Origin: Candidatus Binatia bacterium
GTDB taxonomy: Bacteria > Desulfobacterota > Binatia > HRBIN30
Reading direction: 5' to 3'
Length of the DNA: 64,000 nt
Assembly (NCBI GenBank): GCA_026415395.1
Contig: JAOAHD010000016.1
Location: forward strand, 124,001 to 188,000
The first letter of the stretch is position 1; each line of letters opens with the position of its first letter. A model generated the notes under the pieces. That model ran no database searches and had not been told where the DNA came from. It saw only the letters and a list, made by a program, of their open reading frames with translations. This document shows, piece by piece, positions 1-64,000 of this stretch. A program made the position numbers and the translations under genes.

Positions 1-962
1 ACCTCTACCGCCACGTTGTGCTTCCTCGCCCAATGGACGGTGTCGACCTTGCCACCACCGTGCTCGAACGCGTGCCATGCGCAGCGCAAAAACTGAATCG
101 CTAGGACACTTCGCGGATACATTGCGGTCCCGCCCGGCCCACGCCCAAACTCACATACCGCGGCGCACTCTGCACCAAACAGAAATACGATCCAACTCGC
201 ATGCAACCACACGAGCGTGATTGGGAGCTGCGCCAGTGCCCCGTACACCGCGTTGTAGCGAGCGACACCGATTTGCAGGCTTACATAAAGCCACTGAACC
301 AACTGCCAAAGCAGCCCTGCCACTAGTGCTCCCACGAGCACCGCACGCCAATTTGGCTTCCGGTTCGGAAGTACGACGTAGAGAACGAGGATTCCCGCAA
401 CGTTCAAGGCAATTGGAACAAGCAGCAGACCACTCCGAATGAGCTGACCTGCAACCGGTATCCCTTCGGCTACCCGCACCATGTGCCCCAAGTGGTGAGA
501 AGAAGTGATGGCAATCGCGGCGAGCAACAAAAACGGCGTGAGCAACACCAAGCCTAGATGCTCTCGAATTCTTCGCCACCCACCGCGCCCTCGCTGCGCT
601 CGCCACACACCGTCAAGAGCCGCCTCGATTGCGCCTAACAGGCCCACCACCGTTGTCAGTAACAACACGGCACCCAAGGCACCCAGTACGCCGACATTGA
701 GGCGCTCGATGGCAGACATAATCGTCGCCATCGTTTCTGGGGGAATTGCGAGACGCGCGAGCACCGCCGGCTCGACCTTGCGCGGGACTCCCAGGCCTTT
801 CAGCACCGCGAACACAACCGCCAACAGTGGCACCACCGACAGCAACGACACATAGGCCAGCGCCGACGCACGAGTCAGACAATCGTCGCGGTAGAAGCGC
901 AATGCTGCAGCAACGATGAGCGCCGCCGTGTTGCGCAGCCACTCAACCCACCGAATCGGCAC
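1..962 (-). CDS. YihY/BrkB family inner membrane protein, C-terminus beyond left edge
   Basis: The open frame reads from GTG at 962 off the left edge, giving 320 residues without a stop. It begins with a short amphipathic stretch and a segment (R-A-S-A-L-A-Y-V-S-L-L-S-V-V-P-L) typical of the first helix of YihY/BrkB proteins. Further hydrophobic helices follow, with the family-like G-x-x-E-A-A-L-D-G-V-W-R region near residue 90 and a long run with I-A-L-N-V-A-G-I-L-V-L-Y-V-V-L-P. Members are polytopic inner-membrane proteins of poorly settled function, once annotated as RNase BN. GTG at 962 is the only conventional start after the upstream in-frame stop. The Shine-Dalgarno-like AGGGAGGA lies directly against it, so initiation may be weak or coupled to opgG, whose stop is 12 bases upstream. 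Confidence 0.85.
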   Translation of the reverse strand, partial: MPIRWVEWLRNTAALIVAAALRFYRDDCLTRASALAYVSLLSVVPLLAVVFAVLKGLGVPRKVEPAVLARLAIPPETMATIMSAIERLNVGVLGALGAVLLLTTVVGLLGAIEAALDGVWRAQRGRGGWRRIREHLGLVLLTPFLLLAAIAITSSHHLGHMVRVAEGIPVAGQLIRSGLLLVPIALNVAGILVLYVVLPNRKPNWRAVLVGALVAGLLWQLVQWLYVSLQIGVARYNAVYGALAQLPITLVWLHASWIVFLFGAECAAVCEFGRGPGGTAMYPRSVLAIQFLRCAWHAFEHGGGKVDTVHWARKHNVAVE

Positions 963-974
963 TCCTCCCTGAAC

Positions 975-2480
975 TCATGGCAGATAGGTGTATGTCCACG
1001 TCTCCGTGAGAACGTCCTTTTGTCGGCGCAAGAAAGCCCGAAGATCCACGGCACGATTGCCTGTAGCGCGCAACTGAAAGCTTAAACGCCACGTTTGGTT
1101 CACAGGATTCTTCACCAAGTGGTGTTCCGTGATTTCCCCTGTCTCCGCGCCCGAAGCTACGGTCAATACCGCCTCGGGCGGAGTTGATTCTGCAAGCTCA
1201 CGAAGCTCCTGCCCAGCGAAGTCGACCACGAACCGCTGCAGGCCCTGCTTTGTGCGTTCTTGTCTCGTCGCCACCACCCGGCCGCCCGGTGGACGACTGG
1301 GATCATCTCCGTACCAAAATATGGTGTACCTTACCTCGATTCGATCCCCCTTTTCCGGTGCACGATGAGGCCGCCAGTACGCCACGATGTTGTCATGAAT
1401 GTCGGAATCGGTCGGCAGCTCTACCAGCTCCACCCAGCCATCGCCCCAATTCCCATGCACTTCCTGCCAAGCGCTCGGACGTAGCTCCGACCGCGCCTCA
1501 AGGTCCTGATAGTGCTCAAAGTCCCGATCACGCTGGATCAAGCCAAAGCCCCGGGGATTGTTCAGTTCAAACGCACTCACATGGATCTTCGTGGGATTAT
1601 CCAACGGGCGCCACAACCATTCCCCAGTGCGGCTGTAAAGCAGGAGGCCGTCAGAATCGTGCACCTCGGGGCGAAAGTCGTTGAAGCATCGCGTGGTATT
1701 CTCTCCGTGAAAGAACATACTCGTCAGAGGCGCCAACCCGAGCTTCTTCACGTCGCGCCGAAAAAACAGATGTGCTTCCACGTCGACTCTAGTCTGCACA
1801 CCCGGGGAAACGACAAAATGGTAAGCCCCAGTCAGGCTTGGACTATCCATCAGCGCGTAAATGGTCAGCGTCGTCGCCTCCGCCGCCGGCTTCACGAGCC
1901 AAAACTCGGTAAAGTATGGGAACTCTTCTCCCTCTGGTTCCACCGTGTTGACTGCAATGCCTCGCGCCGAAAGACCGTAAATCTCATCGCGCCCGAGTGC
2001 GCGAAAGTAACTCGCACCCAAAAACACGATCACCTCATCTTTGTACGTGGGAGTTTTGATTGGGTAATGGACCCGGAAACCGGCAAAGCCGATGTCGTCA
2101 GGGATGCGATCGGCAAACGTGTTCTTTCCGTAATCGAACAGCGCTGGCGAGAAGCGCACGTGCTCCACTCGACCACCGTCTACCACATTGATCGACACCG
2201 GCCGGGGGTAGTAAAGCCCCAGATGAAAAAACTGCACTTCGAACGGCAGGTTCTCCTTTCGCCACAGCGCCTCGCTGGGACGGAAGCGAATGTCCCGCCA
2301 CTCATCATAGGTCATGTCCAGCATCCATTGCGGCACCCGCTCTTTGGTATCCCGGTAGGCCTCACGCGCCAGGCCCTGCGCCGTATTCACCACATCAGCA
2401 AAGCCGAAGCCAAAGGCCGCTCTTGCACCCAGCACCGCAGCCGAGAGCAACACGGCTCGCAGCACTCGTTGGTACTTCAT
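975..2480 (-). CDS. opgG: Glucan biosynthesis protein OpgG/MdoG
   Basis: A 501-residue periplasmic protein of the OpgG/MdoG family, needed for osmoregulated periplasmic glucan synthesis in proteobacteria, where it is thought to act on the nascent beta-glucan. The family core is clear: F-x-V-H-Y-P-I-K-T near residue 120, then F-L-G-A-S-Y-F-R-A-L-G and Y-G-L-S-A-R-G-I-A, then F-W-L-V-K-P. The start is ATG at 2480 (M-K-Y-Q-R-V), preceded by AGGAGGAGCG and followed by a hydrophobic signal peptide rich in Ala; the open frame extends 34 codons further upstream but without signal-like character. No opgH glucosyltransferase is adjacent, although OpgG usually works with it. The yihY-family gene follows after 12 bases and is probably co-transcribed. 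Confidence 0.92.
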   Translation of the reverse strand: MKYQRVLRAVLLSAAVLGARAAFGFGFADVVNTAQGLAREAYRDTKERVPQWMLDMTYDEWRDIRFRPSEALWRKENLPFEVQFFHLGLYYPRPVSINVVDGGRVEHVRFSPALFDYGKNTFADRIPDDIGFAGFRVHYPIKTPTYKDEVIVFLGASYFRALGRDEIYGLSARGIAVNTVEPEGEEFPYFTEFWLVKPAAEATTLTIYALMDSPSLTGAYHFVVSPGVQTRVDVEAHLFFRRDVKKLGLAPLTSMFFHGENTTRCFNDFRPEVHDSDGLLLYSRTGEWLWRPLDNPTKIHVSAFELNNPRGFGLIQRDRDFEHYQDLEARSELRPSAWQEVHGNWGDGWVELVELPTDSDIHDNIVAYWRPHRAPEKGDRIEVRYTIFWYGDDPSRPPGGRVVATRQERTKQGLQRFVVDFAGQELRELAESTPPEAVLTVASGAETGEITEHHLVKNPVNQTWRLSFQLRATGNRAVDLRAFLRRQKDVLTETWTYTYLP

Positions 2481-2630
2481 CGCTCCTCCTTCTACGCCCA
2501 CAGGTTCCCCAGCAGCTTCCCCGGTGCCTGACCGCACGCGGCAACGGTCCGACTCGTATAGCGCAAGCCCATCTTGTCGCACTAACCACCCTGCTGGACG
2601 CGCGCGTGCCTTGCGTTATACGCCGGCCTT

Positions 2631-3098
2631 ATGGGCGAAAAGAAATCCATGCAGCAGGAAATGGCAGATGCACTGGTACGCGGTTTCGACCGCCACATGG
2701 GTGTCCGTCTCCTGTCCGCCTCGCGCGACGAGGTCGTACTCGAATACGACGTCGATGAACGCCATCTACAACCGTACGGCATCGTTCACGGCGGGATGCA
2801 CTGCGCCACCATTGAAACGGCATGTTCCACCGGCGCGGGAATCGACGCCATGGAGCGAGGGTTAGCGGTGGTCGGCGTGGAGAATCACACCAGTTTCATC
2901 CGCGCCGTGCGCAGTGGCACGATTCGCGTCACGGCAACACCGATCACGCGTGGCCGACGAACGCAACTTTGGGAGGCCACCGCACGCGATAGCACAGGAC
3001 AAATTGTTGCCACGGGCCGAGTACGCCTCTTGTGCCTCGAACCCGACACGCCGCTCGGAGGGCAACCCGTTTTGCACTCCCGGGCCACTGAAAAATGA
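2631..3098 (+). CDS. PaaI-type hotdog-fold thioesterase
   Basis: A 155-residue hotdog protein. The sequence Y-G-I-V-H-G-G-M-H-C-A-T-I-E-T-A around residues 48-63 matches the PaaI/YbgC-like signature, in which the HGG turn and a downstream acidic residue build the acyl-CoA thioester hydrolysis site. The second half (A-T-P-I-T-R-G-R-R-T-Q-L-W-E-A) fits the usual last strands of the fold. The substrate cannot be read from sequence. The gene stands alone and is divergent from opgG with about 150 bases between start codons. A second in-frame ATG at 2649 is a possible alternative start. Confidence 0.85.
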   Translation: MGEKKSMQQEMADALVRGFDRHMGVRLLSASRDEVVLEYDVDERHLQPYGIVHGGMHCATIETACSTGAGIDAMERGLAVVGVENHTSFIRAVRSGTIRVTATPITRGRRTQLWEATARDSTGQIVATGRVRLLCLEPDTPLGGQPVLHSRATEK

Positions 3099-3305
3099 CG
3101 CACCTCGAGAGGTACCGATCGTAGGTCGCTGCGGGCTCCGCTTTCCGATTCCTCCGCGGAATAAAGGATCCATTGTTGCGGCCTGAGACATCCAGCGGCG
3201 ACCTGCTGACTCGATGACGGGAGGAAAACTTCCAGCACACACCATCTGGACGAACGCAGGGCACCGAGTCCTGCGGCACGAGTTTCGCTGCCTTTCGGCA
3301 GGAGT

Positions 3306-5342
3306 ATGTCAAAACCGACGCATCGACTCCTGCTGTCCTGGCTTTTGGTTCCTGTGGTCCTCGCCAGCGTCGCGGCGCACGCCGCCACCTTCTATGTCAG
3401 CCCAGATGGCAGCGATGATGGTGCAGGCAACGCCCAAGCCCCCTGGCGCACCGTGCAGACAGCCGTGAACCGGCTGTTGCCCGGAGACAGCTTGATCGTG
3501 CGGCCCGGGGTCTACCGTGAGGCCGTGATCATCGCCGTGGGCGGGACCGCTAATGCCCCGATTTGGCTCAAGGCTGAACCCGGTGTGGTGCTGGAATCGC
3601 CCGACCCCACAGGAAGCCTTTCCGCATGGGATTTCCGCCCCACGGCGGCATATATCATTGTCGAGGGCTTCGAAATTCGTGGGGGCTATCACGAGAGCGT
3701 GTTCGTCCGCCCTGGCGCGCACGACCTCGCTCTGCGCCGCCTGTCGATTCACGGTAACCGCAGCGGGGTTTGGATTGCCGGTGCGGCGAATATCGAATTG
3801 TCCGCGAGCACGATCGAGGCCAACACGAGCACTGGGGTGCGGATCTACCAGGGTAGCCAAAACATCAGCATCATGGACACCTGGGCTGTAGGCAACGACG
3901 ATGGTCGGGGCTGTGAAGGGGACGCGGATGGATTCGCCGTCGATCAAGATGTCACCGGGTTTCAGTGCATACGCTGCAGAGCGAGTTGGAATGGCGAGGA
4001 CGGATTCGACATTGAAGCGAGCAACGTACGCCTGGATCAAAGCTGGGCCATCGGCAACGGCTGCGCCGGCCTCAAGCTGTTCCAAGGTGGCCGCGTGACG
4101 AACTCAGTGTTCGCGCGCAACCGTACCGGGTTGCTGACAACCAACTTCAACCCCACGAGCGTTGTCGCAGAACTCGACCACCTCACTGTGGCCGACAACA
4201 GCGGCGTCGGCCTGCTGCTACGGGCACCGATGGTTTCGTTCACGCAGGCTCCGTACGCGGTGCAATTGACCAACTCTGTCGTCGCCGGCGGTGGAAAGGC
4301 GGTCGAGATTGAACCAAACGTGTCCTTCGTGGAGCGGCGAAATATCTTGTTCCGGTCCCAATCCAACGAGCCAGTGGTGGTGCTTCACCAGGAGACCGGA
4401 ACGACAACCTTTACCGGTCAAGAAATCAACTCGCGTCGTTACGCGTCGCAAACTGGCCTGGGGGAGGGCACTCTGGCCGTGGACCCAGAGTTTGCCGAAC
4501 ACAACGAATATACGCTGTTGGACATGAGCCCTGCCGTTGACCGGGCAGCGCCAAACAGCGAGGGGTCCTTAGACGCTGGCGGACGAGCGCGACCCGTAGG
4601 ACACGCCAGCGACATCGGTGCGCACGAGTCGCCTTTCGCCTTGTCGAATCACCTCCCCTGGCCGGATCCCGGCCCGGCGCGCCGAGTGATTGCTGGCACT
4701 TGGCTCCGGGTGACGGCGTACGGCTCTGTGGACCCGGATGGTGATCCACTTTTCTTGTCGTGGAATTTTGGCGATGGGTCCGCACCAGCCGCGGGGTTTT
4801 CTGCCCGACATCTTTATTTGGAACCCGGGGGCTACACATTGGAACTCCTCGCCAGCGATGGACGAGCCCAGCGCAGCCGCAGCGCCCCTGTAACCGTGGA
4901 GTGGCCGCCGGCGACTCACTCGCAGCACGACACTGCAATCAATCCAATCAGTCCAATCAAAGTGGTGATTCCTCGGGGCAAGACGGAGACCTACCGGACA
5001 CTACGCGTTCGGGTGCGCAACGCTGACGCCCTCTCCGGCGATGAGCCCTACGGGCACCTGGTTCAAGTCATCGCGTCCGACGGCACGTGTCCAACGGGAA
5101 CAATCATCGAATCGCCTGATTTCGAGCCGAACCTCGCGGGGCCTCAAGCACGTGCATTGATACCCACAGGCCGAACCCGAACCGCGCGCTTGCGACTCCG
5201 ATTACAACGCTCCACAGTGCCAGGCTGCGAACTACAGCTCGAGGCCACAACGGTCTTTCCTGGCAACATCGACCCCACGACCGGCGATAATCAGGCGCGC
5301 GTTGGACTGAGGGTTATCGACCGCAACGCCCCACAAGACTGA
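3306..5342 (+). CDS. Exported right-handed beta-helix protein with PKD domain
   Basis: A 678-residue protein with a signal peptide (hydrophobic residues about 9-25, A-H-A-A cleavage region). The mature start T-F-Y-V-S-P-D-G-S-D-D-G-x-G-x-x-x-x-P-W-R-T-V-Q-x-A matches the opening of the DUF1565/pectate-lyase-like parallel beta-helix proteins. The helix runs to about residue 440, with many N-rich turns (H-G-N-R-S-G-V-W-I, A-R-N-R-T-G-L-L). A PKD-like domain follows at about 455-535 (S-V-D-P-D-G-D-P-L-F-L-S-W-N-F-G-D-G-S), then an unassigned beta-rich tail of about 140 residues with two Cys. No catalytic site was recognised, so it may be a carbohydrate-binding or cell-surface protein. The Shine-Dalgarno GGAG lies only one base before ATG 3306, which is unusually close. 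Confidence 0.82.
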   Translation: MSKPTHRLLLSWLLVPVVLASVAAHAATFYVSPDGSDDGAGNAQAPWRTVQTAVNRLLPGDSLIVRPGVYREAVIIAVGGTANAPIWLKAEPGVVLESPDPTGSLSAWDFRPTAAYIIVEGFEIRGGYHESVFVRPGAHDLALRRLSIHGNRSGVWIAGAANIELSASTIEANTSTGVRIYQGSQNISIMDTWAVGNDDGRGCEGDADGFAVDQDVTGFQCIRCRASWNGEDGFDIEASNVRLDQSWAIGNGCAGLKLFQGGRVTNSVFARNRTGLLTTNFNPTSVVAELDHLTVADNSGVGLLLRAPMVSFTQAPYAVQLTNSVVAGGGKAVEIEPNVSFVERRNILFRSQSNEPVVVLHQETGTTTFTGQEINSRRYASQTGLGEGTLAVDPEFAEHNEYTLLDMSPAVDRAAPNSEGSLDAGGRARPVGHASDIGAHESPFALSNHLPWPDPGPARRVIAGTWLRVTAYGSVDPDGDPLFLSWNFGDGSAPAAGFSARHLYLEPGGYTLELLASDGRAQRSRSAPVTVEWPPATHSQHDTAINPISPIKVVIPRGKTETYRTLRVRVRNADALSGDEPYGHLVQVIASDGTCPTGTIIESPDFEPNLAGPQARALIPTGRTRTARLRLRLQRSTVPGCELQLEATTVFPGNIDPTTGDNQARVGLRVIDRNAPQD

Positions 5343-5411
5343 GGCACGCGCTCGCTCCACGGTTTGCCAAGCGCGCAGGAAGCGCTACCTGCTGTCGGAG
5401 GAGAGCGCCTC

Positions 5412-5879
5412 ATGACGGGTGATCGAGCATTACAGCTTGGAAGAGATAATGCCGTCGACCGCGGGCTCACTCACGTGGCCCTGCCCGTGACCAATATCGA
5501 CCGCAGTATTGACTTTTACCAAGACTTTGCCGGCATGCGGGTCGTCCACCGTCGGCACGATGCAGCCACCGGGGTTGACGTCGTATGGCTCAGCGACCAC
5601 ACCCGCCCATTCGTGCTCGTGCTCATTCAGAGTGCTACAATCGACCACGTGCTCGGTGGCGCCTTCTGCCATCTTGGTGTTGCGGTTGGGACTCGCCGCG
5701 AGGTGGACGAGCTCTGTGAGCTCGCAAGGCAACGTGGCCACGCTGTTCGAGGCCCGTTCGACAGCGGCCCTCCCGTGGGTTACTGGGTGTTCATTGTCGA
5801 CCCCGATGGGCACAATCTCGAAATCTCCTACGGGCAGGTGGTCGGCGCGACCCTTACCCGAGGGCTACCAAACGAATAG
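5412..5879 (+). CDS. VOC (glyoxalase/bleomycin resistance fold) family protein
   Basis: A 155-residue single VOC domain with paired beta-alpha-beta-beta-beta modules. The first strand G-L-T-H-V-A-L-P-V-T-N-I-D-R-S-I-D-F-Y carries the typical metal-binding His, and the end F-I-V-D-P-D-G-H-N-L-E-I-S-Y carries the typical metal-binding Glu. A second candidate His lies at G-A-F-C-H-L-G-V-A-V. Such proteins are usually small dioxygenases, lyases or resistance proteins; the substrate is unknown. ATG 5412 is preferred because GGAGGAG lies eight bases before it, whereas the frame is open from 5364 without a ribosome site. It runs convergently into the end of the nos cluster with about 55 bases between stops and no clear terminator. 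Confidence 0.85.
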   Translation: MTGDRALQLGRDNAVDRGLTHVALPVTNIDRSIDFYQDFAGMRVVHRRHDAATGVDVVWLSDHTRPFVLVLIQSATIDHVLGGAFCHLGVAVGTRREVDELCELARQRGHAVRGPFDSGPPVGYWVFIVDPDGHNLEISYGQVVGATLTRGLPNE

Positions 5880-5935
5880 CCGATTCACGCCCCTGGGCTA
5901 TTGGCGAGGCAGCCATGACGGGGCCACCGCCTCGG

Positions 5936-6664
5936 CTAGTAGTCCTTTTTGAGAAAGGCTCGTAAGCCGAGTCCAAGTAAAACGACCCCCCACAACGCAA
6001 GCGAGAGCCAAACCGCGCCGCTAGGAAGCACAACAGGCAAAAGGAAGCGCAAGCCCAAGTCCTGATACAATACCAGTCGCACAGCATCGATGGGATTGAA
6101 CAACACGGCTGCGGTCAACAACGGCTCGATCGGGTATTCCTCGAAGGCGACAATGACGTACAGAAGTGCCCCGTCATACACGAGCGCGGCAATGAGCCAA
6201 GCGAGCAACAACACGCCTAATCCACGCGTCCGTTCCTCGATCCAAGTCGCCACCAGGACTCCGGCCAACACGCAATTCGTCGACAACGCCACGCTTGCTA
6301 AAAGCATGCGACTGGTTGGAACTAATGGGAGGCCGGCCGGAAGAACCACCGCAGCGCCCGGAATGAAAAAGCTCCCGGCAAAGGTGATTACCAAAGCGCC
6401 CACTGCAGCGGAAAATACCACAGCCCGAGACACTGGCTGGGTAAGCAGAAACGCATCGTAGGGCTTACGAACATAAGTCGAATTCGCGGCGGCTACTGCG
6501 CTCACCAGGGGGATCACCAAGATGCTCGCGTGTGCCAACGCGAGCAACGCGCGGTCCCCCCCTTCACTGAAGCTGAGGGTCAACGAGGCAATGCCGAAAA
6601 ACAAACCGGCATATCCGTATAGCCAACGCGCCCGTAGCAGATTGCGCAGTTCGTAACTCAGCAA
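5936..6664 (-). CDS. nosY: NosY-type ABC transporter permease
   Basis: A 242-residue polytopic membrane protein with about six hydrophobic helices (for example residues 15-32, 40-60, 85-112, 118-142, 150-172 and 210-235). Its N-terminus M-L-S-Y-E-L-R-N-L-L-R-A-R-W-L-Y-G-Y is typical of ABC-2/NosY permeases. NosY works with NosF and NosD in delivering sulfur or copper-loading components for the CuZ centre of nitrous oxide reductase. It overlaps the end of the ATPase gene upstream by 7 bases, so the two are translationally coupled. It is the last gene of the nos cluster, and the assignment rests on both fold and position. Confidence 0.85.
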   Translation of the reverse strand: MLSYELRNLLRARWLYGYAGLFFGIASLTLSFSEGGDRALLALAHASILVIPLVSAVAAANSTYVRKPYDAFLLTQPVSRAVVFSAAVGALVITFAGSFFIPGAAVVLPAGLPLVPTSRMLLASVALSTNCVLAGVLVATWIEERTRGLGVLLLAWLIAALVYDGALLYVIVAFEEYPIEPLLTAAVLFNPIDAVRLVLYQDLGLRFLLPVVLPSGAVWLSLALWGVVLLGLGLRAFLKKDY

Positions 6665-7359
6665 TCGAATAAAGATAGTACCGCCTCCTCCAGCGATGCC
6701 GTCTTCGTCCGGGTTTGCAACTCCGCAAGCGATCCGGAAAAGAGGATCTTCCCCTCGTCGAGGAAGGCAATGTAGTCAGCCACCGCTTCCACTTCCTGCA
6801 ATAGATGGGAGACAAACAAGATCGTCGTGCCCTGGGTTTTTCGCTCCAAGAAGAGACGACGAAACAGCCCTGCCGCAACCGGGTCGAAGCCAACCGTCGG
6901 CTCATCGAGAATTAAAATCGGAGCTTTCACGCCCAACGCTAAAATCGCACTGAGTTTCTGGCGGGTGCCCAGTGAAAGCGTTCCAATCGGACGGTCTAAA
7001 AACGGGCCGAACCGGAAGCTGTCGATAAACGCTTCGAAGGCCTTCCAATCCACTCCGCGCATGTCGCGGACAATCCGGAGAATCTCCCGGGGACTCAAGT
7101 TATCCGGATAATGGGGGCTTTGCGGCATATACCCGAACAGCCGCTGGTATTTGTCGAGGGCATGCAGCGGTTTTCCCTGCCATAAGATGCTGCCGCGATC
7201 GGGACGCACGAGACCGAGCACGGCTTTCATGAACGTGCTCTTACCGCTCGCATTTGGCCCCACCAGAGCAGTCAGTTTTTCCGCTGGAACCGTTAGCGAA
7301 ACGCCGCGCAGCGCTTGCGTACGGCCAAAACTCTTGCAGAGTTCTCGTACCACCAGCAT
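6658..7359 (-). CDS. nosF: NosF-type ABC transporter ATPase
   Basis: A 233-residue cytoplasmic ABC ATPase. Walker A is G-P-N-A-S-G-K-S-T near residues 34-42, the Q-loop region is G-Y-M-P-Q-S-P-H, the signature is the NosF-like L-S-L-G-T-R-Q-K, and Walker B is I-L-I-L-D-E-P-T-V-G-F-D followed by the switch His in F-V-S-H-L. It is expected to drive the NosY permease in maturation of periplasmic NosZ. The start is about 185 bases downstream of the nosD stop, and that gap shows no convincing gene. Confidence 0.92.
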   Translation of the reverse strand: MLVVRELCKSFGRTQALRGVSLTVPAEKLTALVGPNASGKSTFMKAVLGLVRPDRGSILWQGKPLHALDKYQRLFGYMPQSPHYPDNLSPREILRIVRDMRGVDWKAFEAFIDSFRFGPFLDRPIGTLSLGTRQKLSAILALGVKAPILILDEPTVGFDPVAAGLFRRLFLERKTQGTTILFVSHLLQEVEAVADYIAFLDEGKILFSGSLAELQTRTKTASLEEAVLSLFDC

Positions 7360-7544
7360 GCCTCTCCTCGCCAGCTAAGTCTCAGTGCTTGCTGTGTCGC
7401 CGCCGCGTGCCCAAAGCTCGCTCCCCGGCCCGTGGTTCGTCGCCACTCTTGGCCTCGCGAGCGTCGGGCGCGAGCAGTTTTGCGCATCCTCGTCCATAGG
7501 GCCTGCCTCGCACCTCAAGGCCAAACACAGCCCCGCGGGCGCCG

Positions 7545-8792
7545 TCACCCACTGCCATTGACGGGGATCGTTTTGAGCCTCCGGCCACGCGTGCACGCGT
7601 TTTTCGTCGGCCGCAAGCTGGGACGGAGGTCAGCAAGTTCGCTCGGGGCAAAGGCTGGAATGAGCCGCTCTGTCAGGTCGAGAAACTCAAAGAAAAGGCT
7701 CTTTGCCAACAAGCCCGCCAACGGATAACGCGCCAAGAGTACCGCTGAAAACGATACCGGCCGAAACGGCAGGTCACCGCATCCGTCGCGATCTCGGTCG
7801 TAGCCCCAGTAGGAGCTAAAGTAGTTCCGCTCGAACCGATTGCCTCCGCTTTGCAACGAGTTCGTATAAACGTCGAACAAATTCCCCTCGAACGAGTTCT
7901 CGGCAAAGTCGTTTTGTTCGGCGCTGCCCCACAAGGAAATGGCAAGACCGTTCCGGCAGAAGGCGTTGCCGCGTACCTCGTTGCGGTTGCTCTGATCTAA
8001 GTGCAGGGCAACAGAGTTTGCCTCGAACCAATTGTTCACCAAGGAGGACTCTGCGATCTCCTTCAACAAAAAGCCGTATGCGGCTTTGCCTTCGTGACCA
8101 ATAAACGTATTTTCCTGCATCGCCACCTTCCGCGAATACATCACGGCTACACCAGCACCATTCCTCTGAAACGTGTTCCGAGCAAATCCGTTTTGATCCG
8201 AGTACATGAAATGCAACCCGTAGCGGATGTTGTCCTCAGCTCGATTGTCCGTGAGTACGCTGTCGCTAGTAAACTCCAGGTAAATACCGTCGCGGTGACC
8301 GGTCACCTGATTCCCCACGACAACCAGGCCAGCGGAGTTCCAGGTGTGAATTCCATTGCCAGATCCGCCCTCTCCTCGGGGCACGCCGACAATCACGTTG
8401 TTTTCCACACGACAATCCTGAACGCCTTCGAGGTACACAGCGAAAAACGTATCCTCGAAGCGATTACCCACAACGGCACAGCGCCGGGCGTTGCTGACCC
8501 GCAATGCGGCCGTGTCCCGGAGCAAATCGCGGCCTGAGCGAACCAAACGGAAGCCCTCCACACGCACGTCATCAGCCCGAACCTGGATGAGAGGCCGCTG
8601 CCCTTCCCCGTCGATCACCGCCCCGTTGCCGACCAAGGTCACTGGCCGCGTGACCTGAATAAACTCGCGATAAGTGCCAGGAGCCACCGCGACTGTGTCC
8701 CCCGGCTGCGCCGCATCCAGAGCCGCCGAGATACTGGTGTAACGACAGTGGCCACAAACCGTGAGTACAACCAAAGCCCAGCCGAAAAACAC
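7545..8792 (-). CDS. nosD: NosD, nitrous oxide reductase maturation beta-helix protein
   Basis: A 415-residue protein with a short N-terminal hydrophobic segment and then a right-handed parallel beta-helix. The opening S-I-S-A-A-L-D-A-A-Q-P-G-D-T-V-A-V-A-P-G-T-Y and the repeats N-G-I-H-T-W-N-S, D-G-I-Y-L-E-F-T-S-D-S, R-Y-G-L-H-F-M-Y-S-D-Q-N are diagnostic of NosD. The end Y-W-G-Y-D-R-D-R-D-G-C-G-D-L-P-F-R-P is also family-typical. NosD acts in the periplasm with NosFY in assembly of the CuZ site. The start is GTG at 8792, 13 bases after the nosL stop. The last 40 or so residues are basic and Pro/Arg-rich and could be a less conserved extension. Confidence 0.93.
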   Translation of the reverse strand: MFFGWALVVLTVCGHCRYTSISAALDAAQPGDTVAVAPGTYREFIQVTRPVTLVGNGAVIDGEGQRPLIQVRADDVRVEGFRLVRSGRDLLRDTAALRVSNARRCAVVGNRFEDTFFAVYLEGVQDCRVENNVIVGVPRGEGGSGNGIHTWNSAGLVVVGNQVTGHRDGIYLEFTSDSVLTDNRAEDNIRYGLHFMYSDQNGFARNTFQRNGAGVAVMYSRKVAMQENTFIGHEGKAAYGFLLKEIAESSLVNNWFEANSVALHLDQSNRNEVRGNAFCRNGLAISLWGSAEQNDFAENSFEGNLFDVYTNSLQSGGNRFERNYFSSYWGYDRDRDGCGDLPFRPVSFSAVLLARYPLAGLLAKSLFFEFLDLTERLIPAFAPSELADLRPSLRPTKNACTRGRRLKTIPVNGSG

Positions 8793-8805
8793 CGCACACC
8801 CTACC

Positions 8806-9270
8806 TCACCGACCCAGCTCGGCCCAGCGGGTCAATTTAAACTCTTCTGGCCGCGCCTGGGCTGACTCGACCCAGCCCCTTGCCTCTCGTTCACTGGCAA
8901 ACGCCCCTAGATTGCCGCCCATGGGGCTGCGGATGCCGGCCCACTGAAGCACCCATGCTTCGTTGCCCTCGATCCATCTGGGCGGATCCAAAAACGAATG
9001 CAGGTAAACGCGTGCCACCCCTCGTGGGTGTGCTGACACGTAGCGACGCGCACACTCAATGGAATCGAAGAACAAGACACGTCCTTTATCCGTGTGTACC
9101 TGAACTGCGAACCGGCGATCGGCGATCGTCATCTGGCACTCGGTACATTGCACCGGAGCGGCGGGCAGCTCCACGGGCCCGCGAGGCTGGCATTGTAAAG
9201 CTGCGCTCGCGAGTGCAATCACCATCAACGCACGCAGTCGCGCTCCCCCACTCCTTCGCATCCGCGACAT
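8806..9270 (-). CDS. nosL: NosL copper-binding lipoprotein-like accessory protein
   Basis: A 154-residue NosL-family protein. After a hydrophobic leader (A-L-M-V-I-A-L-A-S-A-A-L-Q-C, a possible lipobox-like end) comes the family hallmark C-T-E-C-Q-M-T-I-A-D, whose Cys and Met bind Cu(I). The V-L-F-F-D-S-I-E-C region and the C-terminal G-S/G-N-L-G-A-F-A-S-E-x-E-A segment follow. NosL is a copper chaperone delivering metal to NosZ. It sits 13 bases before nosD and about 9 bases after the nosB-like gene, in the same operon. Confidence 0.93.
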   Translation of the reverse strand: MSRMRRSGGARLRALMVIALASAALQCQPRGPVELPAAPVQCTECQMTIADRRFAVQVHTDKGRVLFFDSIECARRYVSAHPRGVARVYLHSFLDPPRWIEGNEAWVLQWAGIRSPMGGNLGAFASEREARGWVESAQARPEEFKLTRWAELGR

Positions 9271-9279
9271 CCCTACGAG

Positions 9280-9879
9280 TTACTGGGGAGACCCGCCCGC
9301 TCTTGTCGACGAAGAACTCCGCCACAACAGCCAAGCACCGATAACCCCACATAGTCCCGCTAACACCAGACCAATGCCGCCCAGGTGGGGTAACGAGACA
9401 GCAGTGAAGTTGAGAAGATTTTTGCTGCCGATCAACGGAGGCTGGTAGGACATTCCCGGGATCTTGATGGGAGCCGTGGGATCCAAATTGTGGCCATAGT
9501 CGTAGCCCCAAAGGTAGAAATCGACCAGGCCGACCACGCCTAGGAGAGAGAAGGCAACTGCCCACAGAATCGCCAGCGCTTGATTGGGGAGCGCCGCGAC
9601 AACGAACGCCCATCCCGACATGGCGATTACGGCAACCGGCATCCACCGCAGCTCAGGAATTCCAGACGGAACGATGTGCTTCATTCCGATGTAGTGGTTG
9701 AGCCCGTTCACCAAATCGAGCTGGCCGGTGATCCGGTTAATCCAGATGTACATCGAGATGCCCTCGGGGTACTGGGGTGCATAAAGCCGGATACTCCACA
9801 ATGGCACCACGAAGTTCACGAGGGGAAGAAGGCCCGCAAGTAGAAAACACACTCGCGGACCACTGCTCAACCGGTTCAT
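9280..9879 (-). CDS. NosB-like multi-pass membrane protein of clade II nos clusters
   Basis: A 199-residue membrane protein with about four hydrophobic helices (residues 8-28, 78-98, 100-122 and 165-188). The motif L-Y-A-P-Q-Y-P-E-G-I-S-M-Y-I-W close to the first helix, and L-N-H-Y-I-G-M-K beyond it, resemble the small membrane protein found directly after nosZ in class II nos clusters. Its role there is unresolved; electron transfer or assembly has been suggested. ATG 9879 is chosen because it follows a Shine-Dalgarno-like run (GGGGGAGCG). The frame is open much further upstream, but that part is antisense-like noise inside nosZ. It lies 11 bases after the nosZ stop. Confidence 0.75.
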   Translation of the reverse strand: MNRLSSGPRVCFLLAGLLPLVNFVVPLWSIRLYAPQYPEGISMYIWINRITGQLDLVNGLNHYIGMKHIVPSGIPELRWMPVAVIAMSGWAFVVAALPNQALAILWAVAFSLLGVVGLVDFYLWGYDYGHNLDPTAPIKIPGMSYQPPLIGSKNLLNFTAVSLPHLGGIGLVLAGLCGVIGAWLLWRSSSSTRAGGSPQ

Positions 9880-9890
9880 CGCTCCCCCTT

Positions 9891-11882
9891 TCACTTTCCC
9901 GTGCCGTACCTCAAAGGGACATCGGCTGTGGGCGCGGACACCCGCACGTATCCCTGCATCTCTTGGTGTAAGGCTGAGCAGAAATCTGTGCAGTAAAACG
10001 GATACACGCCCACGGCCTTCGGCACCCACTTGAGCGTCCTCGTCTCGCCGGGCATGACCAGCAATTCGGCGTTCTCCGAACCGAAGACTGCGAATCCGTG
10101 TGGGATATCCCAGTCCTGCTCGAGATTCGTGACGTGGAAGTACACCGTATCGCCGAGGCGGATGCCTTCGATGTTGTCTGGGGTGAAGTGACTGCGAATC
10201 GCGGTCAGGTATACATGGACCTCGTTGCCCCGCCGTTCCACTCGGGCTTCTTTTTCGCTCTTCACCGCATCGGGGTGATGATTCTTCTCGATCGGGTAGA
10301 TCTTTGCCACCTTGTCCTTGATCAAGTTCGCTGGTAGCGCCTGCGCGTAGTGCGGTTCGCCGACGGTGGGAAAGTCGAGCAACAATTGCATTTTTTTGCC
10401 CGAGATGTCGTACAGTTGCGCCGACTGCGTGAGCTCTGGCCCGGTCGGTAGGTAGCGATCCTTCGTAATTTTGTTCATGGCCACTAAGTACTTGCCCCAC
10501 GGCTTCTGTGAGTCGCCGCCCGGAATCATTAAGTGGCCAATGGAGTAGTAGGTCGGTACACGGTCCACCACTTGCCAAGTGCCCAGTTGCCACTTGACGA
10601 CTTCGGAGCTGACAAAGCACGACGTGTAGGCAAAACCTTGTCCGTCAAACTCCGTGTGCAATGGCCCAAGGCAGGGCTTCTCGACCTCGCCGGCAATCGT
10701 CGCTTCGTAAGCCAACACAGGGATGCCCGCGACCTCGCCAGCAAATTTCTTCTCCGCAATCGCCTTCTGCATCTTGCTGAAGGAGTGCACAGGAATCACA
10801 GTGGCCAACTTCCCACCGCCGACGATGTATTCCCCCGACGGATCGACATCCACCCCATGAGGGGACTTCGGCGTTGGCAAATAATAGATCACACCTGGGC
10901 AGGCAGCCGCGTCGAGCACCGTCACTTCCCGCTTGACCTCGCTAACCGCGAGGTGACGCTCCTCGTCGTACACGTTGTGATAGTACTCCGCTGGCCACTG
11001 TTCGCCCTTGCCCTCCTTCAAACAATCCTCCGCTCGCCGCCAATTCACGGCTGCAGTAAAGTCTTTGTCGTTTTGCGAGGCACGGATCTCGAGCAGCGTG
11101 TGTGCTTGCTCTGTGTTGTAAGAGGTAAAAAAGCACCAACCGTACGACGGCCCTTTTCCACAGTGGGCCAAGTCGTAGTCGAAGCCCGGAACCAGCAACT
11201 GAAAGGCCAAATTCATCCGGCCGGACTCGGAGTCCACCGCGATAAAGTTCAACGTCCCCTTGAAGTTCTCCTTGTAGCTTTGAATCGGAACGTCGCGCTG
11301 TGGGATGGGCACCGAAAACCGCGTCGCGGAGACGACGTATTTCGTATCCGGCGTGACGAACGGCGAGGCATGGTTGCCCCCGGAGTTGGGAATTTCCAGG
11401 ATCTCTACGGTTTGAAAGGTCCGCAAGTCGGTGCGACCGATGCGAGGCGTGTTGTTGGAATTTCCGAACAACCAACGCCCGTCCGGCACGCCGTTGGTCT
11501 GGGATAATTCGGGGTGGTGATAGTCATCCCAGGGGATGAAGCCATGAGAAGTCATGAGTAACGGCTTCGTCTCCTCGGAAAACCCGTAGCCGTTCTCCGG
11601 ATTTACGGCGAAGACCGGAATCACGCGGAGCAACCTTCCGGACGGTAAACCGTAAACCGCCACCTGACCGGAAAAGCCACCCGACAAGAACGCGTAAAAT
11701 TCATCGTGCTTTCCGGGTGGAACGTAAACCTTCTGGGCCGCATCCTGAGCCATGAATCCCTGGGTCGACACCTGCTGTTTGCAGCTTGTGCCCCCTGAAA
11801 CTGCAAACACTGCTACCAAACCTAAAACGAAAGGCGCAGCTTCCTTTGCCGTCGCACGCTTGGGACACCTCCTACTCCGCAT
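9891..11882 (-). CDS. nosZ: Nitrous oxide reductase NosZ, class II
   Basis: A periplasmic enzyme of about 663 residues reducing N2O to N2. Class II is indicated by a plain Sec-type leader with no twin-Arg motif before the hydrophobic segment F-V-L-G-L-V-A-V-F-A-V-S. The CuZ histidines are visible in D-D-Y-H-H-P-E, G-G-N-H-A-S, E-Q-A-H-T, K-S-P-H-G-V-D-V-D-P and G-P-L-H-T-E-F-D. The C-terminal cupredoxin has the CuA ligands in I-P-H-G-F and Y-C-T-D-F-C-S-A-L-H-Q-E-M. The Trp found between the CuA cysteines of Pseudomonas NosZ is an Asp here. ATG 11882 is preferred; an in-frame TTG at 11903 is possible. The leader ends G-G-T-S-C, a weak lipobox, so lipidation is uncertain. Confidence 0.95.
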   Translation of the reverse strand: MRSRRCPKRATAKEAAPFVLGLVAVFAVSGGTSCKQQVSTQGFMAQDAAQKVYVPPGKHDEFYAFLSGGFSGQVAVYGLPSGRLLRVIPVFAVNPENGYGFSEETKPLLMTSHGFIPWDDYHHPELSQTNGVPDGRWLFGNSNNTPRIGRTDLRTFQTVEILEIPNSGGNHASPFVTPDTKYVVSATRFSVPIPQRDVPIQSYKENFKGTLNFIAVDSESGRMNLAFQLLVPGFDYDLAHCGKGPSYGWCFFTSYNTEQAHTLLEIRASQNDKDFTAAVNWRRAEDCLKEGKGEQWPAEYYHNVYDEERHLAVSEVKREVTVLDAAACPGVIYYLPTPKSPHGVDVDPSGEYIVGGGKLATVIPVHSFSKMQKAIAEKKFAGEVAGIPVLAYEATIAGEVEKPCLGPLHTEFDGQGFAYTSCFVSSEVVKWQLGTWQVVDRVPTYYSIGHLMIPGGDSQKPWGKYLVAMNKITKDRYLPTGPELTQSAQLYDISGKKMQLLLDFPTVGEPHYAQALPANLIKDKVAKIYPIEKNHHPDAVKSEKEARVERRGNEVHVYLTAIRSHFTPDNIEGIRLGDTVYFHVTNLEQDWDIPHGFAVFGSENAELLVMPGETRTLKWVPKAVGVYPFYCTDFCSALHQEMQGYVRVSAPTADVPLRYGTGK

Positions 11883-12164
11883 TACCGCGGCAAGTTGTGG
11901 CAATTTCGATGCCGCCAGGCCGGCTGCGGATCAGTGCCGCAGGGGCGCATCACCTGTTTGCTGAAGGTCCTCACCAGTTCGCAGAACTGCGGAAGGCGCC
12001 GCGCTGATCATCCCAAGTTCGCAACACAGGCACGCGGGCTCGCGCTTCGAACGCGCACACACACCGACGAGCTCCGGCAGCGGAAAAAGAGGCCAGGGGT
12101 GCGGGGCACGACCCGACAAATCAAGTCAGCCGGCTACCCGCAAGCGCGCGAAAAAGGGGCTAGG

Positions 12165-12623
12165 TCAAGAGTCGCCGTCCACCTGGCGGAAATATTCCAA
12201 GATGGCTCGCGCATCTTCTTGCGAAACGTTCTGGAAGGTCATCTGCGTCAGGTAGGTCGCCAGCAGCTCTCTCGCGGCTTCATCCTTTTGAGTCATCTCT
12301 ACCGGATTCAGAATCATGTTCATGATCCACTCCGGTGCTCTTTTCTGCGTGACCCCCTTTAGTGGGGGTCCGACGAAGCGCTCATCGAAACGATGGCAAG
12401 CAGCACATTTTTGCTCGAATATCCCTCTTCCTTTCTCCGCTAAGGCTTTGTCCAAAGGCCCGAGCTGCACATTCTGAACCGGACCAATGCCCTTTCCCGA
12501 GTGGCCCGCAGGGGCGGACACTTGCGCCGCCGATGAAGACCCAGCTTGTGGCTCTTCCGAACGCGAACAACCGCCCACGGCCAGTAACAAGACACCGACG
12601 CTTACTAAGACCGAATAAGGCAT
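12165..12623 (-). CDS. Exported class I c-type cytochrome of the nos cluster
   Basis: A 152-residue protein with a lipoprotein-like leader (L-L-L-A-V-G-G-C at residues 12-19), a Ser/Ala/Gly-rich linker, and one haem c motif C-A-A-C-H near residue 75. An axial Met candidate lies in the Y-L-T-Q-M-T-F region near the end. Its position directly upstream of nosZ on the same strand, and monohaem cytochromes in other class II nos clusters, make an electron donor to NosZ likely. ATG 12623 is chosen because it gives the signal peptide; the frame is open 40 codons further upstream. About 260 bases separate it from nosZ. Confidence 0.85.
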   Translation of the reverse strand: MPYSVLVSVGVLLLAVGGCSRSEEPQAGSSSAAQVSAPAGHSGKGIGPVQNVQLGPLDKALAEKGRGIFEQKCAACHRFDERFVGPPLKGVTQKRAPEWIMNMILNPVEMTQKDEAARELLATYLTQMTFQNVSQEDARAILEYFRQVDGDS

Positions 12624-12848
12624 GATCGTCTTTCCTTTCTCCGAATGCGCTGCCAGAGGTTCTCGAGGGCAGTTGCCCTCCAAAAAGCAACCCGCGTACC
12701 GCGAGAGCAGCATTTCTCCCACAGGGCGATACTCGGAAATCAATTCACGAGCATTGGAAGCTCGAGCGTTTTGCCATGCCTTGCACCTGAGCGTGCCACT
12801 TACCCAGACGCTGCGCCATCCGCTCCCGGAGCGACAGCGTGGCTGGTT

Positions 12849-13598
12849 TCAGGTGCGATTGATCAATGTGGCCGCCACCGCAGCACCAAACCCGTTGTCG
12901 ATGTTTACCACGGTTACCCCAGCGGCACAGGAATTCAGCATTGCGAGCAAAGCTGCGAGCCCGCCGAAGCTCGCGCCGTAGCCGACGCTGGTTGGCACGG
13001 CAATCACCGGCCGATCAACCAAGCCCGCAACGACGCTGGGCAAAGCGCCTTCCATGCCAGCCACGACAATCAGAACCCGTGCGCGACGCAACGCATCCAC
13101 GTGCGCCAACAAGCGATGCAACCCAGCAACCCCCACATCATGAATTCTTTGCACGCGGTTTCCAAAGAACTCGGCGGTGAGAGCAGCTTCTTCGGCCACC
13201 GGCAAATCCGCCGTCCCAGCCGCAACAACAACCACCTGTCCCTTGCTCGTCAGCCGCCGCTTTTTAGGCGCGATTGTCGCAACCCGCCCCAGCGGGTGAT
13301 ACTGCAGGAGGGGCAAGGCCTCTTGTAAAGCGGCGGCTATCGTTGGCTCAACTCGGGTGATCAAGACGCCGTGCCCTTTCGCCTGCAAAGACCGGGCGAT
13401 TTCAACGATGTGCTCTGCCGTCTTTCCTGGGGCAAAGATCACCTCAGGGAGTCCAGTACGCAGAGCCCGGTGATGGTCGACCTTGGCAAATTCCAAATCC
13501 TCAAAGGGAAGCACCTTGAGTCGTTCAAAGGCTTCGCCAGCGCTGACTCGCCCTTCCTGCACATCCTGCAACAGCGCTTTGAGCTGCTTCAATTCCAT
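12849..13598 (-). CDS. larB: LarB, nickel-pincer cofactor biosynthesis carboxylase
   Basis: A 249-residue protein matching LarB, which carboxylates and hydrolyses nicotinic acid adenine dinucleotide to pyridinium-3,5-biscarboxylic acid mononucleotide in synthesis of the lactate racemase nickel cofactor. The C-terminal half has the PurE-like fold: V-V-V-A-A-G-T-A-D-L-P-V-A-E-E-A, then V-V-A-G-M-E-G-A-L-P-S-V-V-A-G-L, P-V-I-A-V-P-T-S-V-G-Y-G and N-I-D-N-G-F-G-A. The start is ATG 13598; the frame is open to 13643, where it would overlap thiL by 4 bases. No larC, larE or larA is in the window, so the pathway is incomplete here. Confidence 0.92.
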   Translation of the reverse strand: MELKQLKALLQDVQEGRVSAGEAFERLKVLPFEDLEFAKVDHHRALRTGLPEVIFAPGKTAEHIVEIARSLQAKGHGVLITRVEPTIAAALQEALPLLQYHPLGRVATIAPKKRRLTSKGQVVVVAAGTADLPVAEEAALTAEFFGNRVQRIHDVGVAGLHRLLAHVDALRRARVLIVVAGMEGALPSVVAGLVDRPVIAVPTSVGYGASFGGLAALLAMLNSCAAGVTVVNIDNGFGAAVAATLINRT

Positions 13599-13639
13599 CG
13601 TCACCAAACCTCGCTCGTGCTCCCACCTTGCCCCAGGAC

Positions 13640-14614
13640 TCAAGGTGAAAAATGGTCGAAGCCAGGACGCTCGAGACGGAATTGCCTACCTCCGGTTCTG
13701 AATCGTACTCTCCGACCGGGGACAACCTCGCCAATGACTCTCACACCTACGGCTTCGCGGCGACTTAACCGTTCGACCTCTGGCATCTTGTGCGGGGGGA
13801 CCGTGAATAACAACTCGTAGTCCTCGCCTCCTGCGAGCGCCAAGCTAACATCCTCACCCATCACCCTCCTGTACGCCCTACTCAACGGCATTGAAGAGAT
13901 TTCTAATCGCGCTCCTACTCCACTCGCGTCGCAAATGTGCTGCAAGTCTTGCACGAGCCCGTCACTGACATCGATCATTGCGGAGACAAGTTTGCGTGCG
14001 ACCAGGAGCCGAGCGAATCGATCGCGCCGCGGCGGCAGTCGCCAACGGTTCCGTAACGATGGCGGGCATGGCTTGCCCGCCTCTAAAAGGCGGACGCACA
14101 ATGCTGCGTCTCCCAAAGTTCCCGTCACCACCACAAGGTCCCCCGGCATCGCACCGCATCGGGTCACCACTTGACGCGGAGCCTCGCCAATCACTGCGAG
14201 CACGAGCGCGAACTCTTCAGCACGGTGCAAGTTCCCTCCGACCACAAATGCTCCCCACTGGCTCGCTTCCCGCGCCAGCGCTAACTCGAGCCGCCGTAGA
14301 TCACAGAGCGCAACATACCTCGGCACCCCGCAGTCAACGAGCACAAAACGCGCTAGCCCGCCCATGGCCGCAATATCGCTTGCGCCGACGCGAAAACTGC
14401 GGCGCCCCAACGCTGACCAGGAAATCCACGGTAGGCGGAAGTGAATGCCCTCGACCTGGCTATCGACAGTGAGTAGCCAATCTTTGCCATCGACGCGCAC
14501 CCGCGCAGCATCGTGCCCCGGGCCGGTAACAACCTTCGCCCCCTGTGGCAAAGAAGGGAGTAAGCGACGAAGGAACGCAAACTCCCCTACACCGGACCTC
14601 ACCGCCGACGACAC
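13640..14614 (-). CDS. thiL: Thiamine-monophosphate kinase
   Basis: A 324-residue ThiL, which phosphorylates thiamine monophosphate to the active diphosphate cofactor. Visible are the acidic ATP/Mg sites: G-P-G-H-D-A-A-R-V, then T-V-D-S-Q-V-E-G-I-H-F, then A-S-D-I-A-A-M-G-G, then M-I-D-V-S-D-G-L-V-Q-D-L and G-E-D-Y-E-L-L-F. The usual G-G-D-T motif reads G-G-N-L-H-R-A-E here, a departure at the third position. The start is a GTG at 14614 or a later GTG, with no clear ribosome site. larB follows within 42 bases or overlaps, suggesting one transcript. Confidence 0.92.
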   Translation of the reverse strand: MSSAVRSGVGEFAFLRRLLPSLPQGAKVVTGPGHDAARVRVDGKDWLLTVDSQVEGIHFRLPWISWSALGRRSFRVGASDIAAMGGLARFVLVDCGVPRYVALCDLRRLELALAREASQWGAFVVGGNLHRAEEFALVLAVIGEAPRQVVTRCGAMPGDLVVVTGTLGDAALCVRLLEAGKPCPPSLRNRWRLPPRRDRFARLLVARKLVSAMIDVSDGLVQDLQHICDASGVGARLEISSMPLSRAYRRVMGEDVSLALAGGEDYELLFTVPPHKMPEVERLSRREAVGVRVIGEVVPGRRVRFRTGGRQFRLERPGFDHFSP

Positions 14615-15001
14615 AGGCCGACACTTTTACCTGAGCCCATCCACGAATACCACCGTGCAGTTCAACGCCCACCGGGAGGAAGCAATGGCCGACGCGCGCC
14701 AACGATCACGAAGGCGAGTTCGCTGTCTCCCCGGCCCACAGCAACAGCTAGCCAACTGCGAACGACGACAGTAGGTGCGCACTCGCCAGGCGTACTCACG
14801 GACGGCGGTTACAGCACCGAGGGAGCATTGTGGCGATGCCAGCCCGACCGGCCGTCCAGCCATCCGTGCGCAACGCTTTCGGAGAGCGCGGCGATCGTTT
14901 TACTTTCCAAAGCGCTTGCCGGATTGCTCCACCGTCGGAGCGCAATGTTCGGTCCCAAACGCACGTTGCGGGGGTCGCCAAAGTCTGCCCTGGAGTGCGC
15001 G
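14615..15001. other. 387-base stretch without a confident gene
   Basis: Between the thiL start and the stop of the small exported gene no protein family was recognised on either strand. On the minus strand one frame is open to 14809 and reads natural-looking protein over its last 66 or so codons (V-I-D-A-H-S-R-A-D-F-G-D-P-R to S-V-L-stop). It has no good start and overlaps the 15002-15391 gene upstream. It could be a decayed or frameshifted gene end, or chance. No hairpin with a T-run was seen. Confidence 0.4.
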
Positions 15002-15391
15002 TCAATTACCCTGTGGTCTTTTGGACCTTTTCTTTTTCCCCTTCGCATTAGCGTCGCCAGGCTTCTTCTCGGCGCTGCTATCAAGACGAGACTCTCCGCC
15101 CCCTCTCCCAGTGAGCTCACTCCTGCTCTCCCTGCGAGACCCGCCCCGCGGCTCACCCTTACGCACCTGGTCCGGCGCCGGGAGGCGACCACTAACCGCA
15201 TGACCGACACCTACGGTTTTCTCTTCTCGCTGAGCCCGGCCACTCGGCTCGTCCGTCCGTACGCGGTTTTGGGGGCGCGCCAAGGGGTCGTTGGGAAAAT
15301 AGTCCGTCCAATCCACGGGCTCCGCCTGCAGCGACTCCATCAAACCCCACCAAAGTGAGAAAATCACTACCCAAAATACGCTGGCACGCAT
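15002..15391 (-). CDS. Small exported hypothetical protein with basic tail
   Basis: A 129-residue protein of unknown function. Residues 1-22 form a signal peptide or membrane anchor (M-R-A-S-V-F-W-V-V-I-F-S-L-W-W-G-L-M-E-S-L-Q-A-E). The mature part opens P-V-D-W-T-D-Y-F-P-N-D-P-L-A-R-P and then becomes Arg/Glu/Gly/Ser-rich low-complexity sequence, ending in a Lys/Arg block. It does not match a family I know. It is divergent from the chemosensory operon, with about 230 bases between the two starts. Confidence 0.5.
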   Translation of the reverse strand: MRASVFWVVIFSLWWGLMESLQAEPVDWTDYFPNDPLARPQNRVRTDEPSGRAQREEKTVGVGHAVSGRLPAPDQVRKGEPRGGSRRESRSELTGRGGGESRLDSSAEKKPGDANAKGKKKRSKRPQGN

Positions 15392-15572
15392 AGCCAAGCG
15401 AACCAGCAAACACCGTGCTGCACCAGAAATATAAAGGGAACGCGCGAAAATCCTACAAATTTGTCCGATCCCTTCGAGTTTTTGTGCCACCAAACGAACA
15501 CTGCGCCAACAGAGTGGCAGCACGAATTGGATAGGCTCCCGCCTCCCTTGCGTTCGCTACGCACCTTCCACC

Positions 15573-15588
15573 TGGCACAGCTTCTGCT
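15573..15588 (+). promoter_or_regulatory. Candidate sigma-54 promoter of the chemosensory operon
   Basis: TGGCAC, five bases, then CTGCT at 15573-15588. This matches the -24 GG and -12 GC elements with the required 10-base spacing, though the -12 box has C for T. It would start RNA near 15600, just before the AGGAGGG ribosome site at 15607-15613. No activator-binding site was recognised, so this is a candidate only. Confidence 0.35.
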
Positions 15589-15619
15589 GAAAAGCCGCCG
15601 GCACTCAGGAGGGCTTGTT

Positions 15620-16630
15620 GTGGATCATCGGCAAATCACACAGACAATGACTGGTCGGGTTCTGGTCTTTCGGGTGGACGATGGCCGCTTCTGCATCCAT
15701 GCGGACTGGGTAGATGCAATTTATCCCCGCAAGGAAGTCACCTTACACACCCTCAAGGGAGCGGATGGATCCGTTCAGCAGTTCATCATTCATCGCGGAC
15801 AGCCAGCATGGGTGATGGACCTGCGGCAGGCATTCGGTCTCGACGAGGTCCTCGGCATTGCCGAACGGCCTGCGTTTGCGGTGGTGCGATCGGGCTCCGC
15901 ATTTCTCGCTGTCCGGGTAGATGAATTCACTGGCGTGCGGGAGCTTGACCTGACCGAGCGCTCTCCCGTGGCTAGTGCAGTGGTGCGGGACGGGGGCCAA
16001 CCGGTCGGTCACTTGGTGGAATTCGATGGCGAACTGCATGTTTTGCTGGACCCGAACCGCATCCTAAGCAACACGCTGAGGGACGCCCTGGATCCGCTCC
16101 TCGAGGAAGCGCTCGCCTTTCGTGACCGTCAGGCCAAACTCGAACGGCTGGTTCCCGAACTCCGGCGCCATTGTACTCCAAGCGGGCTCAAAGCTTACGC
16201 CCGCCTTACGCGACGGAATGGACTGGCCCGCGCATCTTCAGCCGCACGTACCGTGCTTGCGATTTTCGAGCAGCCACCCGCCTTCAACGGCGGCGTCGAA
16301 GGCAACCTTGGCGGGGACAAACTGCTGCGAGATCTTCTGGCTCTCGTCGCAGCACATCAGTCGGGAACCATCCGGATTCAAAGCCACCAAGGGTCCGGAT
16401 CGATCTTCCTCCATGGGGGCGACATCTTCGATGCCGAGTTTGGGCAAGACCGAGGCCACGCGGCGCTCAAAGAGCTGCTGGCGCTGCGCGAAGGTACTTA
16501 CAGCTTTGACAGCAGTGCGGCCCCTCCCACCACCCGTCGCATCCCGGACTCTCCAGCATGGGTTCTCACTGAGATCGTCGAGCAACTCACCGAGGAGCGC
16601 CGTGTGAAGCATCTCCGTGATGCAAACTGA
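15620..16630 (+). CDS. CheW-domain adaptor fused to DUF4388
   Basis: A 336-residue cytoplasmic protein. Residues about 10-150 resemble a CheW domain (V-L-V-F-R-V-D-D-G-R-F-C-I-H, then I-I-H-R-G-Q-P-A-W-V-M-D-L-R). Residues about 225-310 match DUF4388 (G-N-L-G-G-D-K-L-L-R-D-L-L-A-L, then G-S-G-S-I-F-L-H-G-G-D-I-F-D-A, A-L-K-E-L-L-A-L-R-E-G-T-Y-S-F), a module common in deltaproteobacterial and cyanobacterial signalling proteins. GTG 15620 is preferred since AGGAGGG stands six bases before it; the frame is open to 15461 without such a site, and ATG 15647 is another option. It is the first gene of a seven-gene operon and probably links receptor and kinase or relays output. Confidence 0.78.
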   Translation: MDHRQITQTMTGRVLVFRVDDGRFCIHADWVDAIYPRKEVTLHTLKGADGSVQQFIIHRGQPAWVMDLRQAFGLDEVLGIAERPAFAVVRSGSAFLAVRVDEFTGVRELDLTERSPVASAVVRDGGQPVGHLVEFDGELHVLLDPNRILSNTLRDALDPLLEEALAFRDRQAKLERLVPELRRHCTPSGLKAYARLTRRNGLARASSAARTVLAIFEQPPAFNGGVEGNLGGDKLLRDLLALVAAHQSGTIRIQSHQGSGSIFLHGGDIFDAEFGQDRGHAALKELLALREGTYSFDSSAAPPTTRRIPDSPAWVLTEIVEQLTEERRVKHLRDAN

Positions 16631-16656
16631 TCGACAACCGAAGGGGAGCGAAGTGA

Positions 16657-18174
16657 ATGATGGATCGTAAACCTAAAGTACTTGGCGTGGACGACAGCCT
16701 TACGATCCGTAAGGCACTGGAAATCGTGCTCAAGCCTGCTGGCTACGACCTTGAGCTGGCAGTGGACGGAGCGGACGCAATCGCGAAGGCGAAAAGTTTC
16801 AAGCCGGACGTCATTTTGCTCGACTTCATTTTACCCGACATGCGCGGTAGCGAGGTGTGCCAGCACCTAGCCTTGGATCCGGAAACCGCGCACATCCCCG
16901 TGATCTTGGTCTCGGCGAAGGGGGCTGAGATCCGGCAAGCCTACCGGGACGCGCGCAACGTGGTGAGTTACATCGCCAAGCCCTTCAAGCCCCAAGTGGT
17001 CACCGGCATTGTTGCCGAAGTGTTGGCGAAGACTGCCGCCGGCGAGCAGGTGAAGGCTGCGGTGCCTGTGCACGAAGCCGAGGGCCTGTCCATCCCCCCA
17101 GTTGCACCCATGCAACCGCCCATCGCTACGCCACCGGTTGCTGCAACTCCCCCGCCGCCAATCGCCCCGCTGCACGAGCCGGCGTCGGAGCTGTCTGCGA
17201 GCAGCCCTCCTGCGGTTGCACGAGCCTCGCAACAATCCGCAGCGCCCACTCCGCCCGTGCGCAAGGTCGCACGGAGGGAGGCGCCGATGCTGCCTTTCGG
17301 CGAAGCTCCGCGCGCAGAGTTTGGTACACCTTTCACCTCCGAAGCAAATCGGCGCGAGGCTTTGGATCTCATGTTCGAAACTTTGCGCTCGAGCACGGAG
17401 GGGGTTTACGTCGAAGAGGTAGACACGCCACTCGGCGCAACAGCGGATCAAGCCAAGTCCTACATCGAAATCCTCGAAGCTCTCATCCGCGAGCTTGGAG
17501 AGGGCCTGCAGCATGCTCGCTCCGGTGTGAAGTACAGGTTGTACAGCGACGGGTCGGTGCGTTCCTTTGATGAGTCGCTGCATGAAATTTTCCGCCGTTC
17601 CTGCAGGTTGCTGTTTCGGGCCACGTCTGCCGGCGCTGTCGCTCACGAAGCACCCGCTCAAAAGCTGCGGGTTTTGATTGTGGCGACAAAAGGGAGCGCG
17701 GTGCACCGGCAGATTTCGGCGGTGGTTAGTGCCCACCCAGAATGGCAAGTGTTTCACGTCACCGAAGGCTTCCGACAACTTCCGATGATCGTGCGGCTAT
17801 TCGCACCCGCGGTGGTGTTGACCGAGGTCACTTGGTCCGGAGCACTGTGGGAACAGCTCGGCCTCGCGGCCCGGCTGCCGGAACTGGCTGCCGCTCGTGT
17901 CTTTGGCATTGTCAGTGGCGAGCGCCCCATTCCCCCAGCCTTCGTCGATGAAACCAAGCGCCAAGCGGTGCTTCAAGAACACGGGATTCAAAACCTGGTC
18001 GGGTCGCTTTTCGAGGCCGAAGAGCAACTCGCGACGCCATCACAAAGCGTCGAGCCTTCCTACGATGCTGGTACGTTCGACGGACAAGAGTCGCCGCAGG
18101 TCACCGATGGCTCAACCCCGCCGCGACCGACTGGAACTGACGAGGTGGCAAGCAGCCCGTCTGCGACGCCGTAA
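16657..18174 (+). CDS. PilG-like response regulator with long linker and C-terminal pseudo-receiver
   Basis: A 505-residue protein. Residues 5-125 form a complete receiver domain: acidic pair D12-D13, phospho-acceptor D56 in I-L-L-D-F-I-L-P, and Lys in I-A-K-P-F-K. Next comes a Pro/Ala-rich linker (about 140-210), then an unassigned helical segment (about 225-330), and finally a region (about 333-460) with receiver-like alternation (L-R-V-L-I-V-A-T-K, V-V-L-T-E-V-T-W-S) that lacks the acidic pair and the aspartate. The tail is Ser/Pro/Thr-rich. This is much longer than PilG/CheY (about 120-135 residues), so it is a multi-domain scaffold or effector. It lies 26 bases after the CheW-DUF4388 gene. 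Confidence 0.8.
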   Translation: MMDRKPKVLGVDDSLTIRKALEIVLKPAGYDLELAVDGADAIAKAKSFKPDVILLDFILPDMRGSEVCQHLALDPETAHIPVILVSAKGAEIRQAYRDARNVVSYIAKPFKPQVVTGIVAEVLAKTAAGEQVKAAVPVHEAEGLSIPPVAPMQPPIATPPVAATPPPPIAPLHEPASELSASSPPAVARASQQSAAPTPPVRKVARREAPMLPFGEAPRAEFGTPFTSEANRREALDLMFETLRSSTEGVYVEEVDTPLGATADQAKSYIEILEALIRELGEGLQHARSGVKYRLYSDGSVRSFDESLHEIFRRSCRLLFRATSAGAVAHEAPAQKLRVLIVATKGSAVHRQISAVVSAHPEWQVFHVTEGFRQLPMIVRLFAPAVVLTEVTWSGALWEQLGLAARLPELAAARVFGIVSGERPIPPAFVDETKRQAVLQEHGIQNLVGSLFEAEEQLATPSQSVEPSYDAGTFDGQESPQVTDGSTPPRPTGTDEVASSPSATP

Positions 18175-18226
18175 ACGAATTCGCAAAGAACTTTGAACCG
18201 CTTCCAATCGGAGGGAACAACGAACC

Positions 18227-18586
18227 ATGCCGAAGATTTTAATCGTCGACGATATTCGCAGTGACGTACAATTGATGGCCGACACGTTGCGGCCTGCTGG
18301 CTACGAATGCATCCGTGCCAGCAACGGCTTGGAAGCCATCGAACGGGCGCGGACCGAACAGCCCGACTTGATCCTCCTCGATATCGTCATGCCCGGCCAG
18401 GATGGCTTCGCCACCTGCCGGCAGCTCAAACGCGATGCCGCGACAAAGCACATTCCTGTGGTGATCGTGAGTTCCAAAAACGGCGAGAGCGACCGCTTCT
18501 GGGGGCAACGTCAGGGAGCATCCGACTATCTGACGAAGCCATTTTCGCCCAGTGACCTACTTGCCGTGGTGCGGAAATACGTATGA
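18227..18586 (+). CDS. Single-domain response regulator, PilH/CheY type
   Basis: A 119-residue stand-alone receiver. Acidic residues D8-D9 lie in I-L-I-V-D-D-I, the phospho-acceptor is D52 in L-I-L-L-D-I-V-M-P-G-Q-D-G, the switch Ser lies in V-V-I-V-S-S-K, and the conserved Lys in Y-L-T-K-P-F-S-P. It resembles PilH of Pil-Chp systems, including the R-F-W-G-Q-R-Q-G-A-S-D-Y segment common in PilH-like proteins. It would be phosphorylated by the CheA-like kinase three genes downstream. Its last codon overlaps the next start by 4 bases (ATGA). Confidence 0.92.
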   Translation: MPKILIVDDIRSDVQLMADTLRPAGYECIRASNGLEAIERARTEQPDLILLDIVMPGQDGFATCRQLKRDAATKHIPVVIVSSKNGESDRFWGQRQGASDYLTKPFSPSDLLAVVRKYV

Positions 18587-19146
18587 AGAACGCCGAAGTC
18601 TCGCCCAGTAACGCAGCGCCTCCGATTGAGGTTGCCGACCAGTTGTCCGAGCGTTTGGCTCAGCTCGGCCATGAGCACTGCATTTTCTCCCGAAACGGCG
18701 AACTATTCGCGATCCCCGTCAGTACCGCCCGCGAAGTATTGTTCGACGAAACGCCGGCCCCGGTGCCGCTGGCTCCTGAGATCGTCGTCGGCGTCATCAA
18801 TTTGCGGGGCGAAGTGCTGCCTTTGGTCCGCTTCGACCTCCTGTTGGGATTTCCAGCCCGCGTGTTCGCTCCTGAGGACCACGTCCTCGTCCTCGCCATC
18901 GATGGCATCCAACTTGGCCTCGTAGTCGACCGGGTTCGCGAGGTGCGCCCCATCAATCCCTTGGACATCAAGGCGGCCACCGAAGCCGAAGTCGGGCGTC
19001 CCCATGTGAAAGGCTACTGGGAGGGCCCGCTCGGAGTCGTGAATGTGCTCGACGCGCGAAGTTTGGCTCAGGCAGCCGTAGCGCTTGCGCGAGACGGATT
19101 CCAACAGCGCCGGATGCAAGGAGTTAGCACCCGCGAGCTCTCATGA
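18583..19146 (+). CDS. CheW-like coupling protein, PilI type
   Basis: A 187-residue CheW-domain protein covering residues about 30-175. Recognisable elements are I-F-S-R-N-G-E-L-F-A-I-P-V-S-T-A-R-E-V, then V-V-G-V-I-N-L-R-G-E-V-L-P-L-V-R-F, then V-L-V-L-A-I-D-G-I-Q-L-G-L-V-V-D-R-V-R-E-V, which is the core pattern of coupling proteins that bridge receptor and CheA. A short charged N-terminal extension precedes the domain. It overlaps the PilH-like gene by 4 bases and is followed by the receptor gene 27 bases later. Confidence 0.93.
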   Translation: MKNAEVSPSNAAPPIEVADQLSERLAQLGHEHCIFSRNGELFAIPVSTAREVLFDETPAPVPLAPEIVVGVINLRGEVLPLVRFDLLLGFPARVFAPEDHVLVLAIDGIQLGLVVDRVREVRPINPLDIKAATEAEVGRPHVKGYWEGPLGVVNVLDARSLAQAAVALARDGFQQRRMQGVSTRELS

Positions 19147-19173
19147 GTTCCGCACGAAGGGAGGGTCTGCAGC

Positions 19174-21789
19174 ATGGCAACCAAAGTCGAAGAAAAACCC
19201 CAAGCGAAGCGAGGACGCGCGGTCCGCTTCCCCATCCTGTGGCAACTGATCTTGGCGTTCGTGCCCTTGGCGGTGGCTGCAATCGCGGCGGTGGGATATA
19301 TCGGGTACAAGGTCGCCTCAGACTCGTTGCGGCAACAGGCGCTGCGGCAGCTCGCTACCGTGCGCGACAACAAGCAGCGCGAAATCGAGCGTTACCTCAA
19401 CGGCCTCGAAGACCAAGTCCTCAGCCTCGCGCGCAATCCCAGCACAGCGCTCGCGGTCAGACAGTTCATTAGTGCGGTGAAGGAGCTGGACAGTGACCCC
19501 GCCACCGAGGGAGACAAACTTCGTCCCCATCAAGAAGCGGTGAAGCAGTACTTCAGTACGTTTTTCGGCAAGGAGATCGAAAACAAAACCCTCGCCTTAA
19601 GCGAGATTGTCTCACCACAGCGCTCGGGAATTTACTTGCAGTCCCAGTACATCGCCAACAACCCAAACCCGCCCACCCGCAAGTTGCTGCTCGAAAACGC
19701 TAAGGACAACACCCGTTACAGCAGTTACCACGCCGTATGGCACCCGGTGTTCGTGAACACCGCCGTTCGCTTCCGCTACGAGGATATTTACCTCGTGGAT
19801 ACCGGCACCGGGCGCGTGGTGTACTCAGTGAACAAGGGCCCGGACTATCAAGCAAACCTCCTCGAGGGCCGATTCGCACAAAGTGCCATTGGTCAACTAT
19901 TTCAGCGGCTGCAGGAGGAAGCGCGCGAGGGTGATTACCTCTTCCTCGACTTCTCGCCCTACTTTGCGCAACACGGAAGAGCCTCCGCATTCGCCGGGAG
20001 CCCAATTTACGAAGCAGGGCAAAAAATCGGCGCCTTGATCGTGCAACTCAACATCGAGGAAATCAACGCGATCATGACGGCCGATAGCCAATGGGCTCGC
20101 TCGGGCTTGGGGCAAACTGGTGAGGCATATCTGGTGGGCGTCGGGAAGGATGACCAGTTGCTCCGCAGCGAATCGCGCTTTCTGAGTGAGCTTGGCCAGA
20201 CGAACCCCGCCGTTGCGCAAGCGCGCACTGCGGTGCTGCGCCAGAAGGTCGACACAGAGGCTACGCGGCTAGCGCCGGGGCGGGAAGAGTTCTCTGGCCG
20301 TTACATTGGCTATCGCGGCGTGCCCGTGCTCGGCACCTCCGCACCACTGGAAAACCTGCACGGTCTCGACTGGGTCGTCGTCGCGGAGATCACCGAGGAG
20401 GAGGCTCTGCAGCCGGTTGTTCAACTCCGCAAGATGACCACCGGCCTGGCCAGCGCACTGATCGGCGGTTTCGTGCTCACGGCGCTCCTGGTTTCGACAA
20501 GCTTCTCGCGACCGGTACGCGCCCTCGCAAACGTGGTTGCCGAGATCCAAAAAGGGAACTACCGTGCCCGCGCGCGGGTGCGCGCCCGCAACGAGCTCGG
20601 TTTGCTCGCTCAAGGTTTGAACCAAGCCTTAGACGAGCGCGTGGACGCCCTTGTGCAAGCAGAGGAAGAGCACCGGCGCCTGCAAAAAGAAATCCGCGAC
20701 CTGCTCATGGTCGTGGCTGCCGCGGCGGACGGCGATTTCACGCAACGCGCGGTCGTGGGTAGCGGCACTTTGGGGAACCTGGCAGACGCCTTAAACCTAA
20801 TGTTCGAGAACGTCGGGGCACTCATTCAGCACCTCCGTGGGGCCTCTGCACGCGTGTTCGACGCCGCCACGGGTATTCGTGCCTCTGCAGATCAACTGGC
20901 CACCGGGGCCGTACAACAAGCTGAGGAGGTCGCTCAAACCACTGAAAGCGTGGTGAACATGAGCGAAAAGATCCAAGCCGTGCAAACCGATGCGGCGGTT
21001 GCGGCTGAAGCAGCGCGCAAAACCGAAGCTGCAGCGCAACAGGGTGGCGACTTGGTGAAGCGCGTCATCGCCGGCATGGACGCCCTGCAAAAGAATACCC
21101 GAGCTGCTGCGGTAAAGATCAAGCGGCTCGGCGAGCGGTCCATGGAGATCTCCACGATTACGAACACGATCCAGAAGATTTCGGCGCAAACCAACATGCT
21201 CGCCCTCAACGCTGCCATCGAGGCTTCGCGCGCTGGTGAGCACGGCCTCGGCTTCAGTGTGGTTGCCGACGAAGTGCGCAAACTGGCGGAACAAACCGAA
21301 GCGGCAACCCGAGAAATTGCTGAGTTGATTGCCTCGATTCAAGCGGAGACGAATGACGCAGTCGGCAACATCGAGCGACAAGCGCAATACGTGGAGGAGC
21401 AGACCTCGATGGTGTTCGATGCCGGTGCAAGCCTGGAACAAATTCTCGAAGCCTCCACGCAAAGCGCTCAGCTCATCGCCGACATTTCTCGCGCCACCGA
21501 GGAACAGGCAGCCACAGCCCAGCGGGTGAGTATGGCCATGCAGAGCATCTCGGAGGTCGCGCGCCAGGCACAAATGGCTGCAGAACGTACCCAACAGAAC
21601 TCCGCGAGTCTGTTCGAAGTGGCCAAGCAGTTGAACGAACAAATCGGACTGTTCAGAGTTCCAGACGCGGAGTTCGAACTGGCTCCGTCCGAACCTGTGG
21701 CCGCACCAGCCGATGGTCCCCAGGGCGTTCCGGGGAGCGAAGGAGAGCTTGTCAATCGCGGCAACGGCCGAGCACTCTCCTTCTCGTAA
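19174..21789 (+). CDS. Methyl-accepting chemotaxis protein, PilJ-like with large periplasmic sensor
   Basis: An 871-residue receptor. The first transmembrane helix is at about 24-47; a large periplasmic region (about 48-415) with Cache-like features ([14 protein letters not shown]) follows; the second helix is at about 419-440. HAMP-like segments are at about 440-560, and a cytoplasmic methyl-accepting domain is at about 560-815. The hairpin tip has the conserved [20 protein letters not shown] pattern. No C-terminal CheR-binding pentapeptide is present (ends A-L-S-F-S), and no cheR or cheB lies in the operon. The ligand is unknown; in Pil-Chp systems the PilJ receptor senses pilus-related mechanical cues. 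Confidence 0.93.
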
Positions 21790-21818
21790 CAAGCAACTGC
21801 ATAAGGCGAGGGGGAGTC

Positions 21819-24800
21819 ATGGCGGACCGCTTTCGGCTGGATGAGATTAAGGACCTCTTTCGAGAAGACGTGACCCGCCTCCTCGACGGGGTGCGGGAAG
21901 AATTGACCAAGCTACAGGAGGATCCAGACGATTCGCATGCGGCTGAGCGCCTGCGAGGGTACGGTCACTCTCTTAAAGGGAGCGCAGCTCTCGTCGGCCT
22001 CACGTACTTAAGTCAGGCTGGCAGCACGATTGAACGGCTATCGTCTTTGCTGAGCCGCCAAGCCACGACCACTCTTGCTCCTCGCCAACTGGTCGAACAA
22101 ATTCAGGCGGGGCTACCGCTGGTTGAAGCACTTCTCGAGGACGCCCTCGAAGGCGCCAATCCAGAGCGGCAGGAGAACCTGTTCACTGAGTTTTTCATGT
22201 GTTTTCCCGAGCAAGTCCGGCAGCTCCTGCACGAGTCTGAGGACAGAGACTCGAGCACCCGCATGCACGAGTTAGAACCCCGAGGGTCGACGGTGGATGA
22301 CAGTGGAGAGGACGCTGCTTGGCTTGCTGAGCTCGCGGAGACGTTCAACGAAGAACTGAGGGAGAACCTCGCCCGCGTCCCCGAGCTCTTTGCCCGGCTG
22401 CATGAACCTGAGGCGCGGGGGCAAGCATTTTACGACCTCTCGCGCGTGTTCCATACGATCAAAGGATCCGCGGCGATGGTGGGCCAAGAGGACCTCTCGA
22501 ACTTGGCCCGCTACCTTCAAGATACCTTTGCCGAGGCAGCCGAGCACGGCCGTCTCCCGGCTGGCAGCAGCGACGCTGTGAAAACCGCCTTGGCCGCAAT
22601 CTTTCAGACCGCCGAGGTTCCCGCACCCGATCTTCCCGGGGTGCTGCCACCGGAACCGGCGGCACCGCAGCCGACCAAACTGGCCCCCAGCTTACCCGAA
22701 GTGGACCCCGAGCTCCTGGAGGCATTCGTGCTCGATGCCGAAGAAGCTCTGGAGGCCGCCGAGCGATTGTTGTTGCAACTCGAGCGGCAACCAGAGGATC
22801 GCGGCATTTTGCAGGCCCTGTTTCGCCGATTCCACACGCTCAAGGGAGCGGCTGGTGCGGTGGGCCTCGACCACATTGCCGAACACGTACACCAAGGCGA
22901 GTCGCTGTTGGAGGCAGTGCTGAACAACACCTTGCGAGTACCGACCGAGCGAATGGTCGACTTATTGTTCCGCCTTACCGACGCGGTGCGCGGGTTTGTC
23001 ACGCAAGCGCGCGCTGGGGCTCCCGCTGGTGCTGAGGCGGCGCAACAAATTGCGGAGGAAATCGCCGCGCTCAGTGCAGAGTCCACCCCCATGGCGGAGC
23101 AGGCTGCGGAGCCCACAACTGAAGCGGTGGTTGCGGCAAGTGCAGAGTCGAGCCCTGTTGCCGAAGCCGAGCTCGAGGCGGGCACCGTGCGCATCCATGC
23201 CTCCCGACTCGACGCTCTCATGAGCCAGGTCACCCAGTTAGTCGTAAGCCGCACCCGCATGGAGCGCAAAATCGAAACCTTTGCCGAACTCCGCGACAAA
23301 CTCGATTACTGCCGGCGGCGATTGGCGGACCTGATTCAAGGATTCCAAGAACATTACGAATACACCATTGGCGAACGCCGTGGTTCCACGGGCGTGAGCG
23401 AGCCCACGAGCAGTGCCGAGGCTGATAGCTTCTTCACCGACCTGGAGTTTGACAAGTATGACGACGTCAACATCCTCGCGCGTAGCGTGATTGAGCTCGC
23501 CACGGATACCGGCGAAATTGCCGACCAGCTTGGCAAGCTCATCGAGTCGTTCGGCGACGAATCGCGTCAGTTCAACAAAATCACCTCGGCTTTACAGCGG
23601 CAAATCACGCGCTTGCGCATGATTCCGCTGGACACGGTGTTCCGCCGCTTGGTGCGCCCGGTTCGCACCGCCGCGCGACAGGCTGGCAAAATCGTCGATC
23701 TCGTTTTGGAAGGCGGCGATGTGCAGTTGGACAAGGCCATCGTCGAAGCACTTTATGCCCCGCTGTTGCACTTGGTTCGCAACGCCGTGTCGCACGGGAT
23801 TGAGCTCCCGGCCGACCGCCAGGCGCGCGGCAAGGCCACGGCAGGGACCATCCGGATCTCGGCCCAGCCACGACACAACAGTGTGGCTATCGAGGTGCAA
23901 GACGATGGCCGAGGGATCGATTACGATGCCATTCTTGCCAAGGGGCGTGCGCTCGGTTTGCTGCCTCCACATGGGCAGCCCTCCAAGGAGCAGCTCCTTG
24001 CCCTCATCTTTCGCCCGGGATTCAGCACGGGCGAAGAAGTGACCGATCTTTCCGGTCGTGGCGTGGGCATGGACGTGGTGGCCCGGGACATCGCCGCTCT
24101 CAATGGCAGTTTGCAAGTAGAGTCGAGGGAGTTCGAGGGCACAATTATCCGCCTCGTTCTTCCGATCAGCTCAAGCATTGACGAAGTTTTGATACTCCAC
24201 GTGGGGGAACAGCAATACGCGCTGGGTGCCGACTTCGTGGAGCAAGCTGTCGCAGTGCAACGGAGCCAGTTGCTCGACGTCGACGGTCGACCCATGCTGC
24301 AAGTTCGCAATGAATTGATCCCTGTGCTCTTCCTCGGCCCCCTAGTGGAACAACCGCCACCAGCCGAGCAGGCAACGGGGCTTTTACTGCGTAGTGGCGA
24401 CAAGCTCATGGCCTTGGTCGTGGATCACGTGGAGCCACAACGGGAAGCGGTGCTGCAGCCGCTAGGTCGCCTCCTCGAACACCATCCTTTTCTCTCGGGA
24501 GCAACGATCTCTGGTGACGGTACCGTGATTTTCACCCTGCACGTCGCCCACTTATTCGAGCTGTTGCAAGCCGAGGCCGCACACCAGTCGACTTTCATCT
24601 TCGAAGCGCGCAGTGATGCCATCGAGGTGCGCCCGGAGGCAATTTTGGTGGTCGACGATTCCATCAGCGTACGGAAGCTGACGAGCCGCTTTCTGCAAAG
24701 CGAAGGGTGGGAGGTCGACACCGCCGTCGATGGCCTCGACGCTCTCGACAAGTTGTCCACTGGCCGGTTCCGCCTGGTCATTACTGATCTCGAGATGCCC

Positions 24801-25037
24801 AGAATGCACGGCTACGAGCTGATCGCAGAAATTCGGCGACAGCCGCAGCTTCGACACCTACCAATCATCGTCTGCAGCTCGCGTTCGAGCGAGAAGCATC
24901 GCGCCCGCGCCCGCGAAGTCGGAGCCGAAGGCTACCTCACAAAACCGTTCACGAAGGAACAACTGATCGACGAAATGGTGCGCGTGGCTGGGAAGGGAAT
25001 TCTACCCGCGCACCTTGCTGCTGCAGAACAGCTCTGA
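21819..25037 (+). CDS. CheA-type hybrid histidine kinase with three Hpt domains and a receiver (PilL/ChpA-like)
   Basis: A 1072-residue hybrid kinase. Three Hpt domains carry phosphorylatable His at H50 (G-H-S-L-K-G-S-A), about H212 (F-H-T-I-K-G-S-A) and about H339 (F-H-T-L-K-G-A-A). A P3-like dimerisation segment (R-L-D-A-L-M-S-Q-V-T-Q-L-V-V-S-R) begins near 465. The ATPase has the N box at about N655 (L-V-R-N-A-V-S-H-G-I-E), D-D-G-R-G-I-D and G-R-G-V-G-M-D-V-V. A CheW-like domain follows (about 785-895). The C-terminal receiver has D-D near 946 and phospho-acceptor about D990 (V-I-T-D-L-E-M-P). The arrangement matches PilL/ChpA with fewer Hpt modules than Pseudomonas ChpA. It overlaps no neighbour and lies 18 bases before the coiled-coil gene. 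Confidence 0.95.
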   Translation: MADRFRLDEIKDLFREDVTRLLDGVREELTKLQEDPDDSHAAERLRGYGHSLKGSAALVGLTYLSQAGSTIERLSSLLSRQATTTLAPRQLVEQIQAGLPLVEALLEDALEGANPERQENLFTEFFMCFPEQVRQLLHESEDRDSSTRMHELEPRGSTVDDSGEDAAWLAELAETFNEELRENLARVPELFARLHEPEARGQAFYDLSRVFHTIKGSAAMVGQEDLSNLARYLQDTFAEAAEHGRLPAGSSDAVKTALAAIFQTAEVPAPDLPGVLPPEPAAPQPTKLAPSLPEVDPELLEAFVLDAEEALEAAERLLLQLERQPEDRGILQALFRRFHTLKGAAGAVGLDHIAEHVHQGESLLEAVLNNTLRVPTERMVDLLFRLTDAVRGFVTQARAGAPAGAEAAQQIAEEIAALSAESTPMAEQAAEPTTEAVVAASAESSPVAEAELEAGTVRIHASRLDALMSQVTQLVVSRTRMERKIETFAELRDKLDYCRRRLADLIQGFQEHYEYTIGERRGSTGVSEPTSSAEADSFFTDLEFDKYDDVNILARSVIELATDTGEIADQLGKLIESFGDESRQFNKITSALQRQITRLRMIPLDTVFRRLVRPVRTAARQAGKIVDLVLEGGDVQLDKAIVEALYAPLLHLVRNAVSHGIELPADRQARGKATAGTIRISAQPRHNSVAIEVQDDGRGIDYDAILAKGRALGLLPPHGQPSKEQLLALIFRPGFSTGEEVTDLSGRGVGMDVVARDIAALNGSLQVESREFEGTIIRLVLPISSSIDEVLILHVGEQQYALGADFVEQAVAVQRSQLLDVDGRPMLQVRNELIPVLFLGPLVEQPPPAEQATGLLLRSGDKLMALVVDHVEPQREAVLQPLGRLLEHHPFLSGATISGDGTVIFTLHVAHLFELLQAEAAHQSTFIFEARSDAIEVRPEAILVVDDSISVRKLTSRFLQSEGWEVDTAVDGLDALDKLSTGRFRLVITDLEMPRMHGYELIAEIRRQPQLRHLPIIVCSSRSSEKHRARAREVGAEGYLTKPFTKEQLIDEMVRVAGKGILPAHLAAAEQL

Positions 25038-25055
25038 ACGACAGAGCCTGGCGCC

Positions 25056-28000
25056 ATGGCGGAACACGACGAGCGATCCACCCCCGCAACCCAGATCGAA
25101 GACGTGATCCTGCTGCAATCGACAGTCGAAGCGCTTCGGCAAGAGCGGGATCAGCTCTTGCGCCGCTTGCACGCAGTGGAGTCGTCGGCCCGAGAAAGGG
25201 TTCAACTCGTGGAATCCCGTTACCGTGAGGCGGCGAGCCAAGTCGACGCGCTCAAGCGCGCGGCGCAACAGATTCGAGAACAGCTCGAAGAAGAGCTCGC
25301 ACGCGCACAAGCCCACCTCCGCGACACGCATCATAGCGCCCAACAATGGCAGGCAATGGCGGAAAGTTTGCGCCAGCGCGCAACCGAGATTGAATCCGCG
25401 CTTGAATCCGCCCACAGCCGAATCGCAGACTTGGAAACCGAAAACGCCGTCCTGCAAGGGGAAGTGGAACGGTTGCAAGCTGTCATTCGCGAGCTGGAGG
25501 CGGATTTCGAGGCTCTCCGGACTGCTCTCAGCCAAGCGGAACAAGAAAAAGCCCTCTCCGCCCGCAATGCCGAGAATTTACGGGACGCTTTACGGCAATT
25601 GAGCGAGCAATACGCTGCTGTTGAGCAACGCCTCCAGGAGGCTCTGGCTCTCGTTGCCGAGAAGGCGCTCCAAAACGAACGCCTCGCATCAGCATTCGAA
25701 CAGGCCCAAAGACGCATCGACGAGCTTACGGCCGAGACAGTACAACTCCGTTCCGAGCGCGATGGTCTCCGGCGCGAGCACATGGCTGCCCGCGCAGCTT
25801 GGGAACAGGAACTTGCAAACAAAAGTGCGGAGTGGACTCAGGTTCGGGACGCTTTGGCACAGGCACTCGAGGAGGCACAAAACCGCAACACATCCCTCGA
25901 ACAAGAAAGCGGCAACCTGCGTGCTCAGCTTTGCTCTCTTCAGATGCGCTCCCAGCTTGAAGCTGAAGAGCTTCTGCGCCTCGAAGAAGAACTGCAAGCG
26001 GCGCGAGCGGAACTGCAGCGGGAACGCACAATCTTCGAGGAACTCGCCCAACAGCGGGAGGCGGATTGGCAAAAGAAGTTGCAGGACCTACAGCAAGCCT
26101 TCGCGCGCTACCAGGAGGAGAGTCAGGACACGGTTGCGACACTCCAGCGCGAACTTGCCGAATCGCGAGCAACAGCTGACGCTGCCCGCGCGGCACTCAC
26201 CCAGCTGCGCCAAGAACTGGAGGCCGCCGTCAGCGCGCGCGCCAGCCTCGAAGAAAAAGCTGCCCGACTCGTTGAAGACACCACCAGCTTGCAGGCGGCC
26301 CTCCACCAACGCGATGTGGCGTGTGCCGCGGCCGAAGCCCGCATCGAACAACTCGAGGGAGAAATTGGCCGGCTTCGTGCCCTCTTCGACGACCGCAACC
26401 GTGCACTCGCAGAGCACCGCGCCGAACTCGAACGGGCACATCAGCGACTTGCCGACCTCACGGACGCGTGGGCGAAAGAGCGCGAGGAACTGACAACTTC
26501 GTTGGACGATCTCCAACTCCACGGCGACCAGCTCGAGGCCGAATTACAGCAGGCATGCTGGCAGCTCGAAGAGCTCGATGCCCGGCTACAAAAAGCCACC
26601 GTCGAGTACTATGCAACTACCTTGTCTCTCGCGCACGCACGCGCCGAGTGGGCGCGTTGGGAGCTTGGCTATCGCTTACAAGCACGCTCGCACGAGGCGC
26701 TCGAGCTGCGGCACCTCACCGAAAGTGAGACCAGCCGCGCACATTTGAGACAACTCGCCTCCTTGCTTCGAGAGGCGGACGTAGAGCGTGTTGAACTCCG
26801 CCATCAGCAAGCCGCCTTGCAACAAGCGCTCGAAGCCAAAGCGCACCAAGAAGCAGAACTCAGGCGACACTTGTTTTCGTTGCAACAACACCACAGCTCG
26901 ATTCAGCAAGAACTCGGTCAGCTTCAAGAAGCACTGCGCACATCCGAGTCGCGGGCGGCCGCGTTAGCCCAGGAACTCGAGCAACAATCGACAGCGGCCA
27001 GCCAACGTACTGCAGAGTACGAACAGCGCATTCGCGCTCGAGAGCAGGAACTCCTGGCCCTCCGTGAAGAGCGCGACCTCCTCCAACACGAGGTGGAGAA
27101 ACTGCGAGCCGCATTGACCGAGCTCGAACACGCTACCACGTACGCGGCGCAGAGGCAAAACGAAGAGCTTGCCGCGCTGGAAGCGCAGGTGGAGGAGTGG
27201 AAACGGCGTAGCTGTGCAAGCGAGCAGGCCGTTGCGGAACTGCGGGAAACCCTGCGCGCATATGAAGAAGAGATCTACAAGCGGGACGAGGCTGTGGCGG
27301 CTTGGCAACTTCGACATCGGGAACTGCAAGACGAAGTTGCCGCACTCTCCCTGCGCTACGAAGCACAGGCGACTGCCTATCAACGGTTACTCACCGATTT
27401 CGAGCAAGCCCAGCAGCACCTCGCGGCACTACAAGAGCAGTCGGTTGCGATCTTGCAAGCACAGGAACTGCTTACTCAGGAGAACGAAACTCTCCGCGAG
27501 CAAATACAGCGCGCCGAGAGCGAACGGCTGCAACTGGCACAGGTTTACGAGCGCGCAATCCGAGAGCGAGACGATGCCGTTGCGCGCTGGCAGGCAAGCG
27601 AAGCCCAGCGGCAAAAGGAGCAAGCCAACTACCTGAGTATCCGACAACAACTCGACGCGGAGCGGGAGACGCTGCGCACGGCTCTGGACGCAGCCCGTGC
27701 GCAACAAGCCCAACTTCAGGCCCAGATCACGTTGCTCCAGCGCGAAAGAGGCGGGAGGTCCGGGCTACCTTCTGCCGATGTTGTCGAACTGGAACGCGAG
27801 CGCGCTGAGCTCAAAACGCAAGTGGAAAAATTGTCGGCCGTGATTCGGCAGTTGGGGCAGGAGCGTGAGGAACAGCGAGTGGCGGCGTTACAAACTCAAG
27901 CAGCGCTGACTGCCCGAATTGACGAGATTGCAGCAGAACGCGGCGCCCTCACCTTAAGGGTCGCAGAGCTAGAGACCCTGGTCAGCCAGCTAGACCGGGA

Positions 28001-29276
28001 ATGCGAGCGGCTGCGGAAAGAGCGGCTCTCGCCAGAAGAAGTCCGCAAGTACAAGGCCGAAGTCGGCCGCCTCGAGGCGCGGGTGGAGGAATTGGAACGG
28101 CTGCGTGCCGAGGCGGCTCAAAACCACTCTGCTGTGGTTGCCGGATACTTGTTGGAACTGAACCAGCGCACCGAAGCGCTGCAAGCTAAGGAGGCTGAAC
28201 TGCAGGAGCTGCAGCGCCAAGTCGAAGGCTTCCGAGCCACGATCGAGGAGCTGGAGAGCCGTCTCGAGGCGGAGCGAGAGGAGCGAACCCAGCTCGAGGC
28301 GGCGCTCGACGAGCTCCGGCGCGCCGCAGCCGGTGGCACCCTGCGCAGCGTGGGAACCGCGGCAAGTAAGCCTTCACCAACAGCGAAGGCCTCCCAAGAA
28401 GATGTGACAACAACGCCGTTACGTCTCGCCGACAGCGGACAGGCTGTGTTTTCCTCCGCTTCCGCTGTTACGTCCCTCACCTCTACCGGCGGCGGCCAAG
28501 CGCCACTGGCGCGCTTGCGCGAGTCGACCGGGCTCACCGTGGTGCATCTAGAAGAGAGCAAAGAGTGTCGCGAGCAAGTGCAGCGTTTGCTGAAGCAAAT
28601 TCCTCACCTGCGTTACTTGAACACGCTAGACCTTGCGGACACTGCCAAGGACAGCCCGATCCTCCTCGCCGTCAATCTCCTCAATCGAGCACATGACCCA
28701 ATTGCTGCTCTGACCAAAATCGTGCGGCAACCTGGGGACTACGGAATATTCGCTTACTGCTCCGAGGGCAAATTTGGTTTCCTCTTTGGCGACGCCACGT
28801 TTTTCCCGAGCCCGTTCGACGTGAACGCCTGCACAGCGTGGCTCATGTCCACTTACGGATCGGTGCAGCGGCTGTTGGTGGCCAGCAACAATATCGAAAT
28901 GACCAGCGAGCTGCGTACCCACTTGGCGAAGGTGCGCTGCTCCGCATCGGTGGCGTTGGATTTCCGCCAGGTCATTGAACTCATTCCCCTGATTCAACCA
29001 GAGGTCGTGCTCGTAGACTTATCGCTGCCGCGCGCTGATGGACTCAGGCTCATCAGCCGGCTGCGAAACGACGAGAAGACCAGCGGCCTGCCGCTCGGCG
29101 TGATTCTGCCCGACCACCAGCGCGTTGCCGAGCTCCGGCACAATGCCGCGCGGGCGGCGCGCGAGGGCTCATTGAGCGTGGACACGCTCGTCAAAGTGCT
29201 CGCGCAGGAACTCGGCTTACCACCGCTTGTCCATCAGAGCGACACACGCAGCACAGCGCAACCCGGTAGTCGCTAG
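25056..29276 (+). CDS. Giant coiled-coil protein with two C-terminal receiver-like domains
   Basis: A 1406-residue protein with no recognised homologue. Residues about 10-1110 are almost continuous Glu/Gln/Arg/Leu/Ala heptad-type sequence, nearly free of Pro and Gly, predicting a very long coiled coil. A Ser/Thr/Ala-rich linker (about 1115-1157) follows. The end (1158-1390) holds two receiver-like domains: the first (L-T-V-V-H-L-E-E-S) lacks a clear phospho-acceptor; the second (R-L-L-V-A-S-N-N-I-E-M) has V-V-L-V-D-L-S-L-P-R-A-D-G with candidate acceptor D1321. Myxococcal AglZ and FrzS pair a pseudo-receiver with a long coiled coil, but in the opposite order, and act in polar motility control. 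Being last in the chemosensory operon, this is likely its output or localisation protein. Its stop overlaps the convergent lipoprotein stop by 4 bases. Confidence 0.85.
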   Translation: MAEHDERSTPATQIEDVILLQSTVEALRQERDQLLRRLHAVESSARERVQLVESRYREAASQVDALKRAAQQIREQLEEELARAQAHLRDTHHSAQQWQAMAESLRQRATEIESALESAHSRIADLETENAVLQGEVERLQAVIRELEADFEALRTALSQAEQEKALSARNAENLRDALRQLSEQYAAVEQRLQEALALVAEKALQNERLASAFEQAQRRIDELTAETVQLRSERDGLRREHMAARAAWEQELANKSAEWTQVRDALAQALEEAQNRNTSLEQESGNLRAQLCSLQMRSQLEAEELLRLEEELQAARAELQRERTIFEELAQQREADWQKKLQDLQQAFARYQEESQDTVATLQRELAESRATADAARAALTQLRQELEAAVSARASLEEKAARLVEDTTSLQAALHQRDVACAAAEARIEQLEGEIGRLRALFDDRNRALAEHRAELERAHQRLADLTDAWAKEREELTTSLDDLQLHGDQLEAELQQACWQLEELDARLQKATVEYYATTLSLAHARAEWARWELGYRLQARSHEALELRHLTESETSRAHLRQLASLLREADVERVELRHQQAALQQALEAKAHQEAELRRHLFSLQQHHSSIQQELGQLQEALRTSESRAAALAQELEQQSTAASQRTAEYEQRIRAREQELLALREERDLLQHEVEKLRAALTELEHATTYAAQRQNEELAALEAQVEEWKRRSCASEQAVAELRETLRAYEEEIYKRDEAVAAWQLRHRELQDEVAALSLRYEAQATAYQRLLTDFEQAQQHLAALQEQSVAILQAQELLTQENETLREQIQRAESERLQLAQVYERAIRERDDAVARWQASEAQRQKEQANYLSIRQQLDAERETLRTALDAARAQQAQLQAQITLLQRERGGRSGLPSADVVELERERAELKTQVEKLSAVIRQLGQEREEQRVAALQTQAALTARIDEIAAERGALTLRVAELETLVSQLDRECERLRKERLSPEEVRKYKAEVGRLEARVEELERLRAEAAQNHSAVVAGYLLELNQRTEALQAKEAELQELQRQVEGFRATIEELESRLEAEREERTQLEAALDELRRAAAGGTLRSVGTAASKPSPTAKASQEDVTTTPLRLADSGQAVFSSASAVTSLTSTGGGQAPLARLRESTGLTVVHLEESKECREQVQRLLKQIPHLRYLNTLDLADTAKDSPILLAVNLLNRAHDPIAALTKIVRQPGDYGIFAYCSEGKFGFLFGDATFFPSPFDVNACTAWLMSTYGSVQRLLVASNNIEMTSELRTHLAKVRCSASVALDFRQVIELIPLIQPEVVLVDLSLPRADGLRLISRLRNDEKTSGLPLGVILPDHQRVAELRHNAARAAREGSLSVDTLVKVLAQELGLPPLVHQSDTRSTAQPGSR

Positions 29277-31008
29277 TGGCCTTCCGCTACCAAGCCAGCC
29301 GTGGATTCCAGTTCACCCGCCAGCGCGACAGGCTCCTGTGGTGAAGCGACTTCGTGTAGTTCTCCTTTGGCAAATTGGAGGACGAAAGGTCGCCGAACAA
29401 ACCGCGCACCTGCCACTGCCACAACCCCACTCGGTCCCTCGATCTGGGAGCTCCGCTGCAGTGCCGCCCACACTTCGGCGCGGGCAACCTTTTCTGGCAG
29501 CTCGGACGCAACCTTGGCGAGCCACAATGCAGCCTCGTATGCGCTCACCTCGTCCGTAGTCGGCAATCTCCCCATCGCCGCACGGAAGTCCTCAACGAAG
29601 GGGTGCTGCGCGCGGTCGGGCGATAACGCCGAGGTGAATACCACGCCACTGACGCCCGGAATCATCGTCGTGAGCTGGCTCCAATCGTTGACCCCGAGCA
29701 AGGGGATGTCGGGCATCTCTGCCTGCAACAGCCGAGCCAAGGGTGCCGCAGCCAGCGCCTGATCGGCCAACAGTACGGCTTGCATGTTCTCCCGGTCGCG
29801 CCAACGCCGCAACAACCCGACAGTGATCCCCCGCGTATCGGGCGCGTAGGCGTCGCTACCCACGACCTCCCCACCACGTCGCGTGATTTCCGCTTGTGCA
29901 CGCGTTAAAAACTGCCTGCCCGCTAGCGTATCCGGGTACACGACGGCAAAGCGCCGCAGCCTTGCACGGTGCACAGCGTAGTCCAGAAGAACCTCCAAGG
30001 ACTCCGAAGGAGGTAACCCTGCGGCCACCACATAAGGAGCGGGTTCGCTCTCCGCGACATCAACGAGGGGTACCGCTCGCTCCCGAGCGAGAGCCGCCAA
30101 CTCTCGGCTCGTCGACTCCGTCACCACCGCCAACACGTTCGGGTCGTCCGCCAACTTCCGAAAAGCGCCCTGCAGTTGCTCTCGCGCCGCGGGGGTATCA
30201 GCCATCACGACATGCTCTGAGCCCACCGCGAGTGTGACTGCGTGCAATAGCCCTGGCGCCGCCTCGCTGTTCGGCGCGAGCACCCCGATGAGCCGCAGCT
30301 CGCCCACGGCTTCCGTCGACCGTCCCTCCAGAGGCGGAAGTGCACCCTCGCCTCGGGCGGCAGCCTCAGCAGGCGGTGGTTCCTCCCGACCTTTCGTAAA
30401 AGCAAGGTCGCTCGCGCTCTCTTCGGGGAATTCGGGCAAGGGCTCGGGAATTTCAGGGTGTTGCCGCTGGGCGACAACCGCAGCCAAGATTTCTTGAACA
30501 GGCTTGGATTCCACGAGTTGGCTCGCTTCTCCCAGTTCCTCGTCCGACAGAGAGCGGGCAACGGTAGCCACACGCAACCGCAACTTCGATTCATCGTCCG
30601 GCCGGGCAACCGCGAAAGCATGATCCCACGACTGGATCGCTGCCACGGACTTCCCCAAGGCACGTTGTGCATCGCCCCTTAAGGCTTCAACTTGCACCCA
30701 CCGTTTTTCGGGGTAACGACTCTGCAAATCTTCCAGGGTCGCCAATACGTCCTCGTAACGGCCGAGCTGATACTGGGCTAGCGCCGCCTTGTACAACACC
30801 CGCGGCACGTAGGGGTCACGCCGAACCAATTCCGCGTAAGTCTTATAGAGCTCGATCGCGCGCTCGTAATCACGAAGGCGAAACGCCTCTTCGGCCCGCC
30901 GCACAGTTCCCGGTGGTTCGGGTGGCGCCTGTACCTTTGCTGCACAACCCGCCCATACCGCTCCAAACACCAACGCCAGGGCTACCGCTCGCGTTCCCCA
31001 TGTGCCCA

Positions 31009-31009
<1 letters not shown>
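29273..31009 (-). CDS. Lipoprotein with TPRs and LpoA-like periplasmic binding fold
   Basis: A 578-residue predicted lipoprotein (leader ending V-W-A-G-C at about residue 22). Residues about 37-150 read as TPR-like helices (A-E-E-A-F-R-L-R-D-Y-E-R-A-I-E-L-Y, A-L-A-Q-Y-Q-L-G-R-Y-E-D-V-L). After a Pro/Glu-rich linker, residues about 235-560 resemble the type I periplasmic-binding fold (L-R-L-I-G-V-L-A-P-N-S, R-F-A-V-V-Y-P-D-T-L-A-G-R-Q-F, G-V-N-D-W-S, S-A-Y-E-A-A-L-W-L). TPR plus this fold recalls LpoA-type activators of penicillin-binding proteins, but amino-acid ABC receptor-like proteins are an alternative. Its start overlaps the dnaJ stop by one base (TAATG), so translation is coupled to dnaJ. 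Confidence 0.78.
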
Positions 31010-32188
<1,179 letters not shown>

Positions 32189-32212
32189 GAGCTACTGCGG
32201 TGAGATCGTCGA

Positions 32213-34129
32213 TCACGAACCCTTCACTTCCTCGAAGTCGGCATCTACTGCATCGTCGCCACCGCGGCGTTGCGAGGCGCCGCCACTATCTCCACCTGCA
32301 GCCTGTCCTTCGGCTGCACCACCACGGGTGCGATTGTAAATCACCTCGGCAAGCTTGTGCGCCGCCTGGGTCAGGCGCTCGGCAGCACGACGCATCGCTT
32401 CCGCATCGTTCCCCTCGAGCTCCTTCTTCGCCGCTGCCAACGCATCCTCGATGCCGCTCCGCGTCGCCGCGTCGAGGGAGGAGCCGTGTTCTTTGAGGTT
32501 CTTCTCGGTCTGATACACCAACGCATCGAGCTGGTTGCGGGCCTCTGCGGTTTCGCGCCGCTTGCGGTCCTCCGCAGCATGCATCTCGGCCTCTTTGATC
32601 ATCCGTTTAATCTCTTCTTCCGTAAGCCCACTCGAGGCCGTGATGCGAATGGACTGCTCCTTCCCAGTGCCGAGGTCCTTCGCAGATACGTGCACAATGC
32701 CGTTCGCATCAATGTCGAACGTGACTTCGATCTGCGGCACTCCTCGCGGCGCAGGCGGGATACCAACCAAGTCGAACTGGCCGAGCAACTTGTTGTCGGC
32801 AGCCATTTCCCGTTCGCCCTGGTATACGCGAATAGTGACCGCCGTTTGGTTATCTGTCGCCGTGGAAAAGATCTGGCTCTTGCGCGTGGGGATCGTCGTG
32901 TTGCGCTCGATAATCTTGGTGAAGACGCCCCCCAAGGTCTCGATACCGAGCGACAACGGGGTGACGTCCAACAGCAACACGTCTTTCACTTCGCCTTTGA
33001 GCACACCCGCTTGAATCGCCGCGCCAATGGCAACGACCTCGTCGGGGTTGACCCCCTTATGCGGTTCCTTACCGAAGAGCTTGCGCACGCGCGCTTGCAC
33101 GGCAGGCATACGCGTCATGCCGCCGACGAGAATCACCTCGTCGATGTCGCTGGCGCTCAAACCCGCGTCCTTCAGCGCGGCGATGCAAGGGCCTTCCAAG
33201 CGATCGAGCAAATCCGCGCACAAGGCTTCCAGCTTAGCGCGGGTTAGCTTCATGTTGAGGTGCTTGGGACCCGACGCATCGGCCGTGATGAAGGGCAGGT
33301 TAATCTCCGTCTCCATCGAGGTGGAGAGCTCGCACTTTGCCTTCTCCGCAGCCTCCTTCAGGCGCTGCAGAGCCATGCGATCCTTGCGCAAGTCGATCCC
33401 GTGGTCTTTGCGGAATTCGTCAGCCAAGTATTCGATAATCCGCTGGTCGAAATCGACCCCGCCGAGGAATGTATCCCCATTCGTGGCTTTGACTTCGAAA
33501 ACACCGTCGCCAATCTCGAGGATCGAGATGTCAAAGGTACCGCCACCGAGGTCGAATACGGCGATCTTTTCATCCTTCTTTTTGTCCAACCCGTAAGCCA
33601 AGGCGGCAGCCGTCGGCTCATTGATGATGCGAAGCACGTTCAACCCAGCAATACGACCTGCATCCTTGGTGGCTTGGCGCTGGCTGTCATTGAAGTACGC
33701 CGGCACGGTGATCACCGCATCCGTCACCGGCTCGCCCAAGTAGTCCTCCGCCGTACGTTTCATCTTCTGCAAGATAAAGGCGGAGATTTCCGGCGGGCTA
33801 TAGCGCTTCCCGCGGACCTCTACCCACGCGTCCCCATTTTCCGCGGGCACGATTTTGTAGGGCAGCACCTTCATCGCGCGCTGCACCTCAGGGTCGTTGT
33901 ATTTACGACCCATCAAGCGCTTTACCGCGAAGATTGTGTTTTCTGGGTTGGTGATCGCCTGCCGGTAAGCAATTTGGCCCACCAAGATTTCTCCGGATTC
34001 GGTGAACGCCACGACCGAGGGTGTAATGCGGCCGCCCTCGGCATTGGTGATCACTTTCGGCTCACCACCCTCCATCACTGCTACGCAGGAGTTCGTGGTC
34101 CCCAGGTCTATTCCGATTGCCTTACTCAT
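32213..34129 (-). CDS. dnaK: Chaperone DnaK (Hsp70)
   Basis: A 638-residue Hsp70. N-terminal ATPase signatures are present: [10 protein letters not shown] at residues 5-14, [10 protein letters not shown] near 195, and [10 protein letters not shown] near 335. The hinge and substrate domain contain [13 protein letters not shown]. The disordered Gly-rich C-terminus ends with acidic residues (V-D-A-D-F-E-E-V-K), the usual DnaK tail. The ribosome site AAGGAG precedes ATG 34129. It forms the heat-shock set with grpE upstream (63-base gap) and dnaJ downstream. No hrcA or CIRCE element was found. Confidence 0.98.
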
Positions 34130-34193
34130 ACGCCTGTATCTCCTTCGCGTTGTTCGACACGCGCTTCATTCTCCTCAAAAACTGTTGCCAGCG

Positions 34194-34820
34194 TTAATCA
34201 CTGTCACCGGCACCTGCAACCGCGCTCCCATTTGCTCCTGAGTTCGTGCGCCCACGGCTAACGCTCACTAAAGCGGGACGCACCAACCGATCGTGCAACA
34301 TGTAACCAACCTGGTGCTGCTCGATGACACGGTTCGCATCGTGCTCTTCCGAGGCAAGATGCGCCACGGCTTCGTGCCGCGCGGGATCGAATACCTCCCC
34401 CATCGCTTCCACACGGCTCACGCCATGCCGCTGTAAAGTGTCGAGGAACATCCGTAACGTCAGCTCTACGCCTTGGATGATGGATTGCTCCCCAGCCTTA
34501 GCGTGCTGTAGGGCTCGCTCGAGGTTATCCACCACGGGCAACAGATCCCTCACCAAAGGTTCCGTCGCATAGCGCAGGAGCTCCGTTTGCTCGCGCTGCA
34601 CCCGCTTTTTAAAGTTCTCCAACTCCGCCCGCTCGTAAAGGTAGGCTTTTCTCGCCTCTTCTACCTCCAGCTCCAACTCCCGCACCCGTGCTCGCAGGGC
34701 TTCAAGTTCTTCCTCGGGCTGGGAGGCAATTATCCCCTCCCGAGTCTCATTGCCCTGCTCGGCTGTTTCCTTGCGCTGACCTGAGTTTCCCAAGTTGTCA
34801 TCCTTCGTGGGATCGACCAT
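34194..34820 (-). CDS. grpE: GrpE nucleotide exchange factor
   Basis: A 208-residue GrpE, which releases ADP from DnaK. The charged, Glu-rich N-terminus is followed by a long coiled-coil helix (about 38-90, with L-E-N-F-K-K-R-V-Q-R-E), the region L-L-P-V-V-D-N-L-E-R-A-L, and the C-terminal beta domain with F-D-P-A-R-H-E-A-V-A and V-G-Y-M-L-H-D-R-L-V-R-P-A-L-V-S-V. The gene order grpE-dnaK-dnaJ is classical. ATG 34820 is followed by a normal acidic N-terminus. No heat-shock factor gene is adjacent. Confidence 0.96.
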   Translation of the reverse strand: MVDPTKDDNLGNSGQRKETAEQGNETREGIIASQPEEELEALRARVRELELEVEEARKAYLYERAELENFKKRVQREQTELLRYATEPLVRDLLPVVDNLERALQHAKAGEQSIIQGVELTLRMFLDTLQRHGVSRVEAMGEVFDPARHEAVAHLASEEHDANRVIEQHQVGYMLHDRLVRPALVSVSRGRTNSGANGSAVAGAGDSD

Positions 34821-34879
34821 GGTTCATTGGCCTCGCAGCAATACCGAAACCTTAAGATGCACCTGCGACAAGCGGCGGC

Positions 34880-34908
34880 AAGCTAAGAACGCGCCTCCAC
34901 CTTGTCAA
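34880..34908 (-). promoter_or_regulatory. Candidate promoter for grpE-dnaK
   Basis: On the minus strand a perfect TTGACA (34908-34903) is followed after 17 bases by TAGCTT (34885-34880), which matches the -10 consensus poorly. The distance to the grpE start (60 bases) is suitable. No clear sigma-32 box was recognised at this site. Confidence 0.4.
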
Positions 34909-34938
34909 GCAAACGATCCCGTGTTTCCGTAAGCCGAC

Positions 34939-35703
34939 GTGGCGACCAGCGTTGCCCACGAAGCAATTATTCTCCGCGTCCGCGCGTATGGCGAGTCGGA
35001 TAAGATTGTCACGTTCCTGACCGACGCCGCGGGTAAATTCACCGGTATCGCTAAGGGAGCCAAGAATTCGCGGCGACGGTTTCCGAATTGTTTGGACCCG
35101 CTCGCGCGGGTCCGAATGCACTATCGCCCCCGGCCCGGCCCTGGGCTGGTTTTCCTTGAACGGTGCGACCTGCGTCGGCCTGCCACCGCCTATGGGGAAT
35201 TGCCCCGACTCGCCTACGGCCAGTACCTCGTCGAGCTAGTCGATAGCCTTACGGAAGAAGCGCACGGCGTTCCCGAAATGTTCCAGTTGCTCGATCAAGC
35301 CTTAGAGCTCCTCCTGGCTGGCCCAGCAACGAGCCCGTTCCTTCGGGCATTCGAAATGCAGCTCCTGCATCATGCTGGCTATAGCCCGCAACTATCCTTC
35401 TGCGGGCGTTGTCGCCGGCCGCTGAGGGATGCTGCCGACGCGATCCTCGATCTCCAGCACAGCTCGGCACTATGTGTCCAATGCTCGCCAGGACCGGAGA
35501 ACCCCACGCTCGTCCGGCTCTCCGGCCAAACCTTGTCGATACTGGAAAACCTCAAGCTTCTGCCGTTAGGTGCAGCCCAAACCTTGCAGTGGGAGGCACG
35601 CATCCAAAGCGATGCTGCCCTCGCGCTTTCGGGTTTGCTCGCGCCGCACTTACGACGGCCACTGCGCTCGTTGCGTGTGCTCCACCAGCTCGCGCACTCG
35701 TAA
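34939..35703 (+). CDS. recO: DNA repair protein RecO
   Basis: A 254-residue RecO, which helps RecR load RecA onto single-stranded DNA in the RecFOR pathway. The N-terminal OB-fold begins A-I-I-L-R-V-R-A-Y-G-E-S-D-K-I-V-T-F-L-T, the usual RecO opening, followed by G-K-F-T-G-I-A-K-G-A-K-N-S. The C-terminal part has a zinc site, C-G-R-C near residue 155 and C-V-Q-C near 178. The start is GTG at 34939 with no obvious ribosome site, and the gene is divergent from grpE. Confidence 0.93.
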   Translation: MATSVAHEAIILRVRAYGESDKIVTFLTDAAGKFTGIAKGAKNSRRRFPNCLDPLARVRMHYRPRPGPGLVFLERCDLRRPATAYGELPRLAYGQYLVELVDSLTEEAHGVPEMFQLLDQALELLLAGPATSPFLRAFEMQLLHHAGYSPQLSFCGRCRRPLRDAADAILDLQHSSALCVQCSPGPENPTLVRLSGQTLSILENLKLLPLGAAQTLQWEARIQSDAALALSGLLAPHLRRPLRSLRVLHQLAHS

Positions 35704-35807
35704 GCGGCGTGCGCTCACTTCATGGCCCGCGCAAGCGGGCACCGTGCCGACTCTCGTCCCGATCTCGGTGGGCTGCCGTCGCTCCCTCTACTGGGGGGCC
35801 GAGCCTT

Positions 35808-37007
35808 TCACGTTCCCGTTTTTCGGGACGCGGTTTCGCTCGATGCTTGCTGTCGTTGCTGTTCTTCAGCGTGCCGAGCGATCTGGCTCATGATGGCTTG
35901 CACCGCAGCGCCAATGAATGTCGTTCGGTTGGCGGCTGCCCAATCGCGCGAGGCCCTCGGCGGCGCCAATGCCCCCTGAAACTCGGGCATGACGTAGCGC
36001 GCGAACAGCTCGTAGCTCCGCAACGTAGCCTCGCGGTCCGCCCACTCATGCGCCATTTGCAGAAAGCAGCCAAACCCTCCGGATTGTTCCTTTAACCGGT
36101 AAATTTGCGCAATCGCGTCCTCCGGTGTGCCAATGACGGCGAGCCCCGAGGCAATCATAGCGTCGACCGCGTCATCGATCGGCCCCTCGGGGGCAAGCGG
36201 CAAGGCTGCCACTTCGCGAAAGTAGTCGAGCCACGCTTTGAGGCCAAATTTGACGTTTTCGCGGGCGCGATCGCGGGTCTCGGCAATATGCATAGGGCCT
36301 ACGAGCCGCCAATTGCTCCGCGACACCCGCTGGCCATATTCCCGCGCCTTACTCTCACAAATTTCCCAATTGGACGCCAAGGCATTGAAACCACCCGTGG
36401 TCGTGGCGCCGAGGGAGAGCAGGCTCAGGCCGTACTTCCCTGCAGCACGGGCACCCGCCGGGGACACCTGCGAGGCAACGGCGATCTCAATGTGAGGCTT
36501 CGTGAAGGGTGCAAGCTGCAACCGGGCATCTCGAAGTTTGAACCAGTCGGTCTCCATGGTCACCGTTTCGCCGCGCAGGAGTGGCACCAACGCAGCCAAC
36601 GCCTCATCCATCATATCTCGCTGCCGCTCGACTTCGATGCCCATCATGAACGCGTCCGAAGGCAAGGCACCCGGTCCGACCCCGAACATGACACGCCCGC
36701 GTGTCTGGTGGTCGAGCTGCATGATGCGATCGGCCACCATCAGCGGGTGGTGGTACGGCAACGAAACAACTCCGGTGCCCAGCTTAATCCGCCGAGTCCG
36801 TTCCGCAGCGGCGGCGATAAATACCTCCGGACAGGCGATGATCTCGTAGCCCGCAGAGTGGTGCTCGCCGATCCACGCTTCGTCATACCCGAGGCGGTCG
36901 AGCCACTCGATCAGCTCGAAATCGCGCTGCAACGCCAAGGTCGGGTTCTGGCCCACCGGATGAAACGGCGCCAAGAAGATCCCAAATCTCAGGTACCCGT
37001 CGTTCAT
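35808..37007 (-). CDS. LLM-class flavin-dependent oxidoreductase
   Basis: A 399-residue luciferase-like TIM-barrel protein. The opening L-R-F-G-I-F-L-A-P-F-H, the segment Y-D-E-A-W-I-G-E-H-H-S-A-G-Y-E and the F-I-A-A-A-A-E-R-T-R-R-I-K-L-G-T-G-V motif are those of FMN- or F420-dependent LLM monooxygenases acting on alkanes, sulfonates or terpenoids. The cofactor and substrate cannot be decided. ATG 37007 is chosen over GTG 37013 because AGGAG lies seven bases before it. It stands alone, convergent with recO. Confidence 0.9.
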   Translation of the reverse strand: MNDGYLRFGIFLAPFHPVGQNPTLALQRDFELIEWLDRLGYDEAWIGEHHSAGYEIIACPEVFIAAAAERTRRIKLGTGVVSLPYHHPLMVADRIMQLDHQTRGRVMFGVGPGALPSDAFMMGIEVERQRDMMDEALAALVPLLRGETVTMETDWFKLRDARLQLAPFTKPHIEIAVASQVSPAGARAAGKYGLSLLSLGATTTGGFNALASNWEICESKAREYGQRVSRSNWRLVGPMHIAETRDRARENVKFGLKAWLDYFREVAALPLAPEGPIDDAVDAMIASGLAVIGTPEDAIAQIYRLKEQSGGFGCFLQMAHEWADREATLRSYELFARYVMPEFQGALAPPRASRDWAAANRTTFIGAAVQAIMSQIARHAEEQQRQQASSETASRKTGT

Positions 37008-37177
37008 GCACACTCTCCTTACTAAGAAAGCCCAGGCTCAAGTGCGTTGTACGCCCTGGTCGGTGTTACGGCAAGTAATGCCCATCCGCAGGGCCGTGCA
37101 CAAGCTTAGGATGGGGGCGGTCGGCCAGAGCTGCGGCACCTTCGCCGAAACGACGGCCCATACCCAGCAGCCGTCCT

Positions 37178-38656
37178 TCACTGCGACACGTCACGTGCAG
37201 TCACCGGGCCGTACGTGGCGATCCACTCGCGTTGCCACCACGCGCCTGTTTTCCAAACCGTTGCCCAGTCCGTGAAACGGTACCGGTACACGACCAAGCG
37301 CAACCAGTGCGGCGGGCGGCCCAGGAAGGGATCGCGAGCAAAGAGGCCCTCCAGCGCTTGCGGATTTGTCAACAAACGCACAACGAGGTTGTGAAAGTAC
37401 CGGTCGCGCGGAGCGCGCCCACGCAGCAACAGGAACCACAACTGAAAGTCCACCCGTGGCTGGTGTGGCGCCACCCAGGACGGCGGGCGAAACACGTCCC
37501 CTGGCTTGTAACGAAACTCGTACGGCAACCAGGTGAGGGTATCGTCCGAGCCTTCGATCACCGGCTCGTAACGAACGTATGTCATCGACGCGAATAAATG
37601 GTACGCGTTCGCTGCGCGCCATGTTGCCAGCCACCCTTGCAGCCGCGGGAAGGCACCTCGCAGCGGCGGAACGAAGGGTGAAAACGGCACCAGGGAGACC
37701 AGCGCCCAGAGGCCAGCCATAAGCCAAACCCACGGCGCTCTCGCCCGCGGCCGTTGGTTTTGTTGCTGCCATTGAGCCCGCCCGGGGAGATTCGCCCCGC
37801 ACCAGCGGCTGAGCTGGCGCACGTCCTCGTCGTCGAGCCCCCACAGGCAAAGAGCCAGCGTGAGGTAATTGAAGAAGCCGTAATTCGCTGTCGCAAGCAC
37901 GAGCACCTGGAGAAGGGCCAGGCACCCAATCGCCACGCGACGGAGCGAACGCGGGGCCCAGATTCCCCACGGCAGGAGGATCTCGATCACGAGTGTGCCC
38001 AAGGCCGACAGCCGGTGAGCGACCGGCGGCAACTGATGCGCAACCCAACCAAGGCTCGTCGGTAACGGGGCAGTTTCGTAATACGTGATCAGCGCTGTGA
38101 GGTTGCGCCAGCTCGGGTCACCCGACAGAAGTTTCGCCAACCCGGACTCCACGTGCAGGCGCACAAGCAGCCACTGCAGCAGGAAGACAGCGGCCGGGTG
38201 CGGGGCGCGCCCAAAACCAGCTCGGCTCCAGGGCGCCACGAAACAGGCAAGCAAGGTGGTTTCGAGCAGAAGGTTATCCCATTGAAAGGCGAAAAACGTC
38301 TGCCCGACGGAAACGAAAGATAGATAGAGCGCCCACAACGCGAGCAGGCAGAACCGCGGGTACACGCCCAACAGCAATGCCAGCGAAAGCGCTGCACCGC
38401 TCACGGCAGCGAGCCGTAATGCGGGATCAGAAGCCCCTAACCAAAAAATGCTCGGGGCTTGCCAAAACGAGACGCCGCCTCGTTGCTCGCCGAGCCATGT
38501 GGCAGCGGGTAGGAGACCTTGGGAACCAATGAGCCAGTCAATCTGGCTCGCCAACGAGACGAACGCCACCAGGTAGATGGCGGCCAGGGCCGCCACGAAC
38601 GCTCTCCGCACGAACACCGTGGTCGTGCCGCTGGGTACCCGCATCGCCCGCGGCAT
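37178..38656 (-). CDS. Lipase maturation factor (LMF1)-like membrane protein
   Basis: A 492-residue polytopic membrane protein of the LMF1-like family. Family-typical segments include Q-I-D-W-L-I-G-S-Q-G-L-L-P near residue 38, F-A-F-Q-W-D-N-L-L-L-E-T-T-L-L near 122, and W-L-L-V-R-L-H-V-E-S-G-L-A-K-L-L-S-G-D-P-S-W near 165. Later come Y-E-F-R-Y-K-P-G-D and P-H-Q-P-R-V-D-F-Q-L-W-F-L. In animals LMF1 folds lipases in the ER; the bacterial role is unknown. The gene starts 12 bases after the stop of the Cys-rich secreted protein gene, so they may share a transcript. Confidence 0.88.
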   Translation of the reverse strand: MPRAMRVPSGTTTVFVRRAFVAALAAIYLVAFVSLASQIDWLIGSQGLLPAATWLGEQRGGVSFWQAPSIFWLGASDPALRLAAVSGAALSLALLLGVYPRFCLLALWALYLSFVSVGQTFFAFQWDNLLLETTLLACFVAPWSRAGFGRAPHPAAVFLLQWLLVRLHVESGLAKLLSGDPSWRNLTALITYYETAPLPTSLGWVAHQLPPVAHRLSALGTLVIEILLPWGIWAPRSLRRVAIGCLALLQVLVLATANYGFFNYLTLALCLWGLDDEDVRQLSRWCGANLPGRAQWQQQNQRPRARAPWVWLMAGLWALVSLVPFSPFVPPLRGAFPRLQGWLATWRAANAYHLFASMTYVRYEPVIEGSDDTLTWLPYEFRYKPGDVFRPPSWVAPHQPRVDFQLWFLLLRGRAPRDRYFHNLVVRLLTNPQALEGLFARDPFLGRPPHWLRLVVYRYRFTDWATVWKTGAWWQREWIATYGPVTARDVSQ

Positions 38657-38668
38657 TCCAAGGTCAAG

Positions 38669-40576
38669 CTACCGAGTGTTTGCCGTCGTTCCTAAGCCGG
38701 CGCTGGTTGGCTGATCGGTCCGCAAGGGTTTGCGTTCGCAAGTCAGCTTCAGCGAAGACAACTCCACGCGGCTCGGGAACGAAAAGTCCTCGCTCCGTAC
38801 GGCCAGCGTCACTGTTGCCCGGCGCATACCACCCACGAGCACTTGTACCGGAAAGGGCGCGCTGCACAAATTGATTCGCGACGGCTGCAACGGCGGCCGG
38901 AACACGAACCCCGCACCGGGGCGCGCCGGATCGCGCAAGTGCTGAAGTGCCGATTGCAAGGCAAAGCGGTCTGCCGCCAAAACTTCCCGCGTTGCCTCAA
39001 GCTTCGTCTTGCGAGGGTCCGGCCGCATTATTTCCACCGATTGCACCCCGTTCGGCCGACAACTCGAAAAGATTGGATCGACAACGTTGAGGCAAACCTG
39101 CGCCAAGAACTCGCACAAGCCGGGACGATCTACGGCAAAGTCGCAACCGGGGTCGCCATCTGTGCAGCGCACGCGATTGGCCGCCATCCCGTAGCGGTCG
39201 AGCATCGGGTCGCTACCCATTACCCGCCACGCCACCTGGCAACCTGCCGGACGCTGTGGGTTGCGCCGGTCTCCCCGAATCAAGAGCGGCGTGGGAGTGG
39301 GGGTAGGCGTCGGCCCCGTCGGCTCCGGCGTGGGCGTCGCTCTCGGTTCCCCAAACGCCAACATCGAACGAGCCAAGAGATCGCCCAATGGGTTTTGGTC
39401 GCACGCCGCCAACACTCCGGCCAAAGTGGCGCCTTGCGCCAAGCCTTGCTCCAACGTCTGGCAGTCGAACGGTGCCCCTTGAGCCGATACGGGTCCGAGG
39501 TCGATGCCGGCTTGGTTACTCGCATTGTGAATGACTGCCGAGGCAGCAGCAGTCGTCGCTGGAAGCGTGAATTGCAGCCGCGGTGAGGCGAGCCAATCAT
39601 CGTCGTCAGTGCAAAATTCCCCGTCTGGGCCCATTGCTGGGTCCGAACCCGTGCACGACCCGATGATGGCAGTGATCAATGTGCTCGAGGTGAGCACGGC
39701 GGAGCCTGGACCATTGGCTCCATGGATCACCAATTCGGGCGGGTTCGGAGGCACGCTCTCCGGTGCACCGCAATCGCGCGCGACACTGATGTTCACTGCT
39801 TCGATCCCCCCACAACCCACGGCTCCAGCAGCAGAGTTCCCTGGCCCGTTCACGAACGTGCATGGGAATCGGCCCACACATTCTGCATCCCCGGCTGTAA
39901 GCACGGGCGTGCAATCACGGGACAGCGTGACCCCATCAGCCTCGAACAATGTGCCACCACAGGTTTTCGCAGCGATCCCGCGGGCACAGCCACAAACCAA
40001 GCCCGCCACGGATACGCGCGGAAAATCCACCGAGCTTGCACGTACGGCCACGGGGATCTGGCCGTCGCGCGCTTTCCCAATGCTCCAAGTTTGAAAGCCG
40101 CGGACAGCAATGGCGAGGTTCAAAAACCCGCTGTTCACGATGATTCCGCTCGTGCCCGGAACCAACTCGTTGCCTTTCACCAGGCCGGGAACGAAGTTCG
40201 TTACAACATCTGTCTCTTTCGTGCAGTTGGCGGCACAGTGGTCGCCGCCAAACGGCCGACAGCGCACGCAGCGACCGAAAGGACAGTCCACATGCGCATT
40301 GCACTGAACGCCCTGCCGCGCTCCGCCCACGCAAACACCCCCCGCTTCACACATTTCCTCGCTCGTGCACGGTTCGCCCGCCTTCGGGCCGCCGATGCAA
40401 ATGCCCCCGTCGTCGCACTCTTCCCCTTCCTCCACGGTGCCATTGCCGCACACGGCGGAACCCACTTGGCGCGAAGCCGCCAACCCGGCACTGGCACTGA
40501 GCAGGAGGCCCGAGAACAGCCACCCAAAGGCCAAAATCCATGCCGAGCCGCGACCGGATCTCATAGATTGGCTCAT
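38669..40576 (-). CDS. Cys-rich secreted protein with Pro-Thr linker
   Basis: A protein of about 635 residues with a signal peptide (G-W-L-F-S-G-L-L-L-S-A-S-A-G-L-A-A). The mature start V-C-G-N-G-T-V-E-E-G-E-E-C-D-D-G-G resembles the Cys-rich DUF4215-type repeats of myxobacterial surface proteins. Two copies of the C-x9-C-x5-C-x4/5-C module follow. A central region shares clear similarity with the 42315-43637 protein (A-K-T-C-G-G-T, G-P-G-N-S). A Pro-Thr-rich linker (P-T-P-T-P-T-P) lies near residue 430, then an unassigned C-terminal domain with six or so Cys and a G-G-M-R-R-A-T-V-T end. Start choice is uncertain (40576 or 40564); no ribosome site is clear. Confidence 0.72.
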   Translation of the reverse strand: MSQSMRSGRGSAWILAFGWLFSGLLLSASAGLAASRQVGSAVCGNGTVEEGEECDDGGICIGGPKAGEPCTSEEMCEAGGVCVGGARQGVQCNAHVDCPFGRCVRCRPFGGDHCAANCTKETDVVTNFVPGLVKGNELVPGTSGIIVNSGFLNLAIAVRGFQTWSIGKARDGQIPVAVRASSVDFPRVSVAGLVCGCARGIAAKTCGGTLFEADGVTLSRDCTPVLTAGDAECVGRFPCTFVNGPGNSAAGAVGCGGIEAVNISVARDCGAPESVPPNPPELVIHGANGPGSAVLTSSTLITAIIGSCTGSDPAMGPDGEFCTDDDDWLASPRLQFTLPATTAAASAVIHNASNQAGIDLGPVSAQGAPFDCQTLEQGLAQGATLAGVLAACDQNPLGDLLARSMLAFGEPRATPTPEPTGPTPTPTPTPLLIRGDRRNPQRPAGCQVAWRVMGSDPMLDRYGMAANRVRCTDGDPGCDFAVDRPGLCEFLAQVCLNVVDPIFSSCRPNGVQSVEIMRPDPRKTKLEATREVLAADRFALQSALQHLRDPARPGAGFVFRPPLQPSRINLCSAPFPVQVLVGGMRRATVTLAVRSEDFSFPSRVELSSLKLTCERKPLRTDQPTSAGLGTTANTR

Positions 40577-40734
40577 ACAACCCGCAGCGACACGAGGCAA
40601 TTCACGAAAGACAGAATCAGCACGGACACAATGTTGACGTACCGCCGGCGCCGAACTCGCCCCGAATCCTTGGCTGAAGACGCCTGACGAGTTGCCTTTA
40701 CGCCCAGCGCATATCGCATGGTGTCCTGCCTAAT

Positions 40735-40791
40735 CGCGCCACCTTTCTCCGTGGCGCGCTGGCGGCTTATGTCCCCACCGGTTCCGCCAGC
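40735..40791. repeat. Two inverted repeats in the gap after the MOT1-like gene
   Basis: The gap between 40577 and 40851 holds no gene. An 8-base perfect stem (40735-40742 with 40751-40758) and a second 8-base stem (40758-40765 with 40784-40791) lie next to each other and share one base. There is no T-run on the minus strand, so a Rho-independent terminator is not supported; RNA processing or protection is possible. Confidence 0.45.
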
Positions 40792-40851
40792 GCGGCAGCT
40801 ATTGCTCGTGAACAACCACGGCCAGCAACACCCTCCTCGGCGAGACCGTCG

Positions 40852-42060
40852 CTAGCGATGCGAACTTTGGACCCAAGTGTCATGCCAGCCGAGGCGAGTG
40901 ACGGCGGTGCCAACGATCATTCCGAGCACGTAGCCATAAGGCAGACTCGAACACAGCACGCCGACGAGCAGGGTAGTGAACAACGAGGGCAGGTCCCCCG
41001 CCACGTCACCAATGCGGCTCATCAGTGCCAAAGCCTCGAACAGCAACAGGATGCCCAGCACCGGCAGAGGGAAAGACCGCGCCAATTGCTCGAAACCCAC
41101 CCCCCAGAGGAGTCCGGCAAACAGGAACACTGCCCCGTACAGGACGACGGAACCACCGGTGCGCCCTCCGAAGGCATAATGACCGGCAAGGCCACCGGAA
41201 CCGTGACACACTGGAACGCCGCCGAGCCAAGGCGCCACAAGATTCATCAGCGCATAAGTGAACCCGATCTGCCGCGCTGTCAGCCGCCGCTCCGGGAACA
41301 AATCTTCGACAAGCTGCCGGGTTGCCACCACCGAATTCGCTATGCTCAACGGCAATTGCGGTAAAGCGAGCAGGAAGGCTCCGGCCACAATGTCAGCCAC
41401 ACTCACCGCTCGCGGCTCAGGCAGCACCAAGCCAAAACCTCGCAGCAACGTTACCCGCTCGGGGCCGAACATTGCAGCATACAGCGCGCCGAGCACAACC
41501 ACCGGCAACGCGGCGGGGACGCGACGGTTGCCGATCAGCGCCAACACTAGGACGAAGGCCGCTGCGGCAAGTGCATAGCCCACGCGCCCATCCGCCTGCA
41601 CGAATTTCGTCAACGCCACTGTGGCAAGCTGCAATCCCACACCGAGCTGCACACCGCGCACGACACTTTTGGGCAGCCACCGGACGAGCGCATCGAGGCT
41701 ACCCGTAACCGCCAAGATCAACATCAGGCAACCCACAGCCAATCCGCCGCCGTACAGAACACCGGGCGTCACCCCCTGGGCAATGACAATGGCTGCCATT
41801 GCTTTGAGTGGCTGCACAGGCATCGGCAGGCGATACCAAAGCCCGGTGACAATTTGCAGACAGCCAAACACGATCAGCACGCTGCTCGCGTGTAGGCCGG
41901 CTGCCAGAATCATCCCCAAGAGCAGCGGGAGATCGGTCCCTAAATCACCGAAGGCTCCTGCTAGTTCGTGGCGGTTCAGAAGCACACGCGCCGACTCTCC
42001 GCGCCAGCCTTCATCTTCCACGAACCCCGCAGCGGGCGCCTTGCCCCGCGGGAGGTTCAT
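40852..42060 (-). CDS. MOT1-type sulfate/molybdate transporter
   Basis: A 402-residue membrane protein with about ten hydrophobic helices. The opening E-L-A-G-A-F-G-D-L-G-T-D-L-P-L-L and the second signature M-P-V-Q-P-L-K-A-M-A-A-I are diagnostic of the MOT1 molybdate (formerly putative sulfate) transporter family, related to SulP. G-G-V-P-V-C-H-G-S-G-G-L-A-G-H-Y-A-F-G-G-R matches the third conserved region. The substrate is inferred from family only. ATG 42060 is chosen because GGAG lies eight bases before it; the frame is open to 42108. Confidence 0.9.
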   Translation of the reverse strand: MNLPRGKAPAAGFVEDEGWRGESARVLLNRHELAGAFGDLGTDLPLLLGMILAAGLHASSVLIVFGCLQIVTGLWYRLPMPVQPLKAMAAIVIAQGVTPGVLYGGGLAVGCLMLILAVTGSLDALVRWLPKSVVRGVQLGVGLQLATVALTKFVQADGRVGYALAAAAFVLVLALIGNRRVPAALPVVVLGALYAAMFGPERVTLLRGFGLVLPEPRAVSVADIVAGAFLLALPQLPLSIANSVVATRQLVEDLFPERRLTARQIGFTYALMNLVAPWLGGVPVCHGSGGLAGHYAFGGRTGGSVVLYGAVFLFAGLLWGVGFEQLARSFPLPVLGILLLFEALALMSRIGDVAGDLPSLFTTLLVGVLCSSLPYGYVLGMIVGTAVTRLGWHDTWVQSSHR

Positions 42061-42160
42061 CGCCGCTTCTCCGTCTTTCCACGCGTGCCTGACCCACCGC
42101 CAGCTCATGAGAAAGCTCTCGATGATTTCGCTATCGCGAAGCGGGGGCGGGGTCCAGAAG

Positions 42161-42234
42161 TGGCGGCGACTGGAGTCGAACCAGTGACCTAGGGATTATG
42201 AGACCCTCGCTCTAACCAGCTGAGCTACGCCGCC
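42161..42234 (-). tRNA. tRNA-Met (anticodon CAT)
   Basis: A 74-base cloverleaf on the minus strand. The acceptor stem GGCGGCG pairs with CGCCGCC, the D arm is GCTC/GAGC, the anticodon loop is CTCATAA with CAT, the variable loop has five bases, and the T loop is TTCGACT with stem ACTGG/CCAGT. The discriminator is A and CCA is not encoded. It looks like elongator Met by similarity to the bacterial type; tRNA-Ile2 with lysidine cannot be excluded. The last anticodon-stem pair (31-39) is T-T rather than Watson-Crick. Confidence 0.95.
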
Positions 42235-42314
42235 ACCACCAAAAAAGAATTGCCGCGCAACGGCGGCGCATCCTAGCGAGCGCCCCATTGCGCGGCAACT
42301 CCGCTGCACAAAGC

Positions 42315-43637
42315 TCAGCAGCCGCCAAGGGCTTTGTTCACCGCGGCAACGATCTCGTCAATGGTGATCTCGCCGTCACCGTTCGTGTCACCCGCAGTGC
42401 ATTGATCCACCGCCGCAGCCCCCAGCGCAATGTTCACCAACCGCACGATCTCGTCCACAGTGACCTCACCGTCGCCCCCACAGTCACCAGCACAGGATGG
42501 AGCGGCTCCACTTTCTTGGCCCACCAGGTTGATCGTCACACCCACGGAACCCAGCGGGTCCAGTTGTGCAATCGCAAATGCAGATACGAGGTGAGCACCA
42601 CCTGGATTGTCAGCCGCGAGTTTGGCACACGAGAAGGGAGCACCCGTACCGGAGATGGGCCCAAAGTCCGTCCCATCGGGAAGATTGACCACGCGGGCCC
42701 TAGCCGTACCCGAAACCGCAGGGTTGGTAGCCGCGATGCTGACATCAGGATCATCATCCGGTGTGCAAAAGACGCCATCGGGACCGTAGGCTGGACCTGT
42801 TCCGGTGCAAGCCGTGGTCGATCCCGGAGCTAACCGGATATCGAGCCCGATAGTTGCAAGGAAACGGGCTGCCCCTGCCGGGCCTTGACCTGAGAATGTG
42901 ATTTGTGGGGGCAGTGAGTTGCCAAGCTCGCCTCCCGCATCAACCACAAACTCAAAGTCTGTGTCATCGAGACCGCTACACCCAATAATCCCGGACAAGG
43001 TGTTTCCAGGTCCATGAAGAAAAGTGCATGGTTTCCTCCCCGTACACACGCTTGCGTCTTGCGTACAGTCCGGAGAGAGGGACCCGTCGGGCTCCAAATA
43101 AGTACCTCCACAGGTTTTTGCGGCCGCACCTTTCACGCAACCACAACCGCCGAAGCCAAGTAAGGAGATCTCGATCGCTGGAACGTTCACCGCAGTCTCC
43201 TTCACCACAACCGGAATGATCCCATCGCGCTCTTTGCCCAGCGTGAGCGTGAGGCTCCCTTGCATGGGGATGGCCACCGTCAACCCCGCGATTGCAGCCG
43301 CCTCCGCCACAATTCCGCTAGTGCCGGCCTGTAGCGACGAGCCCAAGCCGCTCCCGGATGTCACGCCGGGCACCAAATCGAAGCGCACATCGCGTTCAGT
43401 CGTGCAGTTTGCCGCACAGCCGTCGCCACCGAACGCCCGGCAGCTCCCGTTCGAGCACTGGCCGTCCGAATTACAAGCGGCTCCCGCATTGTCGCTCCCC
43501 ACGCACATGCCACCGTCGTCACATTCTTCCGGCGGCTCTACGATTCCATTGCCGCAAGTTTGCGCCAGCACAGAACTGCTCCCCGAGAGCGTCCACAGCA
43601 AGGCGACGCCGATCAACCATCGTGCTCCTCGATCCAT
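42315..43637 (-). CDS. Cys-rich secreted protein with C-terminal EF-hand/dockerin-like repeats
   Basis: A 440-residue protein with a signal peptide (V-A-L-L-W-T-L-S-G-S-S-S-V-L-A-Q). The mature start T-C-G-N-G-I-V-E-P-P-E-E-C-D-D-G-G and one C-x9-C-x5-C-x4-C module parallel the 38669-40576 protein, as do V-P-G-V-T, A-K-T-C-G-G-T and G-P-G-N-T further on, so the two are paralogues. The C-terminus (about 380-440) has two tandem repeats of the form C-x-G-D-x-x-G-D-G-E-x-T-x-D-E-I-V-x-x-V-N-x-A-L-G, which look like calcium-binding dockerin/EF-hand loops. ATG 43637 has AGGAGG just upstream. Function is unknown; a calcium-dependent surface or secreted protein is likely. Confidence 0.82.
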   Translation of the reverse strand: MDRGARWLIGVALLWTLSGSSSVLAQTCGNGIVEPPEECDDGGMCVGSDNAGAACNSDGQCSNGSCRAFGGDGCAANCTTERDVRFDLVPGVTSGSGLGSSLQAGTSGIVAEAAAIAGLTVAIPMQGSLTLTLGKERDGIIPVVVKETAVNVPAIEISLLGFGGCGCVKGAAAKTCGGTYLEPDGSLSPDCTQDASVCTGRKPCTFLHGPGNTLSGIIGCSGLDDTDFEFVVDAGGELGNSLPPQITFSGQGPAGAARFLATIGLDIRLAPGSTTACTGTGPAYGPDGVFCTPDDDPDVSIAATNPAVSGTARARVVNLPDGTDFGPISGTGAPFSCAKLAADNPGGAHLVSAFAIAQLDPLGSVGVTINLVGQESGAAPSCAGDCGGDGEVTVDEIVRLVNIALGAAAVDQCTAGDTNGDGEITIDEIVAAVNKALGGC

Positions 43638-43819
43638 GCCTCCTCCTTCACCTGAGATGCTGCGCCAAGCGGCGCGAACGGAGCCCTCTCGCTACCGCTT
43701 TTTGGCTTCCACTGTCAAGCCATACCTTGTACGGTGGAGGATCCCCTTGGATGAGCGGATCTGAGCACGCTGCAGATTCCTCTTGCGTGCACGGAAACTG
43801 TCGCCCACGATCGTCACTC

Positions 43820-44581
43820 ATGATCGAGCTGATCCAGTTGAACAAGACATTTGGGGCGGTCACGGCGGTGCAGAACCTGAGCCTGGTGGTCCACCCAGGA
43901 GAAGTGTTTGCCTGCCTCGGCCCGAACGGCGCCGGGAAAACCACGACTATCAAAATGATGATGGGCTTATTGCGTCCGACGGCAGGCAGCGTGCGGTTGG
44001 GCGGGTACGACCTCGCTGACGCACCGGAGGCGGCCAAGCGCCTGTGCGGTTTTGTTCCCGACCGGCCGTTTCTCTACGACAAGCTGACCGGAGCGGAGTT
44101 TCTCGACTTTGTCGCTGGGCTCTATGGCGTCGAAGAACACGAGGCAGCGGTCCGGAGGCAACAGTTACTCGAACAATTCGACTTAGCGCCCTGGGCGGAC
44201 GAACTGACGGAGAGCTACTCCCATGGAATGAAGCAACGGCTCGCGCTTGCCGCAGCGCTGATTCACGACCCGCAAATTCTCGTCCTCGATGAGCCGATGG
44301 TGGGCCTCGACCCCCGTGGCGCCTTGCTGCTGAAACGATTGGTTCGCCACCTTGCCCGACGGGGCGCAACGGTGTTTTTCTCCACACATAGCCTCGATGT
44401 GGCGGAAGAGATTGCCGATCGGATTGGCATCATCGATCAAGGACGGCTGATCGCCCTTGGCACACTTTCCGAACTCCAGCGCTTGGCGGGCTCACCTTCG
44501 GGAGCGGACCTGGAAGCCATTTTCTTGCGGCTCACAACAGCCGAACGCGGAAGCGACGTACCATTACGGGCGCGCGCATGA
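43820..44581 (+). CDS. ABC transporter ATPase (ABC-2 type exporter)
   Basis: A 253-residue ABC ATPase. Walker A is G-P-N-G-A-G-K-T-T near residues 36-44, the signature is Y-S-H-G-M-K-Q near 134-140, and Walker B is I-L-V-L-D-E-P-M-V-G-L-D, followed by H-S-L-D-V-A-E-E-I. The D-P-R-G-A-L-L and G-x-L-I-A-L-G-T-L-S-E-L end is typical of the ABC-2/CcmA-like export class. The start is ATG 43820; the frame is open to 43358 but that part runs antisense through the neighbouring gene. It overlaps the next gene by 4 bases (ATGA), so the permease is translationally coupled. Confidence 0.93.
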   Translation: MIELIQLNKTFGAVTAVQNLSLVVHPGEVFACLGPNGAGKTTTIKMMMGLLRPTAGSVRLGGYDLADAPEAAKRLCGFVPDRPFLYDKLTGAEFLDFVAGLYGVEEHEAAVRRQQLLEQFDLAPWADELTESYSHGMKQRLALAAALIHDPQILVLDEPMVGLDPRGALLLKRLVRHLARRGATVFFSTHSLDVAEEIADRIGIIDQGRLIALGTLSELQRLAGSPSGADLEAIFLRLTTAERGSDVPLRARA

Positions 44582-46404
44582 GCAATCAGGACTCGCCTTC
44601 GGGTGTTCGCCTCCGCGACTTGCTCCGCCCCCGCTGGCTCGCAGCCAGGAACCGCGTCCGCCGTGCTCCTGTTACCACTCGTTGGCAGCGGGTGTTTTTG
44701 CTCTTGCTCGCGGGCGGACTCGGAACGGGCGTCTTCGTGTTTTTTTACCGGGTGCTCACCTACTTTCTCACCGTGCCCGAGTTTGGACCCATTCTCACCT
44801 ACAAGCTGCTCGGCATGGTGTTGCTCACATTTCTCTCCGTGCTGCTGTTTTCCAACATCATCGTTGCACTCTCCACCTTCTTCTTATCGGCGGAAATGGA
44901 GCTCCTCGTCGCCGCCCCCGTGCCCATCCGCAAGCTTTTCCATGCTCGCTTTTTCGAAACGATTACCGAGTCGTCCTGGATGGTGGTGCTCTTCGCTCTA
45001 CCCGCTTTTTTCGCGTACGGGCTGGCCCACGAAGCCCATCCTGTGTTCTATTTATTCGCCCCGCTCACCCTGGTGCCGTTCTCCATCGTGCCCGCAGCCC
45101 TGGGGGTCGTGATCACCGCGATCCTCGTTAACGTCTTCCCCGCTCGCCAGGCGCGGGACTTCCTGGTGCTCGCGGCCATTGTTGCCGGCGCGGTGCTGTA
45201 CATGGCATTGCGGTTTCTCGAGCCAGAGCGGCTCGTACAGCCCGAGCAGTTTGCCGACTTTGCGCAGTTTCTCGTGGCCATGCGCACGCCCACAGCCACG
45301 TGGCTCCCCAGCACCTGGGCAGCGGAAATTGTCCACGGGCTTGCCTTGCAGGAATCGGCACACCTCGGCTGGTGGACCGCTGTTCTCGTTGGCAGTGCGG
45401 CGGCGAGCTGGTGGGGAGCGGGGCACCTCACGGCAGCGCTGTTCCTCTCCGGCTACAGCAAGTCGCAAGAGGGCCGCAAAGCGCGTCTCTCGGGGCAGCG
45501 CCTTGCGGCTCGGGGCCTCAGCGGGCTCACTGCCTGGCTTCCGCGAATTTTTCGGCTCTGGGTGCAAAAGGACACGAAGACATTTTTCCGCGACGCAAGT
45601 CAGTGGTCGCAACTGATCCTCTTGCTCGCGCTCGTTGTGGTCTACTTGTACAACTTTCGCGTGTTGCCCCTCGGCAGCATGCCGCTCGTAACATTCTACT
45701 TCCGCAACGTCATTTCTTTTCTCAATTTGCTGCTTGCGGGCTTTGTAGTGGCCTCTATCGCCCAGCGCTTCGTATTCCCGGCAATCAGCTTGGAGGGCCG
45801 TGCCTTGTGGATTGCGCAGACCGCCCCAATCGACTTGCGGCAACTGTGGTGGAGCAAGTTTTGGGTAGCTCTGATCCCACTTCTGATACTGGGCGAGACG
45901 CTCATCATCGTCACCAACCATTACCTACGCGTGCTGCCGTTCATGCGGTGGCTTGCTCCGGCCACCATGGCTGGCCTCATTGTCGCCATTGTCGCCATCA
46001 GCCTTGCTGCTGGCACCCGCTACCCTCGGTTCGAAGCCGACCAAGCCAACAAAATCGCCACCAGTGTGGGCGCCTTAATTTCCATGATTCTGTGCATGAG
46101 CGTTGTCGGGGCTGTTGTCGTCTTGCAGGCTTGGCCGACGTATGTGCTGTTCTTCAGCTACCTACAAGACACGCCACTCGATCGCACCCAGTGGGCGACT
46201 GTCATCGGCTCCTTGGCTGCATCCGGCGGAGTCATCGTGGCCGCAGTGAGCGAGGCCATTCGACGGGGGCTACGCGCAATCGACGAGTTCAGCACTCGAC
46301 CGCAGGGAGACGGGGCGGGAGTGCCCGGTCTCTATCGTCCGGAACCAGCCCCGGCTGCACACAGTGACGGATCGAGCAAGGCTGTGGCGCGCTGGAGCTC
46401 ATAG
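44578..46404 (+). CDS. Large ABC exporter permease subunit
   Basis: A 608-residue polytopic membrane protein with at least ten hydrophobic segments spread over its length (for example about 38-56, 72-100, 132-156, 175-200, 250-270, 355-375, 395-420, 460-480, 515-535). It fits the group of putative ABC permeases without recognised catalytic motifs that pair with CcmA-like ATPases. The substrate is unknown. The last 73 bases overlap, antisense, with the coding end of the 46332-48176 gene, and both frames look real. Confidence 0.82.
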   Translation: MSNQDSPSGVRLRDLLRPRWLAARNRVRRAPVTTRWQRVFLLLLAGGLGTGVFVFFYRVLTYFLTVPEFGPILTYKLLGMVLLTFLSVLLFSNIIVALSTFFLSAEMELLVAAPVPIRKLFHARFFETITESSWMVVLFALPAFFAYGLAHEAHPVFYLFAPLTLVPFSIVPAALGVVITAILVNVFPARQARDFLVLAAIVAGAVLYMALRFLEPERLVQPEQFADFAQFLVAMRTPTATWLPSTWAAEIVHGLALQESAHLGWWTAVLVGSAAASWWGAGHLTAALFLSGYSKSQEGRKARLSGQRLAARGLSGLTAWLPRIFRLWVQKDTKTFFRDASQWSQLILLLALVVVYLYNFRVLPLGSMPLVTFYFRNVISFLNLLLAGFVVASIAQRFVFPAISLEGRALWIAQTAPIDLRQLWWSKFWVALIPLLILGETLIIVTNHYLRVLPFMRWLAPATMAGLIVAIVAISLAAGTRYPRFEADQANKIATSVGALISMILCMSVVGAVVVLQAWPTYVLFFSYLQDTPLDRTQWATVIGSLAASGGVIVAAVSEAIRRGLRAIDEFSTRPQGDGAGVPGLYRPEPAPAAHSDGSSKAVARWSS

Positions 46405-48176
46405 AGGTGCGCATACAGTCCACCCTGCCTGAGAAGTTCTGCATGGGTGCCCTGTTCACGAATTTCCCCGCGGTGCAAAACGATTATACGGTCCGCGCGT
46501 TCTACCGTCGCTAAGCGATGGGCAATAACAATCACCGTGCGCCCGCGGGTGACGGTTTCGACGGCATCCTCCACGAGCGCTTCGGTTTGGGGGTCGATGG
46601 CCGAAGTGGCTTCGTCGAGCACGAGAACACCAGGGTCCTGCGCCAGGGCACGAGCGTAGGCCAGCAGTTGCCGTTGGCCCAGCGACAGATTTGCGCCGCG
46701 CTCGCCCACGGGTTCGTCGTAACCACGGGGGAGCTGGCGGACAAACGTGTCCACATGCACCGTGCGGGCAACTCGCTCAATTTGCTCGCGCGAAAGATCA
46801 GCGCGGCCCAGGGCAATATTTTCCGCCACAGTGCCGGAGAACAGGAAGACGTCTTGGCTGACTACCCCCACATGCTTCCGCAGTGCATGCACATCCCAAT
46901 GGCGCACATCGACCCCGTCAACCAACACTGCACCGCGCCCGACATCGTAGAACCGCTGGAGCAGCTTCACCACGGTGCTCTTGCCGGATCCAGTGGCGCC
47001 GACCAGCGCCACGCGCTCCCCAGGGCGAACAGCAAACGAGATTTGCCGCAGTACCCATTGGTCGTCGCGGTAAGCGAACCACACATTCTGGAATTCGACC
47101 TGCCCTTGTTTTCGAACCGGGACGATTGTCTGGCCAGTCTGCGGCTGTCGAGTCGGTGTGTCGAGGAGTTCGAAAATCCGCTCCGCAGCGGACATCGCCG
47201 ACTGCATCACCGCATACTTGCTGGAAAAATCGCGAATCGGAGCAAAGAATCTTTGAACGTATTCGATGAACGCCACCAACGTTCCAAAAGCCAAGGCCCC
47301 TTGGATGACCTCGCCACCGCCATACCAAACGATGGCAGCAAAGGAGATGCTAGCCACGGCTTCGATGAGCGAGAAGAGCGCCGCCTCATAAATGTTTGCC
47401 CAGTGGTTGGCGTCGCGGTGGGCGCGGTTCCGTTCGTCAAAGTCCGCCCAAGCCTTATTCTCGCGTGCGAAAAGCTGAATCAGCGCCATCCCCGTGACTG
47501 CCTCCTGCAAGTAGGCGTTGAGGCGTGCGACGCGTTCCCGGATCAAACGGTAGCTGCGACGCGCGCGAACGCGGAAAAAATCGACAATTACGACCAACAC
47601 AGGCACCACCGCGAGACTCACCAACGCCAGGCGCCAATCGATCCAAATTAAGATCGCCACGATGCCGAGGAGGGTGAGAAAATCCGTCACTAACGTCATC
47701 ACGCCAGCGGAGAACATCTCGTTGATCACGTCGATGTCGGTCGTCAGTCGGGTCACCACCCGACCCACCGGGTTGCGCTCGAAATAGCCAATATCCAGCT
47801 CCTGCAAATGGGCGAAGAGTCGCAGGCGCAAATCTCCCAAGCTGCGCTGCGCCAACACCATCGTGAGATAGTACTCCAGATATAGGAAGAGCGACTCGGC
47901 CAGCAGCGCCCCTAAATAGACGAGGCCCATGGACATCAGCCCGGCACTTGCTCCAGCAAGCACGTAGCGGTCGATGCTGAGCTTGAGCAGATATGGCTGC
48001 AGCAACGAAAAGACCGTGGCGAGAGGCAACGTGATCATCGCGCCAGTGAACCACCAGCGGTACGGGCGGATAAACTGCCACAGGCGCAACAACAGGCGGA
48101 CATCATATGTCCCATCCTCGCCCGCGCCACCGTCTTTGCCTGCGCGCCAACGCGACAGCCAAGAATCTGTTTTCAT
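46332..48176 (-). CDS. Half-size ABC exporter, catalytically complete partner
   Basis: A 614-residue type I ABC exporter half: six transmembrane helices in residues about 30-330, then an ATPase. Walker A is G-A-T-G-S-G-K-S-T, the signature is the unusual L-S-L-G-Q-R-Q, and Walker B is V-L-V-L-D-E-A-T-S-A-I-D with the catalytic Glu intact, followed by I-A-H-R-L. It begins inside the 3' end of the 48173-49906 gene (ATGA overlap), and together they form an MdlAB/YheIH-like heterodimer, inferred as a lipid, peptide or drug exporter. Non-canonical signature plus partner Asp indicates one degenerate ATP site. Confidence 0.93.
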   Translation of the reverse strand: MKTDSWLSRWRAGKDGGAGEDGTYDVRLLLRLWQFIRPYRWWFTGAMITLPLATVFSLLQPYLLKLSIDRYVLAGASAGLMSMGLVYLGALLAESLFLYLEYYLTMVLAQRSLGDLRLRLFAHLQELDIGYFERNPVGRVVTRLTTDIDVINEMFSAGVMTLVTDFLTLLGIVAILIWIDWRLALVSLAVVPVLVVIVDFFRVRARRSYRLIRERVARLNAYLQEAVTGMALIQLFARENKAWADFDERNRAHRDANHWANIYEAALFSLIEAVASISFAAIVWYGGGEVIQGALAFGTLVAFIEYVQRFFAPIRDFSSKYAVMQSAMSAAERIFELLDTPTRQPQTGQTIVPVRKQGQVEFQNVWFAYRDDQWVLRQISFAVRPGERVALVGATGSGKSTVVKLLQRFYDVGRGAVLVDGVDVRHWDVHALRKHVGVVSQDVFLFSGTVAENIALGRADLSREQIERVARTVHVDTFVRQLPRGYDEPVGERGANLSLGQRQLLAYARALAQDPGVLVLDEATSAIDPQTEALVEDAVETVTRGRTVIVIAHRLATVERADRIIVLHRGEIREQGTHAELLRQGGLYAHLYELQRATALLDPSLCAAGAGSGR

Positions 48177-49906
48177 AGTGCGGCAATTGCCTCTTCGAGC
48201 TCTTGTTGGCGGAACAATGCCGCGTAGGTGCCGCCCCGCATGAGGAGCTGGTCGTGACGACCCACTTCCACTACGCGCCCGCGCTCCAACACAACGATGG
48301 TGTCCGCGTATCGCACCGTTGAGAGGCGGTGCGAGATCAAGATTGTCGTCCGCTCGCGCAACACAGGCAGCAACCCTTCCAGGATGCGCCGCTCGGTCTC
48401 AGCGTCGACACTCGAAAGAGGATCGTCCAACACCACAATCGGCGCCGGTGAAAGCAGCGCCCGCGCCAGGGTCACGCGCTGCTTCTGTCCACCGGAAAGC
48501 AGCACGCCGCGCTCACCGACCATTGTGTCCAGGCCGCGCGGCAACCGCTCGAGATCCTGCTCGAGCCCGGCCAAACGCACCGCCCGCCAAATCTCGTCGT
48601 CGCTCGCGTGCTCCGCCGCAAACGCAATGTTCTCCCGCAGGGTTGCAGAGAACAAAAACGGATCCTGCGGGACGACGCAAACGGTTCGGCGCAGCGTCGA
48701 AAGCGGCCACGACCGCAGGTCGTGCCCATCGATGTGCACGGTGCCTGAGATTGGGTCCCAGAGGCGCGGCACTAGGGCAGCGAGCGTCGTTTTGCCTGCA
48801 CCCGTTCGCCCCACGATAGCAACGAGGGCCCGCGCCGGGATCCGCAGGTTTAGCTCGCGCAGCGCCGGGGTGCGCTCTCGCCCAGGGTAGGCAAACGTGA
48901 CGTTACGAAATTCCACTTCCCCGCGGACCTCCCGAGGCGAGATGGGGCGTGGCGCTTCGGCAATCGTCGGCTCGAGGGACAGAATTTCTTCCAAACGGCG
49001 CATCGCCGCCCGCCCGCGCTGGAAAACTGAGAGAATCCAGCCCAGGGCCATCGTTGGCCAAGCCAGCAGGTTCAAGTAACCCAGAAAGGCAACCAGATCC
49101 CCCACCGTGAGCTGGTTGCGGATCACCAGGTACCCCCCATACCAGAGAACCACCAACGATCCCGCTCCGGAGGCTAGCCGCATCAGCGGGAAGAGGCGTC
49201 CGCGAATGCGCGCAAGTTCCACACTGACCGATTGAAAGCTGTCGTTGGCTTTGCGGAAGCGCTCGATCTCGATTTCCTCCGCGGCGTGCGCACGCACGAT
49301 GTGGGCGCCGCTCACATTCTCTTGTACGAGTGCGGCAAGTCCGGCCAAACCCTCTTGAACGCGGAGAGTTCCCTCCATCAATCGGCGGCTCAAGAACTTC
49401 ACCACCCCCAGCAATACCGGGTATGGTGAGAGTGCCAGTACCGTCAGCCACGCGTCGAGCTGGCACATGATGGCAAGACCGTACGCGTAGTACAGCGGCG
49501 TGTTGATCAGGTTCAGCACACCGGGACCGAGAACCATCCGTACGGCTGTAACGTCGTTCACCAGGCGCGACATGACATCCCCTGTCGGATTGCGACGATA
49601 GTAAGACACGGGCAAGCGCAGGAGATGAGCAAAGAGATCGTTGCGGAGGTCGTACTCGACATCACGCCCCACATTGAAGATCAGCGCCCGCGAAAACGTG
49701 CGGGCCACAGCTTGTGCGATCGCAATGACCACAACCAGCAACGCGAACTGCACAACTTGCGCTCCGTGACCCAATGCGGCAGAGTCCACCGCACGCTTGA
49801 GCAGGTACGGAATCGCCATCGCCATTGTTGCAGTGAGCAATAGGGCAAGGGCGCCCGCCGCATAGCGGCCACGATAGCGACGCAAGTATCCCCACAATCG
49901 GCTCAT
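48173..49906 (-). CDS. Half-size ABC exporter, degenerate Walker B partner
   Basis: A 577-residue type I ABC exporter half: six transmembrane helices in about 15-300, then an ATPase with Walker A G-R-T-G-A-G-K-T-T, a canonical L-S-G-G-Q-K-Q-R signature, and Walker B I-V-V-L-D-D-P-L-S-S-V-D, where the catalytic Glu is replaced by Asp; I-S-H-R-L-S follows. This matches the degenerate subunit of heterodimeric exporters such as TM287/288. It is translationally coupled to the 46332-48176 gene by a 4-base overlap. Confidence 0.93.
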   Translation of the reverse strand: MSRLWGYLRRYRGRYAAGALALLLTATMAMAIPYLLKRAVDSAALGHGAQVVQFALLVVVIAIAQAVARTFSRALIFNVGRDVEYDLRNDLFAHLLRLPVSYYRRNPTGDVMSRLVNDVTAVRMVLGPGVLNLINTPLYYAYGLAIMCQLDAWLTVLALSPYPVLLGVVKFLSRRLMEGTLRVQEGLAGLAALVQENVSGAHIVRAHAAEEIEIERFRKANDSFQSVSVELARIRGRLFPLMRLASGAGSLVVLWYGGYLVIRNQLTVGDLVAFLGYLNLLAWPTMALGWILSVFQRGRAAMRRLEEILSLEPTIAEAPRPISPREVRGEVEFRNVTFAYPGRERTPALRELNLRIPARALVAIVGRTGAGKTTLAALVPRLWDPISGTVHIDGHDLRSWPLSTLRRTVCVVPQDPFLFSATLRENIAFAAEHASDDEIWRAVRLAGLEQDLERLPRGLDTMVGERGVLLSGGQKQRVTLARALLSPAPIVVLDDPLSSVDAETERRILEGLLPVLRERTTILISHRLSTVRYADTIVVLERGRVVEVGRHDQLLMRGGTYAALFRQQELEEAIAAL

Positions 49907-49971
49907 GGCCCCTGCATCTTCTCACACGCCAACTGCCGTGCAACGGCAGTGCGCACCAGGCCCACAAAAGC

Positions 49972-50004
49972 CGAGGGCTTTCAGACCGAGTCTGAAAGCC
50001 CTCG
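49972..50004 (-). terminator. Hairpin terminator after the FG-GAP lipoprotein gene
   Basis: A 15-base perfect stem (49972-49986 with 49990-50004) around a 3-base loop, followed on the minus strand by a short T-run (CTTTTG). It lies 26 bases past the stop of the 50031-51689 gene and before the ABC exporter gene. Confidence 0.85.
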
Positions 50005-50030
50005 CCCCAGCTGCTTCGAGGATCTGCGCC

Positions 50031-51689
50031 CTATTGGAGCGAGCCGCGCCACACTTCGATGGAACCAAAGTAGCCACGCTCGGGCGGTTTCGGGGCTTCG
50101 GCTGCCGTGGCTGCCCCACTTTTACCCTGATCCTTTTCGCCGCCGCCAAACAAGCGGCCCAACCAACCACGCTCCTTAGGCTTCTTTGCTGGCTTCGGGG
50201 CCAGGTCGCCAGACCGGAATGTGGGTGGAAGGACGTCGCCAAAGGCTACACCAATGTCGAGAACGCCGTCACGATCGATGTCCGCTAGGCCGACCCCCCA
50301 GGTGCGCTCGCGGCCATCATGGGGAAGCCCGGCCGATTCGGGAAGCATGGTAAAATTCCCTTTCCCGTCGCCTAAGAAAGCGAACACTCCGTACACACCA
50401 CCGATTTCACGGGTATTCGTCTTCCCAGCCACGACCAAATCTGCCTTCCCGTCGTTGTTGAGGTCACCGACAGCGACACCCAAAGCGTTCATCAACGGCA
50501 AGCCATGTCCGTTCTGCACCGGAGCGCAAACGCCGGGTACGCACTGAGCTGGGTTCCCTTCCGCGTTGCATTGCTGCCCCACGTTCTTTGGGAGATCACA
50601 CTTCGGCTCTTCCGGTTCGCGTCCGGGGCGTGGGGGCGAAGGGTCGATGCAATCATCGTCGGTAAAACAGGAAGAACCACGGGTACCTTTCACACAAACG
50701 CCCTTACACACGTGCGTCGCACATGAACCGCCCGGACAGTCGGCAGACGAGGAGCAATAAAGGCCATCGTTGGCTCCTCCCACACATTGCCGAGAGTCAG
50801 TTGCCACATAGCCACCGGCTTCCGTTTGCAGGAATACCACCGGACCACGCGATTGATCTGTGGCGACAACGTCCGGACGACCGTCGCCATTGATGTCCCC
50901 TACGGCGACACCCCAGTACAGCCCATGGACTTCCGGAGCCGGCATGCCTGCCGAAGCTTCTTGCCAATTACCGCGACCATCTCCCAGCCACACCCGGGGG
51001 CCGGCAGAGTAAGCAGCGACGACGTCAAGGTTACCGTCACCGTTCATGTCACTCATCAAGACCGAGTTGCCCCACTCGCTGTGCGCCAGCCCTGTGGAGC
51101 TTTCTCGCCAGACTCCTTTGCAATTGCCGGTAAATGCCCGCACCCCTTCTTCGGAAGCCGCAACGGTTACGAGGTCGAGGCACCCGTCCTTGTTGAAGTC
51201 GCCCAACGCCACGTCCTCACAGCCAATCGTTGGCAAGCCTGCGGAGGCCGAGGTCCACCGACCGGTGCCGTCGCCCAGGAATACGAACACTCCCTTGCAA
51301 TGGTCGGCAATGGCGACATCCATCTTGCCGTCACGGTTCACATCGCCGAAGTCCATCCCGCCCCCGCAGAACGACTCGCGCGGCAAACCCGCAGACGCAT
51401 CCTGCCAATTACCCTTCCCATCGCCAGCCCAAATCCAAGGGCCGTCGGCTAAGCGTGATACCGCGCCTAAGTCGGCAAAGCCGTCGTTATTTATGTCGCC
51501 AAATGCAATTTGGCTCTTCCAGATCTTTGAGGTCGGCAGGCCAGTGCGAGCCGGCGTGTAGCGCGGCACCTTGCCGGAGACACGCACCGCCTCCTGCGTA
51601 GCCGGGGGCTTTTTTGCAGGGCACCCGCTCAACACGGTCGCGGCCGGCCACACTAATGTCACAATCAACAACCATTCCGCTTTCCTCAT
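50031..51689 (-). CDS. FG-GAP/VCBS repeat lipoprotein with Cys-rich insert
   Basis: A 552-residue predicted lipoprotein (leader V-L-S-G-C at about residue 22). Seven FG-GAP/VCBS-type repeats of the form G-D-x-N-x-D-G-x-x-D-x-x-x-A are visible (for example F-G-D-I-N-N-D-G, L-G-D-F-N-K-D-G, V-G-D-L-N-N-D-G, L-A-D-I-D-R-D-G), alternating with W-Q-x-A-S-A-G-L-P segments. This suggests a seven-bladed calcium-binding propeller. Between the fifth and sixth repeats a Cys-rich insert (about 90 residues) carries a C-x9-C-x5-C-x4-C module. A charged Lys/Pro-rich segment precedes the C-terminus. A strong ribosome site (AGGAGTAGGTAG) precedes ATG 51689. Surface adhesion or ligand-binding is inferred only. 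Confidence 0.85.
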   Translation of the reverse strand: MRKAEWLLIVTLVWPAATVLSGCPAKKPPATQEAVRVSGKVPRYTPARTGLPTSKIWKSQIAFGDINNDGFADLGAVSRLADGPWIWAGDGKGNWQDASAGLPRESFCGGGMDFGDVNRDGKMDVAIADHCKGVFVFLGDGTGRWTSASAGLPTIGCEDVALGDFNKDGCLDLVTVAASEEGVRAFTGNCKGVWRESSTGLAHSEWGNSVLMSDMNGDGNLDVVAAYSAGPRVWLGDGRGNWQEASAGMPAPEVHGLYWGVAVGDINGDGRPDVVATDQSRGPVVFLQTEAGGYVATDSRQCVGGANDGLYCSSSADCPGGSCATHVCKGVCVKGTRGSSCFTDDDCIDPSPPRPGREPEEPKCDLPKNVGQQCNAEGNPAQCVPGVCAPVQNGHGLPLMNALGVAVGDLNNDGKADLVVAGKTNTREIGGVYGVFAFLGDGKGNFTMLPESAGLPHDGRERTWGVGLADIDRDGVLDIGVAFGDVLPPTFRSGDLAPKPAKKPKERGWLGRLFGGGEKDQGKSGAATAAEAPKPPERGYFGSIEVWRGSLQ

Positions 51690-52032
51690 CTACCTACTCC
51701 TCGTTCCCCCGGGGTCGCCGCCCCCTCCTTAGCGGCTCATGGTTACGTGGCTGGGGCTAAATCATTTGCAGTTAAAGTGGCTGCGCTTCTACCAAACAGC
51801 CTGAGGGGGGTCAAGCGTGTGGCAAAACGCGTTTTTGCTAGCTCTTCGGCTGCTCAGGTTCGGCTTTTCAGCTTGACAAGGTTTGGGGGTTGCAGTATTT
51901 GGGCGGGGCTTTCATAGTGTGGCTCGTTGGTGCCGGAACGGGGTTCCTTCTAATGGCGTGCAGAACACTTGGCGTTTGTCGCTAATCCGGCACTGCAGCC
52001 AGCTCTCTTCCGGCGAAGAAAGGAGAAAGCGG
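51690..52032. other. Divergent promoter region, no gene seen
   Basis: This 343-base region lies between the FG-GAP lipoprotein (minus) and the first of three tandem exported genes (plus). It holds the plus-strand promoter at 51873-51901 and a leader of about 125 bases. The minus-strand gene has a good ribosome site here, but no clear promoter was seen for it. Confidence 0.6.
51873..51901 (+). promoter_or_regulatory. Sigma-70-type promoter for the tandem exported genes
   Basis: A perfect TTGACA at 51873-51878, then a 17-base spacer and TATTTG at 51896-51901. It points at the 52033 gene with a predicted transcript start near 51908. Confidence 0.6.
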
Positions 52033-53196
52033 ATGCGAGTGAAGAAGCGGTTTTGGGGCTTGGGGACGTTGGGAGCCTCCGCTCTCGGCGTGCTTCTTTG
52101 GTCCAACGTTGGAATGAGCCAAGAAGTTCGCAGCGTGACGAGCGAAATCAGCGGTTCCGTGGTCGTGTATCCTAAGGTTGTGTGGGACGGCACGCGGGAC
52201 ACAATTATCCAACTTAGTAACACCGGCAACAGCTTGGCGTTCGTCCATTGCTTTTACGTCAATGGCGCTCCGGCCAATCCCAATCAGCCTGTCGGGCCGA
52301 GCAATCCCCCGCTCTGGACGGTGACGGATTTCGAACTTGTCCTCACGCGCCAGCAACCGACGATGTGGGTAGCCAGTGCTGGGCGGCGAGTGGATCATAC
52401 GAGTCCGTTTGGAGTTTACGGGGCCGGGTTCGACCCAGGGTTGATCCCCCCGGTTCCGCAGGGTTTCACTGGGGAGCTTAAGTGCGTGCAAGTGGATGAA
52501 ACGGGCCAACCCTGGCCTGGAAACCGCCTCAAGGGCGAAGCGACGATTCAACGAGACGACGGGGATGTGAGCACGTACAACGCCATCGCACTGCCGGCCA
52601 ACACGGCCAATCTTCCGGGCCCTGATCTCGAACTCACTCTGACGGACGCCAATTGGGGTGGCGAATATGCCGCCTGCCCGGACACCACGATCTTGAACCA
52701 CTTCGCTCATGGCGCGGCGCAGCTTTCTCTATCTTCGGCGACCTCTCTCGGCGGTTTGGGCCTGTGTGCCGGAAACAATTGCCCCGTGAATACCATGCTC
52801 ACGGTGGTTCCTTGCACGCAGGACTTTGAAGCGGGCCGGCAAACAACCGTGACGTTACAGTTCCTGACGTGGGATGAGTTCGAAGCGCGACTGAGTGGGA
52901 GTTTCTCGGTGACTTGCTGGCTTACCGCCCCCTTAGGGCAACTCTCGGCGGCATTCACTCCGGGAGCTCTCGGCGGCTCCACGACCCGGCACACGCGTTT
53001 CCGGCCAGTTCCGGGTCAGGGCGGTGTGTTGATGGTAGCAGAGGAGATGCGGGTAACATCGACGGGAGCGACGGCCATGGCAGCGTACAATCCCTACGTG
53101 CAAGGAAACCGTTATGACGGCGCAACCCAAGGCGAGAATGACGACCCGCTGCCCGCACCGAATGCGACTGACGTTATCTCGGTTCCGGTCGAGTAG
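52033..53196 (+). CDS. Exported protein, first of three tandem paralogues
   Basis: A 387-residue protein of unrecognised family. A signal peptide (T-L-G-A-S-A-L-G-V-L-L-W-S-N-V-G-M-S-Q) is followed by S-G-S-V-V-V-Y-P-K-V-V-W-D, R-D-T-I-I-Q-L-S-N-T, D-F-E-L-V-L-T-R-Q-Q-P, G-E-L-K-C-V-Q-V-D, T-I-L-N-H-F and V-V-P-C-T-Q-D-F, all shared with the next two genes. Six or more Cys may form disulfides. No enzyme motif or transmembrane segment beyond the signal was seen. AGGAG at 52021 precedes ATG 52033; the frame is open further upstream without signal-like sequence. Confidence 0.78.
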   Translation: MRVKKRFWGLGTLGASALGVLLWSNVGMSQEVRSVTSEISGSVVVYPKVVWDGTRDTIIQLSNTGNSLAFVHCFYVNGAPANPNQPVGPSNPPLWTVTDFELVLTRQQPTMWVASAGRRVDHTSPFGVYGAGFDPGLIPPVPQGFTGELKCVQVDETGQPWPGNRLKGEATIQRDDGDVSTYNAIALPANTANLPGPDLELTLTDANWGGEYAACPDTTILNHFAHGAAQLSLSSATSLGGLGLCAGNNCPVNTMLTVVPCTQDFEAGRQTTVTLQFLTWDEFEARLSGSFSVTCWLTAPLGQLSAAFTPGALGGSTTRHTRFRPVPGQGGVLMVAEEMRVTSTGATAMAAYNPYVQGNRYDGATQGENDDPLPAPNATDVISVPVE

Positions 53197-53244
53197 CACG
53201 TCATGCAGGGCCATCTGCTGGTGGTGAGGAAAGGAGACGACGTG

Positions 53245-54492
53245 ATGAGCACCATGACGCTAACGAAACTCGCTAGGGCGCTGTGGGTTTTGGCCCTCGG
53301 AGCGGCAACTGTTTGGGGCGCGGGCTCGGCCAACGCAACGGTGGGATCCGATTCGTCAGGCGCGATTTTGGTTTTCCCCAAAGTGGTTGTGGACACAAGC
53401 GGCGTGCTGTTCGGGAGGCCGACGGACACGGAAATTCAAATCACTAACACTTCGAACTCGATTATCGCTGCCCGTTGCTACTGGGTAAACGCCACTGGGC
53501 ATTGCAGCAACGCGCCGACGGTGGCGTGCACGCCGGAGACAGCCAGTCAACGCTGCCCAACTGGTGGCCGCTGTCTCGAAAGCTGGACCGAAACCGATTT
53601 CCGTTTCCGGCTAACCAAACGGCAGCCGATTTCTTTCAATGCTGCCGACGGCTTGACAACTTTTCCTTTAACTGGGGGCACCCAGGGGCCCGGAGGCCAA
53701 ACCAACGCCGACTCTTCGATTCCTCCCGTGCCTGAGGATCCGTTCATCGGTGAACTCAAGTGTGTGCAGGTGAACCCGGACGACTTCCGGCCCACCCCCG
53801 GGCTGAACCCGGCCAACAATGCTGCTGGAGACCTCGCAGGCCACGCGACCATCGTTTCCGCGTCGAGCGGCGCGCCAGCGGACATCGATGCCCGGAAGTA
53901 CAACGCGATCACCCTGAAGTCGACGACGGCGAACGACAACAACGATACCCTCATCCTCGGCGGACCCGGAGCAGAATACGATGGCTGTCCCAATGTGTGG
54001 ATCCTCAACCATTTCTTCGATGGTGCATCCATTCCATCCCATTTCTCCGGTGGTAATCAGGGAGTTACCCAGACGGCCGCCACGGACATCACCGTTGTCC
54101 CCTGCAGCGAGGACTTTCTGCTGCAGGAAAACAACCTCGGGGGAGCAACCTTACAATTCCTAATTTTCAACGAGTTCGAGCAACGGTTCTCGAGCTCCAC
54201 CCGCTTTACCTGCTTCCGTGAGGTCCAGTTGTCGGATATCGACACGCGGCCCGGTACGGCGGACAATCAGTTCTCGATTTTTAGCGCTGGCGTGCAAGGC
54301 ACACTCAGCGGGCAGACACGCATCCGTTCTGTGCAAGGAAGCGAGCGTGCCAACGGCATCATGGTCGTGGCAGAACGTTTCCTCACGATTTCGGATGGGG
54401 CAGCCCCCCGCGTCAACACCAGTGCTGAGAACGTTCACTTTACCGGCAGCCGTGATCGCTCTGACTTGATCATCTTGAGCCCGAACGACTAG
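53245..54492 (+). CDS. Exported protein, second of three tandem paralogues, with Cys insert
   Basis: A 415-residue paralogue of the neighbouring two genes. The signal peptide ends near A-G-S-A-N-A. Shared elements include S-G-A-I-L-V-F-P-K-V-V, T-D-T-E-I-Q-I-T-N-T, D-F-R-F-R-L-T-K-R-Q-P, I-G-E-L-K-C-V-Q-V, I-L-N-H-F-F-D-G-A and V-V-P-C-S-E-D-F. Compared with its neighbours it carries a Cys-rich insertion near residues 85-115 (H-C-S-N-A-P-T-V-A-C to G-G-R-C) resembling the cysteine module in other secreted proteins of the window. ATG 53245 or GTG 53242 are both possible after AAGGAG. Confidence 0.75.
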   Translation: MSTMTLTKLARALWVLALGAATVWGAGSANATVGSDSSGAILVFPKVVVDTSGVLFGRPTDTEIQITNTSNSIIAARCYWVNATGHCSNAPTVACTPETASQRCPTGGRCLESWTETDFRFRLTKRQPISFNAADGLTTFPLTGGTQGPGGQTNADSSIPPVPEDPFIGELKCVQVNPDDFRPTPGLNPANNAAGDLAGHATIVSASSGAPADIDARKYNAITLKSTTANDNNDTLILGGPGAEYDGCPNVWILNHFFDGASIPSHFSGGNQGVTQTAATDITVVPCSEDFLLQENNLGGATLQFLIFNEFEQRFSSSTRFTCFREVQLSDIDTRPGTADNQFSIFSAGVQGTLSGQTRIRSVQGSERANGIMVVAERFLTISDGAAPRVNTSAENVHFTGSRDRSDLIILSPND

Positions 54493-54521
54493 GCTATCCC
54501 ACTTGATCGGGAAGTTTCGGA

Positions 54522-54550
54522 GGGCAGAAGCACAACGCTTCTGCCCTTTT
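54522..54550 (+). terminator. Hairpin terminator after the second tandem exported gene
   Basis: A 10-base stem (54522-54531 with 54537-54546) with a 5-base loop, followed by a TTTT run. It sits 30 bases after the stop at 54492 and before the third paralogue, so that gene likely has its own promoter or relies on read-through. Confidence 0.85.
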
Positions 54551-54650
54551 ACTTTTCTAGGAGCCAACTGCCTCGACCTACCAGGACTCACCGCCGCAGA
54601 AAGCACCCAAGCTACTTCGATGACGGTGAGAAATGCGTTAGGAGCGAGCT

Positions 54651-55703
54651 ATGCGAAACTCCCAGTGCCGTGCGTCGATCCCGATGAAGAAATGGATTGT
54701 AAGCCTGTTGGTAGCTGCTGCTTCTCTCACGAGCCTCCCCGTGCACAGCGAGATGGGAACAAATCAGCCAGGTGCCCTCGTGTGGTTCCCGAAGGTCGTC
54801 CGCGATGCGGATCGGGACACGATCATCCAGCTCACCAACACAACTGGCGTGCGAGTGTCGCTCCTCTGCATCTACGTCAATGGCGCCCCTGATCCGGCAA
54901 CCGGCCAGCCGCTTTGGCAAACCGTTGACTTTCAAATTGCACTGACCCGGCAGCAACCCAGCTTCTGGGTTGCCAGCATGGGCCTTGGCCCGCAGCCGTC
55001 GGACGGACGCCCGGCCGACCTCCATCCTGGACTCGTACCGCCGCTGGCGGAGGGATTTCTTGGCGAGCTCCGCTGTGTGGTGATCGACGAAGGAGAAATA
55101 CCGAGCTCGCGCAACGCACTCATTGGCGAGGCCACAATTGTGAACCGGTCGACCGGCGCTCAGGAGAAGTACCCCGCTTTTACCTTCCGGGGTATTGGCA
55201 CCAACAACCGCGACAACATTCTCGCCCTGGATGATCGCGAATACAGCGCCTGCCCTCGGATCCTGATGTTCAATCACTTCTACGCGCAAGCGCCGGACCC
55301 AATCACCGGAAGCCCGGTCGACACGCGCGTCACCTTTGTCCCTTGCAGCGCTGATTTCAATCGAGCAGTCCCGACGACTACGAATCTTCTCTTTGAAACA
55401 TTCAACGAGTTCGAACAGCGCCTCTCTGCCAGTCTAACGGTCACCTGCTTTGCTGACTTACCACTCCCGTCGATCGATAGCCCTTCCGATCCAACGCGCT
55501 CAGTGTTCCACTTCGCAACTCAAGGCACGATCGCTGGGCAAACCCGAGTGCGACCGGTGCCGACACGGTCCGTCCAACACGGAGTGGGCGTGATCTTGCT
55601 TGGGACCGAGTCCGTGAGTGGCAACCGCACCGCGACAATCACCCCCCACTTTATCGGCGGAGCCCTTCAAGGCGATGTGATCGTGCTGCCGACTTCGTTC
55701 TAA
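54651..55703 (+). CDS. Exported protein, third of three tandem paralogues
   Basis: A 350-residue paralogue, the shortest of the three. After a signal peptide (I-V-S-L-L-V-A-A-A-S-L-T-S-L-P-V-H-S) come P-G-A-L-V-W-F-P-K-V-V-R-D, R-D-T-I-I-Q-L-T-N-T, D-F-Q-I-A-L-T-R-Q-Q-P, L-G-E-L-R-C-V-V-I-D, Y-S-A-C-P-R and F-V-P-C-S-A-D-F, aligned with the other two. AGGAG sits several bases before ATG 54651; a later ATG at 54684 would also give a signal peptide. No function can be assigned. Confidence 0.78.
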   Translation: MRNSQCRASIPMKKWIVSLLVAAASLTSLPVHSEMGTNQPGALVWFPKVVRDADRDTIIQLTNTTGVRVSLLCIYVNGAPDPATGQPLWQTVDFQIALTRQQPSFWVASMGLGPQPSDGRPADLHPGLVPPLAEGFLGELRCVVIDEGEIPSSRNALIGEATIVNRSTGAQEKYPAFTFRGIGTNNRDNILALDDREYSACPRILMFNHFYAQAPDPITGSPVDTRVTFVPCSADFNRAVPTTTNLLFETFNEFEQRLSASLTVTCFADLPLPSIDSPSDPTRSVFHFATQGTIAGQTRVRPVPTRSVQHGVGVILLGTESVSGNRTATITPHFIGGALQGDVIVLPTSF

Positions 55704-55835
55704 TCCGTACTGCTCGCCTCGCGAACCGATTGGTGGAGAAAAGCCCTGAAAATGCACCAAAAGTCGAAGGCTCTCGCAGGCCAATTGCGCCACCACGTGT
55801 GCCAAGCACGATAGTCGCCCGAGCGCAGGGGCTCG

Positions 55836-58064
55836 CTAGGGCGCTAGAGCGACTCGCGACGCCTGCCGTACACTGGAGAGGCCAATCAACGTGACCTGCA
55901 AGCGCGCCTCGGTCTCGTTCGGATTGGTCCGGTTGGACATCGCAATGTCCACCGACCAGCAATCGCATAGCGAAACAAAGCGCAGCCCAAAGTAGTTTTC
56001 CAAGAAGCGGCCGGCGGGCACGTTGTACCGCGTTGCGTACGTAACCCCTGCCCAGTCCGTAAGTCGCACCACAAAATTGCCGTCGATCTGCTGTAAGACA
56101 TTGTTAGCCAATAAACGGTAGGCAATCCCAGCACTCGTTCTCGTTGCCAGCCGACGACCTGCGGCACTGTCAACCTCCCGCGGGTCTTCAGCAAACACCC
56201 CGACCTGAGTGGAGCTGAACTCTACGGCCTGTGGATCGAAGGTGCCCGCAAACCGAAAGGAGAAGAAGCGGCTCGGATTGATTCGACCCTGCAAATCGAC
56301 ATCGGAGAGATGACTTTCACCTAGCCGCTGGGTAAGCGGGGGGATGACCCGGTCGAGATCGTAGGCCTGCAGCAAAGAGAAGCGGGCGAGCTCCCGGGTC
56401 GTGGTCGTCTTTTCCGACGATCCGCTGTCTGACGGAGCTGACGCGGGAAAGCGACCCAGCAAACGGCTGATCATACCAAAGGCGACCACGTTCCGGCGGT
56501 TGACCCGGTCGAAAACGTCGAAGAACGGCAAGTCTTCTTGGCTCACTCGAGGTACAAAATAGTACTGGGCAACTGGCTCGATGGTGTGCTTGATGCGGTC
56601 CATGCCCCAATGGGGGAAGTCATACACCCGCTGCAACTCGCTTCCCGCTTCTGCCCTCACCTCTACCTGCTCGCGGTGACTATAGGACGGCAAACTTTCT
56701 ACGACGCCGGCCGCCGTCAGAGGCTCGGTGCGGTGCAGCGCATATGCATTCTGCCAAAAACGCACGGACACGGAGCCATATCCCCAAGGCGCTAGGGGAA
56801 TCGTCGCCGAGATACGCGGTTGGGCAAACAGCCTCGCTCCAGCCGGGCCTTGAGCACGCTCGAACTGAGTCCAATCGAGTCGCCAATCGGCAAGCAGCCA
56901 TTTTTGCAGCGGAGCCTGGCCCAGCCAGGCGAGCCGTGGAGCTACCTGAACGGTGCGCGATTCCAGAGGGTCAGTGAGGTCCTGATAGTAGCTCGCATTG
57001 AGGGCCAACAATGACCGGCCGAGACTGTAGGCCGCGCCCGCGTGAGAGGCAGTGTAGGGAAGCGTGCGAAACAGCACCGTTTGCCGGTGCTCGAAAGAGT
57101 ACGTGTTCATCTCCCGAAAGAACTGGTCGTCGCTAATTAAATTTCCTTCGATGTAAAGTTGGACCGATTCGCCCATATGCTGGTCGATGGAGCTCAACAC
57201 GCTCCAGCGGTCCTGCGGCACCGTCATTGTTCCCCGGGTCCGGTCGCCCCGCAGGAACTCGTTAAAATATGAAGCCGCCAAACTGCCCTGGTCTACGAGG
57301 CTCGCTCGGTAGCGATACTCCGCAAGCGCACCCACACGCGCAGATGTTTCCACATCGAGCGCCAAGCTTGCTTCCCGAGTGGGGTCGATGGCCCAATAAA
57401 ATGGCACGATCGTCTGGAATCCCCTTTGGTTTGAAGCACCGAACCGCGGCATCAAGAAGCCGCTTTGGCGCTCACGCTGCACCGGGAACAGTGCGCGCGG
57501 CAAGTAGACGACTGGCACGTCCAAAATGTTGAACGTCGCCCCGCGGGCAACCGCGTAGCCATCGACGGTCACATCCAGCTCTTTCGCCGCGATGCTCCAG
57601 CTTTGCCGTCCCTCTTCGCAGTTGCACGTCGTGAACCGGCCGTTGACGATGCGATACCGCTGTCCCGCGAACTTTTCGATCGAGCTGCCCCAAAGCGAGT
57701 ACTGCAACTTTCGCGAACGAATCGCTGCGCCTCTTAAGTTGCCGACTTCCTGTTCGAGGTCGATACGAGCACGGTCGGCAAAGAGAACGCCTTCCGGACT
57801 GTCCAGGCGGACTTCACCTTCGGCAGAAACGACAGACGTCGAACGCTCTACCTCCACCCGCTCTGCCCTGAGCTCAACGTCACCGTAACGGATTACCACA
57901 TTGCCGCTGGCGGTAACGAGGTCCCGCTCACGGTTGTAGGTCAGTGCATCCGCCTCGACTTGAACCGGCAGATTCGATGGGAGTTCTTGTGCTCGCCCGA
58001 GCGACGCGAGCGCACTTGCCACTCCAAGCCAAATTGCCACCGCCAGCCCAACCCGGGCACACAC
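55836..58064 (-). CDS. lptD: LPS-assembly protein LptD
   Basis: A 742-residue outer-membrane LptD. A signal peptide is followed by an OstA/LptA-like beta-jellyroll domain (V-Q-V-E-A-D-A-L-T-Y-N-R-E-R-D near residues 35-50, D-V-P-V-V-Y-L-P near 190) and the OM barrel, including E-P-V-A-Q-Y-Y-F-V-P-R and L-T-D-W-A-G-V-T-Y. The Cys pair in the N-terminal part (C-N-C-E-E-G) is family-like. LptD with LptE delivers lipopolysaccharide to the outer leaflet, confirming a double-membrane cell. GTG 58064 has GGAG six bases upstream. It lies 10 bases after the folC stop. Confidence 0.95.
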   Translation of the reverse strand: MCARVGLAVAIWLGVASALASLGRAQELPSNLPVQVEADALTYNRERDLVTASGNVVIRYGDVELRAERVEVERSTSVVSAEGEVRLDSPEGVLFADRARIDLEQEVGNLRGAAIRSRKLQYSLWGSSIEKFAGQRYRIVNGRFTTCNCEEGRQSWSIAAKELDVTVDGYAVARGATFNILDVPVVYLPRALFPVQRERQSGFLMPRFGASNQRGFQTIVPFYWAIDPTREASLALDVETSARVGALAEYRYRASLVDQGSLAASYFNEFLRGDRTRGTMTVPQDRWSVLSSIDQHMGESVQLYIEGNLISDDQFFREMNTYSFEHRQTVLFRTLPYTASHAGAAYSLGRSLLALNASYYQDLTDPLESRTVQVAPRLAWLGQAPLQKWLLADWRLDWTQFERAQGPAGARLFAQPRISATIPLAPWGYGSVSVRFWQNAYALHRTEPLTAAGVVESLPSYSHREQVEVRAEAGSELQRVYDFPHWGMDRIKHTIEPVAQYYFVPRVSQEDLPFFDVFDRVNRRNVVAFGMISRLLGRFPASAPSDSGSSEKTTTTRELARFSLLQAYDLDRVIPPLTQRLGESHLSDVDLQGRINPSRFFSFRFAGTFDPQAVEFSSTQVGVFAEDPREVDSAAGRRLATRTSAGIAYRLLANNVLQQIDGNFVVRLTDWAGVTYATRYNVPAGRFLENYFGLRFVSLCDCWSVDIAMSNRTNPNETEARLQVTLIGLSSVRQASRVALAP

Positions 58065-58074
58065 CGACTACTCC

Positions 58075-59388
58075 TCATACGCCCGCGCGCGCGTTCGCCA
58101 GCCCTTCCCAAGCCCGCTCGCCCACAGCGGTGAGCGATCGTACCGCCCCGACCAAAAACAAAGAACCGGTAACCAAAATAGCGTCGCCTGGATCGACGGT
58201 AGCGAGCAAGCCTTCGAAGGCGCGGCGCGGATCCTCTTCTACACGAACCTGCGTTCGTTCACGCCATACCGAGGCCACCCGCTCCGGGTCCGCGCTACGA
58301 CGGGGAAGCGGGCGGGTGACGATGACGCTCGCCACGTGAGGGGCGAGAAGCTCGACCATTTCGGGCCAATCCTTGTCTGCCATGACGCCGAAGAGCAAGT
58401 GCACACGGCGTCCTTGGGTACATTCTGGCAATGCCGTCAGCAAAGCCCGAACCCCGTCGAGGTTATGAGCTCCGTCGAGAATCACCAACGGATTTTCACC
58501 CACGACCTCCAAGCGGCCTGGCCAATGCACACCCTCCAGACCGGCCCGCCAAACATATGGAGACCACTGCAGCGCTTCAGGCAGGGCTTGAGCTGCCGCC
58601 ACTGCCACCGCGGCATTGCCGCACTGGTGCCAACCACGCAGGGCAAGGGTAACGTTGGTCAGTTCGCCCCGCGGTCCACGGAACGACCAACAGCGATCCG
58701 TGCCTGACCAGTCGAAGTCCGTTCCTGCCCGCCAAACTCGAGCGCCCTGGGCTCGCGCCCGCTGCAAGATCACAACCTCCGCCTCGGGGGGGACTCTGCC
58801 AACAACCACGGGAACGCCCGGCTTGATGATGCCCGCCTTCTCCGCTGCAATCGAAGCCAGCGAGCGGCCGAGGAATTCTTGGTGGTCGAACCCAATGCTG
58901 GTGATCACCGCAACCTCGGGCACCACAACGTTCGTCGCATCGAGGCGCCCGCCCAGACCCGTCTCGATCACGGCCAAGGGGACCTCACAATCCGCAAAGT
59001 ACTGAAATGCCAGAACTGTAGTGAATTCGAAGAATGTCAGGTCGATCCCGCGCAAGGTCGCTGCACGGTGGACGTCACGCGCCAAGCGAACCACCTCTTC
59101 CGGACAGATTTCCGCCTCGCCTACGCGAATGCGCTCGGTAAACCGCACGAGGTGGGGCGAAGTGTACAAGCCCGCACGCAGCCCCGCGGCGCCGGCCATG
59201 GCGTGCAGCATGGCGGCGACAGAACCCTTCCCGTTGGTTCCCGCAATGTGGATCACCGGGTACTTTCGTTCGGGGTGACCAAGCCCCTGCAGTACCAGCT
59301 CGACGCGCTCGAGCTTGAAATCCATCCCCTTTCGGGCCTCGAGAGCGAACAACCAATCCAAGAGCTCTTGGTACGTGGTTGCAATCAT
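58075..59388 (-). CDS. folC: Folylpolyglutamate/dihydrofolate synthase FolC
   Basis: A 437-residue Mur-ligase-fold protein. The ATP site is H-I-A-G-T-N-G-K-G-S-V near residues 46-56, followed by the omega loop region T-S-P-H-L-V-R-F-T-E-R-I, E-T-G-L-G-G-R-L-D-A-T-N near 148, S-I-G-F-D-H-Q-E-F-L-G, and G-A-H-N-L-D-G near 315. It adds glutamates to folates and may also form dihydrofolate. It lies 18 bases after the trpA stop. Confidence 0.95.
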   Translation of the reverse strand: MIATTYQELLDWLFALEARKGMDFKLERVELVLQGLGHPERKYPVIHIAGTNGKGSVAAMLHAMAGAAGLRAGLYTSPHLVRFTERIRVGEAEICPEEVVRLARDVHRAATLRGIDLTFFEFTTVLAFQYFADCEVPLAVIETGLGGRLDATNVVVPEVAVITSIGFDHQEFLGRSLASIAAEKAGIIKPGVPVVVGRVPPEAEVVILQRARAQGARVWRAGTDFDWSGTDRCWSFRGPRGELTNVTLALRGWHQCGNAAVAVAAAQALPEALQWSPYVWRAGLEGVHWPGRLEVVGENPLVILDGAHNLDGVRALLTALPECTQGRRVHLLFGVMADKDWPEMVELLAPHVASVIVTRPLPRRSADPERVASVWRERTQVRVEEDPRRAFEGLLATVDPGDAILVTGSLFLVGAVRSLTAVGERAWEGLANARAGV

Positions 59389-59406
59389 TGCGACATCCCG
59401 TCCAGC

Positions 59407-60282
59407 TCAAGATGTTGCCGCTATGGAACGCCGTACATCCTTGACTGCACTTTTCAGTCGGCGCACAAAACTCGTCACTTCATCGGCCAATCCCCGACTT
59501 CCGCGGTGTTGGTCCACCAAGCGCATAATCGCACTTCCCACAACGACTGCGTCAGCAAACTCTGCTACCGCCGCCGCTTGTTCCGCCGTAGAAATCCCGA
59601 ACCCCACACCAATGGGAAGAGCCGTGCGCTCGCGCAGAGATAAGACGACGGGCCGTACCTCCCAAGGCTGCACGGGCTTTACCCCGGTGACACCCGTAAC
59701 GGAAACGTAGTAAATGAACCCAGCGGCGTGCTGCAAAACCACCTGCACGCGTTCCGGCCCGCTAGTCGGTGCCAGCAAACAAACAAAGTGGATGCCGGCC
59801 GGACGCGTCCACTGCAACAACTCACCCGCTTCGTCTGGCGGCAGGTCGACCACCAGCAAGCCATCGACGCCCGCACGCGCAGCATCGCGTGCGAAAGCTT
59901 CCAGGCCGTAGCGAAAGATTGGGTTGTAGTAGCCGTATAAGACGATCGGCGTATCCGAATGCCGGCGAAATTCCTGCACGACTTCGAGAGCGCGGGGCAA
60001 TGTGGCTCCTGCACGTAGCCCGATCTCCAGCGAGTGCTGCAACACTGGGCCATCGGCAGTCGGGTCCGAAAACGGCACCCCGAGCTCGATCAAATCTGCC
60101 CCGGCCTCTTCTACCTTGCGCATCAGGAGGAGGGTGGTTTCCAGGTCCGGGTCTCCCAACGTCAGAAATGGAACGAGAGCCACCTCGCCCTGGGCGCGCA
60201 GCGCGTCAAAAACTCGATCGATGCGATTCAACTGCGGTGCGCTTATCCCAACCGCCAAAGTTCGCGCCCTGTCCTCCCTCAC
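59407..60282 (-). CDS. trpA: Tryptophan synthase alpha chain
   Basis: A 291-residue TrpA TIM barrel cleaving indole-3-glycerol phosphate. The catalytic Glu lies in [11 protein letters not shown], whose Asp is the second catalytic residue region, and the phosphate-binding end is V-G-F-G-I-S. The start is GTG 60282, overlapping the trpB stop by 4 bases (GTGA); a TTG further down, after GGAGGA, is an alternative. The frame upstream of 60282 is inside trpB and is not part of this protein. Confidence 0.96.
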
Positions 60283-61472
60283 AGCGTCACCCCCAGTGCC
60301 TGCGCTACGGTGCCCATATCCTTGTCCCCACGGCCAGACAGGTTGACCACGATGATCTGATCGCGGGCCAGCGTCGGCGCCAGTTTCGCCGCATAAGCAA
60401 CCGCGTGCGCGCTCTCCAACGCCGGAATGATCCCCTCGCATTGCGAGAGCAGTTGGAAGGCCTCCAAGGCGTCGTCGTCGGTGACCGCGACGTACTGCGC
60501 CCGACCCGTGAAGTGCAGATACGCGTGCTCGGGCCCGACTCCGGGGTAGTCCAAACCAGCCGAAATGGAGTGTGCAGGCCGAATTTGACCCATCTCATCC
60601 TGCAAAATGTAGGTTTTCTTCCCGTGCAAAATTCCAATGGTCCCGGCACTGATGGACGCGGCGTGCTCTCCCGTGTGCAAACCCTTGCCCCCGCCTTCCA
60701 CGCCCACGAGTCGCACGTCGGGATCGTCGAGAAAGGGGTAAAAGAGTCCCATCGCATTGCTTCCGCCACCCACACAGGCAATCAGGTAGTCCGGCAAGCG
60801 GCCTTCGCGCCGCAGGATTTGGCGGCGGGTCTCTTTGCCAATGACCGATTGAAAGTCACGCACGATCATCGGGTAGGGATGGGCCGACATCGTCGATCCG
60901 ACCAAATAATAGGTCGTCTCGACATGAGTCACCCAATCCCGGAGGGCTTCATTGATGGCGTCTTTGAGCGTGGCGCTACCCGCAGAAACCGCACGAACCT
61001 GCGCACCCAAGAGTTTCATCCGAAACACGTTGAGGGACTGCCGCTGAACATCCCCGCTGCCCATAAATACTTCACAGGGGAACCCCAACAAAGCCGCCAC
61101 CGTTGCCGTGGCCACGCCGTGCTGGCCAGCGCCGGTCTCGGCAATCAGGCGTTGCTTGCCCATCCGGCGGGCCAACAATGCCTGCCCGAGCGCGTTATTG
61201 ATCTTGTGCGAGCCGGTGTGACACAAGTCCTCTCGTTTGAGATAAATCTTCGCCCCTCCGAGCTTGGCGGTGAGTCGTTCGGCGAAATACAGGGGCGTCT
61301 CCCGGCCCGCGTAATCGCGCAGGTAAGCTTGCAATTCTTGGCGAAAGCTCCGATCACGTGCGATCCGTCGGTACGCCCGCTCGAGCTCAATGAGCGCCGG
61401 CATGAGCGTTTCCGCCACATACCGCCCGCCAAAAATTCCGAAGTGCCCCCGCCGGTCAGGCAGATTTTGCAT
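60279..61472 (-). CDS. trpB: Tryptophan synthase beta chain
   Basis: A 397-residue PLP enzyme joining indole and serine. The PLP lysine is K90 in H-T-G-S-H-K-I-N-N, with the catalytic G-A-G-Q-H-G-V-A near 115 and the phosphate-binding G-G-G-S-N-A-M-G near 235. The sequence [14 protein letters not shown] is standard. The alpha subunit gene overlaps at its end, and the trpF end overlaps its start by 17 bases. Confidence 0.98.
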
Positions 61473-62067
61473 TCTGAACGAACCTCCTTAAGGCGTCCGC
61501 ATCTTTCACGCCCGGACTGCTTTCCACACCACTGGCGACATCGACGGCAAACGGACGAACCACGCGCACGGCTTGGGCGACGTTTTCCGCACGCAATCCA
61601 CCAGCCAGAATCAACGGTTGCTCCACCGGCAAGCGCGCAATCTCCATCCAGTCGGCAGTTTCTCCCGTGCCGCCGAACTGACCTGGCACATGTGCATCGA
61701 TCAACAGGAAATCGACGGGGTAACTGCGGGCCCTCTCCCAATCCTCTCGCGTGCGCAGGCGGATCGCTTTAATCACCGGCCACCGCCATCCGGTGCAGTA
61801 GTCCGGCGGCTCGTCCCCGTGGAACTGCAAGAGGTCGAGCTCCAGGCTCGCCGCCGTTTCCTCCACTTCATCCCGCGTGGCTCCGACGAACACGCCCACG
61901 ACCTGCACGTGCGAGGGGACAGCGGCGAGAATCTCGCAAGCTCGATCCTTGGTCACAAACCGCGGGCTCCGCGGGTAAAAATTTAGCCCGATCCAATCTG
62001 CTCCTGCTTCCGCAGCAGCCATCGCATCCTCAGGCCTTGTGACACCGCAAATTTTGACCACGACCAT
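61456..62067 (-). CDS. trpF: Phosphoribosylanthranilate isomerase
   Basis: A 203-residue TIM-barrel isomerase. The active-site Cys is in V-V-K-I-C-G-V-T-R at residue 7, the catalytic Asp is in [14 protein letters not shown] near 127, and the phosphate loops are I-L-A-G-G-L and D-V-A-S-G-V-E. It lies 15 bases after the trpC stop and its end overlaps trpB by 17 bases. Confidence 0.96.
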
Positions 62068-62082
62068 GTGCCCAATTGGTTC

Positions 62083-62856
62083 TCAGGCCAACAACGCGGC
62101 AAGTTTGGCCGCGGGGTCGTTCGCCCGTACCAGTGCTTCCCCGATCAGAAATGCGTGCACCCCCGCACGCTCCAAGCGCTCAATGTCGTCCCGGCTGTCG
62201 ATCCCGCTTTCTGCAACAAGAATCAAGCCGTCTTGGTGCCGAACTCGCGCCGCCACCCGCTCGGTGACGCCCAACGAGGTAACAAACGTTCCCAGGTCGC
62301 GGTTATTGACGCCGATCAACCGAGCTCCAGCCGCCAGGGCAACCTCCAATTCTCCTTCGCCATGGACCTCGACGAGCGCAGCAAGTCCTAAGGCCGTCGC
62401 CCCTTCAATGAGCTCACGCAACAGATCGGTCGCGAGCGCTCGCACAATCAGCAACACCGCATCCGCGCCATACGCACGCGCTTCGTGTAACTGGTAGGGG
62501 TCGAACAGAAAATCCTTGCGCAACAGCGGTAGCCGCACCGCTCGGCGGATTGCCTGCAGGTGCTGCAAATGCCCGAGGAAAAACTGGGTTTCGGTCAGCA
62601 CCGATATCGCCGCTGCCCCACCAGCCTCGTATGCGCGCGCGAGCCCCACGGGGTTAAAATCCTGTCGCATCACACCCCTAGAGGGCGACGCCTGTTTTAC
62701 CTCCGCGATGATTGCACGCTGCCGTTGCAAAGCCCCTACGAAATCCCGCCGCGGTTCGTGGTACAACGCAACCTGGGTCAGCTCTGCGAGCGGCACACGC
62801 TGCTTTGTGTCCGCCAACTCCGCGCGTTTGGCTTCCAGAATACGATCGAGAATCAT
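62083..62856 (-). CDS. trpC: Indole-3-glycerol phosphate synthase
   Basis: A 257-residue TIM barrel. Characteristic elements are I-A-E-V-K-Q-A-S-P-S-R-G near residue 48, L-R-K-D-F-L-F-D-P-Y near 110 and I-G-V-N-N-R-D-L near 182, plus V-A-E-S-G-I near 210. The start is ATG 62856, overlapping the trpD stop by 4 bases; the longer upstream frame is within trpD. It is a separate protein here, not fused to TrpF as in Escherichia coli. Confidence 0.97.
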   Translation of the reverse strand: MILDRILEAKRAELADTKQRVPLAELTQVALYHEPRRDFVGALQRQRAIIAEVKQASPSRGVMRQDFNPVGLARAYEAGGAAAISVLTETQFFLGHLQHLQAIRRAVRLPLLRKDFLFDPYQLHEARAYGADAVLLIVRALATDLLRELIEGATALGLAALVEVHGEGELEVALAAGARLIGVNNRDLGTFVTSLGVTERVAARVRHQDGLILVAESGIDSRDDIERLERAGVHAFLIGEALVRANDPAAKLAALLA

Positions 62857-63869
62857 CGGTTCGTCCAGGCAATCACCTGTTGGAGTTTTTGCCAAGCGAC
62901 TCCTCCCACGATCGCCTCGTGTGCTTGCCGTACACCTTCTTCGAGGGTAGCGGCGTGCCCGGCAACGTACAGTGCTGCACCCGCATTGAGCTCGGCTACT
63001 TCTGTACAAGGGCCGGGCTCTCCATGGAGAACAGCCTGCATCCGCTCGAGGGCAGTGAGCAGGTCTGGGCACACGAACGCCTCGCGCGGGTAGGTCGAGA
63101 AGCCGAGTCGAGCAGGATCCAAGCGCCAACGGCGCAACTCCCCTCCCCGCCACTCGCACACTTGCGTGGGGGCAGACAAAGAGATTTCGTCCAATCCATC
63201 TTCGCTGTGCACCACCATGGCATGCTCGGCCCCGAGTTCCGCCAAGGCCCACGCCAACGGCTCGAGCCACTTCCCCGCGAACACCCCCACGAGTTGCCGC
63301 TTTGCTCCAGCCGGATTGGCCAGCGGCCCTAGCAAGTTGAAAATCGTTCTCAGTCCTAGCTCTCGCCGCACTGGAGCAACGTGACGCATGGCGGGATGGA
63401 ACCGCGGCGCGAACAAGAATCCGAAACCAGTGGCCTCGATGCACTCGCGAACTTGGTCGGGCGGTAAGTCAATGCGCACGCCCAAGGCTTCCAAAATATC
63501 GGCCCCACCAACTCGGCCCGACACCGCCCGGTTGCCGTGCTTCGCCACCGCGGCTCCGGCCGCAGCGGCAATCAGCGCTGCTGCCGTGGAAATGTTGAAG
63601 GTGCTCTTCCCGTCCCCACCCGTTCCGCACGTATCCACAACTGCAACCTGGGGGCGAATGTTCTCCGCACGCGCCCGCATCGCGCGTGCTGCCCCAACAA
63701 GCTCCGCAACCGTTTCACCTTTCATGCGCCAAGCCACAAGCAGTCCGGCCAAATGGACCGGGCTAACCTCACCGCCCATCACTTCCAGCATCACAGCTTC
63801 TGCTTCGCTGGCTTGCAGATCTCGCCCGTCGACAAACGCTTTGAGGGCACCAACCACTTGCTCCGACAT
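62853..63869 (-). CDS. trpD: Anthranilate phosphoribosyltransferase
   Basis: A 338-residue TrpD. The PRPP site has C-G-T-G-G-D-G-K-S-T-F-N-I-S near residue 85, the anthranilate site has K-H-G-N-R-A-V-S near 110, and the loop V-H-S-E-D-G-L-D-E-I-S lies near 225. It is stand-alone, not fused to TrpG. ATG 63869 is preferred; TTG 63878 would overlap the trpG stop by 4 bases and is possible given the coupling seen elsewhere in this operon. Confidence 0.96.
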   Translation of the reverse strand: MSEQVVGALKAFVDGRDLQASEAEAVMLEVMGGEVSPVHLAGLLVAWRMKGETVAELVGAARAMRARAENIRPQVAVVDTCGTGGDGKSTFNISTAAALIAAAAGAAVAKHGNRAVSGRVGGADILEALGVRIDLPPDQVRECIEATGFGFLFAPRFHPAMRHVAPVRRELGLRTIFNLLGPLANPAGAKRQLVGVFAGKWLEPLAWALAELGAEHAMVVHSEDGLDEISLSAPTQVCEWRGGELRRWRLDPARLGFSTYPREAFVCPDLLTALERMQAVLHGEPGPCTEVAELNAGAALYVAGHAATLEEGVRQAHEAIVGGVAWQKLQQVIAWTNR

Positions 63870-63874
63870 GCGCT

Positions 63875-64000
63875 TCAAGCTGTGAGCGTGAGGAAATTTT
63901 GCAGCAACTGCTTCCCGGCGACCGTAAGGATCGATTCAGGATGGAATTGCACCCCTTCCACGATGTACTCCCGATGGCGCAAGCCCATGATTTCCCCCTC
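63875..64000 (-). CDS. trpG: Anthranilate synthase glutamine amidotransferase, C-terminal end
   Basis: The last 41 residues before the stop at 63877-63875, running off the right edge. [11 protein letters not shown] contains the catalytic His and Glu of class I glutamine amidotransferases; the family also includes PabA, but the place before trpD favours TrpG. The end reads [11 protein letters not shown]. Confidence 0.93.

Follow-up and report, generated by a model that had tools for sequence, protein, structure and literature searches.

ASRT and TM1070, of the ASRAH superfamily (PF07100; PDB 1NC7, 2II7), are the closest described counterparts of the proteins considered here, with the likeness lying in predicted fold. 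The ASRT fold is best known from a cytoplasmic partner of rhodopsin. ASRAH domains are proposed to bind small molecules, probably sugars, and have been described as forming tetramers, dyads or tetrads (PMC2739507). Actinobacteria have cell-surface proteins with two ASRAH domains (De Souza et al., 2009, PMC2739507); they are predicted lipoproteins and have links to a WhiB regulator, a glycosyltransferase and an inactive peptidase. The locus described below belongs to Candidatus Binatia bacterium, from a lineage that the title of PMC8262859 calls as yet uncultured, and lies in a window of 64,000 nucleotides (the whole stretch of DNA that was analysed).

A Y-X pair, a further X-type gene and their family

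The features of the locus are:

50031..51689, minus strand: FG-GAP repeat protein, divergent to the trio, with a lipobox (LSGC, read by eye) and a Cys-rich insert of its own; conserved linked partner
52033..53196, plus strand: Y-type gene (Y1), 387 aa; signal peptide and two predicted beta-sandwich domains of ASRT type, the fold being assigned through homology with the third protein, which was modelled; domain 1 lacks the Cys-rich insert
53245..54492, plus strand: X-type gene (X1), 415 aa, carrying the Cys-rich insert
54519..54549, plus strand: hairpin resembling a terminator, which separates the Y-X pair from the third gene (recognised only as a match to the consensus)
54651..55703, plus strand: X2-type gene, 350 aa, without the Cys-rich insert and with five cysteines after the leader

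The trio consists of a Y-X pair and, beyond the terminator-like hairpin, one more gene of X type. The X1 gene starts 48 nt after the Y1 gene on the same strand, and the Y1-X1-X2 order is found in 6 genomes. The original prediction described three adjacent exported paralogues at 52033-55703, and this holds: the three same-strand reading frames all encode hydrophobic leaders, and the second and third proteins, when aligned with the first, show 40% and 42% identity to it. The sequence blocks it listed occur in order throughout the trio, with single substitutions in some copies. Because the third protein also finds paralogues elsewhere in the same genome, with E down to 7.6e-53, chance likeness of the trio is excluded. 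Where a terminator was expected, between copies two and three, there is a terminator-like stem-loop that matches the consensus; the scan returned four sites of this kind in the region, no more than the 4.8 of shuffled sequence, and the case for this one depends on its 13-pair stem, T-rich tail and position. The Cys-rich insert is indeed present in the middle copy but is not peculiar to it: at least four cysteines occur in the insert region in 91 of 93 X1 and 11 of 12 Y2 members (4 of 72 for Y1, none of 6 for X2).

The genome holds at least 15 copies in five clusters, a genome-wide count that the original prediction had proposed as a check, and the family is present in all 15 genomes of the order that were examined. 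Fourteen of these were fetched, leaving out G443 and places on G467 (C126, C222, C257), and 12 of 199 HMM hits, being contig-edge or fragmented reading frames, were removed before tree building. The member set for the counts comprises 183 X/Y genes (93 X1, 72 Y1, 12 Y2, 6 X2), with 6-18 near-full-length genes and 2-8 pairs per genome (both lower bounds) and six pairs in this genome. The first search of the class gave no family match in 130 genomes outside the order, a lower bound on occurrence there as it missed G503; this genome was selected through its FG-GAP gene, and immediately upstream of that gene lies a member of the family (E 6.7e-48). One family search counted at least 4 of 395, with at most four candidates scored per genome. 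Export signals are nearly uniform: a crude hydropathy test places a hydrophobic leader on all 183 members, 182 have an AxA-like cleavage site, and 2 have a lipobox-like site. By eye, Thr/Pro-rich proteins adjoin some clusters, and some members carry Thr/Pro-rich or dockerin-like extensions.

Profile and sequence searches for a known family, also among the proposed checks, gave nothing convincing in Pfam or NCBIfam with the three window proteins, in PHROGs, or among plasmids. With 37 members, Pfam at E up to 1 returned 16 families, each for one or two members (best E 0.0063), and NCBIfam matched one member to a beta-lactamase model (E 0.0024); both outcomes were taken as chance. PDB sequences gave three unconvincing hits at E 0.27-1.7 in one search and none in another, and viral structures gave unconvincing low-TM matches, many of them to capsid proteins. 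The absence of an enzyme motif agrees with this: no enzyme family was found in the curated families searched.

Gene pairing and the FG-GAP neighbour

Members in the order fall into two types, Y and X, which are kept mostly as pairs. A Y gene is followed directly by an X gene in 82 of 84 cases; the maximum in 20,000 shuffles was 46, and none reached 82. The two unpaired Y genes adjoin a family gene that is fragmented or a contig-edge partial, its type unassigned, and 17 of 99 X genes lack a Y gene immediately ahead of them, in some cases at the edge of a contig. The 82 pairs are not independent, because most descend from a few ancestral pairs. Their spacing is -4 nt in 11 and between -1 and 45 nt in 51, often close enough that translation may be coupled; overlaps of more than 4 nt in 19 of the 82 probably stem from taking the first start codon. 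Partner distances within genomes correlate at 0.63 (maximum 0.43 in 1000 permutations, none as high). The outgroup genomes G371, G390 and G503 have a single family copy, so pairing is not needed everywhere.

Three compared trees recover a Y clade (SH-like support 0.81 and 0.94; ultrafast bootstrap 88). The X clade appears only in the two FastTree trees (support 0.13 and 0.84), and the IQ-TREE run of 58 rows places 8 outlying rows on the X side; no X row falls among Y and no Y row among X. For 132 of 141 typed genes the nearest relative in another family sits at the same locus type and position (types were assigned by hand from neighbour comparison, leaving 42 of 183 genes without one), and the duplication is therefore old. 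The tandem duplication originally proposed stands in that the copies are paralogous and adjacent, but it is not recent and yields a pair plus an X-type gene, not a simple trio.

The divergent gene at 50031-51689 encodes an FG-GAP repeat protein (Pfam, E 5e-45) and is a linked partner of the family at the window-type locus. It lies inside the family locus in all 14 fetched genomes of the order and in four of five outgroup genomes of another class, and its linkage is limited to this locus type; the order's other pairs are unlinked. Close homologues occur in 16 of 145 and 4 of 55 genomes of two classes (200 in total) at thresholds of 1e-25 and 1e-15, chosen to exclude generic FG-GAP proteins and with at most nine candidates scored per genome at 1e-25, and all 20 genomes carry the family. 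G561 carries the family, but no close FG-GAP homologue passed the threshold there. At four outgroup loci a gene with a DsbA-like domain follows the FG-GAP gene. In the window two ABC transporter genes (46332-49906; Pfam ABC_membrane, ABC_tran) follow it on its strand, a group found at the locus in 14 genomes, and an LptD gene (Pfam, E 1.7e-26) lies downstream of the trio in 9 genomes; all of these lie on the other strand from the family genes, and their recurrence is confined to the window-type locus. No usher was seen among 15 Pfam-scanned neighbours or the recurrent neighbours read by eye.

Predicted fold of the two domains

The original prediction called the family unrecognised, which is true of the curated sequence families searched but not of the fold: both halves are predicted to be ASRT/TM1070-like beta-sandwiches. 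The whole-protein AlphaFold model, another of the proposed checks, was made for the third protein (pLDDT 87.4, pTM 0.84). In an alignment of the 996 top Foldseek chains, its domain 1 (residues 39-181) matches TM1070 (1nc7) at Z 13.4 (rmsd 1.8, 106 of 116 residues), with the next entry at Z 6.4. Domain 2, predicted alone (pLDDT 94.2), has 1nc7 first by Foldseek and first among 985 aligned chains (Z 11.1, rmsd 3.9, 111 of 116 residues), followed by four ASRT entries at Z 7.8-8.0, the edge of the tool's meaningful range, and then others from 6.2. With the whole model as query, 1nc7 ranks only 11th by Foldseek E-value; the transglutaminase, arrestin and capsid entries leading that list were rejected, since their alignments are long but poor and their TM-scores stay below 0.2.

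The likeness does not extend to detectable sequence similarity. Profile-profile comparison with ASRT (hhalign; 60 column shuffles for an ASRT alignment of 2 rows, 100 for one of 12 rows) gave probabilities of 0.07-0.28%, no better than the shuffled controls; PF07100 found no family member at E <= 10 in 20 relatives, this genome included, and was absent from the weak Pfam hits of the 37 members. The two domains likewise share a predicted fold without detectable sequence likeness to each other (hhalign 0.2%, reversed control 0.1%). As for the ASRAH features, domain 1 has the Asn at the end of strand 2 (N63 closes strand 55-63; Asn in 178 of 183), and in domain 2 Asn or Asp (157 and 25 of 183) closes a strand. 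The Trp at the start of strand 1 is absent, the family consensus there being I-L-V-F-P-K; the third protein has a Trp inside strand 1, unlike this consensus. The ligand signature of strand 2 (SHEshChhN) is also absent: in the register that sets N63 as the signature Asn, the His position holds Asp (D56, 173 of 183) and the Cys position mostly Gln (Q60, 134 of 183).

Candidate functions and comparison with known systems

The best explanation, to which we give a probability of about 0.45, is that these proteins are secreted, disulfide-stapled dyads of two ASRT-like domains, that Y and X form heteromers at the cell surface together with the FG-GAP lipoprotein, and that they probably bind a glycan or other small ligand. 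A Y-X heteromer would bring together four domains, the number in the TM1070 homotetramer. The conserved cysteines and the DsbA-like gene of the outgroup loci speak for the disulfides, and the binding role proposed for ASRAH domains speaks for a ligand; the missing sequence link to ASRT, the absent ligand signature, the unpaired X genes and single copies, and an FG-GAP link confined to one locus type speak against this explanation. Export signals, the predicted fold of both halves, gene order, correlated partner divergence, FG-GAP linkage and co-occurrence and the age of the set come from computation, whereas the heteromer, the surface location, contact with the FG-GAP protein, the disulfides and ligand binding are inferred. 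The lipoprotein, a predicted beta-propeller, may work with the pair at the outer surface and, if ligand binding holds, several pairs per genome would constitute a repertoire. A stronger version is doubtful: a new surface receptor of obligate Y-X heterodimers recreating the four-domain ASRT assembly, exported, disulfide-stapled and held by a dedicated outer-membrane FG-GAP lipoprotein, in which some six ancient pairs in each genome would make up a fixed, order-wide ligand repertoire.

The proteins might instead be surface structural subunits, with Y and X alternating in a filament, layer or matrix through inter-subunit disulfides and without a specific ligand. Four core cysteines are conserved in 183 of 183 members and a fifth in 174, and the count after the leader is odd in 143 of 183 (exactly five in all six X2 members), which would leave one free for such a bond; parity is a hint only, as the rows are related and 11 of 12 Y2 and 2 of 4 outlying members have an even number. 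Many copies, Thr/Pro-rich neighbours and the extensions would also suit this reading, but Pfam and NCBIfam gave no convincing match to a filament, chaperone-usher pilin or S-layer family, and several distinct, old pairs spread over separate loci are easier to reconcile with specialised roles than with a single major structural protein. We regard it as unlikely. Of the secreted structural proteins originally envisaged, export is supported and a structural role may still apply; for described proteins with this fold, ligand binding has been proposed. A periplasmic role, in which the proteins do not pass the outer membrane, the lipoprotein points into the periplasm and the set aids transport or envelope building, is quite improbable: it would fit the signal peptides, which are plain and come with no visible sorting signal, and the ABC transporter and LptD genes, but those genes are on the opposite strand and do not recur at the family's other loci, and the outgroup loci have the DsbA-like gene instead.

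The pairing itself could be synteny inherited from one early duplication of ordinary genes, with no heteromer. Genes at ancestral positions imply few independent events, and single copies and unpaired X genes exist, which lends this some weight. Yet both types persist, in unchanged order, at each ancestral pair position, 11 pairs have reading frames that share 4 nt, and partner distances correlate (although joint duplication of neighbours could give the same), so that plain duplicates seem a rather poor account. A family without a convincing Pfam, NCBIfam or PHROGs match thereby gains a predicted fold, a two-subunit logic and a linked partner, and the ASRT fold is predicted to extend to a cysteine-rich exported system; the layout in Y-X pairs, one of which adjoins a membrane-anchored propeller protein, suggests an undescribed two-part surface system.

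Among known systems, the neighbour at 50031-51689 belongs with the FG-GAP repeat proteins (PF13517, PF01839); it is separate from the ASRT-like dyads, and its close homologues are found only in dyad-bearing genomes at the thresholds used. With ASRT/TM1070 the family shares the predicted fold of both domains, of which each chain has two, and dyads also occur in that superfamily; the family differs in that it is exported and has five core cysteines, long loops, Cys-rich inserts and Y-X gene pairs, and it lacks the His/Cys ligand signature. The actinobacterial predicted lipoproteins (PMC2739507) are likewise exported with two ASRT-fold domains per chain; the family differs from them in its plain signal peptides and in the link of one locus to an FG-GAP lipoprotein.

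Two gene types in an exported paralogue family

The original prediction placed three adjacent exported paralogues in this part of the window, and same-strand genes matching that description are found there:

52033-53196, same strand as the other two genes: family gene, copy one, type Y1 (ORF, export signal)
53245-54492, same strand: family gene, copy two, type X1, with Cys-rich insert (ORF, alignment)
54519-54549: terminator-like hairpin of 13 pairs, between copies two and three
54651-55703, same strand: family gene, copy three, type X2 (ORF, export signal)

All of the ordered blocks said to be common to the three are present, with single substitutions in some copies. Alignment (identity to copy one is 40% for copy two and 42% for copy three) also bears out the Cys-rich insert proposed for the middle copy, and the terminator expected between copies two and three corresponds to the hairpin. 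The order Y1, X1, X2 occurs in 6 genomes.

The loci of 14 genomes of the order and two outgroup genomes (from another class of the phylum) gave 199 hits, from which 187 near-full-length members were retained. The tree of order members divides into Y (n = 84) and X (n = 99); four members lie outside the split: an aberrant pair from the window's own genome (locus L023) and those of the outgroup genomes G371 and G390. Each of the three trees compared recovers Y as a clade; X is not a clade in every tree, because outlying rows can land on the X side. The aberrant pair (L023:6587-9054) groups with the outlying members, and one of the two has a Thr/Pro-rich N-terminal stretch.

Y and X genes are paired: an X directly follows 82 of the 84 Y genes, against at most 46 in 20,000 shuffles (65 clusters), and 59/65 clusters start with Y and 64/65 end with X. 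In the two exceptions the Y gene adjoins a family ORF of unassigned type, fragmented in one case (G056, L065) and partial at a contig edge in the other (G472, L078). Of the 82 pairs, 11 are spaced by -4 nt, 51 by -1 to 45 nt and one by 66 nt, and 19 overlap more extensively. Within-genome distances of Y-X partners are correlated (0.63 versus a permutation maximum of 0.43).

Four cysteines are invariant in 183/183 X and Y members and a fifth is present in 174/183. Past the leader, 143/183 have an odd number of cysteines, 6/6 X2 have exactly five and 11/12 Y2 have an even number. An insert with four or more Cys occurs in 91/93 X1, 11/12 Y2, only 4/72 Y1 and 0/6 X2 genes; it is therefore typical of X1, not unique to it. 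Some X-type genes (L077:1162-3270, L101:5792-7744 and L105:8040-10223) carry long C-terminal extensions with, by eye, dockerin-like motifs or Thr/Pro-rich repeats; a Pfam scan of the L101 and L105 genes found nothing.

Predicted fold

The third protein was modelled from 37 relatives (pLDDT 87.4, pTM 0.84). For the whole model, TM1070 (1nc7), an ASRT structure, is matched with probability 1.00 but ranks 11th by Foldseek E-value. When the best Foldseek chains were realigned (996 aligned), 1nc7 matched domain 1 with Z 13.4 (rmsd 1.8, 106/116 residues) and the next entry scored 6.4. Domain 2, predicted alone from 54 sequences (pLDDT 94.2), ranked 1nc7 first in Foldseek and first again among 985 aligned chains (Z 11.1, rmsd 3.9, 111/116), followed by four ASRT entries at Z 7.8-8.0 and a drop to 6.2. 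Because both domain models match 1nc7, an ASRT fold is predicted for each half of the protein.

Searches for a sequence link between the family and ASRT, and for sequence similarity between domains 1 and 2, found neither. Since the former is lacking, the claim is limited to a predicted ASRT fold and does not extend to proven membership of the ASRAH superfamily. The Asn that ends strand 2, an ASRAH feature, is present in domain 1 (N63, 178/183). If the registers agree, as we infer, D56 (173/183) and Q60 (134/183) would stand where ASRT has its His and Cys.

Distribution, conserved loci and the FG-GAP neighbour

The window's own genome has 15 family copies in five clusters: the window's three, with 4, 4, 2 and 2 elsewhere. 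The family is present in all 15 order genomes searched, each of which has 14-30 matching stretches (not genes). A first search, covering 145 genomes of the class, gave no match outside the order, and G503 turned up later; in the other class of the phylum the family is in 5/55 genomes. A pattern scan of one genome per species (84,980 species; records near the window were possibly excluded) returned nine loci: four in Bacterium HR30, three in a Candidatus Binatia genome, one in a MAG and one in a MAG labelled Deltaproteobacteria. Among named organisms, the first window protein has its nearest relatives in Bacterium HR30 (89%) and the Candidatus Binatia genome (87%). Judging by these names, the window's organism probably belongs to the HRBin30 order of Binatota. 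HRBin30 genomes have thermal springs as their source, according to PMC8262859.

Four family loci are conserved, marked by a class IV aminotransferase gene, FG-GAP/LptD (the window), a Thr/Pro-rich gene and a UDP-sugar dehydrogenase gene. For 132/141 typed genes the nearest relative in another family occupies the corresponding position at a locus of the same type, where chance would give about 7%; the set is therefore old, and probably ancestral to the order. Upstream of a Y2-X-Y-X cluster lies a large exported Thr/Pro-rich protein (L021:3747-6404) with dockerin-like motifs by eye and no Pfam match; similar genes are at the same place in 12 genomes, a similarity that may partly reflect low-complexity repeats.

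Divergent to the trio, 50031-51689 (minus strand) encodes an FG-GAP repeat protein (E 5e-45). Inspection by eye shows a lipobox in it and in most of its homologues, those of G371 and G390 being exceptions. The gene adjoins a family cluster in 14/14 order genomes analysed; the remaining family loci in the order are not linked to it. In the outgroup class it is downstream of family genes in 4/5 genomes (G371, with one intervening gene, G390, G536 and G543; not G561), and its matches at E <= 1e-5 in G371 and G390 occur only at the family locus. Close homologues are found in 20/200 genomes of the two classes (16/145, namely the 15 order genomes and G503, plus 4/55), and the family is present in every one of the 20. 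It was the FG-GAP gene that singled out G503, where a family gene was then found directly upstream. Two ABC transporter genes (46332-49906) directly follow the FG-GAP gene on its strand; in 14 genomes this group recurs at the locus. By eye, the FG-GAP lipoprotein also carries a Cys-rich insert, which resembles in style the one in X1 proteins.

Where the FG-GAP gene is present in the outgroup class (four loci), it is followed by a gene whose product combines a DsbA-like domain with a SurA_N-like region; tblastn shows homologues at all four. Pfam placed DSBA above cut-off in both genes scanned (L063:11390-12694 and L064:5928-7073) and SurA_N in one. These genes are consistent with oxidative folding of secreted products.

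A possible Y-X assembly and its known relatives

The export signals, the fold prediction, the pairing of the genes, the correlation between partners' divergence, the linkage and the age are computed results. Beyond these we put forward a joint reading, at a probability of roughly 45%: Y and X would come together as a heteromer with four ASRT-like domains, which would join the FG-GAP lipoprotein at the outer membrane and may bind a glycan or small ligand. That Y-X order is plain inherited synteny, with no heteromer, seems doubtful, and we would put a structural polymer at similarly long odds; a periplasmic or envelope-assembly role strikes us as somewhat less probable still.

According to De Souza et al. 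2009 (PMC2739507), TM1070 is a tetramer and other ASRAH families are dyads or tetrads; by title, this was the sole on-topic paper among the matches listed in a full-text search for ASRAH. An ORF at L127 (700-1854; G472:C97:14592-15203) is predicted to encode a protein of two domains, in which PF07100 (ASRT) matches twice above the curated cut-off; in these bacteria it would be an ASRAH dyad recognisable from sequence. Its leader is lipobox-like by eye, and its host genome also has the family. The ASRT fold itself is already known. The literature searched, including PMC8262859 and PMC2739507, gave no description of Cys-rich dyads that are exported, encoded in ordered Y-X pairs and accompanied by an FG-GAP lipoprotein.
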